Positions 1 to 34,127 of a DNA stretch of 34,127 bases are shown piece after piece. This DNA comes from a virus. Under the pieces are notes generated by a model that did no database searches, had not been told where the DNA came from, and saw nothing but the letters and a program-made list of their open reading frames with translations. Positions within the stretch are counted from its first letter, which is position 1, and each line of letters opens with the position of its first letter. Made by a program: the position numbers and the translations under genes. The stretch is from positions 1 to 34,127 of the IMG/VR virus record IMGVR_UViG_3300032235_000412. One strand, 5' to 3'.

Positions 1-19
1 CTAGGGGAGAAGAAAGATG
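1..19 (+). repeat. left copy of the terminal 12-bp overlap and cassette-boundary repeat
   Basis: The first 12 bases (ctaggggagaag) equal the last 12 bases of the window. They belong to the boundary motif that recurs before several small genes downstream. Joining the two ends through this overlap extends the truncated right-end gene in frame to a stop codon, which supports circular closure. Because the motif is itself repeated, the overlap could also mark where an assembler broke at a repeat. Confidence 0.7.
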
Positions 20-364
20 GAGACTAAAGAAGCCATCAAGGCGGTTGTTACAGAAGATGGCATTGATAGTGCAATTGCATGGATTGCTGGTGTGGTGGAT
101 GAGAAGCATAACCGCATTGAGCAGCTGGAAGCGGCGCTGCAAAGGTCAAACGCAAGTCTAGAATATTACGAACGTAAATTCTATCTTGGCACGGATCGCA
201 TTGAGGAACTGGAAGCGGCGCTGCGTCTTGGCGTTGATATGCGCGAAAAGCAGAAAGCTTATTTCAAGCGCCGTTTTCAAGATGTGCTGTTGGATTGCAA
301 GAAAGCAGAACGTGACTTTGATGTTTCCGCACTTGCAGCACTAAGGGAGAAGAAAGATGGATGA
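17..364 (+). CDS. small coiled-coil protein, first member of the coupled cassette family
   Basis: A 115-residue protein of unknown function, predicted to be highly charged and helical. Two internal copies of a motif like RIEQLEAAL (about residues 33-41 and 61-69) match the 'ADRIEKLRAALR' segment of its neighbours, so it looks like a fused or duplicated member of the same family. The C-terminus (AALREKKDG) is the family ending. AGGGGAG lies just upstream of the ATG. The stop codon overlaps the next ATG (ATGGATGA), which implies translational coupling. No enzymatic motif is visible; a role in early host takeover is only a guess. Confidence 0.75.
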   Translation: METKEAIKAVVTEDGIDSAIAWIAGVVDEKHNRIEQLEAALQRSNASLEYYERKFYLGTDRIEELEAALRLGVDMREKQKAYFKRRFQDVLLDCKKAERDFDVSALAALREKKDG

Positions 365-587
365 TCTTGTGAGGCGGCTGCGGGCTGTTGGTGGTCTTCG
401 TCATGACGGTGCAACTAGGTGGTATGTCAATCCAGACGGACCAGAAGCCGCCACCAGAATTGAAATGATGGAGCGCGCGTTGAAGCATGTCGCTGAAATG
501 AACACCGACACATTTGATGCAATGGGTCCACTGATTTCATGCACTTGGATTGCTAGAGCCGCATTGGAGGGGAAGTATTATGACTGA
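357..587 (+). CDS. small cassette-family protein (MDDLVRRLR type)
   Basis: A 76-residue protein of unknown function. It opens with MDDLVRRLR, the family N-terminus, and ends with ARAALEGKYYD, a diverged family C-terminus. The middle, which includes WYVNPDGPEAATRIEMMERAL, differs from its paralogues. The start overlaps the previous stop by 8 bases and the stop overlaps the next ATG, so it is translated within a coupled series. Short 'DLVKRLR' proteins are common in phages and prophages of Alphaproteobacteria, with no assigned function that I know of. Confidence 0.75.
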   Translation: MDDLVRRLRAVGGLRHDGATRWYVNPDGPEAATRIEMMERALKHVAEMNTDTFDAMGPLISCTWIARAALEGKYYD

Positions 588-810
588 TGATCTCGTGAAG
601 CGGCTATCTGGTATCGCCGATGTTTTGACGGATCTTTTTCCCGAGTTTAGCAAAGATATAAATGCTGCGGCAGACCGAATTGAGAAGTTTAGATCGGCGC
701 TGCGGCAAATTTCAGATGATGGTAACTGGGATTCGGCTGGATGCTGGGAAGGAACCAGTTACCCTGATGAGATCGCCCGCGCCGCACTAGGGGAGAAGAA
801 AGATGACTGA
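580..810 (+). CDS. small cassette-family protein, near-duplicate of the right-end gene
   Basis: A 76-residue protein starting MTDDLVKRLSGIADVL. The ATG at 580 is chosen over one at 550 because GGAGGGGAAG precedes it and the family N-terminus begins there. The first 44 residues are almost identical to the gene starting at 33912 and the DNA is clearly homologous. The C-terminal halves are unrelated until the shared AALGEKKD ending. This mosaic pattern (same ends, different middles) indicates recombination between family members. Function unknown. Confidence 0.78.
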   Translation: MTDDLVKRLSGIADVLTDLFPEFSKDINAAADRIEKFRSALRQISDDGNWDSAGCWEGTSYPDEIARAALGEKKDD

Positions 811-1009
811 CGAAAAAATGGATGCCGCTAAATACTGGGAAGCCCAAGCATCAATGTGGCATGAGAATTACAAGGAAGCTATGGCGCATGAGGAAGAAGC
901 TCGTCGCTACAAACTTGCTTTGGAAAGAATACGTGACTCTGGCTATGGCACAAAAGAGCGTATTCGTTTGATTATTAAGAAAGCATTAGGGGAGAAGAAA
1001 GATGGATGA
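803..1009 (+). CDS. small charged helical protein in cassette series
   Basis: A 68-residue, strongly charged, probably helical protein (for example KYWEAQASMWHENYKEAM). It keeps the family boundary sequences: the AGGGGAGAAGAAAG ribosome site in front and the ending KALGEKKDG. It lacks the DLVKRLR opening of its neighbours, so only the edges are shared. Start and stop overlap the adjacent genes by a few bases. No known domain was recognised. Confidence 0.7.
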   Translation: MTDEKMDAAKYWEAQASMWHENYKEAMAHEEEARRYKLALERIRDSGYGTKERIRLIIKKALGEKKDG

Positions 1010-1244
1010 CCTTGTGAAGCGGCTGCGCGGAGACGACATCTGCGACTATGATGCCGTTGATGAACTATGCAACGAAGCCGCCGATTGCATTGAACAACTG
1101 CAGGCGGCGCTGCGGGAGATTGCAGATACGCATATCCCTGACCAGCCAGCCGCAGCGTATGGAGATGGCGAGTATTGGGCGCGAGAACAACATACAAAAT
1201 TGCGCCGGATCGCTCTTGCCGCACTAGGGGAGAATAAAGAATGA
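1002..1244 (+). CDS. small cassette-family protein (MDDLVKRLRGDD type)
   Basis: An 80-residue protein with the full family layout: MDDLVKRLR at the N-terminus, EAADCIEQLQAALREI in the middle (residues about 26-41), a variable stretch with YGDGEYWAREQHTKL, and AALGENKE at the end. The start overlaps the preceding stop (ATGGATGA) and the stop overlaps the ATG of the small membrane protein downstream. Function unknown. The conserved helix may be a protein-interaction surface, but that is inference. Confidence 0.77.
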   Translation: MDDLVKRLRGDDICDYDAVDELCNEAADCIEQLQAALREIADTHIPDQPAAAYGDGEYWAREQHTKLRRIALAALGENKE

Positions 1245-1330
1245 CATCTTTCGAAATCTTCGCATTCTGGATTATCATTGCTGCCCTGTTTTACATCTGC
1301 TGGGCTGTGTCTATAGGGCAGATAAAATAA
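1241..1330 (+). CDS. 29-residue single-pass membrane peptide
   Basis: A short gene encoding a 29-residue peptide that is nearly all one hydrophobic helix (FEIFAFWIIIAALFYICWAV) with a short polar tail. It begins inside the stop region of the previous gene behind the boundary-repeat ribosome site (AGGGGAGAATAAAG) and ends TAATG, sharing a base with the next start. Tight packing on both sides supports a real gene despite the length. Likely inserted in the inner membrane; role unknown. Confidence 0.6.
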   Translation: MTSFEIFAFWIIIAALFYICWAVSIGQIK

Positions 1331-1476
1331 TGAGCGGTCCATTAATTATCATTACGGGTTTGATTTATGCCTATGTTGCCGCCGAGCAATGGCTAGTACA
1401 GCGTGATCCTCACATGGCTATGGTTTACGCTGGCTATGCCTTCAGCAATGTCGGAATGTATTTGTTAATAAAATAG
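1330..1476 (+). CDS. small two-helix membrane protein
   Basis: A 48-residue protein, MSGPLIIITGLIYAYVAAEQ followed by WLVQRDPHMAM and a second hydrophobic stretch (VYAGYAFSNVGMYLLI). Two membrane segments are predicted by eye, with a short charged loop between them. The start is coupled to the previous stop (TAATG). Similar small proteins (hydrophobic, ...YVAAEQ..., ...GYAFSNIG...) are, from memory, found in many environmental phages without assigned function. Unlike the upstream genes it does not carry the AALGEKKD ending. Confidence 0.65.
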   Translation: MSGPLIIITGLIYAYVAAEQWLVQRDPHMAMVYAGYAFSNVGMYLLIK

Positions 1477-1514
1477 TGCATTTTTATTTCACAAATACAT
1501 GCTATTTTTAATAA
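1465..1514 (+). promoter_or_regulatory. AT-rich leader with imperfect inverted repeat before the phosphoesterase gene
   Basis: The short gap before the phosphoesterase gene is very AT-rich. It contains an imperfect inverted repeat: TTAATAAAATAG-TGCAT at 1465-1481 against ATGC-TATTTTTAATAA at 1499-1514. A weak promoter-like pair (TTGTTA at 1462, TATTTC at 1485, 17 bp apart) overlaps it. It could be a promoter, an operator or a weak terminator for the small genes upstream. None of these can be decided from sequence alone. Confidence 0.3.
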
Positions 1515-1535
1515 AATTAACATGGAGAAACATCC

Positions 1536-2534
1536 ATGATGATGAAACCAGCCGAGTTGCAGGGCTTAATAGCAAAACTCGGTAGCATACAAGTTGTAGC
1601 AGATCACCTAGGCAGAAGTGAAAGCACGATCAGAACCGCCATAAAGTTTGGTCGGGCTATTCGTGTTTCGTCTTTGTATCTTCGCGCCTCTGCAATGGAA
1701 TCAGAAATAGCGGCTCTCAAAGCCACCAGAGAGGCTAAACCTTCGCTGAAACCTCGGTTGATCCCAGCCAAAGAAGAATCATCGATCAAGATCATCGCAA
1801 TCGGTGACACCCACGATAATCCATTCCTGCCAAAAGACAGGTTCACATGGATTGGCAAGCACTGCGTTGCCAAGATCCCGGATCGGATCGTTCACATCGG
1901 CGATTTCTGTAACTGGGATTCGGTCTCGGCTCATGAGGAGCGAGGCTCATATGCCTATGCTCAACGCCCGTCCTTTAGAGACGATCTTCAAAGCTGCGAA
2001 GAAGCAATGGGTCGCTTTTATAAAGAAGTCTCTGGTCTCAATATCCCGCAGGAACTTGTTTGCGGAAACCACGAGGACCGAATTCAACGGTTCGAGAATA
2101 AAATGCCAGAGACTGTTGGAACCCTATGGGCTCAGTTCGAGGACGTAGCCGCTCGCCATCGCTGGAGGCTGCATCCATACGGCCAATGGTTAATGATCGA
2201 TGGAGTCGGCTTTATTCACGTTCCGTTGAACATTATGGGCAAGCCTTATGGCGGTCAGAACTGTGAAAACGCCATAGCCAATCACGCTACTCATAGCATT
2301 GTCTTCGGTCATACCCATCGATCAACATTTCGTAAGACACCAAAGATCGGAGCCAATAACTCGATTGAGATCATGAACCTCGGATCTGCTATGCCGAGTG
2401 GATATATCGCCAAATATGCTGGCACAGCTACGACCGGCTGGTCATACGGAATCTATGAAATCGAGATAAAATCAGGTCATATTATCTCGCACAATTTTGT
2501 CTCTATGGATCAACTAGAAAGGCTTTATGCCTAA
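1536..2534 (+). CDS. calcineurin-like metallophosphoesterase with HTH-like N-terminus
   Basis: A 332-residue protein with the dinuclear-metal phosphoesterase signature in order: GDTHDN (D91, H93), GDFCNWDS (D123), GNHEDR (N178, H179) and GHTHRS (H259, H261). Members of the family hydrolyse phosphomonoesters or phosphodiesters, including nucleotides, cyclic nucleotides and DNA; the substrate here is unknown. Residues about 5-40 (IQVVADHLGRSESTIRTAI) look like a helix-turn-helix, which suggests it acts on or near DNA. A GGAG site sits 8 bases before the first ATG of an ATGATGATG run. The stop overlaps the next start. Confidence 0.88.
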   Translation: MMMKPAELQGLIAKLGSIQVVADHLGRSESTIRTAIKFGRAIRVSSLYLRASAMESEIAALKATREAKPSLKPRLIPAKEESSIKIIAIGDTHDNPFLPKDRFTWIGKHCVAKIPDRIVHIGDFCNWDSVSAHEERGSYAYAQRPSFRDDLQSCEEAMGRFYKEVSGLNIPQELVCGNHEDRIQRFENKMPETVGTLWAQFEDVAARHRWRLHPYGQWLMIDGVGFIHVPLNIMGKPYGGQNCENAIANHATHSIVFGHTHRSTFRKTPKIGANNSIEIMNLGSAMPSGYIAKYAGTATTGWSYGIYEIEIKSGHIISHNFVSMDQLERLYA

Positions 2535-2752
2535 TGTCTGCTTTACATCCTCAAGAACGCCTCATCGAGGATCTGCGTTCAGAGTTTCGTCACAAGTGGG
2601 GAGGATCTGAAGCTGAGTTTAGAATGGCTGAAGAGTTGATAGCCCTCAATCTTTTGATCTTGGAATATGAAGACAAGATCGAAAAACTAGAAGCAGATCG
2701 ACATTTAGCATTTCATCGAGAGCCGCCTAGATTGGGAGGACAGCATGAGTGA
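2534..2752 (+). CDS. small charged helical hypothetical protein
   Basis: A 72-residue acidic, helix-rich protein with a coiled-coil-like segment (EELIALNLLILEYEDKIEKL, about residues 34-53). It starts on the stop codon of the phosphoesterase gene (TAATG) and overlaps the following gene by 8 bases, so it is part of the same coupled unit. No domain was recognised. The position next to the phosphoesterase may mean joint function, but nothing in the sequence proves it. Confidence 0.7.
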   Translation: MSALHPQERLIEDLRSEFRHKWGGSEAEFRMAEELIALNLLILEYEDKIEKLEADRHLAFHREPPRLGGQHE

Positions 2753-2960
2753 TGATGATGATGATGCCATCGTTGACGATTTCGATCCATCAATCTTCGA
2801 AGATGTGGTGGCACAGCGAGCAATCGCTTTTGTCTATCTGGCTCGTTTTGCTGAATTTGCCAAAGATCAGACAGCTCGTGAATTGACGTTTACGATGATG
2901 CGAAAGATTAACATGTCGATCAAAACGCCATCGACCGCTGACCTGAAAGTTGTCGAATGA
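2745..2960 (+). CDS. small acidic hypothetical protein, last gene of the rightward arm
   Basis: A 71-residue protein with a very acidic start (MSDDDDDAIVDDFDPSIF) followed by a helical region (AIAFVYLARFAEFAKDQTA). A GGGAGGACAGC ribosome site precedes the ATG. It is the last rightward gene and ends only a few bases before the bidirectional terminator hairpin. The acidic N-terminus might mimic DNA, but this is speculation; no known family was recognised. Confidence 0.7.
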   Translation: MSDDDDDAIVDDFDPSIFEDVVAQRAIAFVYLARFAEFAKDQTARELTFTMMRKINMSIKTPSTADLKVVE

Positions 2961-2963
2961 AAA

Positions 2964-2990
2964 AAGCCCAGAGATTTTGTCTCTGGGCTT
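2964..2990. terminator. bidirectional intrinsic terminator between converging arms
   Basis: A perfect 11-bp stem AAGCCCAGAGA / TCTCTGGGCTT with a 5-base loop. It is preceded by an A-run and followed by a T-rich stretch, so it can act as an intrinsic terminator in both directions. It lies exactly between the last rightward gene (stop at 2960) and the last leftward gene (stop at 2996), as expected for a shared terminator at the meeting point of two operons. Confidence 0.9.
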
Positions 2991-2995
2991 ATTTC

Positions 2996-3505
2996 TTAAA
3001 TCATAGTCGAAGCTTTGGATTTAACCTCTTCGACCCGGCGTCCCCATCCTTTGCCGAATGTTTCCCATGTTGGCAGTTTTTTTAAAAACTCCAGCCGCAT
3101 GTCGCACAAGGCATCGACCATTTCATCTGGAGGACAATCGTTGATTGCAGCCATTGATTTAGGACCGATGACACCGTCAGATGGTACGCCAGCAATAGAT
3201 TGCAGATATTTAGCAGCACGACCTATGCCGCTGTTTACTGCCAAATCATAAGCAGCATAATCGACACCAGAAGGCAGATCATCGCCTCGGATTTTGTCCC
3301 AATATTTCGTCTTATAAAACGGCTTTACGATCTCAGGAGTTAAGCCGCGCATTTCGGCTTCACTAACATCCCGATCAACGTATTCTTCCCAAGCTCGCTT
3401 GGTCACGCCGAGGTTAGTCATGCCGCCGGGATCTTTTGGGTGATTCACATAGCCGCCTTCGTGTTTGAGGACAGCAGCGAATGCCATTTCCCAGTTCTCT
3501 TTCAT
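2996..3505 (-). CDS. endolysin, glycoside hydrolase family 108 (N-acetylmuramidase)
   Basis: A 169-residue protein that degrades peptidoglycan at lysis. The family signature is clear near the N-terminus: KHEGGYVNHPKDPGGMTN, with the presumed catalytic Glu at residue 16, then LGVTKRAWEEY. The C-terminal half (DGVIGPKSMAAIN) matches the peptidoglycan-binding domain usual in this family. No signal peptide or membrane segment is visible, so release should depend on the adjacent holin. The start overlaps the holin stop by 4 bases. It is the last gene of the leftward arm. Confidence 0.93.
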   Translation of the reverse strand: MKENWEMAFAAVLKHEGGYVNHPKDPGGMTNLGVTKRAWEEYVDRDVSEAEMRGLTPEIVKPFYKTKYWDKIRGDDLPSGVDYAAYDLAVNSGIGRAAKYLQSIAGVPSDGVIGPKSMAAINDCPPDEMVDALCDMRLEFLKKLPTWETFGKGWGRRVEEVKSKASTMI

Positions 3506-4023
3506 TTGCTGGTCTCCTTGAGAAGTTCATTTTTGGCTTTTGATCCAGCCGATGAGCCGAAATAATATGCGATGACGCCGGTGAATGCGGTCTGAAGAGC
3601 GCCCAGCATCAGAAGCAGCGCTTCGTTTCCGTTCTTCGGAACGCCATGCACAAACATCCAAAATAGAATGCCAAAGAAGCCCAGCGTGATAGTGCCGGCA
3701 AGAATCTTAGGCGTATGATCGCCGACCGACATCTCGCGCTTTCTGGCACTGTCCCGGTCGCCCGCAGCGATACGTTCCAGATCGATTTCCAATTCCGCCA
3801 TACGTGTTTTGAAGTCAGAATCGATCTGCTTAACTGCTGCAAGCTGTTCAGGAGTAGCGTTCTGCAAAGCCTTTGCAATATCCGCCTCTGAGCCCGCCTC
3901 ATTGCCGAGGAGGACGTTTGACAGGGTTTTGGCTGCCAAGCCCGCCAGTGGTCCACCGAGCGCCGTTGCAAGAGTTGGAGCGATCTGACCTAACAATGGT
4001 CCAGCAACTTTCATAATGTCCAT
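3502..4023 (-). CDS. holin of the three-TM gene-transfer-agent type
   Basis: A 173-residue membrane protein resembling the 3TM holin family of gene transfer agents. It has a small-residue-rich N-terminal hydrophobic region (GPLAGLAAKTLSNVLLG), a charged helix with DRDSARKREM (about residues 91-100), and two strong C-terminal membrane helices (ILAGTITLGFFGILFWMFVH and LLLMLGALQTAFTGVIAYYF). It would permeabilise the inner membrane for the endolysin. The ATG at 4023 is preferred over one at 4086 because GGGGGATGAA precedes it and it directly follows the upstream stop. Confidence 0.85.
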   Translation of the reverse strand: MDIMKVAGPLLGQIAPTLATALGGPLAGLAAKTLSNVLLGNEAGSEADIAKALQNATPEQLAAVKQIDSDFKTRMAELEIDLERIAAGDRDSARKREMSVGDHTPKILAGTITLGFFGILFWMFVHGVPKNGNEALLLMLGALQTAFTGVIAYYFGSSAGSKAKNELLKETSK

Positions 4024-4024
4024 T

Positions 4025-4234
4025 TCATCCCCCTGCGTTGGCTGGAATGCATGCCCCTTGTATAACAAGGTTAAAAGCATATCCACGCCGATGTGTTTCT
4101 TTCAAATCGGCCAAAGCCTTCTCGCATGTTGGCAGATCTTGCATGACCATTATCGGCATGAAGTAATGGAGTTTTCCGTCGGACACGCTAAGCATCCAAG
4201 CGATCAGAACAAATTTAATCGAGATCGGCTCCAT
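4025..4234 (-). CDS. small lysis-cassette protein with N-terminal hydrophobic helix
   Basis: A 69-residue protein with a hydrophobic start (ISIKFVLIAWMLSV, a signal anchor or weak signal peptide) and two cysteines (C37, C62) in a region that could be periplasmic (PTCEKALADLKETHRRGY...GACIP). It sits between a small membrane protein and the holin, with the stop one base from the holin start. The position fits a lysis accessory role. There is no clear lipobox, so calling it a spanin would be unsupported. Confidence 0.6.
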   Translation of the reverse strand: MEPISIKFVLIAWMLSVSDGKLHYFMPIMVMQDLPTCEKALADLKETHRRGYAFNLVIQGACIPANAGG

Positions 4235-4239
4235 TATTT

Positions 4240-4410
4240 CTAATGCGGAAGTTTGAGAACGATGGTTCCAAGAGTGACCATGATAAAGGCAGCAGATCCC
4301 ATCAAGATATGCTCAATTCGTTTCAGCCGAGCATTGATCGACTCATATCGAATTTTGCAAACTTCCTCGTGAGAGTTGAGCCTTGCTTCTGTTTCTGAGA
4401 TCTGTGCCAT
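4240..4410 (-). CDS. small XhlA/haemolysin-like membrane protein
   Basis: A 56-residue protein: a charged amphipathic helix (MAQISETEARLNSHEEVCKI...INARLKRIEHIL) followed by one membrane segment (MGSAAFIMVTLGTIVLKL). This is the usual layout of XhlA-like phage proteins that assist holins at the membrane. It lies 5 bases upstream of the next lysis-cassette gene. The assignment rests on layout and position, not on a diagnostic motif. Confidence 0.65.
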   Translation of the reverse strand: MAQISETEARLNSHEEVCKIRYESINARLKRIEHILMGSAAFIMVTLGTIVLKLPH

Positions 4411-4425
4411 GATCTGAGCCGCTTA

Positions 4426-4626
4426 TTAAGTTGGTATTTCTTCTGGAGTCGGAGGAGCAGTCCACACTTGCGTGACAGGATCGTAGCTCCAAAAAATACC
4501 ACCCTGACCCTCATCAACATTGACAATGTAGTGCCCAGCAGGAGGTTGCCATACGGCGTCCTTATCCAGCGCAATTATGTTGTCGCAGATGTTGGTGTCA
4601 GAATTGATAACCGCATAAGTGGACAT
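4426..4626 (-). CDS. small tail-fibre-associated protein
   Basis: A protein of about 66 residues, beginning MSTYAVINSDTNICDNIIAL and containing VWQPPAGHYIVNV, WSYDPVTQVW and a proline-rich end (TAPPTPEEIPT). Short proteins with the 'N..TNICDN.I.LD....W.PP.G...V' pattern usually follow tail-fibre genes in environmental phages and resemble fibre-assembly or fibre-tip modules. The second ATG of an ATGATG pair was chosen because AAGGAG is 6 bases away from it. It lies immediately downstream of the fibre gene. Confidence 0.65.
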   Translation of the reverse strand: MSTYAVINSDTNICDNIIALDKDAVWQPPAGHYIVNVDEGQGGIFWSYDPVTQVWTAPPTPEEIPT

Positions 4627-4636
4627 CATGCTCTCC

Positions 4637-6025
4637 TTACGCCGGGAAGACAGTTATGATTACTCGGCCAGCGGCACCAGCGCCTGATGTTGTGGTTCCA
4701 CCACCACCGCCGCCGCCGGGTTGGGTTCCAGCCGTACCTGTTGCACCACCAGCGCCGCCATTGCCGCCAAACGAGGATGACCCTGCCGCAGCAGTAGCGT
4801 TACCGCCGCCGCCACCGCCGCCGCCCCAGACACTGCTGCTCCCTGATGCCGCCGCAGTAGTCCCAAAACCACCACCGCCGCCATGAAACAAAGCATCGTT
4901 CAAGCCTAGCGTGGAAGAACCTGAACTACCTCCGCCCTGTTTAAACTCACCCCCACTTTCAGAGGTTTGAATGTTCGGCCTTCCCGGAGCCTGGCCGGAG
5001 CCTGCGGACAATTGTCCACCGCCGCCGCCGCCGTTCGTTGTCAGTGGGCTGCCCGCACCGCCATAGGCTGTAATAAGACTACCAACGGTTGTGTTGCCAC
5101 CTTGATCGCCAGCTTGGTTAGAGCCCGTGCGAGAAGCGCCACCAGCACCAATGGTAACTGTTTCAGTTGCGCCCATCTGAGAAAGGCTCAACCAACGCTC
5201 ATTGTAGCCACCGCCGCCGCCCCCACCGCAAGAGCCAGCAGTTGACTGGCGAGCACCAGAGCCACCGCCGCCCCACGCCTGAATAAGCACACGGCTGTTT
5301 GCGCTGTAGCCAGCGGGTTTCGTAAAAGTGCCAGAAGCGTCAAACGATTGGACGTTGATTACAGAACCAGATGGAGCAGCCCACGAAGGAGCAGCACTAG
5401 GTCCACCAGAAGTCAAAACTTGACCAGACGTTCCGTAATTTGCGCCCTGAACACCAAACTGACCGGAGGGTCCAATTCGGAAATCTTCCGTTCCAGCAGT
5501 CACTAGAGCAATGCTATCAGCGGCAGGGAAGAAGATGCCTGTGTTCAGGTCGCCAGTGGTTGTAATAACTGGCAGAGAAACAGTACCGGCAGTGGTCACT
5601 ACCTGTGCATCGCTGTTAATACGTATAGCTTCAGTGCCGCCTTCGGCAAAAGCAATAGTATCAGCAGCTGGAAAAAAGATGCCTGTATTTGTGTCGCCAG
5701 TTGTTGTGATGGCTGGAGCCGATACAGTTCCAGCCGCAAATGTTGCAGCGCCAGTGATGGTAGGTGTTGCGATCACCGTTCCTGCAATAGTTGTCAGAAC
5801 GCCAGTGCTTTGATTGATCGATATGATTTCAATCCAAGCAGAATTGGCTTCGTTACGAATTTTAAGTTTATCGTTTGCCGTATCATACCAAAGTTGGTTG
5901 GCAAATGTGGTCGTTGGAGCCGTTGCTCCAGAAGACGTACTAGCAAGCGCTTGCAAAGCACTATTCAGATCCGATCTGAAGGCAGGAAAGCCTTGATTGG
6001 CAATAGTCATGTCATTTTGTGACAT
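4637..6025 (-). CDS. tail fibre with glycine-rich C-terminal adhesin-like domain
   Basis: A 462-residue structural protein. The N-terminal part (FPAFRSDLNSALQALAS) resembles fibre or collar attachment segments. The middle carries two copies of an ITTTGDxNTGIFFPAAD motif, a common phage-fibre repeat. The last 200 residues are dominated by glycine tracts (runs of 5 to 9 Gly) and end GRVIITVFPA, like the polyglycine-sandwich adhesin tips of T-even-type phages. It probably contacts the host surface. The start is coupled to the stop of the J-like gene (ATGA). Gly-tract codons give long repetitive DNA prone to slippage. Confidence 0.85.
   Translation of the reverse strand: MSQNDMTIANQGFPAFRSDLNSALQALASTSSGATAPTTTFANQLWYDTANDKLKIRNEANSAWIEIISINQSTGVLTTIAGTVIATPTITGAATFAAGTVSAPAITTTGDTNTGIFFPAADTIAFAEGGTEAIRINSDAQVVTTAGTVSLPVITTTGDLNTGIFFPAADSIALVTAGTEDFRIGPSGQFGVQGANYGTSGQVLTSGGPSAAPSWAAPSGSVINVQSFDASGTFTKPAGYSANSRVLIQAWGGGGSGARQSTAGSCGGGGGGGYNERWLSLSQMGATETVTIGAGGASRTGSNQAGDQGGNTTVGSLITAYGGAGSPLTTNGGGGGGQLSAGSGQAPGRPNIQTSESGGEFKQGGGSSGSSTLGLNDALFHGGGGGFGTTAAASGSSSVWGGGGGGGGNATAAAGSSSFGGNGGAGGATGTAGTQPGGGGGGGTTTSGAGAAGRVIITVFPA
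5515..5735 (-). repeat. tandem-like repeat inside the tail-fibre gene
   Basis: Two diverged copies of about 77 bp, at 5515-5591 and 5659-5735, lie 144 bases apart. Both encode a segment like ITTTGDxNTGIFFPAADxIA. They form repeating units of the fibre shaft and could recombine to change fibre length. Identity was judged by eye and is highest over the gatgcctgt...gtcgccag core. Confidence 0.75.
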
Positions 6026-8949
6026 CAGATAACCCTTCCATAGCCCTTGGCGACATAATCGAATGTCCTGCTAACTGCCGTTCCGGCAGAATTACGGAAT
6101 TCGATTGTAAATCCGGTGACCGATTTTGCAGTTATAACATAATAATCGCCAGTCGCTAAATTCTGAGCGACAATTCCAACACCTCCCAAGGCTTTGAAAG
6201 CTTGGGGAAATGTGACATTATATGCGGCTGCGCCGCTGACGATATCGTTTCCGGCGATGACCCGATCTGGCATGTCTATGTTGACGCTCAATTCCTTTAT
6301 GGATGGTGAGGCAGCTGAATCCGTGCTTGTCAGATATGCCCTGAATTTGAAGGCACGAGCCGAATAATCGCCAACGAAGAATGGTTGCCAAGCCGACCAT
6401 GTAGGTGTGCCGGCAGGATCATCATCAGTCGTTGCAACTTGCAGCTGAACATTCGTGTCATCAAAAGCAGCTGGGCTTCCATCAAAATCGCCAAGGCGAT
6501 CATCAAAATCACCGACAGCAAGATCGAAAAGATTTACTAGATCAATTCGATCATTCTTGATCGATGCAACAATTCTGCTTGTGTATTTTTCTGTAAGATC
6601 CACGTATGTAGAGAAATCGTAATATCCATCACTTTGCAGTTGTCCATCTCCAGAATCAAACAAACCTGTTTGATCATCAAAAAGACCAGCGACATCATCG
6701 AAAGATAATGTAGTATCAAGCTGAATCCATGTTTCAGCGCCTTCTGTTACCTTTGCAGTTCTAGTTTTGACACCAGTAAAGTCTGGATTTTCAGTAATTG
6801 TTTCGACTACGTTTAGAGATTCAACGCTATCGATATTTGTGAGCAGGACAACTGTCGCCGGGTTAACAGAGACAAGCCCGAGCTTGTCTACTGCCTTGAC
6901 GAAATATGTTCCTTGCAAAGCCGGAACGATAGTCGAATTGCCGGGACGAGAGATTTTCTCAACCAGATCGATAGAATTCTGATATGAAGCGCTTGTTGTT
7001 TCAGTTGAGAACCTCACTTTGTAATGTGAAAGATCCGCATCTGTCACTGGCGTCCAAGACAGAATTGCGCTTCCTCCAATCGAATTGATCGAAAGATTTG
7101 TGACATCATTCGGCGGAGCTGTTTTGCCGACAATCTGTCGATCCGCAGTTATCCATTCGGATCTTACACCGATGGTGTTTACGACTCTTGCTCGGACATT
7201 ATAGATTGCGCCATCGACAACATCGACAAGCTCAAATCGATTTCCGCCAGCAATGCCGAGGTTAATATATTCTGTCTCGGTTGATTGTTTTGCTTGCACT
7301 TCATAAGTGCTTGCAAATCCATTTTGAGAGGTAACTTCAGCAATAAGGATCGAAAAGACCTGTTCGTTTACAGTCTGAACAATATCTGTAACGCTCAGAA
7401 CTGGTGGATCGATTGAAAATGCTGTCGGAAGATTTGTGTTATCTGAAACGAAAGCCGTCTCTTCTGCATTCCAATCGAATACAGACGAGTTGATTTCTTT
7501 CAGCATCATATCGACGCCGAGCGAAGGAGCATTTTGATCTCCTTCGACAACAAAGTTCCATGAGACAACTTCGAAAGGTTTAGCCGTCCATCCATAACGA
7601 GAGTTTGTTATCGAGACGATATCACCGACAGAAACGCCGAACTGAGTTAGTTTGCATTTAAGCTCGAGCGAGATCTGCTGCCGATTGCGATAAAGAGCAA
7701 TTTTTGCAAGCCTTTGCGCTGCTGCGCTGGAGGTTGTAAACGGAAGAGTAAGATCAAAGAAGCTTTCGATGTTATTATCTTCTGCCAAAAACTGATCGCT
7801 TTGATAGGCAGGATAATCCGTTGCTTGCCAGTTTGATTCCGGCGAAACAAAAACACCTTTGACGCCGTTGAAGTTATCGCGCCGAGAAAGTTTAGTCTGG
7901 ATGCTGATTGGACCACGGAGATCATCGTCGCTGATAGTAACAGTCGGAGCTTCATAGGCTCCAACTTTGAGCGACCAAACACCGCCAGAATAGTAAATAG
8001 TACCGGCGCAAGATGTCAGCATATCACCCAAGATAGACTTCGGTGAATCGTCGCTTTCCACTACGCCATTGCATGTATATCGGCTTTGAGTTCCTCCGGC
8101 AGCAAGATTAACTGACTCATCGCAAATATTAGCCTCGGCTTCGAACCTCGTCATATCGATTTCAGCATCAACAGCGCCAAGCCCGTAAACTGAATCTTGC
8201 AAATAATCGAGAACGCAGAGTGCTGCATTATCAGAATAAGCAGTCGTATCTGTGCGAGGATCGTAGACTTTCTTTCCTTTTACGATGGCCGAAATATTCG
8301 GAATGCCATTTGGGAAAGCATCCTGCGAGAATTTAAGCCTCACATAAACATAAGCGGTGTCGAGAAGACGGTGATTTGCTGTCCACTTTCCTTTTGATTC
8401 AGAAACAAGACTAGGATCAGCCGCCTGAGTAGATGTGCCGGTGTATTTTTTAACACGGACAAAATTAACATATTTTTTAGGAGCAGTAACATTTCCGCTT
8501 CCGTCGAGCGTCAATGCTTCATCATTTAGATAAACGGTGTCGATTGATTGGACTTCATGCCCAGCCAGAGCAACTACCAGATGAAGATACTGATTATTGT
8601 CAGTTGATTCAGCATAGACCAAAGGTCCAGAAACCTTTGCCTCTCCATATATCAAAGATCGAGCAACGATTGATTGCTTAATCGTCTGGGTGCGATCAGA
8701 GAGTTGCGATATCGATGGTGCTTTAGGTTTAGGAGCAAGCAGTTTTGCAGCAAGACCAAGCGAAGCCGCAATGGCAAATTTCGTGAAGAAAGTGCCAAAT
8801 CCAGCAAAAACAAAAGCACCGCCAGCAAATGAAACTGAAGAGACAAGTGCAGAAGCAGCTGCGACGATCAAGGAGATCGGATCTGCTTGAGCAGGAGTAA
8901 CAAAAAAGAAGCCAGCCAGAGCGGTTGAAGCAAGAAGCTTAAATTTCAT
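6025..8949 (-). CDS. tail tip / host-specificity protein J-like
   Basis: A 974-residue central tail protein, the lambda J counterpart. The core includes SLIYGEAKVSGPLVY (about residue 100), typical of the family, then a tail-hub region (ALCVLDYLQDSVYGLGAVD) and fibronectin-like segments (PPNDVTNLSINSIGGSAILS...). It should form the tail tip and contact the receptor. The ATG at 8949 is chosen because GGAGGG precedes it and it overlaps the upstream stop (ATGA). Oddly, the protein opens like a secreted protein: KFKLLASTALAGFFFVTPAQ followed by Ala-Asp, a textbook signal peptide, then more hydrophobic sequence. Confidence 0.88.
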   Translation of the reverse strand: MKFKLLASTALAGFFFVTPAQADPISLIVAAASALVSSVSFAGGAFVFAGFGTFFTKFAIAASLGLAAKLLAPKPKAPSISQLSDRTQTIKQSIVARSLIYGEAKVSGPLVYAESTDNNQYLHLVVALAGHEVQSIDTVYLNDEALTLDGSGNVTAPKKYVNFVRVKKYTGTSTQAADPSLVSESKGKWTANHRLLDTAYVYVRLKFSQDAFPNGIPNISAIVKGKKVYDPRTDTTAYSDNAALCVLDYLQDSVYGLGAVDAEIDMTRFEAEANICDESVNLAAGGTQSRYTCNGVVESDDSPKSILGDMLTSCAGTIYYSGGVWSLKVGAYEAPTVTISDDDLRGPISIQTKLSRRDNFNGVKGVFVSPESNWQATDYPAYQSDQFLAEDNNIESFFDLTLPFTTSSAAAQRLAKIALYRNRQQISLELKCKLTQFGVSVGDIVSITNSRYGWTAKPFEVVSWNFVVEGDQNAPSLGVDMMLKEINSSVFDWNAEETAFVSDNTNLPTAFSIDPPVLSVTDIVQTVNEQVFSILIAEVTSQNGFASTYEVQAKQSTETEYINLGIAGGNRFELVDVVDGAIYNVRARVVNTIGVRSEWITADRQIVGKTAPPNDVTNLSINSIGGSAILSWTPVTDADLSHYKVRFSTETTSASYQNSIDLVEKISRPGNSTIVPALQGTYFVKAVDKLGLVSVNPATVVLLTNIDSVESLNVVETITENPDFTGVKTRTAKVTEGAETWIQLDTTLSFDDVAGLFDDQTGLFDSGDGQLQSDGYYDFSTYVDLTEKYTSRIVASIKNDRIDLVNLFDLAVGDFDDRLGDFDGSPAAFDDTNVQLQVATTDDDPAGTPTWSAWQPFFVGDYSARAFKFRAYLTSTDSAASPSIKELSVNIDMPDRVIAGNDIVSGAAAYNVTFPQAFKALGGVGIVAQNLATGDYYVITAKSVTGFTIEFRNSAGTAVSRTFDYVAKGYGRVI

Positions 8950-9389
8950 CTTGCCGCCCTCCATGCCCGCTCAATGTGAGAAGAATCAATATATGCCACA
9001 CCTTTATTGGTTAGGACAGCATAACGAGCGCCCATACAAACACCAAGAGATGCTCCTATTCCCTCCAGTGATCTATATTCAGATCTGATGGACACTATGT
9101 CCCCACGTTGAGCCAATTTTATGGGAATTTCGTCAAGATATTTTGAGATGGCTTCTTCAAGAGTAGAAACGCCAAATTTCCTCTTCATTATAGAAGAGGC
9201 TCCTTTAGCCGTTTTATATTCGCCCTTCGAATAAGGAATCCTAATTTCACCAAACTGAACCGTCAGGCATTCATGGACAAAAATGCCACAGTCAAATTGT
9301 CCCCATACGAAAGGCTCGGATTCGACAGATCCGACATATTCCGAGAGTTTTCTCTCCCAATATGGAACTTTAGTTTCGACCCCAGACAA
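8946..9389 (-). CDS. NlpC/P60-like cysteine-protease-fold tail protein, TTG start
   Basis: A protein of about 147 residues with the motif FVWGQFDCGIFVHECL, where the Cys sits at the start of a helix as in NlpC/P60 and related phage tail proteins (the lambda K counterpart). It probably trims peptidoglycan during DNA entry or helps tail-tip assembly. A TTG at 9389 is proposed as the start. AGGATAAAG precedes it, it gives the usual length, and no ATG lies between it and 9491, which would force a 120-base overlap with the upstream gene. The stop overlaps the J-like start. Confidence 0.75.
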   Translation of the reverse strand: MSGVETKVPYWERKLSEYVGSVESEPFVWGQFDCGIFVHECLTVQFGEIRIPYSKGEYKTAKGASSIMKRKFGVSTLEEAISKYLDEIPIKLAQRGDIVSIRSEYRSLEGIGASLGVCMGARYAVLTNKGVAYIDSSHIERAWRAAR

Positions 9390-9927
9390 TTTCTTTATCC
9401 TGCAAGTCGTTGACGAAATCGAATCCAAGATCGGTTGGATGAAACCGCTTCTGATCTTCGCTTGTGTATCGGCGAACCTTTGGACGCTCAAGATCGATCA
9501 GCCTATTCTCGACCGTCACCTCAATGGTGAGCGTTTGCCCTGTGTCCTCGATGTTCATCTGATCCATAAGACCAGAGAAGATTTCAACCATTTCAGGGGC
9601 GCCACTGGTGACATTAAGCAGCCCGAAATAGACTTTAGCCGTTCGACCCTGATAATCCTCACCAAGCGCCAGACTGATGATTTCCGATGGAATGCCTGAG
9701 AGTGTCATATTCGCGCCCTTAGCCGCGATTTCTGACGTCTCCTCAACCGCTGAAACAGCAAGAAGAGATCCGGCCCCGGTATAGGTCACGCCACCTACAA
9801 CTAGCTGCGTGAGACCCGTCCAAAGCCTTACAGCGCCGCTATCGAATAGCATTTCGACCGCCAAGAATGGCGACATCACTGGATCGTCTAAGATATTTCC
9901 GAAATTAACTGAAAAGTTGCGTGACAT
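9370..9927 (-). CDS. minor tail protein / baseplate hub-like
   Basis: A 185-residue protein located where lambda-like phages encode tail-tip proteins L and M. It starts MSRNFSVNFGNILDD, has an Ala/Gly-rich beta region (GAGSLLAVSAVEETSEIAAK) and ends FVNDLQDKEIVWGRN. From memory, that ending (an LQ-KEI-WG pattern) is frequent in tail-hub proteins of alphaproteobacterial phages. It is coupled to its upstream neighbour (ATGA) and overlaps the NlpC-like gene downstream. Confidence 0.75.
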   Translation of the reverse strand: MSRNFSVNFGNILDDPVMSPFLAVEMLFDSGAVRLWTGLTQLVVGGVTYTGAGSLLAVSAVEETSEIAAKGANMTLSGIPSEIISLALGEDYQGRTAKVYFGLLNVTSGAPEMVEIFSGLMDQMNIEDTGQTLTIEVTVENRLIDLERPKVRRYTSEDQKRFHPTDLGFDFVNDLQDKEIVWGRN

Positions 9928-10556
9928 CAGATAGCCTCAAAAGCCGTGAAGGTGAGACCATAGAAAGATGCCTCGTTAATCGAAAACGAGGTTTCCGGTG
10001 TCGCAATTCTAAATACACCTTTTGTGTCTCTTACAGTAACAATTGCATTGTTAGCTGGGCTTTCACGAAGTGCCGGCCAGATCGAGAGGGTCGCCTGACC
10101 CGATCCATTGCTTGATGCGTTTTCAAGAACCTTATGAAGCCGGCACGAGGCTCCGCTCCCAAGCTGTATATAGTCACCAGCCCGAAGATAATTTGTTGCA
10201 TTGTTCGGCAAACCATCAATGGCGAGGGTTTCCCCGGTCTGGCTTGCTCCATTAACCAAAGGCGATCCCGGCGCTGAAGAAGCCGATCCGCGAGGGGTTG
10301 CGCCCATCGGATCGCCCATCAGGAACGTGCCATATTGCCCTTTCAGAGCCAGCAGAAAGGCTATCCATTCCTCGGCATCGGCCCGCTGGGTTGCCGGGAG
10401 GCTGACCTCTGCCTCCCACCGGGCTCCCTGATGCTGCATAACTTGCTGCTTATAGGTAAAAGGCGAGGAGGAGACCGCGACAGCATTTCGAGCCGAGATC
10501 CTGATTTGAGCGATCCCGGCGACCGTAGGAAGAGAGAGCGGATAGGTGATAGCCAT
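9927..10556 (-). CDS. minor tail protein, distal-tail-like
   Basis: A 209-residue protein directly downstream of the tape measure, where the distal tail or minor tail protein is expected. Features include MAITYPLSLPTVAGIAQI, HQGARWEAEVSLP, GQYGTFLMGDPMGATPRG and RAGDYIQLGSGASCRLHKVL. This combination (WEA.V.LP, G.YGTF..GDP, LKAGDYIQLG) recurs, as far as I recall, in tail-tip clusters of alphaproteobacterial siphophages. Role inferred from synteny. Confidence 0.77.
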   Translation of the reverse strand: MAITYPLSLPTVAGIAQIRISARNAVAVSSSPFTYKQQVMQHQGARWEAEVSLPATQRADAEEWIAFLLALKGQYGTFLMGDPMGATPRGSASSAPGSPLVNGASQTGETLAIDGLPNNATNYLRAGDYIQLGSGASCRLHKVLENASSNGSGQATLSIWPALRESPANNAIVTVRDTKGVFRIATPETSFSINEASFYGLTFTAFEAI

Positions 10557-10558
10557 AA

Positions 10559-12388
10559 TCAGCCCCCGAATGCGGTTGCGAATGAGCCGCCACGCCGACG
10601 AGCTTCGAGGACAGCGCTCTTTGTGGCGGTTGCGATCTGAGGCATCAGACTTTGAATTTCAGCCCGCACAGTCGCCTGTACGCCGGTCGAAACATTAATC
10701 GTCTGATTGATCACGATGCTTTCACCGCCACCCATTCCCATATTTTTATTGGGAATGATTGTTCCACTTCCGCCGGGAACGAAGAGTTCCGGCCCGCGCT
10801 CGCCGACGATATACGGACTGTTCGACATAACCGGCCCGCCGTTTGCTTTGAAAAAGCTGCCGAGCCAATCGCCGAAACCACTAAAGAGGCTTCCCAAGCC
10901 TCCACCTTCTCCGCCAGTTCCGCCAAGGAAACCTTTGAACGCATTGGCGATAGGTTGAAAGATCGTCATCTTGTAGAAGAGCGTCAGCAAATCTTTGATC
11001 ATCGAATTGACCATAGATTTGAAATCCATCTTTCCGGTCATGGTGAATTCAGCCATTGCAGAAGCTGCATTGTCTGAGAATGTCTGAACTGTGTTTTGCA
11101 AGCCCTTGATTGCCATAGCCATAGGATCAGTCTCGGCACGAGCGTCAATCAAACGCTGGCGCAGACGATCCATTCCAAGCGCAAACTCTTCGGCAGTGAA
11201 CGCACCGCCTTTAGCAAGCTGCTCGAATTCCTTCATTTGCTTGAGGATTTCATATCCCGGATCGATCAAAAGACGATATTTATCAAGCAAGTCAGCAGTG
11301 GCTTTTGCATTATCTCCGATTGCTTGTGTCGATCTTCTAACTGTTAGAGTGTTTTCTTCGTTCGCACCTGAGTTTTGTCTCAGAATTTCTGCGGCATTTC
11401 TCAGAATATCTGAAAGGCTCATTTGCTCAGCAATGCGCTCACGAATACGCCGACCTGCTCCTTCGAAATCAAGGTCGAAAGCACTTCCGATTGCTTCAAC
11501 AAAAGCTGTGATATCTCGTCCAACTTCAATGAAGGCTGAGCCGATCACATAGACACCAGCCGCAACTGCTCGGAATACAGAGCCAAGCATTTCAGCTACT
11601 GTTTTTAATCCATTGAATTTGCGTTCAGCTCTTTCAGATTCATTGGCTGTTTGACCAATGCGCTGAAGGAATGTTGAAATTGCCGGGATGACACTTGCTG
11701 CAAATGTATTTGCAAAGCCCTGACTCAAGAAGCCAATCTTGTCCATCTCATCGCCGAATTGAGCAAGTTGCTTTGCTGATTCAGTTGAGAATTGAACACC
11801 GACGTTCTCAGCTTCTTTTCTTAATTTCTCAAGCCCTGCTCGACCTTCATTGAGGAGAGGAATAAGATCGGCACCGGATTTACCAAAGATCGCTTGCGCG
11901 ATTGCAGCCTTTCGCATTCCGTCTGGAACTTCAGAAACGCGATCGGCAATCTGCATAAAGATTTCTTCGGTCGATTTAAGATCGCCGTTTGATTCTCGAA
12001 CACTAATTCCGAGACGTTTGAAATCGTAAGCGATGCCTGATTTTGTATCAGAAGAAGCGGCATCCATAGCCTTAGCAAGTTTGATAAGACCATTTTCAAG
12101 CTGGTCGAATTCAACACTTGCTAGTTTTGCGGCATAGCTGATGCTGGACAGAAATTCGGCAGACGCGCCGGTCTTCTGCATTGCCTCTTCAAGTTTACTG
12201 GCTCTTTCGACCGCTCCTTGAAGACCTTTCGTCACTCCAGAAAATGTCGCAGCCGTTGCAATAATCGCAAAGGCTGATTTCAGCCTGTTAACCGAATTAT
12301 TCAGACCGTTCATGCTTTTGTTGACAGCATTGAACGCAGCCTGTGTCCTATCCTGCGCCGTCAGCGTGAAATTAAGCTGTTCTGCCAT
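10559..12388 (-). CDS. tail tape measure protein
   Basis: A 609-residue, mostly helical protein that sets tail length and chaperones DNA ejection. N-terminal heptad-rich helices (FNAVNKSMNGLNNSVNRLKS) lead into a conserved region (QAIFGKSGADLIPLLNEG). Near the C-terminus lies ERGPELFVPGGSGTIIPN, a hallmark of lambda-type tape measures. It overlaps the end of the frameshifted chaperone product, as in lambda. By the usual 1.5 angstrom-per-residue rule the tail would be about 90 nm. AAAGGCAGAGA precedes the ATG. Confidence 0.92.
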   Translation of the reverse strand: MAEQLNFTLTAQDRTQAAFNAVNKSMNGLNNSVNRLKSAFAIIATAATFSGVTKGLQGAVERASKLEEAMQKTGASAEFLSSISYAAKLASVEFDQLENGLIKLAKAMDAASSDTKSGIAYDFKRLGISVRESNGDLKSTEEIFMQIADRVSEVPDGMRKAAIAQAIFGKSGADLIPLLNEGRAGLEKLRKEAENVGVQFSTESAKQLAQFGDEMDKIGFLSQGFANTFAASVIPAISTFLQRIGQTANESERAERKFNGLKTVAEMLGSVFRAVAAGVYVIGSAFIEVGRDITAFVEAIGSAFDLDFEGAGRRIRERIAEQMSLSDILRNAAEILRQNSGANEENTLTVRRSTQAIGDNAKATADLLDKYRLLIDPGYEILKQMKEFEQLAKGGAFTAEEFALGMDRLRQRLIDARAETDPMAMAIKGLQNTVQTFSDNAASAMAEFTMTGKMDFKSMVNSMIKDLLTLFYKMTIFQPIANAFKGFLGGTGGEGGGLGSLFSGFGDWLGSFFKANGGPVMSNSPYIVGERGPELFVPGGSGTIIPNKNMGMGGGESIVINQTINVSTGVQATVRAEIQSLMPQIATATKSAVLEARRRGGSFATAFGG

Positions 12389-12865
12389 TTCTCTGCCTTT
12401 CGGTCACAAGTTCGAGGTAGGCCATCCATTCAAGGACTTCAGAATACGGAAGTTCTTCGATCTCTGAGATATTTTTACCAAGCCGATCAGCGAGCGCAAT
12501 AGTTACAAATCGCTCGTGATCGGTTCTTAGTTTTTTAGCAGTTCTTCCTGAGTCGGTACTGACAAGATCTCATTCGAGATGCGAGCAATGATATCAGGAT
12601 CGACTGCATTCATCAGATCGCGCTTGTGTTCAAGCGTGAACACCGCATCGCCCTTTTCGTCCTTTGCCTTCATGATAATGCAATCAACGAGAACCGCGAG
12701 ATCGTTCTCTTTTGCACCGGCAAAAAGTTTGCGCTTCTCGGCAAGTGTCAAAGGAGTCACATAAATAAGGAGAGGCTTTCCAGCCTCTCCCCATTCAGGA
12801 ACCTCGATAGTCTTGACGTTCTGCGCCTTGAAGTGAGCTTTTGCACGCTCGATAGGCGAGGACAT
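12372..12865 (-). CDS. frameshifted tail assembly chaperone (G-T type fusion)
   Basis: The longer product is made when ribosomes shift -1 on A AAA AAC (12530-12536), adding 52 residues to the 112 of the short form, about 164 in total. The extension begins LRTDHERFVTIALADRLGKN, contains EIEELPYSEVLEWMAYLELV and ends RQRNGRTA. It finishes inside the tape-measure start, exactly as in lambda gpGT. The extension reads as real protein over its whole length, has no start codon of its own near its beginning, and fills an otherwise empty gap, so the frameshift is well supported. Confidence 0.87.
12527..12865 (-). CDS. tail assembly chaperone, short (G-type) form
   Basis: A 112-residue protein translated without frameshifting, with its stop directly after the slippery site. 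Contents include VKTIEVPEWGEAGKPLLIYV and LTLAEKRKLFAG, typical of tail assembly chaperones that coat the tape measure during assembly. AAAAGGA precedes the ATG. It lies between the tail tube gene and the tape measure, the conserved place for this gene pair. Confidence 0.88.
   Translation of the reverse strand: MSSPIERAKAHFKAQNVKTIEVPEWGEAGKPLLIYVTPLTLAEKRKLFAGAKENDLAVLVDCIIMKAKDEKGDAVFTLEHKRDLMNAVDPDIIARISNEILSVPTQEELLKN
12530..12536 (-). other. programmed -1 ribosomal frameshift site A AAA AAC
   Basis: Read on the minus strand in the frame of the short chaperone, the end is CTA AAA AAC TAA, giving the canonical slippery heptamer A AAA AAC with a stop codon immediately after. Slipping back one base opens 52 further codons in a compact protein-like frame. 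No pseudoknot was modelled; the sequence just downstream has no obvious strong stem. Confidence 0.87.
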
Positions 12866-12890
12866 ATGTCGATCCTTTTAGGTTGCTATA

Positions 12891-13283
12891 TTAAGCTGCG
12901 GTCGATTTCGTCAGAGCGCCAGTGCCTTGGAAGCTAAAGGTCGCTTCGACCATGCCATCAAATGCAGCGGTTGCTTCAATCGATGTCACGAGGACAGTGC
13001 CGCTATAATAGGTGTCGCCGGTTGTCGCGCCTTCTGGATACAGATTGAGCGTAACGGAAGCGCCGGCGGTCAGAGCGCCCTGTCCGGTCGTATCCGTTTC
13101 ATCCCAATAGCAGACAATCGAGCCAGTGAAGGTCTTCATGCCGACCTTATAGGTGCGATAGGAATCGCCCATCGTGCTGTCTTCGATGGTATCCGCTGTT
13201 TCAGTCAGCGTCCAAGAGCGAACTTCAGCGATTGTGTTCGCGCTGATTTTAACAATGCCTTCTGATCCGGTATGAGTTGCCAT
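12891..13283 (-). CDS. major tail tube protein
   Basis: A 130-residue beta-rich protein: HTGSEGIVKI, NTIAEVRSWTLTETADTIED, DSYRTYKVGMKTFTGSIVCY and FDGMVEATFSFQGTGALT. This pattern (a short N-terminal strand, W.l.et...ied, a kt.tGsi..y strand and a C-terminal F.G.G) is that of siphophage tube proteins. It sits between the tail terminator and the chaperones, as expected. GAGG precedes the ATG. It should be one of the most abundant products of the arm. Confidence 0.88.
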   Translation of the reverse strand: MATHTGSEGIVKISANTIAEVRSWTLTETADTIEDSTMGDSYRTYKVGMKTFTGSIVCYWDETDTTGQGALTAGASVTLNLYPEGATTGDTYYSGTVLVTSIEATAAFDGMVEATFSFQGTGALTKSTAA

Positions 13284-13292
13284 TTTAGTGCC

Positions 13293-13736
13293 TCACGATG
13301 CGCTTTCGACGTCAGTTTCGCTGGTGCGATAGCGCACCGTGAATGTCATGCGGATAGAGCCGACTGGCTGCTCCCCTTCGGCATTATAGTCGATTTCTGT
13401 TCCAGACAAAACAGTATCTCTCGCCAGACCATCGAAAGTAGGCGCAGAGAGCATTGCCTCTTCGACCTCGACCGCTATCTGATCGAGAGTGTTATCGAGC
13501 GCAGACGTGCCTTTCGCCATGCCCTCGATCATAAAATCGACCTCTCGGTTGTATTTCCGAGGTCTGGTCATGGTCTCCGGTTCGGAAACCTCCCGGAGCG
13601 TGTAGATCAGCAATCCCGGCAAAGCCGCCGCCTGTATAGGATAAAACCGGGTCTGGAAAACACGAGCGCCGGTCGTAGTGAGCCCCGTGAGCCTCGTGGT
13701 GACCTTATCCCGAATCTGTTTCCGTAGATGCGACAT
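13293..13736 (-). CDS. tail terminator protein (gpU-like)
   Basis: A 147-residue protein between the head-tail connector and the tube. It begins MSHLRKQIRDKVTTRLTGL, the helical opening of tail terminators, and includes FYPIQAAALPGLLIYT and QPVGSIRMTFTVRYR, a closing beta strand seen in gpU and related proteins. It would cap the growing tail tube. The start overlaps the preceding stop (ATGA). Confidence 0.8.
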   Translation of the reverse strand: MSHLRKQIRDKVTTRLTGLTTTGARVFQTRFYPIQAAALPGLLIYTLREVSEPETMTRPRKYNREVDFMIEGMAKGTSALDNTLDQIAVEVEEAMLSAPTFDGLARDTVLSGTEIDYNAEGEQPVGSIRMTFTVRYRTSETDVESAS

Positions 13737-14050
13737 CAGTTCTTTTCCAGCACTAAGGTTGTCATGCCCGTGCCATCCGGCTGGATGACCCTAACAGTGT
13801 ATCCGATAGCCGATATCGTGATCGTGTCGCCGTAAGCCGCTCCGGTGGGAAGATCCGCAGAGCGAATAAGGAATCTTGGCTGAGCCGAAACAAACAAAAC
13901 ACCGGCTTGAGCATCAGCGCCGAAATATTCGTTATCGAAGATCCCTTTGACGGTCGAAGTGCCACCGCCGGATTTCACATAGGTTCCAGCAACAGCGAAA
14001 TCATCAATATCAACGAAAATTGCTCGCTCGATGTCGGTTTCAACTGCCAT
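13736..14050 (-). CDS. head-tail joining / head closure protein
   Basis: A 104-residue, mostly beta protein. The sequence DDFAVAGTYVKSGGGTSTVKG followed by PRFLIRSADLPTGAAYGDTI resembles lambda FII-type head-tail joining proteins (a small beta barrel). The position between a small capsid-proximal gene and the tail terminator fits. AAGG lies 10 bases before the ATG and the stop is coupled to the next gene. Confidence 0.75.
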   Translation of the reverse strand: MAVETDIERAIFVDIDDFAVAGTYVKSGGGTSTVKGIFDNEYFGADAQAGVLFVSAQPRFLIRSADLPTGAAYGDTITISAIGYTVRVIQPDGTGMTTLVLEKN

Positions 14051-14055
14051 GATCG

Positions 14056-14301
14056 TTAAACCTTAGATGCCCATTTCGGCTTGCGCTTGGCGATAGAAGA
14101 ATTGTCCTCGATGCCGATTGCACGATTTTCATCGATCTTGGGCGCCTGTGGAGCGACCTGAGCCACGACCGGAGCATCATGCTTCTTGGCGCGACCGATT
14201 GAAATAAACTCGAAGGCATCCTTGTCGGCGATATCAACGATATGCCCAGCTTCGAGAAGCTCTCCGCGCCAATAGGTTGATCGTGTCATTTCAATTTTCA
14301 T
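14056..14301 (-). CDS. small capsid-proximal hypothetical protein
   Basis: An 81-residue protein starting MKIEMTRSTYWRGELLEAGH, with a central DAFEFISIGRAKKH and a basic end (KRKPKWASKV). Start 14301 was chosen because GAGG sits 7 bases upstream; an ATG at 14340 has none and would deepen the overlap. Small proteins with an opening like 'v...r.y..g.l...G...d' occur beside phage capsid genes and may be connector or decoration factors, but the role is not shown here. Confidence 0.68.
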   Translation of the reverse strand: MKIEMTRSTYWRGELLEAGHIVDIADKDAFEFISIGRAKKHDAPVVAQVAPQAPKIDENRAIGIEDNSSIAKRKPKWASKV

Positions 14302-14812
14302 CGAAGAACCTCTGAATTTCGTCGCATGTAAATCGAACATTTTTAGGGTTCGACAGTGAACTTTTTAGCGCCGTCCATATAGTCTTATCGCGCTGGTATG
14401 CATTCTGAACTGATTTTTCGTCTGGCTGATCATGCCAGTATCGCCGATCAGTTGCATAACCATCCATACCACAAACTCTGATTTCCTCATAGCCGAGGTA
14501 ATCAGCAAGCCAGACGGCTTTCGGTCCCGAGAGATTGAAGTTCGGGATGATGCCCGCCCATATTATGCCATCTCCTGAAAGCTCACGAAAGTGAGAAACC
14601 TTATAGGCTGGATGGTCTTTCACAATCTCGAAGATCGGCTTATCGGCAAAGAGGATGTAGGACAGAGGCAATAGCAGAGAATGCTGATTGACACCGATAA
14701 GATCGAAATGCTGCGGGAGATTGTAAATATCAGACAAAAGTCGAGGTGCGCCGCCTAGAATAGCGACACTCTCCCCTTTATGGCGATTTTTGAATTGTCC
14801 TAGCTCAAGCAT
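14291..14812 (-). CDS. Rossmann-like protein resembling DUF115/MptE or sialyltransferase-fold enzymes
   Basis: A protein of about 173 residues starting MLELGQFKNRHKGESVAILG. The motif VAILGGAPRLL, followed by DLIGVNQ, LSYILFADK and LGYEEIRVCGMDGY, resembles the N-terminal fold of DUF115/MptE-like proteins and GT-A/GT42-type glycosyltransferase-like proteins. A substrate cannot be named. It lies between the capsid gene and the head-tail connectors, where it interrupts an otherwise structural run, so it looks like a moron. It is separated from the capsid gene by a strong hairpin. The start was chosen over 14920, which lies inside the capsid gene. Confidence 0.68.
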   Translation of the reverse strand: MLELGQFKNRHKGESVAILGGAPRLLSDIYNLPQHFDLIGVNQHSLLLPLSYILFADKPIFEIVKDHPAYKVSHFRELSGDGIIWAGIIPNFNLSGPKAVWLADYLGYEEIRVCGMDGYATDRRYWHDQPDEKSVQNAYQRDKTIWTALKSSLSNPKNVRFTCDEIQRFFDEN

Positions 14813-14830
14813 CAATCTGCCTAAGAAGAA

Positions 14831-14852
14831 GTGGGGAGCCGAAGCTCCCCAC
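14831..14852 (-). terminator. strong hairpin with UUCG tetraloop after the capsid gene
   Basis: A perfect 9-bp stem GTGGGGAGC / GCTCCCCAC. On the minus strand its loop is UUCG closed by C-G, the exceptionally stable tetraloop. It begins 9 bases after the capsid stop codon. The following bases are pyrimidine-rich but not a T-run, so it may be an attenuator or an mRNA 3'-end stabiliser for the abundant capsid message rather than a full terminator. Confidence 0.7.
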
Positions 14853-14861
14853 TCTAAACCG

Positions 14862-16124
14862 TTAGGTCGTAACGATTTCCTTACAAGCCGCGAAGGACTG
14901 AGCATTACGCACAGCCACATCGACGTCTTGGAAGAAGGCGATGCGAGTGCCGCCGGAGGTCGAGAGCGTAGACGTATCGACCACGATATCGAGACCGGAG
15001 AACATGCCGATCATGAGATCGTTGAAGTTGCCGAAGATCATCGCCGACAGAGCCGAGCCAGAACCCTTCGTCAGATCGGACGGAACGAGGTTCGTTTCCG
15101 CGACCTGATAGCCAAGAAGGTTGTTCGTCTCGCCGAGGATGAAGTTGCCTTCGACACCGGAGGTCTGCTTCGCGGTCTGGCGGAGCTTCGACACGACCTT
15201 CGAGTTCGTGAGGTAAGCAAGCGAACCGTTCAGAGCATTGTCGATAGCGACTTCGCGCTGGAGGTTAACGACCGTTGCATAGGTCGGAGCGCCACCGTTC
15301 GTGCCGATCGTAACCGCGCCGATGCCCGAAGTGCCGAGAATGCCGGTAGGCTCGTTCGAACCACCGCCTTCGATAGCAACTTCATCGATCTTGCCGGCGA
15401 TCTGACGGGTGATGTCATCACGCAGAACGGCTTCGACCGACGGGTCCGACTGGATCATGAGCCGACGGGACAGATCGACATAACCGGCGACTGTCTTCGG
15501 CGACATCGTGACCTGAGCGAAGACGGGAGCGCCTTCGGTCGGAGCCGAACCTTCAGCGACGAATGCAACAGCAGTGCGGCCCGTGAGCTTCGGGATAGCC
15601 ACGTTGCCCTGAAGACCCGTCATCATGCGAGCGCCGAGGCTCGAAATGACGAGAGCTTCGCGCAGAGCATCGATGAACAGATCACCGCGATGATCCGTGC
15701 CGACCAGATAGCCACCCTTCGAGGTGCCTGTTCCGATGGAGGTCGTAACATCGCGCTGGCCCCAGCGAATGTCATTCGGGACGTAGAAGCCACGAGCGTC
15801 CTTGCCGGTGCGCTTGGCGATTTCGTCCGAAAGCTCGCGCTCGAAGCCAGCCTTGCGCCAGTCATTCGAAGCAGCCGCATTGATCGCGCGGAGGAGGCTG
15901 TAGTTGCGCTTTTCAGCAACTGTCAGACCGACCATTGCGTTCGATGCGAAAGCTTCGGTGCCAATGGCATCGAGGATGACGCCACGGAACTGCTCAATCG
16001 AAAGACCGTCAGCCACCGCCTTGTCAGCGAGTTCACGCTTATTGTGCTTTGCGCCAAGATCCATGATTGCCTTGGCATTCCGCGCGAATTCCGAGCGGAT
16101 GTCTTCATGATTAACTTCGGTCAT
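14862..16124 (-). CDS. major capsid protein from probable internal start within the fusion
   Basis: Within the fusion, the codons before Met511 read GTT AAG GAG AAT CCC ATG, which puts a strong AAGGAG ribosome site exactly 6 bases before an ATG at the protease/capsid domain border. This predicts a free 420-residue HK97-fold capsid protein, a normal length for the family including its delta domain (MTEVNHEDIRSEFARNAKAI...). Later motifs include GTSKGGYLVGTDHRGDLF and AAFF-like closing strands (GGTRIAFFQDVDVAV). Independent production would explain how capsid subunits outnumber protease. Confidence 0.78.
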   Translation of the reverse strand: MTEVNHEDIRSEFARNAKAIMDLGAKHNKRELADKAVADGLSIEQFRGVILDAIGTEAFASNAMVGLTVAEKRNYSLLRAINAAASNDWRKAGFERELSDEIAKRTGKDARGFYVPNDIRWGQRDVTTSIGTGTSKGGYLVGTDHRGDLFIDALREALVISSLGARMMTGLQGNVAIPKLTGRTAVAFVAEGSAPTEGAPVFAQVTMSPKTVAGYVDLSRRLMIQSDPSVEAVLRDDITRQIAGKIDEVAIEGGGSNEPTGILGTSGIGAVTIGTNGGAPTYATVVNLQREVAIDNALNGSLAYLTNSKVVSKLRQTAKQTSGVEGNFILGETNNLLGYQVAETNLVPSDLTKGSGSALSAMIFGNFNDLMIGMFSGLDIVVDTSTLSTSGGTRIAFFQDVDVAVRNAQSFAACKEIVTT

Positions 16125-17654
16125 GGGATTCTCCTTAACGACCGTGATTGAAGGAATATCAGCTGCTCGTCCAACGCCGACAGATGCATCTGCTGGAATT
16201 GATACGACCGATACTTCGAGAGGAGTCCAGTCGTTAACGCGAAAGATCGTCCCATCTGCCGCATTTTCTTGGACCATGTTGTTGACGCGATAACCGACCG
16301 AAATATTCGACCGAATCCCGTCTACGACATCATCGAAGACTTCTTTGGCAAGCCCACTTTTTCCAAAGCGAACAGTCGCTCGCATCACACGAGCCGAGCC
16401 ATCGATAGTGATATCTTCGACGATACCGATCTGCTTGCTTGGATCATGGTCAAGCAGCAAGGGTGCGCGACCAGAACCAAGGAATTCAAGATTGATGCTC
16501 GATGCGGAATGATCAAGCACTTCAGTTCCGAAATACCGTTCTACCGGCATTTCAGATGAGACTGCAATACGGACGCGACGCGATTTTTCATCGACCGGCT
16601 TCGCATCCATCAAGATCGAGCGCTTTGAAAGGTCAGCAGACCGACCCATTTCAAATGCATCATTGGGAGCCGTGTTGATATCGAGCGCTTCGGAATCGTC
16701 CTCTGGCATCTCTGCCTCGGGAGCCTCCGGCTTCGGATCTGTGTCGATTTCAACTTCGACCTTAACCATCATGCGCTCTTCATCAGTCATATCGGCCTCG
16801 CCGGTCGCCTCTTCAAATAAGATCGGCGAATATTCGTGATCTTCAAGCCATGATCTAGCTTGAGATGAGGAGAACAACTTAGCGTCAAAACGAATGGCTT
16901 GCAATTCTGATTTCTGGTCCTTGATTCCATAGATGGCATCGATTCCAGTTCCGAATGCATTATTTTCTCGGCGGAAGCTGTCATATTGAGCTGGATCTTT
17001 GAGACGCGCAGCGTGTTCGTTCGGATAAGGACGCTCGTCGTAGGACCGAAGATCATTGATTTTGCGAAGGGTCGAGAAGCGATGACCGACCAGTGTTTCG
17101 GTCGCTTCCCAGCCATCTTCGCCTTCTCGATAGATGCGAATCAGTGCCGCCGGATCTTCCGGTGTTGCTTCAATTGAGAATTTGCTGTCTGGGATGCCGA
17201 GGGTGCCTTCACTCATAATATGCTCGATCTGCCCTCTAGCCGTGCCGCCGGAGGAATCCCAAGACACGAAATCACCCAGCTTCAGAGAGCCGGGTTCCGC
17301 GCGGTCATTTTCATCGATGGATTCCATGCGAGACGCCTTTGCTTCTGCCCATGATCTGCCGGGATCGCCGCCCCAGAGAGCCCAAGCGATTCGCCCATTG
17401 GACGGATAGCCGTCTTCGCCGGGACGAAACCCTTCGGCCTGTTTATCGACCTCATGCCGAGCGAAGAAGCTGGTCATGCGGCGAATCGTTTCTGGCGAAA
17501 GATCGACCTTGTTTTTGATATCCCGAGCCCGAGCGACGCCGACCTCGGTCCCGCCGCGACCGAATTCCTGCCGCCAAGCAAGACCGCGCTCGGCCTCGGT
17601 GACCATCGCATCGTTTGGAACGAGATCGATCTCGATGCCTTTATACGTTGCCAT
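14862..17654 (-). CDS. fused N-terminal module + HK97-type prohead protease + major capsid protein
   Basis: A 930-residue fusion. Residues about 1-110 form a module with RMTSFFARHEVDK and GRIAWALWGGDPGRSWAEAK, seen beside phage capsid genes. Residues about 125-200 resemble a TUDOR-like DUF2945 domain (LGDFVSWDSSGGTARGQIEH). Residues 250-280 hold an AIRFDAKLFSSSQARSWLEDH segment. An acidic linker follows. Residues about 360-500 are an S78 protease with the probable triad H403 (LLLDHD), S452 (ISVGY) and E480 (WTPLEVSVVSIPAD). Residue 511 on is the HK97-fold capsid protein with a helical scaffold-like delta region. GAGGTGA precedes the ATG and the start overlaps the portal stop. Confidence 0.9.
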   Translation of the reverse strand: MATYKGIEIDLVPNDAMVTEAERGLAWRQEFGRGGTEVGVARARDIKNKVDLSPETIRRMTSFFARHEVDKQAEGFRPGEDGYPSNGRIAWALWGGDPGRSWAEAKASRMESIDENDRAEPGSLKLGDFVSWDSSGGTARGQIEHIMSEGTLGIPDSKFSIEATPEDPAALIRIYREGEDGWEATETLVGHRFSTLRKINDLRSYDERPYPNEHAARLKDPAQYDSFRRENNAFGTGIDAIYGIKDQKSELQAIRFDAKLFSSSQARSWLEDHEYSPILFEEATGEADMTDEERMMVKVEVEIDTDPKPEAPEAEMPEDDSEALDINTAPNDAFEMGRSADLSKRSILMDAKPVDEKSRRVRIAVSSEMPVERYFGTEVLDHSASSINLEFLGSGRAPLLLDHDPSKQIGIVEDITIDGSARVMRATVRFGKSGLAKEVFDDVVDGIRSNISVGYRVNNMVQENAADGTIFRVNDWTPLEVSVVSIPADASVGVGRAADIPSITVVKENPMTEVNHEDIRSEFARNAKAIMDLGAKHNKRELADKAVADGLSIEQFRGVILDAIGTEAFASNAMVGLTVAEKRNYSLLRAINAAASNDWRKAGFERELSDEIAKRTGKDARGFYVPNDIRWGQRDVTTSIGTGTSKGGYLVGTDHRGDLFIDALREALVISSLGARMMTGLQGNVAIPKLTGRTAVAFVAEGSAPTEGAPVFAQVTMSPKTVAGYVDLSRRLMIQSDPSVEAVLRDDITRQIAGKIDEVAIEGGGSNEPTGILGTSGIGAVTIGTNGGAPTYATVVNLQREVAIDNALNGSLAYLTNSKVVSKLRQTAKQTSGVEGNFILGETNNLLGYQVAETNLVPSDLTKGSGSALSAMIFGNFNDLMIGMFSGLDIVVDTSTLSTSGGTRIAFFQDVDVAVRNAQSFAACKEIVTT
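16131..16136 (-). promoter_or_regulatory. internal Shine-Dalgarno for free capsid protein
   Basis: AAGGAG on the minus strand, 6 bases before the ATG at 16124, inside the protease-capsid reading frame at the exact domain junction. The match and spacing are better than for most gene starts in this genome, including several true ones, so chance is an unlikely explanation. Confidence 0.75.
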
Positions 17655-19128
17655 TTGTCACCTCTTGCCCGTCTACAATCGGAGGTGCCGGAGCTTTCTG
17701 ACCGAAAGGCTGGAATGCGGTTGTGATTCCATAAGTTTCGGCAAGCTCGCGCTCTGATTCGATCTGCTCGAATACCTCTTCGACATCGCGACCATAATGC
17801 GCTGCAATATCCTGCATCGTGACGATACCGTTTTGCAGACCCACAACATGCGCTTGGATTTCTTTAAGCGGATCGACCCAGTTCCAGCCGCGAGCGCGGA
17901 AGATCAGATTGTCGGCAAATTTATCATATTTGCTATCTGGAATCGGAATTGATGCTTTGGTCATTGTCATCAGCAGCCATTCTTTGAAGATCGGCTCGAT
18001 AAAATGCTCGATCATAAATTGCTGCATCATGCGGTAATGATCGCGGTCTTCCATCGTTCCTTGGCGGATCGATGAATAGGAAACGCCTTCCAGATTGTTG
18101 GCGAGAGAGACATAATTCACGCCAAGACCGGAAGCGATGCCGCGCAGAACTGCTTTTTCGAATTCAGCAAAAGCCGAGACCGGATGCTGCGGATCGAAGC
18201 TTTGAAAAGTCATGCCAGCCGGCAGCTGCTCGAACATACCGGGCTGCGCTTCCATAATCGGATTGTGTTTATCTTCTAGATCCGATCCGACATAACCATC
18301 ACCGCCGGGAGACGTGAAGAAGCCCATTTTTGAGGCTGCAACACGAGCGGCAACGAGTTCAGCCTCTTCGTATCCGTCAAGCATCTTCAACCGCGTGAGA
18401 GCGGTTGTCATTGTCGGCATTCCGCGTGTCTGGTGAGGACGTTCACGGAGATAGATGTGCAGCATTTCTTCGGCAGGAATGCGCTTGCGAAGAATGTTTG
18501 TCGGTCGAGAATAAATATCTGCGCCGGGATGATTTTCGAGCAGATGATAAGCGACCGCTTTTCCGTATTTGTCGATCTCGACACCCATACGGATTTCGTT
18601 GCCATTCTCGGTTGCGCGAAGATTGTATTGATCATCGAGATAGTCTGCCTCGATGAAATGGATTGCAAAACCGTATGGCAGATTGCGATTTTTTACCTTC
18701 TGAACAAGGACTTCGCCATCGCGGCACAGCGTTTCGATAAAAAGACGCTGGCAATCAAGCCACGAAAGCTTGCCATCCATAGTGCAGATGCCGGTGGAGC
18801 CCCAGCGATACCATGCGTTTTCAATGATTGTATTGCCGGGTGCATCGAGTGTACGATCAGAATTCCGACCACGAACTTGAACCCTCACGCCAGTTGATCC
18901 GACCACGTTTGTGGTCATCAATTGCAAATAGCGCCGCGCATAATCATTGTTGCGAGCCACATCTCGGCATCGGTCTCTTACGATTCGCAGAGCCGGATAG
19001 ATTTCGCTGTCAGCGCTTTTTTGAGTAACAAGAAAGTCAGCCAGAAGGCGACCCTTCTGCGCGGCAGCATATTGGCGAAGCGAGATCGGCTTTTTTTTCC
19101 GACCGAAAAATCTATCGATCAGCCCCAT
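17641..19128 (-). CDS. portal protein (lambda family)
   Basis: A 495-residue portal, forming the dodecameric ring through which DNA enters the head. It begins MGLIDRFFGRKKKP and contains IVRDRCRDVARNNDYARRYL and the VVGSTGVRVQVRGRN segment, characteristic of lambda-family portals. Later RERPHQTRGMPTMTTAL and a core helix region (GVSYSSIRQGTMEDRDHYRM) also match. The start shares one base with the preceding stop (TGATG) and the end overlaps the protease-capsid fusion by 14 bases. Length is normal for the family. Confidence 0.93.
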   Translation of the reverse strand: MGLIDRFFGRKKKPISLRQYAAAQKGRLLADFLVTQKSADSEIYPALRIVRDRCRDVARNNDYARRYLQLMTTNVVGSTGVRVQVRGRNSDRTLDAPGNTIIENAWYRWGSTGICTMDGKLSWLDCQRLFIETLCRDGEVLVQKVKNRNLPYGFAIHFIEADYLDDQYNLRATENGNEIRMGVEIDKYGKAVAYHLLENHPGADIYSRPTNILRKRIPAEEMLHIYLRERPHQTRGMPTMTTALTRLKMLDGYEEAELVAARVAASKMGFFTSPGGDGYVGSDLEDKHNPIMEAQPGMFEQLPAGMTFQSFDPQHPVSAFAEFEKAVLRGIASGLGVNYVSLANNLEGVSYSSIRQGTMEDRDHYRMMQQFMIEHFIEPIFKEWLLMTMTKASIPIPDSKYDKFADNLIFRARGWNWVDPLKEIQAHVVGLQNGIVTMQDIAAHYGRDVEEVFEQIESERELAETYGITTAFQPFGQKAPAPPIVDGQEVTNGNV

Positions 19129-19709
19129 CAGAACCTCACCAGAATGTTAGCACCAGTGCCGACGCCTCTACGACGTCGATCTTCCTGCGTCTCTTTCCAA
19201 ACCTCGGCCTTATATCGATCTCGCCACATCATAAGATCCGACAAGGGGATCTTTGTCAGGCTTCGACCGTTGATTGAGTAGGATGCAACATCGCCATCAG
19301 CACGACCCTGCAAAACAGACTCAATTTTCGTGAGCATAATTTCCGCATGAGTGCGCGGATCAGAACCATTTACATCAAGGTCTGGAATTATTTTAAACAG
19401 ACCACGATCAACAACAATACGGTTGTTGTCAGAGTTTCGAAGGATTTCAAGCTGCCAGTGATATTCGCCGACAACGAAATTGCTCGAAGTTGAAGAGTTC
19501 GCAGTGAAAAGAAATCCGCCTTGATAGGATGTTCCAACTATCTGGATTTCATTGTTATTGCCTGTCGCAACACGAGCGACATATGTCGCGGTGTAGAGCG
19601 ATGGCGAATAATCTTCGAGGTCCATTCGACGCCATTGGACATAATCGCCGACAACGATTTCCTCTGGCTCTTCGAGCGGCGAATTAGCAGCATCAAAAAG
19701 GTTCGCCAT
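19128..19709 (-). CDS. head-tail connector with gpW-like C-terminus
   Basis: A 193-residue protein between terminase and portal. The N-terminal 120 residues are beta-rich (VGDYVQWRRMDLEDYSPSLY...VGEYHWQLEILR). The last 70 (LQGRADGDVASYSINGRSL, then LSDLMMWRDRYKAEVWKE) resemble the small lambda gpW connector, which closes the head after packaging. Start 19709 was chosen because GGAGATGAA precedes it and it follows the terminase stop by one base; an ATG 15 bases upstream is less likely. The extra N-terminal domain is of unknown role. Confidence 0.75.
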   Translation of the reverse strand: MANLFDAANSPLEEPEEIVVGDYVQWRRMDLEDYSPSLYTATYVARVATGNNNEIQIVGTSYQGGFLFTANSSTSSNFVVGEYHWQLEILRNSDNNRIVVDRGLFKIIPDLDVNGSDPRTHAEIMLTKIESVLQGRADGDVASYSINGRSLTKIPLSDLMMWRDRYKAEVWKETQEDRRRRGVGTGANILVRF

Positions 19710-19710
19710 T

Positions 19711-21564
19711 TCATCTCCACCCATTCACGAAGCCACCTCGCGCTGGTGCCCTTCGGTTTGGTCGCACCATCATCGCAGGTTGAATTTCATTCGGTTGCGA
19801 ATCTGGTTCAATAGTTTCGGTCGGTGCTTCAGATACTGTTGGCCGGGATTGTAGCTTATCCGCCACCAGATTCATATTGGCATTTAATAAAGAATATGCC
19901 GCCAAAGCATAAACCCTGCAATCGAGAGCCTCGTTTCTGGGTCTGATTTTCTGCCATTCGCGCCGCAAGAAACCCTTATGATATCGCGAAACAAGCTGCT
20001 CGGCTGTGATCTGGCGGAAATATTCGTCATCGTAGCTTTGCGGGAAATGGCAATATCCTGCCCCCGGCTCAGTAATTCTTAACCTCGAATAGATCAATTC
20101 CTTGGCTGTATCGACGCCGACCGGGAACAATTTGACCCGCTGTGCGTTGTTGATAGTCGGTCGTCCGACCAATGGCTTGCCCTCACCACCAACGCCTCGG
20201 ATGGCAAAAACCCGCCGACCTTCTCGCGCCTTGCAGAAGGCATAAACGGCTTGCGTGTGATGCCCTCCCGAATCAACGCAAGCTGATCGGATCGGGAGTT
20301 CAACCCCTCGAATGTGGAAATAGGTCTTTCGTAGGTGTGTATCTAGCTCGCCCCAAACGACCGCTGAAGACGGATCTCCGTATATAGTCTTGTATTCAAG
20401 CGACCAGCTTTCCTCATTCCGACCCCAGCCGACGATCTCCATTTCAAGGCGATCATCTTGAACGTCCACGCCGGCAGTAATGATGATCACGCCATCCGGC
20501 AGAGTGTCTCCATAATCCTCGCGCCGCTCCGAGACGCCGATATCATCGACCCGCTGGCCCTCCTCCTCCCAAGTCTCGCCGAGATAGGTATTGATCCAAA
20601 CTCGGAGCGTTGCCGGTTGCTTTCTGGCTTCGAGAAAGTCGCGCACCCCATCTTCGAGACTCATCCAAGGCGAATAGAGAGCCGACAATCGAAAGCCAGC
20701 CGTGCCTTTGAATGGAGCATGAGCCCGCCACTCGCCTTTGCGGATTGCCCGCAGCCGCTTGGAATCGTCCCAAACCGATCCGCAATCCTCGCAGACATAA
20801 GCAGCAGTCTCCGGCGCCTCTTTGTCGAACTGGACATTCGCCCATTTCAAAGTGCGGAATTCGCTGCAATCTGGGCAAGGCACATAATATTCGCGCTGGT
20901 CGCTTTCGGAAAAGGCTTGCTCGATTCGGCTCTGACCTTTGACGGTTGGAGTCGAAACCATGATCAGCTTTTTATTCCAGAAAGTCGCCGAGCGCTTTCG
21001 AGCGAGCGAGATCGGATCGCCTTCGGCTCCAGCCGAGACGGGATATCGATCCACCTCATCGCAGAGAACGATACGGATCGGTCTGGATGCGAGAGACGAA
21101 GGCGAGTTCGCGCCGCAAGCCGTAATATGCCCGCCGGGAAAGACCTTGTGCAGAGTCGTGTTGCCGCTGTCTCGTGATCGAGGATCGGCGACCTTGTTTT
21201 GCAGGACAGGAGTATCGCGGAGCATTGTCGCAAGGCGATCCTTCGACCAAGCTTGCGCCATATCGAGTGTCGGCTGCACGACCAAGATCGGAGCCGGATC
21301 TTGATCGATATGATAGCCCAAGACGTTATTGCATATCTCGGTCTTTCCGATCTGCGCCGAGGACATCACGACGATATTATTCACGGATGGATCGTTGACC
21401 GCATCCATAATGCCGCGCTGATATTCGGCTCGCGATGTAGACCACGAACCGGGTTCGGCAGATGCTTCTGGCGAGAGTCGGCGGTTCGCATCAGCCCACT
21501 GGCTCACCGACAGGTTCGGCGGTGGAGTCAATATCGCCATCGTCTGCCGCACTAGTTCCGACAT
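19711..21564 (-). CDS. terminase large subunit (lambda GpA family)
   Basis: An approximately 617-residue DNA-packaging ATPase and nuclease. The opening (LTPPPNLSVSQWADANRRLS) is typical of GpA. Walker A is SSAQIGKTE (about residues 68-76), Walker B IVLCDE (165-170), and a zinc ribbon follows (C230-x2-C233 and C258-x2-C261). The nuclease region includes AGVDVQDDRLEMEIVGWG. The start is uncertain: ATGs at 21630, 21564 and 21543 all lie inside the end of the small-subunit gene and none has a convincing ribosome site. 21564 is chosen to keep the first helix. Confidence 0.93.
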   Translation of the reverse strand: MSELVRQTMAILTPPPNLSVSQWADANRRLSPEASAEPGSWSTSRAEYQRGIMDAVNDPSVNNIVVMSSAQIGKTEICNNVLGYHIDQDPAPILVVQPTLDMAQAWSKDRLATMLRDTPVLQNKVADPRSRDSGNTTLHKVFPGGHITACGANSPSSLASRPIRIVLCDEVDRYPVSAGAEGDPISLARKRSATFWNKKLIMVSTPTVKGQSRIEQAFSESDQREYYVPCPDCSEFRTLKWANVQFDKEAPETAAYVCEDCGSVWDDSKRLRAIRKGEWRAHAPFKGTAGFRLSALYSPWMSLEDGVRDFLEARKQPATLRVWINTYLGETWEEEGQRVDDIGVSERREDYGDTLPDGVIIITAGVDVQDDRLEMEIVGWGRNEESWSLEYKTIYGDPSSAVVWGELDTHLRKTYFHIRGVELPIRSACVDSGGHHTQAVYAFCKAREGRRVFAIRGVGGEGKPLVGRPTINNAQRVKLFPVGVDTAKELIYSRLRITEPGAGYCHFPQSYDDEYFRQITAEQLVSRYHKGFLRREWQKIRPRNEALDCRVYALAAYSLLNANMNLVADKLQSRPTVSEAPTETIEPDSQPNEIQPAMMVRPNRRAPARGGFVNGWR

Positions 21565-22060
21565 TCGCGGATGCGATGACGGGATTTCGAGTGCGGATTT
21601 CAATGCCCGAGAGTTCCGCGAGCGCTTCATTGATTTCGTCTTTCAAGATCGACTTGGCTTCGTTGAGATTGTCGGCTGCATAGACTGCCGGCGCTGCCTT
21701 CGATGGAATGGCAAGCATCTTCGAGCGCATGTTCGATGCCATCGCCTCCCATGCGGCTGCAATATCTTCTGCCGGAATAAGGCGATTTTCCATCTGCGCC
21801 TTTTCCATTTCGGCAAGATCCGCTCGCGCCGCAGTCAATCGAGTGCGGTGGCTTGTGAGATCGCCGGTGACCGAAGATGCATCACCTTTAAGCGCTCGCT
21901 CGCGAAGGAATTTGATATAGCCACGAACACAAGGCACAAGCTCATATCGACCGCGTGAATGACGCGGAATGATACCGTCATTCACAAGCCGAGCGATGCT
22001 CTGCGGAGTTAGATCGAGCAGTTTGCAGATTGTTTCGAGCGGGAATGTTTGCGCTGCCAT
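21491..22060 (-). CDS. terminase small subunit (Nu1-like)
   Basis: A 189-residue protein that recognises the packaging site. The N-terminus is a winged-helix or excisionase-like DNA-binding domain (ICKLLDLTPQSIARLVNDGI then RHSRGRYELVPCVRGYIKFL), as in lambda Nu1. A charged helical region (ARADLAEMEKAQMENRL) serves in oligomerisation and contact with the large subunit. It starts on the stop of the Mom-like gene (TAATG) and overlaps the large-subunit start. The acidic low-complexity tail (DDGDIDSTAEPVGEPVG) is unusual and lies in the overlap. Confidence 0.85.
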   Translation of the reverse strand: MAAQTFPLETICKLLDLTPQSIARLVNDGIIPRHSRGRYELVPCVRGYIKFLRERALKGDASSVTGDLTSHRTRLTAARADLAEMEKAQMENRLIPAEDIAAAWEAMASNMRSKMLAIPSKAAPAVYAADNLNEAKSILKDEINEALAELSGIEIRTRNPVIASANVGTSAADDGDIDSTAEPVGEPVG

Positions 22061-22740
22061 TAGGTTTTATCCTTTGGAGCGTGTGGGTCAGTGTTGCACT
22101 GCCGCTGTTCCGAGGGGTTCTCGGTCATTGCCTGCTTCACACGCTTAGGATATGGCTTCGCAAGCGGAATAATACGATCACGCATCTCTGAGTCAAGTGG
22201 CATAAGATAGCGATATTTTCCCGGCACATCAACAACATATGCATTTTGATCTAGTTTTTGAGCGCCTGATAGATTTTGAATAAGCCCAAGAGATCCAAGT
22301 GATCTTGGATGCGTTAGTTTGTTTTTAATCATATAAAATTTTGCACTTCCGCTTTGCCCTGCATAAATCCAGTTACCAGCCTGATAGATTCCGCCATGAT
22401 GGTTTTGCGATTGATCGGCAAATGAAACGATAAGTTTTATTTTTGGATTTGATTTTTTCAAAAACTTTATGGCTATAGCTGCAATTTTAGAAACAGGCGT
22501 TTGATGTTTGGTAAGTGCAATTCGCACTAGTTCGACGCATTCGTCTTGCCCAAGATTATACGGATTTCCAAGATTAGGCGTTGCGCCGCGCGCAAACAAA
22601 ACAACTCCAATAAATTTATTATTTTCCCATGCACCAACTTTCACCAGTTTACCTACCGGGATGCATTTGCTGTAATGCCAGTTCTCACACGCAAACTTAG
22701 CTGCTTCGTGCGTAGCCCAGTCAATTTTTAGATCAACCAT
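22060..22740 (-). CDS. mom: Mom-like DNA adenine modification protein
   Basis: A 226-residue protein resembling phage Mu Mom, the GNAT-like enzyme that converts adenine in phage DNA to a carbamoylmethyl form and shields it from restriction. Shared-looking features are ENWHYSK (residues 20-25 region), FARGATPNLG, DECVELVRIALTKH and SFADQSQNHHGGIYQAGNW (about 106-124), the last resembling the acyl-CoA-loop region of GNAT folds. Start 22740 follows AGGA and overlaps the ParB-like stop by 8 bases. The C-terminal 25 residues are basic and proline-rich, an extension of unknown use. Assignment is by motif memory. Confidence 0.8.
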   Translation of the reverse strand: MVDLKIDWATHEAAKFACENWHYSKCIPVGKLVKVGAWENNKFIGVVLFARGATPNLGNPYNLGQDECVELVRIALTKHQTPVSKIAAIAIKFLKKSNPKIKLIVSFADQSQNHHGGIYQAGNWIYAGQSGSAKFYMIKNKLTHPRSLGSLGLIQNLSGAQKLDQNAYVVDVPGKYRYLMPLDSEMRDRIIPLAKPYPKRVKQAMTENPSEQRQCNTDPHAPKDKT

Positions 22741-23266
22741 TTTCGTGTTTCCTAGAATCAAACTCTTTTTGACAATGAGGGCACTTCACCATCTTTGGAT
22801 CGAGTTCATCTAGCTTGCCCTGATCGTCTTCTGTGCCGGGAGCAAAGTCAGCTTCGCTTAAATAAATTTTAAGCTCGGCATCATCGAAGCCAGTCAGGCT
22901 GAGATCAAAGTCTTCTTCCTTCAGCCCGCGCAATTCGTTGATCAGCATATCCTGATCCCAGCCCGAATTTAGCGCCAGCTTGTTATCGGCGATCACATAG
23001 GCTCTCTTCTGCGCATCGGTCAGATAGCCAAGCCGGATGCAAGGCACCTCAGATAGCCCGAGCTTCTGAGCCGCCATCACGCGCCCGTGGCCGGCGATGA
23101 TCCCGTTGTCGGCATCGATCAGGACCGGGTTCGTGAAGCCAAACTCCTTGATCGACCCGGCGATCTGGGCGGTTTGCGCCTCAGAATGAGTGCGAGAATT
23201 GCGAGCATATGGGATCAAATCAGCGGTTTTGATCTGCTCAATCTTCATAACTTTTGGCTGGTTCAT
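22733..23266 (-). CDS. ParB-like nuclease-domain protein with C-terminal CxxC
   Basis: A 177-residue protein. Residues about 10-130 are a ParB/Srx-type domain with the signature NGIIAGHGRVMAAQKLGL (GHGR at about 59-62) and IADNKLALNSGWD. In phages this domain is usually fused to, or next to, a DNA methylase. Here it stands alone, with a short tail KCPHCQKEF (C162, C165) that may bind zinc. It overlaps the Mom-like gene by 8 bases, so the two are almost certainly co-translated. ParB-like domains bind DNA and some bind CTP; the activity here is unknown. Confidence 0.82.
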   Translation of the reverse strand: MNQPKVMKIEQIKTADLIPYARNSRTHSEAQTAQIAGSIKEFGFTNPVLIDADNGIIAGHGRVMAAQKLGLSEVPCIRLGYLTDAQKRAYVIADNKLALNSGWDQDMLINELRGLKEEDFDLSLTGFDDAELKIYLSEADFAPGTEDDQGKLDELDPKMVKCPHCQKEFDSRKHENG

Positions 23267-23391
23267 CTTAATTTAACACCCCTATTTATTTTCTGTCGCT
23301 AGGAAAGACTCGCGGTCGCGCGTTACCCGCGAGTGGATTGCCGTGGGAGGACCCGAAACCCTAGACATATCAATAACTTGGCAAAAATTAA
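23267..23391 (-). promoter_or_regulatory. 125-bp leader of the ParB-Mom pair with hairpins
   Basis: This is one of only two sizeable gaps in the leftward arm. It holds an inverted repeat CTCGCGG / CCGCGAG at 23309-23315 and 23327-23333, and an AT-rich hairpin GGCAAAAA / TTTTTGCC at 23380-23387 and 23396-23403 that spans the stop codon of the upstream methyltransferase gene. CGAAACCCTAG (23354-23364) resembles CGAAAACCCTAG in the repeat block at 24730. It probably controls the two genes separately, but no good promoter is obvious. Confidence 0.4.
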
Positions 23392-23949
23392 TCATTTTTT
23401 GCCACCTACGAAGCGATAGGCATGACCTATAGAAAATTCTTCTAGCATGTTGAACCGCTTGCATAAGAGGTCTCTCCAATAGCCGTCTAACTCGACAGTC
23501 AGGTGCAGGGTCTCTCCGATCAATGCGCCACAACTGTCCCGTCCGGTTGCGATCTGAAAGAAACATTTGTTGAGCGTTGCCTTCTCGATGCAGTCGAGGG
23601 TGCGCTCGACATAGTCGGGGGGGATATGCTCCATGACATCCGCGCAGAATGTGTAGTCCGCCCGCAGTTCCTCCGATAGATCCCAGAGGCATTGGTTAAC
23701 AAACGGGAGATAGTTTATCTCGACGGCTGTGGTCACGAAGTCTACCAGCGTGACGCTGAGACCCCTATCGGCGAAATAGTTACCAGCTCGACCCGTGCCG
23801 CATCCCATATCGATCAGGCTCTCGCCCTCTCGACACTGCATTGCAGCATAGGCGACGGGTGCGGCATCCAAGCCTGGAGACCAGCCACGGTACTCCTTGA
23901 AGCTCCACATACGCTCATACTTCCTGCGCTCTTTGTCCTCGGTTGTCAT
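23392..23949 (-). CDS. class I SAM-dependent methyltransferase
   Basis: A 185-residue Rossmann-fold methyltransferase. Motif I is SLIDMGCGTGRAG (about residues 44-56), the acidic residue of motif II follows in VTLVDF, and CADVMEHIPPDY matches the post-motif region. No NPPY/DPPY is present, so it is not a typical adenine or N4-cytosine DNA methylase. The substrate could be a small molecule, a protein or a modified base. It overlaps the upstream gene by ATGA. Its place beside the ParB-Mom pair makes a part in DNA modification plausible but unproven. Confidence 0.8.
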   Translation of the reverse strand: MTTEDKERRKYERMWSFKEYRGWSPGLDAAPVAYAAMQCREGESLIDMGCGTGRAGNYFADRGLSVTLVDFVTTAVEINYLPFVNQCLWDLSEELRADYTFCADVMEHIPPDYVERTLDCIEKATLNKCFFQIATGRDSCGALIGETLHLTVELDGYWRDLLCKRFNMLEEFSIGHAYRFVGGKK

Positions 23950-24533
23950 CGTGCTGTCCTTATCGCATTGCGAAGTGCTGTTCGGTAGTTCTTCTGAAAC
24001 TCGGTGTTGGCGACCTTGTTGGCATCCTCATAGAAGGGGAAGCGCTTAGGGATATTGGCTGACGGTTCGAGGATGTAGAGGATCTTGAGCGGCTGGCCCT
24101 TCTGGCGCTGCAAGATCGCCGTGTCGGTCCTGAAGACATCCTTTCGGTTGAGCATGCTCCTCGGTCGGTCGGACTTACGGATAGCCCCGCCAGCCGTTCG
24201 CGCCGTGTTTCGGACGCCGGGGATGGCAAGGTTGTTTCCTTTGGGCGTCTTGGTCCCGCCTTTGGCTTGGCGCTGGAGATAGTCCCTGCCGAGCTTATCG
24301 AAGACCCGAGCGTTCAGTTTGGTCTTGTTCGCGGTCTCGACCCGGAGAACAGAATTGATGAACCGGGAGTTCCTGACGGTGAAGGAGTCGGGATAGGTAT
24401 GCTGGACGATCTGCCGGCGGATCTGGAACGCCGTATCGTTGAGAGCCTTGGACTGAGCGAAGGGGATCTGCCTTTCGATCCGCTTAACCCTTTCCATGAC
24501 CTCGAGGACGTTACTCTTGATATCCAGCCTCAT
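23946..24533 (-). CDS. minor tail / neck protein similar to lambda Z
   Basis: A 195-residue basic helical protein starting MRLDIKSNVLEVMERVKRIE. The segment QIPFAQSKALNDTAFQIRRQI and the Arg/Lys-rich remainder resemble lambda Z or HK97 gp10-type neck proteins that complete the tail. Such a gene normally sits between portal and tail genes. Here it is upstream of the terminase, next to a methyltransferase, which is an unusual place. The stop and the next start overlap (ATGA). Identification by opening motif only. Confidence 0.65.
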   Translation of the reverse strand: MRLDIKSNVLEVMERVKRIERQIPFAQSKALNDTAFQIRRQIVQHTYPDSFTVRNSRFINSVLRVETANKTKLNARVFDKLGRDYLQRQAKGGTKTPKGNNLAIPGVRNTARTAGGAIRKSDRPRSMLNRKDVFRTDTAILQRQKGQPLKILYILEPSANIPKRFPFYEDANKVANTEFQKNYRTALRNAIRTAR

Positions 24534-24534
24534 G

Positions 24535-24639
24535 TCAAAACCCTTTCATCCATTGCCCGACGATCATGCCGAAAACAAACCACGCAAGCCAGCTTGTGAA
24601 GAGGACTTTCTTCCAAAACCATCGATCCTCTGGATTCAT
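24535..24639 (-). CDS. 34-residue membrane peptide
   Basis: A 34-residue peptide, MNPEDRWFWKKVLFTSWLAW then FVFGMIVGQWMKGF, with one membrane helix flanked by charged ends. GGGG lies 8 bases upstream of the ATG. A longer frame reaching 24771 exists, but it would read through the telomere-like repeats, so the inner start is preferred. The stop is one base from the neck-protein start. Role unknown. Confidence 0.55.
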   Translation of the reverse strand: MNPEDRWFWKKVLFTSWLAWFVFGMIVGQWMKGF

Positions 24640-24672
24640 TACCTCGACCCCTTCTGCGCGACGAACCCTTAA

Positions 24673-24694
24673 CCCTAACCCTAAAGGGTTAGGG
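24673..24694. repeat. telomere-like inverted repeat CCCTAACCCT / AGGGTTAGGG
   Basis: Two 10-bp arms separated by AA, so the DNA reads as consecutive CCCTAA units followed by their mirror, TTAGGG. A further GGTTAGGG follows at 24694-24701 with one extra G. As RNA it would form a very stable hairpin. Confidence 0.85.
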
Positions 24695-24702
24695 GTTAGG
24701 GA

Positions 24703-24731
24703 GGGTTCAACATGTCGCTTTTTTGCCCTCG
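24703..24731. repeat. 29-bp direct repeat, copy 1
   Basis: The first of two copies of a 29-bp unit: GGGTTC-R-ACATGTC-R-C followed by six T, then CCTCG. It matches the copy at 24761-24789 at 25 of 29 positions. The unit contains ACATGT, itself a palindrome, followed by a fixed T6 run. Start-to-start distance between the copies is 58 bp. Confidence 0.85.
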
Positions 24732-24742
24732 AAAACCCTAGT

Positions 24743-24764
24743 ACCCTAGGGTTAACCCTAGGGT
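24743..24764. repeat. perfect 22-bp palindrome ACCCTAGGGTTAACCCTAGGGT
   Basis: A perfect palindrome made of two ACCCTAGGGT-like half sites (each itself symmetric, CCCTAGGG) around a TTAA centre. Such two-tier symmetry suits a dimeric or tetrameric DNA-binding protein. It touches the second 29-bp direct repeat. Confidence 0.9.
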
Positions 24765-24789
24765 TCGACATGTCACTTTTTTATCCTCG
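24761..24789. repeat. 29-bp direct repeat, copy 2
   Basis: The second copy of the unit described at 24703. It overlaps the right end of the 22-bp palindrome by 4 bases and ends 2 bases before the primase-helicase stop codon. Confidence 0.85.
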
Positions 24790-24791
24790 TT

Positions 24792-26801
24792 TTACTGCCC
24801 ATTTTTACGCATCAGCATCACGCTCAGCTGGGTCTCGCAAACCACCTTCCAGCCCTGTGAGACGGGTTGGATGATATCATTTTGCAGTAGCATCCCGATC
24901 AGTTTGTCCGTGTAGGACGGGTTCATCATATTCTTGACCGTTCGGTCGGCATTTCCATCCGCCAGCAGTTTGTCTTTGAGAGCCGACCGGGACAGGTAAG
25001 GCGAGCCGTCATGTTCCTCGGCCCCGCCCGCCCACCATGCATTCTCAAACAGCTTCAGGTTCGCCTCGACCTTCGACCCACGTTTCTTTTCGACCGGCGC
25101 ATCGGCCTCGACCAGAACCGCGCTGGTGACCTGGACCCCATCCTCATCGAGCCAGCCGGGTATCTCGATCTTATGCAGATTGCAGAAGAGTGGCTCGCAT
25201 AGCTCGGCATCCTTGCTCTTGCGTTGGACGAGCTGCATAGGCTCGCTGCCCTTTGCCGGCACAACGCTGATCTCGATATCGAGAGCGCCACGCCATGCCG
25301 AAGATCCTCGCGCCCGATGCTGTGCCTCATCTGAAACGCCGGTGTGATGGACTAGGATCACCGAACAGCCAAATTCCCGCATGAGAGCGCCACAGGCATC
25401 GAGCATGGTCTTGGCATCTTGAGCCGAGTTCTCATCGCCAGCCAAAAAGCGGTGAAGCGTATCGACCACAATCACGCCGGGACGGGTCGGCAGCTTGCGA
25501 ACATTATCCACGACCCGAGAATAACCGGCTGCGGTATTAAGATCGCATCCGTCCCTCGATAGCCACATATTGAGCTTGCCGGCCTTATGATGCTGCTTCC
25601 AAGCCGCCACACGCGATCGCAGCCCGTGATGGCCCTCACCAGCCAAATAGACCACCGGGTTCGATCGGACGCGAGACCCGCGCCAATTCTTTAGCCCTGC
25701 CGCCATCGACAGACACCAATCGAGGACCACGAATGTCTTTCCGCCGCCGCTTGGCCCGTGGACCATGATCAGCGCATCAGATTGCAGCCAATGCTTGACC
25801 AGCCATGAGATCGGAGCGGGCTTCGAGCAGAACTCATCCGCCGGGATCAGCCAATCATCGATCGGCGGATCGAGCAGCGCCATCAGATCATTTCCGGCTT
25901 GGACGTAATCATTCGCATCGCCCAGCACCGGAGGCATAACCATTCTTGCACCATATTTCGCGGAAGCTTGCTCGGCATATCGCTGCCCAACGCCGGAGGC
26001 ATCATTATCAGCCACAAGGACGATATCCTGCGTTGCGCCATATCGATCGCGCAAATGCCCAGTAACCGGGACCAGATTGGAGGCTGAATAGGCGACCACG
26101 ACCGGACGCCGGGTTGCCTCGTGAATGGTCGCGGCAGTGGCGAAACCCTCGGCGACATAAAGAGTGCCGGGCTCATCAAGAGTGCCGATCATCCAAGAGC
26201 AGCCGCCCGTTTGCGCCCCGGCATGGTAGAGCTTGCCGCCATCCTGATCGATATATTGAACGGAGGAGATCGAGCCGTCTGGCTGGTAGAGCGGCACGAC
26301 CAGCCGCCCATCGCCGGTAACTCTAGCACCGAGTGGCTGGATTCCCTTGCGCCGGAGATAGGGATGGTCTGGGTGAGCGCCGGTGCAATCGTTCCAGATG
26401 GTCTCGACCGTCTGGGCTTTAACCTCGCGCTGGACCGCCAGAGCCGCATCCCGAGCCGCCTTTGCCTCGGTCATCCGGCGAACATGGGCGATTTCCTCGG
26501 ATGGGGTTGGCTTGCGCCCTATATCGGCCCGCCATGACGATTCGATCCCGGCCCGCCAGCATCCGAATCGCCCAGCCGGAATGCCATCGCTGAAGGCGAT
26601 ATACCAGCCGGTCTTATCGCCATGCCCGCCGGCGCCTTTCGAACCGGATCGAAAGCGGTGGATCTTGCCATCTAGGATGATTTCGGAGGGTGTTTCTAGG
26701 CCCGAAGCCCGTATTGCGTCAGCAAGCTGAACCTCTGGAGAAGCGAGCGGGACAGATACCGGCGACCAAGCTCCTCCGAGAATATTCGTTAGATCTGTCA
26801 T
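24792..26801 (-). CDS. Toprim primase fused to RepA-type (AAA) helicase
   Basis: A 669-residue replication protein. The N-terminal half contains a Toprim domain (LYVAEGFATAATIHEAT, Glu at about 218; DND at 265-267) that would make RNA primers. The C-terminal half is a RepA/RecA-like helicase with Walker A GPSGGGKT (349-356) and Walker B VIVVDT (443-448), plus CSVILVHHTGV. It would open and prime phage DNA for the host polymerase, as no phage polymerase is present. The start overlaps the stop of the HTH gene (ATGA). An unusually long C-terminal region of unclear role follows. Confidence 0.9.
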   Translation of the reverse strand: MTDLTNILGGAWSPVSVPLASPEVQLADAIRASGLETPSEIILDGKIHRFRSGSKGAGGHGDKTGWYIAFSDGIPAGRFGCWRAGIESSWRADIGRKPTPSEEIAHVRRMTEAKAARDAALAVQREVKAQTVETIWNDCTGAHPDHPYLRRKGIQPLGARVTGDGRLVVPLYQPDGSISSVQYIDQDGGKLYHAGAQTGGCSWMIGTLDEPGTLYVAEGFATAATIHEATRRPVVVAYSASNLVPVTGHLRDRYGATQDIVLVADNDASGVGQRYAEQASAKYGARMVMPPVLGDANDYVQAGNDLMALLDPPIDDWLIPADEFCSKPAPISWLVKHWLQSDALIMVHGPSGGGKTFVVLDWCLSMAAGLKNWRGSRVRSNPVVYLAGEGHHGLRSRVAAWKQHHKAGKLNMWLSRDGCDLNTAAGYSRVVDNVRKLPTRPGVIVVDTLHRFLAGDENSAQDAKTMLDACGALMREFGCSVILVHHTGVSDEAQHRARGSSAWRGALDIEISVVPAKGSEPMQLVQRKSKDAELCEPLFCNLHKIEIPGWLDEDGVQVTSAVLVEADAPVEKKRGSKVEANLKLFENAWWAGGAEEHDGSPYLSRSALKDKLLADGNADRTVKNMMNPSYTDKLIGMLLQNDIIQPVSQGWKVVCETQLSVMLMRKNGQ

Positions 26802-26977
26802 ACATTTAGACCCCTCGTCATGAGATATCGTGCCAGCCGCTCGATGGTCGCATATCGCGGCTCGGTCTGGCCCCGGAGGAAGCGATAGATCGCATTCGGA
26901 TGTAACCCGGTGGATCTAGCGACCGCTTGGACATTACAATCCTTTAGCGCGGCTCGGATAGCCTCAAGCTCTAACAT
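26798..26977 (-). CDS. small HTH DNA-binding protein, first gene of the leftward arm
   Basis: A 59-residue protein with a Cro/repressor-type helix-turn-helix: VQAVARSTGLHPNAIYRFLR (about residues 16-35), then YATIERLARYLMTRG. AGGGGG lies 7 bases before the ATG; a GTG 6 bases upstream is less well placed. As the first leftward gene, just behind the divergent promoter pair, it is the natural candidate to regulate the switch between arms. It lacks the large C-terminal domain of CI-type repressors. Confidence 0.78.
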   Translation of the reverse strand: MLELEAIRAALKDCNVQAVARSTGLHPNAIYRFLRGQTEPRYATIERLARYLMTRGLNV

Positions 26978-27012
26978 TTTCACACCCCCTGAAGAAATAT
27001 TGCCGAATGAGG

Positions 27013-27041
27013 TTGCATTATCCTACGAATCCCCTTATTGT
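27013..27041 (+). promoter_or_regulatory. rightward sigma-70 promoter
   Basis: TTGCAT (27013-27018) and TATTGT (27036-27041) with a 17-bp spacer, about 50 bp ahead of the first rightward gene. It occupies the same DNA as the leftward promoter, so polymerase could bind only one at a time. It is weaker by consensus than the leftward one. Confidence 0.5.
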
Positions 27042-27044
27042 CAA
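27017..27044 (-). promoter_or_regulatory. leftward sigma-70 promoter (near consensus)
   Basis: TTGACA (27044-27039) and GATAAT (27022-27017) on the minus strand with a 16-bp spacer, the best promoter match seen in the window. It would start the leftward transcript about 33 bases before the HTH gene. It overlaps the rightward promoter almost completely. Confidence 0.7.
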
Positions 27045-27091
27045 ATCATCGCCCGACCGGATAGGCCGAAGGGGCGAGGAGACTGACCAAG

Positions 27092-27337
27092 ATGATCGAT
27101 GTCACAATCACCTTCCGCGCCAGCAAAGCCACAATGGAAAAGCAAAATCTTTTTGGTTCGCCTTTCCGCTTATACGACTGCAAGCGATTTTACGTACCCA
27201 CGGAATCCATGGGAGATCTGATCGAACTCTGCAAGCAACGGGGATGGGAGATCAAGGCGGAGCCTGTGTTCACGACCTCGCTGGAACAGATCCACAACGA
27301 AATCATCGAGAATGAATGGAAAGAAGAAGATGCTTAA
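27092..27337 (+). CDS. first rightward gene, small hypothetical protein
   Basis: An 81-residue protein beginning MIDVTITFRASKATMEKQNL, with DCKRFYVPTESMGDLIELCK and an acidic C-terminus (EIIENEWKEEDA). No domain was recognised. GAGGAG lies about 10 bases before the ATG. It is the first gene behind the rightward promoter, which in phages often encodes an early regulator or host-takeover factor; that is inference. A longer overlapping frame starting at 27007 is rejected. Confidence 0.68.
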   Translation: MIDVTITFRASKATMEKQNLFGSPFRLYDCKRFYVPTESMGDLIELCKQRGWEIKAEPVFTTSLEQIHNEIIENEWKEEDA

Positions 27338-27341
27338 TCAA

Positions 27342-27359
27342 GAGGGGCTTCGGCCCCTC
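27342..27359 (+). terminator. UUCG-tetraloop hairpin after the first rightward gene
   Basis: A perfect 7-bp stem GAGGGGC / GCCCCTC around a UUCG loop closed by C-G. No T-run follows, so it is probably an attenuator or RNA-stability element between the first rightward gene and the methyltransferase. It has the same loop and GC-rich stem type as the hairpin behind the capsid gene. Confidence 0.6.
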
Positions 27360-27382
27360 ACATCAAACGCCAGGAAACTGAC

Positions 27383-27943
27383 ATGGGCAAACGATCAGAC
27401 TTTGAGCGCAAGAAGTTGGATTTCTATTCGACGCCAATTGAAGCGGTGCGCCCGTTGATCCCTCATCTCGCGCCTAAAGCGACCTTCTGCGAACCCTGCG
27501 CCGGCGCTGGCGATCTTATCCGGCATCTTGAACTTTACGGACATCGATGCCTTTCAGCCTTCGATGTCGCTCCCCAAGCCGAGGACATATCACTCGGCGA
27601 TGCCTCTTGGATGCAAGATGAAGACTGCGCTCATTGCGATCTCATCATCACCAATCCGCCTTGGGATCGCCCGGTGCTGCATCAGATTATCGAGCGAGCG
27701 GCTTCTCTTAAACCAACTTGGCTCCTCTTCGATGCAGACTGGATGCATACAATGCAAGCCTCTCGCCATCTGGAAATATGCGTCAAAATCGTCTCGGTCG
27801 GTCGCATTAAATGGATAGCAGACTCATCCAACTCAGGAATGGATAACTGCTGCTGGTATTTATTCGATGTTAACCACATCGGTAAAAAGACTGAATTCGT
27901 CTCAAAAGGACGGGTGCAGATAGAAGCATCGGCAAGACGCTGA
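27383..27943 (+). CDS. adenine-specific DNA methyltransferase (N6A type)
   Basis: A 186-residue methylase with motif I CEPCAGAGDL (residues 36-45) for S-adenosylmethionine and the catalytic motif IV NPPW (91-94) in LIITNPPWDRP, the signature of N6-adenine and N4-cytosine methylases. It could protect phage DNA from restriction or alter regulation. It is shorter than many complete Dam-like enzymes and no clear target-recognition domain is seen, so the recognition site is unknown. AGGAAAC precedes the ATG. Confidence 0.86.
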   Translation: MGKRSDFERKKLDFYSTPIEAVRPLIPHLAPKATFCEPCAGAGDLIRHLELYGHRCLSAFDVAPQAEDISLGDASWMQDEDCAHCDLIITNPPWDRPVLHQIIERAASLKPTWLLFDADWMHTMQASRHLEICVKIVSVGRIKWIADSSNSGMDNCCWYLFDVNHIGKKTEFVSKGRVQIEASARR

Positions 27944-27965
27944 TCAAACGAAAGAAGGGTGACAA

Positions 27966-28640
27966 ATGGCAATCTCATTAAAACGAACCGGCACACTCGC
28001 TTCAAGTGGTGTGAAGCTTCTTGTCTACGGACAAGCCGGTGCTGGCAAAACCACATTGATCAAGACACTGCCAAAGCCGATTGTGCTTTCGGCAGAAGCT
28101 GGTCTTCTCTCGATCCAAGATGCGGACATTCCGTATATCGAGGTTAACTCAATCGAGACCATTCGAGAGGCTTATTCTTGGCTGCAAACCAGCGAAGGCA
28201 AGCAATTCGAAACCATCGCACTCGATAGCATCTCGGAGATCGCGGAAGTTATTCTCAACTCTGAGAAGAAGACGGCGAAAGATCCTCGCCAAGCCTATGG
28301 CGCGATGCAGGAGCAGATGGCTGATCTGATCCGCGCATTCCGCGACATCCCGGATCGCAATGTCTACATGAGCGCCAAGCTCGAAAAGAGCCAAGACGAG
28401 ATGGGTCGGATTCTTTACGCACCATCGATGCCGGGGAATAAGTCGGGACAGCAACTGCCTTATTTCTTTGACGAAGTGCTTGCGCTGCGGGTTGAGCGGG
28501 ACGCTGATGGCAATCCCCAGCGAGCCTTGATGTGCGATGGCGACGGATTGTGGACCGCCAAAGATCGCTCCGGCAAACTCGGTCAATGGGAAGCCCCGGA
28601 TCTCGGCGAGATCATCGCGAAGATCGGAGGCAAATCATGA
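27966..28640 (+). CDS. Sak4-like AAA ATPase (recombination)
   Basis: A 224-residue RecA-fold ATPase of the phage AAA_24/Sak4 group. Walker A is GQAGAGKTT (residues 22-30); FETIALDSISEI is the Walker B-like strand; MSAKLEKSQDEMGRILYAP and PGNKSGQQLPYFFDEVLALR are typical of the group. Sak4 proteins help single-strand annealing and exchange together with an SSB, and a DUF669 SSB-like gene follows two genes on. AAGGGTGACAA precedes the ATG. The stop is coupled to the next start. Confidence 0.85.
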   Translation: MAISLKRTGTLASSGVKLLVYGQAGAGKTTLIKTLPKPIVLSAEAGLLSIQDADIPYIEVNSIETIREAYSWLQTSEGKQFETIALDSISEIAEVILNSEKKTAKDPRQAYGAMQEQMADLIRAFRDIPDRNVYMSAKLEKSQDEMGRILYAPSMPGNKSGQQLPYFFDEVLALRVERDADGNPQRALMCDGDGLWTAKDRSGKLGQWEAPDLGEIIAKIGGKS

Positions 28641-29023
28641 AGATCGAAGAACTCGCCTCCGCTTGGATCTTGGCAAAGCAAGCTGAAATCACAGCAATCG
28701 ATAACAGACGCCGCATCGAGGATGATCTTGTCGCATCGCTCAATGTGGACGAAAACCTCGATGGCACTCGGGTCGATGAGATCCCCGGCGGTTATCAAAT
28801 CAAAATTGTCGGTCGCCTCAATCGAAAGGTCGATGGGGATCGATTGCAAGAACTCGCGGCAGAACATGGTTTGTCGCATCACTTGTCGAGCCTCTTCCGG
28901 TGGAAGCCGGAAGTTAACCTGACAGCTTGGAAAGCCGCTGATGCCTATGTGGTCAAGCCGCTCTCTGGCGCAATAACGACGACTCCCGGTCGTCCTTCTT
29001 TTACCATCAGCAGAAAGGATTAA
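28637..29023 (+). CDS. phage hypothetical protein between recombinase and SSB
   Basis: A 128-residue protein starting MKIEELASAWILAKQAEITA. The ATG at 28637 overlaps the previous stop and fits the family, unlike one at 28532. Middle: VGRLNRKVDGDRLQELAAEH; end: KPLSGAITTTPGRPSFTISR. This general layout (LASAWL.AK..E...R..IE.., GK.NRK.D, KPSFTI) is familiar from proteins encoded beside Sak4/DUF669 genes and probably works with them. No catalytic motif is visible. Confidence 0.72.
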   Translation: MKIEELASAWILAKQAEITAIDNRRRIEDDLVASLNVDENLDGTRVDEIPGGYQIKIVGRLNRKVDGDRLQELAAEHGLSHHLSSLFRWKPEVNLTAWKAADAYVVKPLSGAITTTPGRPSFTISRKD

Positions 29024-29027
29024 AGCG

Positions 29028-29504
29028 ATGGGTTTTCTTGATGACGCACTCTCTCTTGAGGATCTCCCGGTCTCCGAGACCTCTTATGATGCCATCCCTG
29101 CGGGTTGGTACAATGCCACAATCACATCGGCGGAATTGAAGAACACAAAAACGGGCGGTGGGCAGTATATTAAGCTGCGCTATGACATCACCGGACCATC
29201 GCATCAGGGACGGGTTGTCTTCGGCAATCTCAATATCCGCAACGCTTCGCCAGAAGCCGAGCGAATCGGTCGCCAGCAGCTTGGCGAAGTCATGCGAGCC
29301 ATCGGCCTTGCGAAGGTAAACGACACCGATCAGTTCGTCGGCGGAATGCTTTCGATCAAGGTTGCGATCAAGGAAAGCGCTCAGTATGGCACACAGAACG
29401 AGGTGAAAGGCTTCAAGGCAATCGAGGGTGCAGTTGCCCCGGTTGCCGCTCCTCGCGCGGCAGCAGCCCCTTCATCCAAGTCTGCCCCGCCTTGGGCTAA
29501 ATAA
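29028..29504 (+). CDS. DUF669 single-stranded-DNA-binding-like protein
   Basis: A 158-residue protein of the DUF669 family, regarded as a phage SSB analogue. The opening DLPVSETSYDAIPAGWYNAT, the strand TGGGQYIKLRYDITG, FGNLNIRNASPEAERIG and an Ala/Pro-rich tail ending SAPPWAK are characteristic. It would coat single strands during replication and partner the Sak4-like ATPase and the nuclease downstream. A hairpin (29512-29539) follows the gene. AAGGATTAAAGCG precedes the ATG. Confidence 0.87.
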   Translation: MGFLDDALSLEDLPVSETSYDAIPAGWYNATITSAELKNTKTGGGQYIKLRYDITGPSHQGRVVFGNLNIRNASPEAERIGRQQLGEVMRAIGLAKVNDTDQFVGGMLSIKVAIKESAQYGTQNEVKGFKAIEGAVAPVAAPRAAAAPSSKSAPPWAK

Positions 29505-29511
29505 AAAAAGA

Positions 29512-29539
29512 GGGGAGCCGTGTACCAATCCGGCTCCCC
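29512..29539 (+). terminator. hairpin after the SSB-like gene
   Basis: A 9-bp stem GGGGAGCCG / CGGCTCCCC with a 10-base loop, located 8 bases after the SSB-like stop. An A-run precedes it but no T-run follows, so it is more likely a message-stabilising or attenuating element than a strong terminator. It is the third GC-rich hairpin placed directly behind a gene in this genome. Confidence 0.55.
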
Positions 29540-29573
29540 GCCTCATCAGCGAAGTCTCAAAGGGGGACGTGGA

Positions 29574-30641
29574 ATGGAAATCCCACAGCCAGAAAATAGC
29601 ATCTCGGCCCTGATCGATCAATGCCACGAAAAACGGGAAAATAAACCTCGTCCTCACATGGGCGTGTCAATGATTGGTCATTCTTGTGATCGATGGCTCT
29701 GGCTATCGTTTCGATGGGCTGTCCAGCCGGAATTCCCCGGTCGAATCCTTCGCCTGTTCCGGCGAGGTCACATGGAGGAAGCTCAGATCGTCTCTGATCT
29801 GCGGGCTATTCGTATCGACGTTCGAAATCAGAGCGCCAAGCAAGCGAACGTCGATTTCGGATCTCATGTGTCTGGATCTATCGATGCCATCATCGATGGC
29901 GGTATTCCTGAAGCTCCTACGAAGACTCACATAGCCGAATTCAAAACGCACTCGCTCAAGTCATTTAACGATCTTGAAAAGAATGGCGTCGAGAAATCAA
30001 AGCCGATCCATTATGCCCAGATGCAAGCTTATATGCTTGGATCGAGGATTGATCGCGCTTTGTATTACGCCGTCTGCAAAGATGATGATCGCATTTATAC
30101 CGAGCGAGTGAAGCTCGATAAGCCTTTCGCTGAAAAGCTTGTTGAGCGAGCAAAGAGGATTGCGCTTTCTGATCGGATGCCGGAGCCGATTAGTTCAGAC
30201 CCATCTTGGTATGTTTGCAAGTTCTGCGATGCTCATTCTTTCTGCCACGAAACCAAATTGACGAAGCATGTCAATTGCCGCACTTGCGCCCACTCGACCG
30301 CCAAGGAAGATTCGACATGGCGATGCGAGCGGCACGATTCCGATGGCATTCCGGTCGAGTTTCAAAGGGTCGGCTGCGATGATCATGTGCTGCATCCAGA
30401 CCTTGTGCCTTGGACGCAGAAAGAGAGCTTTGATGAATGGATTGGCATTTATGTCATCGATGGTGTCGATGTCTGGAATGGTCAGCACATAAGCGGAGGA
30501 AAAAAGAGCGATGCAGTTTTCACAAGCAGGGAGATTCTTGAGCATCTTCACATTGTGAAAAATCCGCCAGATGTGCTTTTGAAAGTCAAAGAGGCATTCC
30601 CCGGCGCAAAGATAGTGAGGAGCAGCGATGCAGCTTCGTGA
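29574..30641 (+). CDS. Cas4/RecB-type PD-(D/E)XK nuclease with Fe-S cysteines
   Basis: A 355-residue nuclease. Catalytic residues are visible as GSIDAI (D104) and AEFKTH (E122, K124), followed by the Q-motif YAQMQAYM (about 148-154). Cysteines C38 (GHSCDRWLW) and C215, C218 and C224 (YVCKFCDAHSFC) match the four-cysteine Fe-S layout of Cas4 and AddB. An added C-terminal cluster (C235, C238, C251) may bind zinc. It likely makes single strands for the Sak4-DUF669 recombination system. Start 29574 follows AGGGGG. The end overlaps the helicase start. Confidence 0.85.
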   Translation: MEIPQPENSISALIDQCHEKRENKPRPHMGVSMIGHSCDRWLWLSFRWAVQPEFPGRILRLFRRGHMEEAQIVSDLRAIRIDVRNQSAKQANVDFGSHVSGSIDAIIDGGIPEAPTKTHIAEFKTHSLKSFNDLEKNGVEKSKPIHYAQMQAYMLGSRIDRALYYAVCKDDDRIYTERVKLDKPFAEKLVERAKRIALSDRMPEPISSDPSWYVCKFCDAHSFCHETKLTKHVNCRTCAHSTAKEDSTWRCERHDSDGIPVEFQRVGCDDHVLHPDLVPWTQKESFDEWIGIYVIDGVDVWNGQHISGGKKSDAVFTSREILEHLHIVKNPPDVLLKVKEAFPGAKIVRSSDAAS

Positions 30642-32217
30642 TTATCAGAGCCGCTCGATTGAGCAACTTTACGGATGGTTCGATGCAGGAAACCAAGGAA
30701 ACCCTTGCATCGTTCTGCCGACCGGATCAGGCAAATCGCATGTCATCGCCGGGTTCTGCCAAGACGTTTTGCAGAAATGGCCCGAAACGCGGATCTTGAT
30801 GCTCACCCATGTAAAAGAGCTTATCGAGCAGAATGCCGAGAAAATGCTCGCACATTGGCCCGCAGCACCGCTTGGCATCTATAGCGCCTCGATCGGATCG
30901 AAGGTGCTTGGCGAGCCGATCACATTTGCCGGCATTCAATCAATCCGCACAAAAGCTCAAGCCATCGGCCATGTTGATCTGGTGCTGGTCGATGAGTGCC
31001 ATCTGATCAATCACAAGGATGAAGGCGGATATAGAAGGCTGCTTGGCGAGCTTCGAGCAATCAATCAGCATATGCGAGTGATCGGGCTGACCGCAACACC
31101 TTATCGGCTTGGTCATGGTTTGATCACGGATAAGCCAGCGCTTTTTGATGATTTGATTGAGCCGATATCGATTGAGGAACTGGTCTTCAAAGGACACCTT
31201 GCCCCGCTGCGGAGCAAGATCACCAGCCTCCGGCTTGATACGACTGGCGTCCATAAACGCGGAGGAGAATTCATCGAGAGCGAGCTTTTCAAGGCGGTCG
31301 ATACGAAAGACAATAACGAGAAAGCCGTTCGAGAGATTATGGAGCTTGCCGGTGATCGAAAGTCTTGGCTGCTCTTTTGCTCCGGTGTCGATCACGCCGA
31401 AAAGATCGCCGAGATCTTGAACAGGAATAATATTGCAGCCGGATGCGTCATCGGCTCGACATCAAAGACAGAACGCGAGCGATTGATTGGCGACTTTAAA
31501 GCTGGTCGGCTGCGAGCGCTGACAAATGCCAATGTTCTTACGACCGGCTTTGATTATCCAGATATCGATCTGATCGCGATGCTTCGCCCGACCATGAGCG
31601 CCAGCCTTTATATGCAGATGGCTGGTCGCGGGATGCGACCGAAATCGCACACAGATCATTGCCTCGTTCTTGATTTCGCCGGTGTTGTTCAGACTCATGG
31701 ACCGATCACATCGGTTCGACCGCCGCGCAAAGGCAGCGATGGCACTGGAGATGCGCCGGTCAAGGTCTGCGAGGCATGTGGCGAGCTTTGCCACCTATCG
31801 GCGAAGGAATGCACTTGCTGCGGAGCGCCATTCCCTGTGCGAGAGCCTAAGCGGCTCAAGCTGCACGATGTCGATATTATGGGCATGGAAGGCATCAAAA
31901 TGAGCGTCAGCAACTGGCACTGGCGGAAGCATATCAGCCGAGCCAGTGGCAAGGATATGCTCGCCGTGACCTATTATGGAGATCTCTCAGACCCGCCGGT
32001 GACGGAATATTTGCCGATTATGCATGGCGGATATGCGGGACAGAAAGCCTTGTCTCAGCTAGTCACAATGGCAAAGAAGAGCGATGCCCCGCATGGCATT
32101 TTCGATACATCTGATATTGAACGGATCGCCTCAAACATGAATATTGCTCGCCATCCATCCTCGATTGACTATCGGCAGGAAGGCAAGTTTTACAAAGTGG
32201 TGAAGGTTCAATGGTGA
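30628..32217 (+). CDS. DEAD/DEAH-box (SF2) helicase
   Basis: A 529-residue SF2 helicase. It starts MQLRDYQSRSIEQLYGWFDA and has Walker A PTGSGKS (31-37), the DECH box (122-125), motif III TAT (155-157) and the C-terminal half with ALTNANVLTTGFDYPDID and MQMAGRGMRPK (motifs V and VI). A cysteine-rich insert (CEACGELCHLSAKECTCCG) should bind zinc and may touch DNA ends. It overlaps the nuclease gene by 14 bases and the VRR-NUC gene by 7, which suggests shared work in replication, recombination or repair. Confidence 0.9.
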   Translation: MQLRDYQSRSIEQLYGWFDAGNQGNPCIVLPTGSGKSHVIAGFCQDVLQKWPETRILMLTHVKELIEQNAEKMLAHWPAAPLGIYSASIGSKVLGEPITFAGIQSIRTKAQAIGHVDLVLVDECHLINHKDEGGYRRLLGELRAINQHMRVIGLTATPYRLGHGLITDKPALFDDLIEPISIEELVFKGHLAPLRSKITSLRLDTTGVHKRGGEFIESELFKAVDTKDNNEKAVREIMELAGDRKSWLLFCSGVDHAEKIAEILNRNNIAAGCVIGSTSKTERERLIGDFKAGRLRALTNANVLTTGFDYPDIDLIAMLRPTMSASLYMQMAGRGMRPKSHTDHCLVLDFAGVVQTHGPITSVRPPRKGSDGTGDAPVKVCEACGELCHLSAKECTCCGAPFPVREPKRLKLHDVDIMGMEGIKMSVSNWHWRKHISRASGKDMLAVTYYGDLSDPPVTEYLPIMHGGYAGQKALSQLVTMAKKSDAPHGIFDTSDIERIASNMNIARHPSSIDYRQEGKFYKVVKVQW

Positions 32218-32609
32218 AAATTAAAGAAGCCTCGGAACACGAAGAACAAAGGAATTTCGTTCGATGGTTCAGGATGAGTTATCCCGGCGTCAGGATCATG
32301 GCGATTCCGAATGGCGGTGCGCGGAATATTGCGACCGCAGCGAGGCTTAAGGCCGAAGGAGTCGTTTCCGGTGTGCCTGATCTCTTTATCCCGGCTTGGG
32401 GATTATGGGTTGAGATGAAGAAAACACGCGGCGGAATAGCCAGCGAGAATCAGAAAGATTGGATCAGGTATCTCGAAGCATGTGGTTATTCGGCAATCAT
32501 CTGCCGGGGAGCCTTGAATGCTATCGATATGGTCAAAGAATTCGAGCAGAAAATAGAGAAAAATTCAGACTTTTTTAACCTGTCAGCTTTAAAACAGTTG
32601 AAATCCTAA
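32211..32609 (+). CDS. VRR-NUC domain nuclease
   Basis: A 132-residue stand-alone VRR-NUC nuclease of the PD-(D/E)XK fold. Motifs: the opening EHEEQRNFVRWF, the loop AIPNGGARN, GVPDLFIP (D57), LWVEMKK (E68, K70) and SENQKDWI (Q81). Phage forms usually act as structure-specific nucleases that resolve replication intermediates. It overlaps the helicase gene, implying that the two proteins work together. The C-terminal tail (FFNLSALKQLKS) is a short extra. Confidence 0.87.
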   Translation: MVKIKEASEHEEQRNFVRWFRMSYPGVRIMAIPNGGARNIATAARLKAEGVVSGVPDLFIPAWGLWVEMKKTRGGIASENQKDWIRYLEACGYSAIICRGALNAIDMVKEFEQKIEKNSDFFNLSALKQLKS

Positions 32610-32626
32610 CACGTCAAGGTAGGATT
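32598..32626 (+). promoter_or_regulatory. possible promoter with perfect 7-bp inverted repeat
   Basis: The inverted repeat AATCCTA / TAGGATT (32602-32608 and 32620-32626) covers a weak promoter-like pair (TTGAAA at 32598, TAGGAT at 32620, 16 bp apart). It sits between the nuclease gene and a small membrane-protein gene, and could restart transcription for the later part of the rightward arm and bind a repressor. Confidence 0.35.
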
Positions 32627-32650
32627 ACGACATAAACAAAGGGGATCGTT

Positions 32651-32815
32651 ATGGATAGAACCACGCAAGAAATCATCATGAACTATAACCGCGTTCAATC
32701 TCAGAAGAACATGCTTCGAGAGATGACTCAGCTGCTTATCGGTCTGGTCGGATTTATTTTTGGATTCGCCGGGTTCATCTCAATCATGATCCTGTTCTTT
32801 TCGCTGGTGCAGTAA
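32651..32815 (+). CDS. 54-residue membrane protein with polar N-terminus
   Basis: A 54-residue protein: a polar, helical first half (MDRTTQEIIMNYNRVQSQKN...REMTQ) and a long hydrophobic second half (LLIGLVGFIFGFAGFISIMI...), probably one or two membrane passes. AAGGGGATCGTT precedes the ATG. Its stop overlaps the next start (TAATG). Function unknown. Confidence 0.65.
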   Translation: MDRTTQEIIMNYNRVQSQKNMLREMTQLLIGLVGFIFGFAGFISIMILFFSLVQ

Positions 32816-33030
32816 TGAGCCAAACAAAACTCATCACAAAGCGTCATGCTGATGAGACCAGATCCGTGACCTATTCAGGGCACTTTTTAGGGTGCTATGG
32901 ACCAGTTCGATATCGCAGAACAGCAGAGCGAAGCTGGCGATATATCAGCGTGAATGGTCAATCAGGTTATGCGTTCAGCGAGAACGGAGCCAGACAAGCT
33001 TTGATGGAGTGTCATTGTGAGTATCGTTAA
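32815..33030 (+). CDS. small basic hypothetical protein
   Basis: A 71-residue basic protein (MSQTKLITKRHADETRSVTY...CYGPVRYRRTAERSWRYISV) with several Arg/Tyr pairs and a possible Cys/His-rich end (MECHCEYR). It starts on the stop of the membrane-protein gene and overlaps the GTG of the DnaA-like gene. No known domain was recognised; nucleic-acid binding would fit the charge but is unproven. Confidence 0.65.
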   Translation: MSQTKLITKRHADETRSVTYSGHFLGCYGPVRYRRTAERSWRYISVNGQSGYAFSENGARQALMECHCEYR

Positions 33031-33484
33031 CGATAATTTCGTAACAGCAGAAAGCTTGTTGGATCATTACAAAAGAGTTCTTTCTCGAACTAGAGATAAG
33101 CCAAAGCCTCCAATTGTGATGATCTCTCGACCACCAGCTATTCCAAAAAAGGTTGTGGCTTTGCCACCGATACCACCGATGAAAAATATCACGCCGGATG
33201 ATATTGCAAACACTGGAACGCCAAATGTTCGAGGTGCGCGAAAAGTTGTTGCGCCGATATTGCTTCGCAGAAATCTAGTATGGGCTGACATTATCCGCGA
33301 CAATCGACACAAAGAATTCGTTCTGGCTCGCCGCGAGATCTATTACGCCTTGCGAGAACTCGGATGGAGTTATCCTGCTATCGGAGATTTCTGCCAGAGA
33401 GATCACACGAGTGTTCTCTACGCCGTCCAGAAATGGGCTGAACATTTATCGAAAACGAAAGGTGAAAATCATGCCGACGATTGA
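33017..33484 (+). CDS. DnaA domain IV-like HTH protein
   Basis: A 155-residue protein with a GTG start that overlaps the upstream gene. Residues about 98-140 closely resemble the DNA-binding domain IV of the replication initiator DnaA: FVLARREIYYALRELGWSYP then AIGDFCQRDHTSVLYAVQKW, where RDHTSV (128-133) corresponds to the DnaA signature GRDHTTV. The N-terminal half is a proline-rich linker (30-56), and the ATPase domain of DnaA is absent. It could bind DnaA boxes in host or phage DNA, either to start phage replication or to block host initiation. Phages of this type often carry such stand-alone domains. Confidence 0.82.
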   Translation: MSIVNDNFVTAESLLDHYKRVLSRTRDKPKPPIVMISRPPAIPKKVVALPPIPPMKNITPDDIANTGTPNVRGARKVVAPILLRRNLVWADIIRDNRHKEFVLARREIYYALRELGWSYPAIGDFCQRDHTSVLYAVQKWAEHLSKTKGENHADD

Positions 33485-33899
33485 AACAGTTATCGCAGAA
33501 CGCGCTCAGACTCATGGCGATTACAAAGAACAAGCCAGACTTTCACAATCGTTGAAGCGGATGCTTCGCAGCAGTCGCAATTGGGAATTTCTGGACTTTT
33601 ATCAGGCTCAAAGCCTTGAGGCTTGCTGTGACAAGATAAGCCGCGTGATGTGCGGCAATCTGAACGAGATCGATCATTGGCGGGATATTTCTGGATATGC
33701 CAGCCTTGTCGTTCGGGAGTTAGAAGCAGCAAACGGTGGAGCGCTCGATCCAGAGGTTCCAAATGCAAAAATGCCTAAAGGAAAAAATGTAACAATTAAA
33801 TCCCAGCCGGGAGATGAACCTTTGAAAGTTCCAGACTTTGTTCTTCTTAATATGGAACGAGACATGAATGATTTTAACAAACCAAAAAATGATTCTTGA
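33471..33899 (+). CDS. DUF6378-like hypothetical protein
   Basis: A 142-residue protein starting MPTIETVIAERAQTHGDYKE; AAAGGTG precedes the ATG at 33471. The signature AERAQTHGDYKEQARLSQSL followed by SLEACCDKISRVMCGNLNEI and HWRDISGYASLVVREL matches DUF6378, helical phage proteins of unknown role often placed near nucleotide-metabolism or replication genes. The C-terminal 40 residues are low-complexity and basic. The start overlaps the DnaA-like gene. Confidence 0.75.
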   Translation: MPTIETVIAERAQTHGDYKEQARLSQSLKRMLRSSRNWEFLDFYQAQSLEACCDKISRVMCGNLNEIDHWRDISGYASLVVRELEAANGGALDPEVPNAKMPKGKNVTIKSQPGDEPLKVPDFVLLNMERDMNDFNKPKNDS

Positions 33900-33911
33900 T
33901 AGGAGGTATTA

Positions 33912-34127
33912 ATGACCGAAGATCTTGTGAAGCGACTATCTGGTATCGCAGATGTTTTGACGGATCTTTTTCCAGAGTTCAGTAAAGATATAAATTCTGC
34001 AGCCGACCGAATTGAGAAACTTAGAGCGGCGCTGCGGAAATTGGATGACATGATCTATGAGCTAGATGCAGGTGATTTGGATTTGTATGAAGTTGGTGAC
34101 TTTATTGATGCCGCACTAGGGGAGAAG
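33912..34127 (+). CDS. cassette-family small protein, truncated by the window end
   Basis: The gene runs off the right end after 72 codons. It starts MTEDLVKRLSGIADVL behind a perfect AGGAGGT ribosome site. Its first 44 residues match the protein encoded at 580 almost exactly, then diverge (DDMIYELDAGDLDLYEVGDF) before the shared AALGEK. If the ends are joined through the 12-base overlap, it continues KDGD and stops, giving a complete 76-residue protein whose boundary repeat provides the ribosome site of the gene at 17. Confidence 0.8.
   Translation, partial: MTEDLVKRLSGIADVLTDLFPEFSKDINSAADRIEKLRAALRKLDDMIYELDAGDLDLYEVGDFIDAALGEK
34113..34127 (+). repeat. right-end copy of the cassette-boundary repeat
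   Basis: GCACTAGGGGAGAAG, the first 15 bases of the boundary motif, ends at the window edge. Its last 12 bases match bases 1-12 of the window and would continue as AAAGATG there, giving a complete motif across the join. Confidence 0.75.

Follow-up and report, generated by a model that had tools for sequence, protein, structure and literature searches.

In the DNA analyzed here, a single reading frame on the minus strand joins an S78 protease to an HK97-type capsid protein, and an in-frame ATG with a strong Shine-Dalgarno (SD) sequence lies at the border between the two. The whole stretch analyzed (the window) has 34,127 bases and corresponds to one virus record in IMG/VR. The second start is conserved at the nucleotide level among relatives carrying the same fusion and recurs in an unrelated fusion class. 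Judged from the sequence, the gene very probably has two starts in one frame, with a fusion made from Met1, the bulk of the capsid precursor made from Met511, and the fusion carrying the protease inside the shell.

17641-19128, minus strand: lambda-type portal gene (domain profiles), sharing 14 bases with the start of the fusion gene
14862-17654, minus strand: protease-capsid fusion gene, 930 aa (~100.7 kDa), ATG to TAA, matching phrog_617
17256-17627, minus strand: N-terminal module, residues 10-133, phrog_2859-like, function unknown
17136-17276, minus strand: TUDOR-like segment, residues 127-173, Pfam match below cut-off
16185-16469, minus strand: Peptidase_S78 domain, residues 396-490, with His403, Ser452 and Glu480 (Pfam and alignment)
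16110-16199, minus strand: linker, residues 486-515, predicted to be disordered (pLDDT <50 in an overall poor model), containing the internal start
16131-16136, minus strand: internal Shine-Dalgarno AAGGAG, pairing energy -9.2, conserved in relatives
16122-16124, minus strand: internal ATG, Met511, the putative start of a free capsid precursor (420 aa, 44.3 kDa), based on the SD and the conserved linker ATG
15717-16124, minus strand: putative delta (scaffold) domain, residues 511-646 (model; boundary by alignment to 8gta)
14865-15716, minus strand: mature HK97-fold capsid domain, residues 647-930 (Pfam, 8gta match)

A sequence-only reading of the window had described the 930-codon frame as a fusion of S78 protease and HK97-type capsid, and the profile matches bear this out. 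Peptidase_S78 (PF04586) matches residues 396-490 with 26.7 bits against a cut-off of 21, and Phage_capsid (PF05065) matches residues 647-923 (E 9.8e-36). Both HK97-type capsid models score above their cut-offs (PF05065, 124 vs 24.2; TIGR01554, 126.3 vs 27.5). Residues 348-927 align to positions 15-624 of the 626 in the phrog_617 profile (E 7e-137), and the gene belongs to that family. The S78 domain falls below the TIGR01543 equivalog cut-off (27.6 vs 59), and the model of protease/major capsid protein fusions, NF045541, is matched by residues 354-573 only, with 140 bits against a cut-off of 525. The residues proposed as catalytic, H403, S452 and E480, are invariant in all 48 fused open reading frames (ORFs) aligned.

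The N-terminal part is less uniform. A module similar to phrog_2859 is present as described earlier, but to call it capsid-linked is only partly correct, since residues 10-133 also match phage proteins whose annotations read portal, DNA-binding, "coil containing" or protease. Residues 1-119 of the fusion recur in hits H102, H106, H109 and H112, which carry such annotations (the protease being a capsid maturation protease). The TUDOR-like domain is visible as a similarity of residues 127-173 to Hva1_TUDOR (PF11160) but, at 23.2 bits, lies under the cut-off of 24.1. Residues 120-340, which lie between the N-terminal module and the protease and include this segment, are wholly or partly absent in L004, L041 and L044, and L016 and L020 match DUF5824 in their N-terminal parts. 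AlphaFold modeling of the whole fusion, an earlier suggestion, gave a poor overall model (17 sequences; mean pLDDT 46.7, pTM 0.25), but one with local disorder at the linker; only its local confidence values were used, which set the linker (<50) apart from the protease (pLDDT mostly 67-85) on one side and the first delta helix (~79) on the other. Met511 is positioned in this poor model within the predicted disordered linker, just ahead of the first helix (residue 516) of the presumed delta domain.

Elsewhere in the window, the ORF that follows the capsid gene immediately downstream (14291-14833, minus strand; 180 residues) matched nothing in Pfam, NCBIfam or PHROGs. In the interval 22060-23949 on the minus strand, upstream of the terminase genes, a Mom-family DNA modification gene (PF25680, E 1.4e-44) is clustered with a ParB_N-like and a methyltransferase-like gene.

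At Met511 (16124) the sequence AAGGAG-AATCCC-ATG was confirmed, with a spacing of six bases. Its pairing energy with the anti-SD tail of 16S rRNA, -9.2 kcal/mol, is the best in the gene, which has 24 in-frame ATGs; the second- and third-best internal ATGs reach -6.5 and -5.9 kcal/mol. It is also the strongest SD among 23 starts compared across the window, some of which are only guesses of the ORF caller. The mRNA structure around Met511 is not unusually weak, with 26% of codon positions being weaker. As the fusion's own first start also has an SD (-7.1) and overlaps the portal gene, the ratio of the two products does not follow from sequence alone.

To follow the site in relatives, 48 fused ORFs were assembled, consisting of the window gene, 24 IMG/VR loci and 23 named phages (taken from 121 matching phage records), and removal of near-copies left 26 non-redundant ORFs. 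Loci were excluded when they did not span the border (L001, L015, L019, L024, L029, L031, L032), had a separate capsid ORF (L030, L033, L035, L038) or had a match stopping short of the protease (L034, L036, L037, L039, L040). A pattern scan of genome contigs yielded one partial locus. One of the six scan patterns used to find relatives is the border peptide itself and could favor loci that keep the border; the named phages were retrieved without it. A pairing energy at or below -5 was taken as a strong SD.

Loss of the SD-ATG in fused relatives, which had been named as evidence that would count against an internal start, was not seen. An in-frame linker ATG is present in 48/48 fused ORFs and in all 26 of the non-redundant set. 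The best linker ATG has a strong SD in 40/48, compared with 152 of the 983 other in-frame ATGs, and the mean energies are -7.0 and -2.1, respectively; where an ORF has several linker ATGs (up to three), these values use the one that pairs best, an advantage for which the equal-length windows used with the non-redundant set correct. There, a linker ATG with a strong SD occurs in 20/26 ORFs, while ∼5.3 (20%) are expected from linker-length windows placed at random positions outside the linker of each ORF, and the observed number was not reached in any of 5000 such draws. Similarly, a four-base SD core lies 5-11 bases upstream of a linker ATG in 23 of the 26, vs 12% expected. The proposal of two starts in one gene is supported by this conservation.

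The site could instead be inert, with only the 930-residue fusion being made and the SD-ATG being either a relic of once-separate genes or a by-product of a linker rich in Lys, Glu and Gly. Split relatives do exist, and the encoded residues by themselves favor SD-like DNA: upon synonymous shuffling of the 26 genes the null mean is -4.2. The observed mean is, however, -6.4 (Wilcoxon p 2e-6; Fisher combined p 0.013). The shuffle is individually significant in 1/26 genes only, which indicates that part of the SD signal resides in the encoded residues. Three further observations weigh against an inert site. First, a strong SD-ATG is found in frame in 20/26 linkers and in the +1 frame in 0/26, though a +1 ATG is present in 20, which argues against the purine-rich linker as the cause; no +2 ATGs occur in the 26 linkers, so the +2 frame is uninformative. 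Second, the site is kept among relatives that are mostly 22%-50% identical, while the sequence and length of the linker vary. The SD region encodes 26 different hexapeptides in 26 linkers, and the SD core uses all three codon phases (9, 8 and 7 of 24). Third, an SD preceding a linker Met is also found in fusions with a ClpP-like protease (see below). Taken with the packing of the shell, these make an inert site very unlikely.

Nor does the SD appear to act only on elongation. An internal SD at a domain border could slow ribosomes and so give the protease time to fold ahead of capsid synthesis, with no initiation, and the location of the SD suits this idea. Pausing would not need an ATG, yet every one of the 26 non-redundant members has one in the linker, and where an SD core was found (24/26) it lies 6-11 bases from the ATG. 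A pause of this kind is therefore considered extremely improbable.

The linker SD also resembles the other translation starts of the phages that carry it. In 22 named phages it is as strong as other annotated nearby starts (-5.3 vs -4.9) and tracks the strength of the other starts of its own phage (Spearman 0.55, p 0.009). The cyanophages S-CBS1, S-CBS3 and S-LBS1 have the linker ATG and no SD at it; their other starts are also weak on average in S-LBS1 and S-CBS3, but not in S-CBS1. Among the distant loci outside the count, the linker ATGs of L034, L036, L037, L039 and L040 lack a strong SD (-0.9 to 0.5); the protease is in frame in L034 and L036, and none was detected in L039. In Roseobacter phage CRP-823 (L043, 1180-4108), a frame change, either real or a sequencing error, breaks the N-terminal part of the fused gene, which is intact in CRP-821; the protease-capsid part and the linker start remain in one ORF.

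A second set was seeded by the fused gene of Stenotrophomonas phage S1 and gave 75 loci from 80 of 161 confirmed stretches, with one of the six search patterns spanning the border of the S1 gene. After partial loci (L084, L094-L096) and near-copies were dropped, 14 S78 and 27 ClpP-like ORFs remained. The capsid in these fusions belongs to a different family, Phage_capsid_4 in the members scanned. All 27 ClpP-like fusions match NF045540, and all 27 have a linker Met; no other column that lies between A196 and D405 (reference numbering) is invariant. This Met has an SD at or below -5 in 26/27, vs 9% expected, although the column was chosen for its best SD, which makes the p value optimistic. A separate class thus displays a pattern like that of the window gene. 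The S78 fusions to Phage_capsid_4 have a linker ATG in 13/14, the exception (L105) having GTG with AAGGAG, and reach the SD threshold in only 5/14. In the Arthrobacter fusions of Circum, Gordon and Maggie, an SD-ATG lies past the protease domain, at Met165, Met241 and Met160, respectively. The 1227-codon frame of L126 was considered as a larger fusion and rejected, its extra N-terminal part having no family match and its likely start being Met547.

Free capsid protein could also arise by autoproteolysis within the linker, the internal start contributing little. Self-cleaving protease-scaffold proteins are known, such as gpO of phage P2, the protease triad is intact in 48/48 ORFs, and the linker is predicted to be disordered. 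Cleavage of the protein leaves unexplained why an ATG and SD are conserved in all codon phases and why Met is the sole invariant linker column in the ClpP-like fusions, and we regard this route as highly unlikely to be the main source.

If both starts are used, initiation at Met1 would give the 930-residue protease-delta-capsid fusion, and initiation at Met511 from the strong linker SD would give a delta-capsid precursor of 420 residues, comparable to those that HK97-type phages make from a separate capsid gene. The shell would consist mainly of this free precursor, with a smaller number of fusion subunits co-assembling through the capsid domain and bringing the S78 protease into the prohead, where it would trim the delta domains and itself be removed. 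Initiation at Met511, the product ratio and the role in assembly are what we infer from the sequence.

The size of the predicted internal product is in keeping with this scheme. From linker start to stop, the 26 relatives encode 403-491 residues (420 in the window), compared with 182-633 for the parts upstream. The stand-alone capsid ORFs of the split relatives L030, L033, L035 and L038 are 412-481 aa long, counted from the first ATG, and this match in length indicates that the internal start is placed where a stand-alone capsid gene starts. The ORF upstream of the split capsid gene is S78 in L035 and L038 and ClpP-like in L033, with no assignment in L030. In phage FP_Epona the genes are also split, with AGGAGG ahead of the capsid start.

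The nearest solved chain to the window capsid part is 8gta (E 4.1e-38), the capsid of Dinoroseobacter phage R4C, whose shell has T=7 and 415 copies according to the accessible part of its report (PMC10276861). The solved chain comprises residues 362-629 of the 629-residue fused gene of R4C (268 residues). Most of R4C's annotated fused protein is outside the ordered shell, and the structure does not tell which precursor is made; in the main text, as far as accessible, neither "protease" nor words beginning with "cleav" occur (PMC10276861). With T=7 and the radii assumed, 415 copies of residues 1-646 would occupy 49%-107% of a cavity with an inner radius of 26-20 nm, and the delta domains alone 10%-22% of the same cavity. 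Production of the fusion alone would therefore appear sterically (nearly) impossible for the 510-residue N-terminal part at 415 copies in a T=7 shell, given the assumed radii. Under the same assumptions, the estimate agrees with a minority of fusion and bulk capsid from Met511.

Fusion of protease and capsid is itself already catalogued, and only the conserved second start adds to it. PHROG 617 and 4523 include such fusions, and two NCBIfam models of the exception type cover fusions of prohead protease and major capsid protein, one S78-like (NF045541), the other ClpP-like (NF045540). A 2017 report describes fused genes in Rhodococcus phage RRH1 and in Arthrobacter phages of clusters AM, AU and AN (PMC5513430). 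The window gene is likewise one frame, with the protease followed by an HK97-fold capsid, and differs in having ∼340 extra residues ahead of the protease and in scoring under the NF045541 cut-off. Neither the family names nor the accessible part of the Arthrobacter paper (PMC5513430) mentions an internal start, and no mention of one in protease-capsid fusions was found in the open-access literature, subscription papers being mostly outside the scope of the search.

Nested products of protease genes have precedents. In lambda C/Nu3, an in-frame internal start within the protease gene yields an abundant assembly protein without the protease. Analogous to this, the window gene and its relatives have a conserved in-frame internal SD-ATG nested in a protease gene, with a predicted product that lacks the protease. 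The lambda product, however, is a scaffold, with the capsid gene separate, whereas the nested product here would include the whole capsid domain and be the capsid precursor itself. In the overlapping protease and scaffold genes of herpesviruses, few protease-bearing and many protease-free subunits share a common C-terminal part and co-assemble; in that case, what the subunits share is scaffold, and a separate transcript encodes the short form. HK97 encodes protease and capsid in two separate genes. HK97 and the split loci L033, L035, L038 and L070 have similar kinds of protease and capsid, in a similar order and with similar precursor length, but in two genes rather than one frame.

How phages load a set number of proteases into the prohead is a standing question. 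On balance, we lean toward internal initiation being a general condition of protease-capsid fusion in phages, the in-frame border site being kept or regained whether the protease joined to the HK97-fold capsid is S78 or the unrelated ClpP-like type; the two start signals would then set the share of protease-bearing subunits, and the enzyme would enter as a chimeric subunit of the lattice, not as separate cargo. If one gene with two starts sets the ratio, protease dosage would depend on the two ribosome sites. Database capsids of such fusions, annotated at ∼600-980 residues, would then have the wrong precursor boundary, which would affect proteomics, capsid phylogenies and structural work, as in R4C, where 268 of 629 residues form the solved chain.

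Follow-up and report, generated by a model that had tools for sequence, protein, structure and literature searches.

In the model described for SaPIs, Gram-negative PICIs and SCCmec Cch2, iterons lie directly 3' of a helicase gene and are bound by the C-terminal domain of its product (PMC7581432). Replication from the SaPI and PICI rep-ori units has been shown (PMC7581432, PMC6092414), and the isolated C-terminal domain of Cch2 binds AAGTG iterons in vitro (PMC7581432). According to the summary in PMC4234260, the primase and helicase of the P4 alpha protein are parts of one polypeptide, which also has a winged helix at its C-terminus for binding short repeats. In the archaeal plasmid pRN1, the replication gene is followed immediately by the non-coding DNA that holds the origin (PMC4234260).

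The locus analyzed here belongs to a virus record of 34,127 bases (the window), in which a cluster of six-letter words occupies the non-coding DNA directly 3' of a primase-helicase gene. Reading the element in the direction of the helicase means reading the minus strand. With a probability of about 0.85, as judged from sequence comparison, this element is a replication origin of the iteron type, to which the primase-helicase of the phage itself binds. Among the papers searched, none reported an origin for these phages.

The element is the densest repeated-word region of the window genome. Nine exact copies of AACCCT/AGGGTT fall inside 24551-24800, with at most two in every other 250-nt stretch of the genome, and in 20 Markov simulations of the same genome size no 6-mer exceeded 6 copies, the best one of each run having 4-6. 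Two copies of the 23-nt core AAAAAAGYGACATGTYGAACCCT are present, where shuffles give an expectation of zero. The repeats described in an earlier sequence-only reading are present at the positions and in the numbers given there: the 22-bp palindrome ACCCTAGGGTTAACCCTAGGGT (24743-24764) is perfect and occurs a single time in the genome, the 29-bp repeats (24703-24731 and 24761-24789) are identical at 25/29 positions, and the inverted repeat of CCCTAA units extends a little further than claimed, with arms at 24666-24682 and 24685-24701 that are 88% complementary. The gap (24640-24791) is indeed non-coding, bounded on one side by the stop codon of the helicase (24792) and on the other by a 34-codon ORF. 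The label "telomere-like" holds for the spelling of the window lineage's word only. The spacer between the two word sets (24708-24733) is 26 bp long with 46% GC and contains an A6 run, and its A6/ACATGT part recurs at 24766-24791; no such duplicate leader was seen in those relatives whose element sequences were compared. Elsewhere in the window, three consecutive genes (22060-23949) encode a Mom-like protein of DNA modification (Pfam Mom, E 1.4e-44), a ParB-like protein and a methyltransferase; they lie between a tail-completion-like gene and the terminase small subunit.

Table 1. Features of the putative origin and of the genes on either side of it, in window coordinates.
Feature	Position	Strand	Basis
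Whole element, putative replication origin	24654-24791	-	Layout kept 3' of homologous helicases; word density
A6/ACATGT leader AACGAGGATAAAAAAGTGACATGTCG, extra copy before first iteron set	24766-24791	-	Sequence, 25/29 repeat identity
Iteron set 1, helicase-proximal: AACCCTAGGGTTAACCCTAGGGTACTAGGGTT, includes 22-bp palindrome	24734-24765	.	Exact words at 24734, 24748, 24754, 24760
Spacer TTCGAGGGCAAAAAAGCGACATGTTG between iteron sets	24708-24733	-	Counterpart of relatives' GGGCAAAA(N)GCG spacer
Iteron set 2, distal: AACCCTCCCTAACCCCTAACCCTTTAGGGTTAGGGTTAAGGGTT, inverted repeat	24664-24707	.	Exact words at 24664, 24671, 24677, 24685, 24702
GC-rich tail of element	24654-24663	read along minus strand	
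Downstream gene: 34-codon small hydrophobic protein, element boundary	24535-24639	-	GAGGT (ribosome-binding-like) before ATG
Primase-helicase gene, encoding the putative initiator that binds the origin: TOPRIM + RepA-like helicase (AAA_25) + C-terminal winged helix	24792-26801	-	Pfam, covariation
C-terminal winged helix, codons 575-655	24837-25079	-	AlphaFold2, residue/word association

The primase-helicase is assigned by Pfam to AAA_25 (E 3.8e-35) and Toprim_3 (E 1e-11). AlphaFold2 modeled residues 570-669 with a mean pLDDT of 91.1, the full-length model shows the same elements, and the predicted recognition helix comprises residues 619-626 (DRTVKNMM). A sequence profile of the winged helix gave no usable match in the PDB. 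A fold search returned generic winged helices as matches of middling quality, the best of which (Z 6.9, rmsd 3.0 over 75 residues) was tied with many unrelated ones; the C-termini of P4 alpha and SaPI Rep are absent from these matches, which excludes nothing.

Conservation in close relatives, which had been proposed as a check on the repeats, gave a divided answer, as the letters are not kept but the architecture is. A scan of viral contigs for the exact pattern GACATGTYGAACCCT returned 61 matches, among which only the window itself has the pattern beside a homologous helicase. Therefore, the literal repeat is not conserved. Among 80 helicase relatives from IMG/VR (65-83% identity), however, the same layout is present directly 3' of the gene in nearly all that have enough DNA, and it also directly follows the helicase in the cultured phages CGphi29, 1N2-2, XX1924 and PB15 and in the environmental genome ct3Oc712. 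This layout consists of words in both orientations, a GGGCAAAA(N)GCG-like spacer, and words again around a small C-T[T/A][T/A]A-G centre. Within the 250 nt that follow the helicase, the most frequent 6-mer has at least six copies in 199/266 loci; in coding stretches of equal length from the same 266 loci the maximum is five, and none reaches six. Within the close family, the TOPRIM and AAA_25 gene is followed by a top word of at least five copies in 187 of the 225 helicase loci.

The word itself changes by lineage. There are 29 word groups among 143 non-redundant loci, the majority beginning with GG, and they include GGGTCA, GGTAAC, GGGGGC, GGTACG, GGTCCG, GGAACG, GATACG, GGGACA, GGTTCA and GGTACA. 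In each of the six genomes inspected, there is one word cluster. The remote AAA_25 helicases examined number 40 and include ones from bacterial chromosomes; a word with at least six copies accompanies 21 of them, compared with 0/40 control stretches. The remote loci L394-L437 lie in bacterial chromosomes and MAGs (L394 in Methylotuvimicrobium, L414 in Mycoplana, L423 in Bradyrhizobium) and have C-terminal domains that look unrelated; it is possible that these helicases and their word clusters represent satellites or integrated replicons. In the loci L148-L222, an unrelated N-terminal domain replaces TOPRIM ahead of the AAA_25 helicase and winged helix, and the word element (GGGACA) is still found 3' of the gene. 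A helicase clade comprising L299-L337 and similar sequences (about two dozen loci) has a different C-terminal domain, which is without the usual helix pattern (..SRRNLIDGKDARYINNLIDAKLIE..), and has no word cluster in the nearby DNA. The origin in this clade may be elsewhere or of another kind.

The helicase loci are phylogenetically non-independent, and support for a link between word and protein was drawn from matched comparisons and natural experiments. When helicase cores are at least 0.90 identical, the identity of the winged helix is 0.87 in pairs with the same word versus 0.60 in pairs with different words, with the core (0.93) and TOPRIM (0.90) equal in both kinds of pair. None of 300 Mantel permutations reached the observed partial correlation. 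On trees covering 15 words, for which the lowest possible count is 14 changes, the minimum number of word changes is 37 for the core, 42 for TOPRIM and 21 for the winged helix. The word of the nearest neighbour is the correct prediction in 88% of cases when the recognition segment is compared, versus 58% for TOPRIM and 9% at random; if voters are limited to those with core identity <0.75, the corresponding values are 62%, 36% and 6%.

Residue by residue, association with the word is near zero over TOPRIM and the helicase core, reaches 0.53 over 616-640, and is 0.12-0.16 over 641-669. Of the single positions, 623-625, 627 and 617 show the strongest association, and these lie in or next to the helix at 619-626. 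As judged from this covariation, word specificity tracks the C-terminal winged helix, with a peak at the predicted recognition helix, and does not track the rest of the protein. Helices of the form R-[T/S]-[V/I/A]-x-N (in which R is window residue 620) go with GGG in all eight such word groups, a rule that is post hoc and has exceptions in the GGGACA group, which lacks the R, and in L129, which has the R but the word GGTAAC.

Between the window helicase and its closest relative (L063, word CTACCC), identity is 0.91 in the core and 0.92 in TOPRIM versus 0.33 in the winged helix. The winged helix is nearest the GGGTCA group (0.67 with L065, at a core identity of 0.75), and GGGTCA is one letter off GGGTTA. 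By these identities, the window helicase is a mosaic.

The suggestion of an origin in the sequence-only reading is thus well supported, by the conserved position, by the covariation of word and winged helix, and by DnaA boxes in relatives. The exact box TTATCCACA occurs 103 times in the 48.7 kb lying within 350 nt of a helicase stop versus 38 times in 1.01 Mb elsewhere, a 56-fold difference; it is present in 52/142 of the relatives' loci, where it frequently flanks the words on either side, and the window itself has none. Cumulative GC skew, which had been put forward as a further indicator, has its minimum 2-3 kb from the element. This minimum follows a divergent promoter, and the skew is therefore uninformative about an origin. 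The same reading had also allowed for a site for an unknown phage protein. Because all of the covariation points to the winged helix of the adjacent primase-helicase, the protein that reads the words is probably not an unknown one but this C-terminal domain.

In the proposed mechanism, the two sets of AGGGTT/AACCCT words, each an inverted repeat, flank a spacer of ~26 bp that includes an A6 run. The primase-helicase would bind the words via the recognition helix of its C-terminal winged helix, and the bound subunits would assemble as helicase rings. These rings would melt the spacer or DNA close to it, and one polypeptide would then both unwind and prime. Many relatives probably also have the help of host DnaA at adjacent DnaA boxes. 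Points that count against an origin are the window's lack of a DnaA box and the minority of relatives that have one, the helicase clade with no word cluster nearby, the short spacer that is not AT-rich, the middling fold matches and the distance of the GC-skew minimum from the element.

The covariation appears to report recognition alone, and does not distinguish replication from other outcomes such as autoregulation. The same winged helix could accordingly bind the words to regulate its own operon or the downstream genes, with the element not being an origin at all, and such a role would suit its placement after the helicase and ahead of further genes of that strand. This is nevertheless unlikely. 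Neither an intrinsic terminator (a GC stem followed by a T run) nor a promoter-like site was found in 24400-25000, the word is absent from the Cro-type divergent promoter upstream of the helicase, and it clusters nowhere else in the window genome; many relatives, moreover, carry host DnaA boxes flanking the element. An operator for the modification and late genes, as had been suggested, is disfavored by the same absence of the word from the Cro-type promoter region and of any second cluster. Autoregulation by the primase-helicase may, however, coexist with a role as an origin.

Terminase sites often contain repeats, and a lambda-type GpA terminase is encoded about 2.6 kb from the element in the window phage, which raises the idea of a packaging site (pac or cosB) at which the small subunit of terminase would bind the words. 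This explanation is very improbable. In XX1924 and PB15, the small terminase is 5-6 kb away and the element stays beside the helicase; the element also co-occurs with unrelated virion modules, including a P22-like one in ct3Oc712, and its words track the helicase winged helix. A packaging site was rejected because the position of the element follows the helicase, not the terminase.

It is also conceivable, with a likelihood smaller still, that word and winged helix are associated through linkage, in that the gene's 3' end and the adjoining non-coding DNA recombine as one unit without any recognition. The winged-helix codons directly adjoin the element, and the two seem to move jointly: L103 and L070 are identical in TOPRIM (1.000) and nearly so in the core (0.988), but their winged helices share 0.476 identity and their words are GGTAAC and AGGGGG. 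However, the association drops over 641-669, the 29 codons nearest the element, and linkage alone is therefore insufficient as an explanation. The winged helices of L250 and L240 are 96% identical, with few residue changes that include a V->Q substitution in the recognition helix, yet the words differ (ACGGAA versus GGTAAC). The match between word and helix also persists across a 1-kb insertion in L235, which has a GGTAAC-type helix and no cluster beside the gene, but seven copies of GGTAAC, the word predicted from the helix, and DnaA boxes 1 kb downstream, past an inserted gene. This insertion (L235:5134-6027) is a 297-aa ORF of the PlsC-like acyltransferase type, by likeness, which separates the primase-helicase from the putative origin; it is possibly a moron insertion or an assembly chimera.

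An RNA element or terminator in the helicase mRNA is equally remote. The folding is strong (z about -5) and slightly better on the sense strand, but this advantage disappears against dinucleotide shuffles (-2.10 versus -2.09 kcal/mol; 74/143), and no role for RNA explains a word that follows a DNA-binding helix. A search of the element against Rfam gave no match at the gathering score. A TIGR-TasH system has been described in Salicola phage CGphi29 (L440; PMC12045711), and a TIGR array was considered for the repeats of this phage and rejected, as the units reported for that array, made up of dual repeats and spacers, are unlike the element.

If the primase-helicase does read the words, a putative origin can be read from the sequence beside the helicase gene in hundreds of uncultured phages, and the recognition word would be predictable from about 17 protein residues. 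What appears unusual is the large natural set of matched initiator and origin words, which is both diverse and readable. Such pairs would offer a system in which to study how the specificity of replication can change in evolution while function is retained, and could serve as orthogonal replicons for plasmid work. The chances are about even that these phages hold dozens of mutually exclusive initiator/origin pairs, switched by exchange of one contiguous winged-helix and origin cassette or by a few changes around the recognition helix, so that phages or satellites residing together neither fire nor titrate the origins of one another, and that the correspondence of helix to word amounts to a readable code.

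Among described systems, the SaPI and PICI rep-ori units share with this locus the position of the origin, here a putative one, directly behind the gene for the initiator-helicase, as well as short, lineage-specific iterons in two sets, and iteron specificity determined by the C-terminal domain of the helicase, which is indicated here by covariation. Unlike the SaPI Reps (DUF927 or D5/Primase_Cterm), the window helicase is by Pfam an AAA_25 protein (RepA-like, RecA fold) fused to TOPRIM. The carriers are complete phages rather than satellites, as the window encodes terminase large and small subunits and a portal and the cultured relatives are complete. In place of an AT-rich region between the iterons there is a short 26-bp spacer of 46% GC, the iterons are strongly arranged as inverted repeats, and DnaA boxes often flank them in relatives. 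SCCmec Cch2 likewise has short (5-nt) iterons just downstream of the helicase gene, but three direct repeats only, a D5-type helicase and a separate primase.

The C-terminal winged helix on a primase-helicase, here predicted with a pLDDT of 91, is a feature of P4 alpha as well. The helicase class of P4 alpha differs from the AAA_25 class, however, and P4 replication needs two sites, ori and crr, in contrast to the single cluster per genome here (six genomes). The locus resembles pRN1 in its position after the replication gene and in strong stem-loop folding whose letters are not kept between relatives, but pRN1 has one large stem-loop, for which repeated words are not described, and an archaeal-type primase with an SF3 helicase. 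The RepA/RepB'/RepC system of RSF1010 also combines a RepA-like hexameric helicase with iterons and hairpins; in the summary given in PMC4234260, a separate protein, RepC, reads those iterons, whereas helicase, primase and putative reader are one protein here.

A cluster of repeats with a cognate initiator, the general mark of an iteron origin, is present at this locus, with recognition read solely from covariation. By analogy, its mode of action is like that of the SaPI/PICI and P4 origins, but it is classed as neither because the helicase class, the spacer and the type of element differ. An organisation of the origin described as unique to phage-inducible islands thus appears to exist in complete phages with another class of helicase, and would therefore be either convergent or shared through the exchange of modules.
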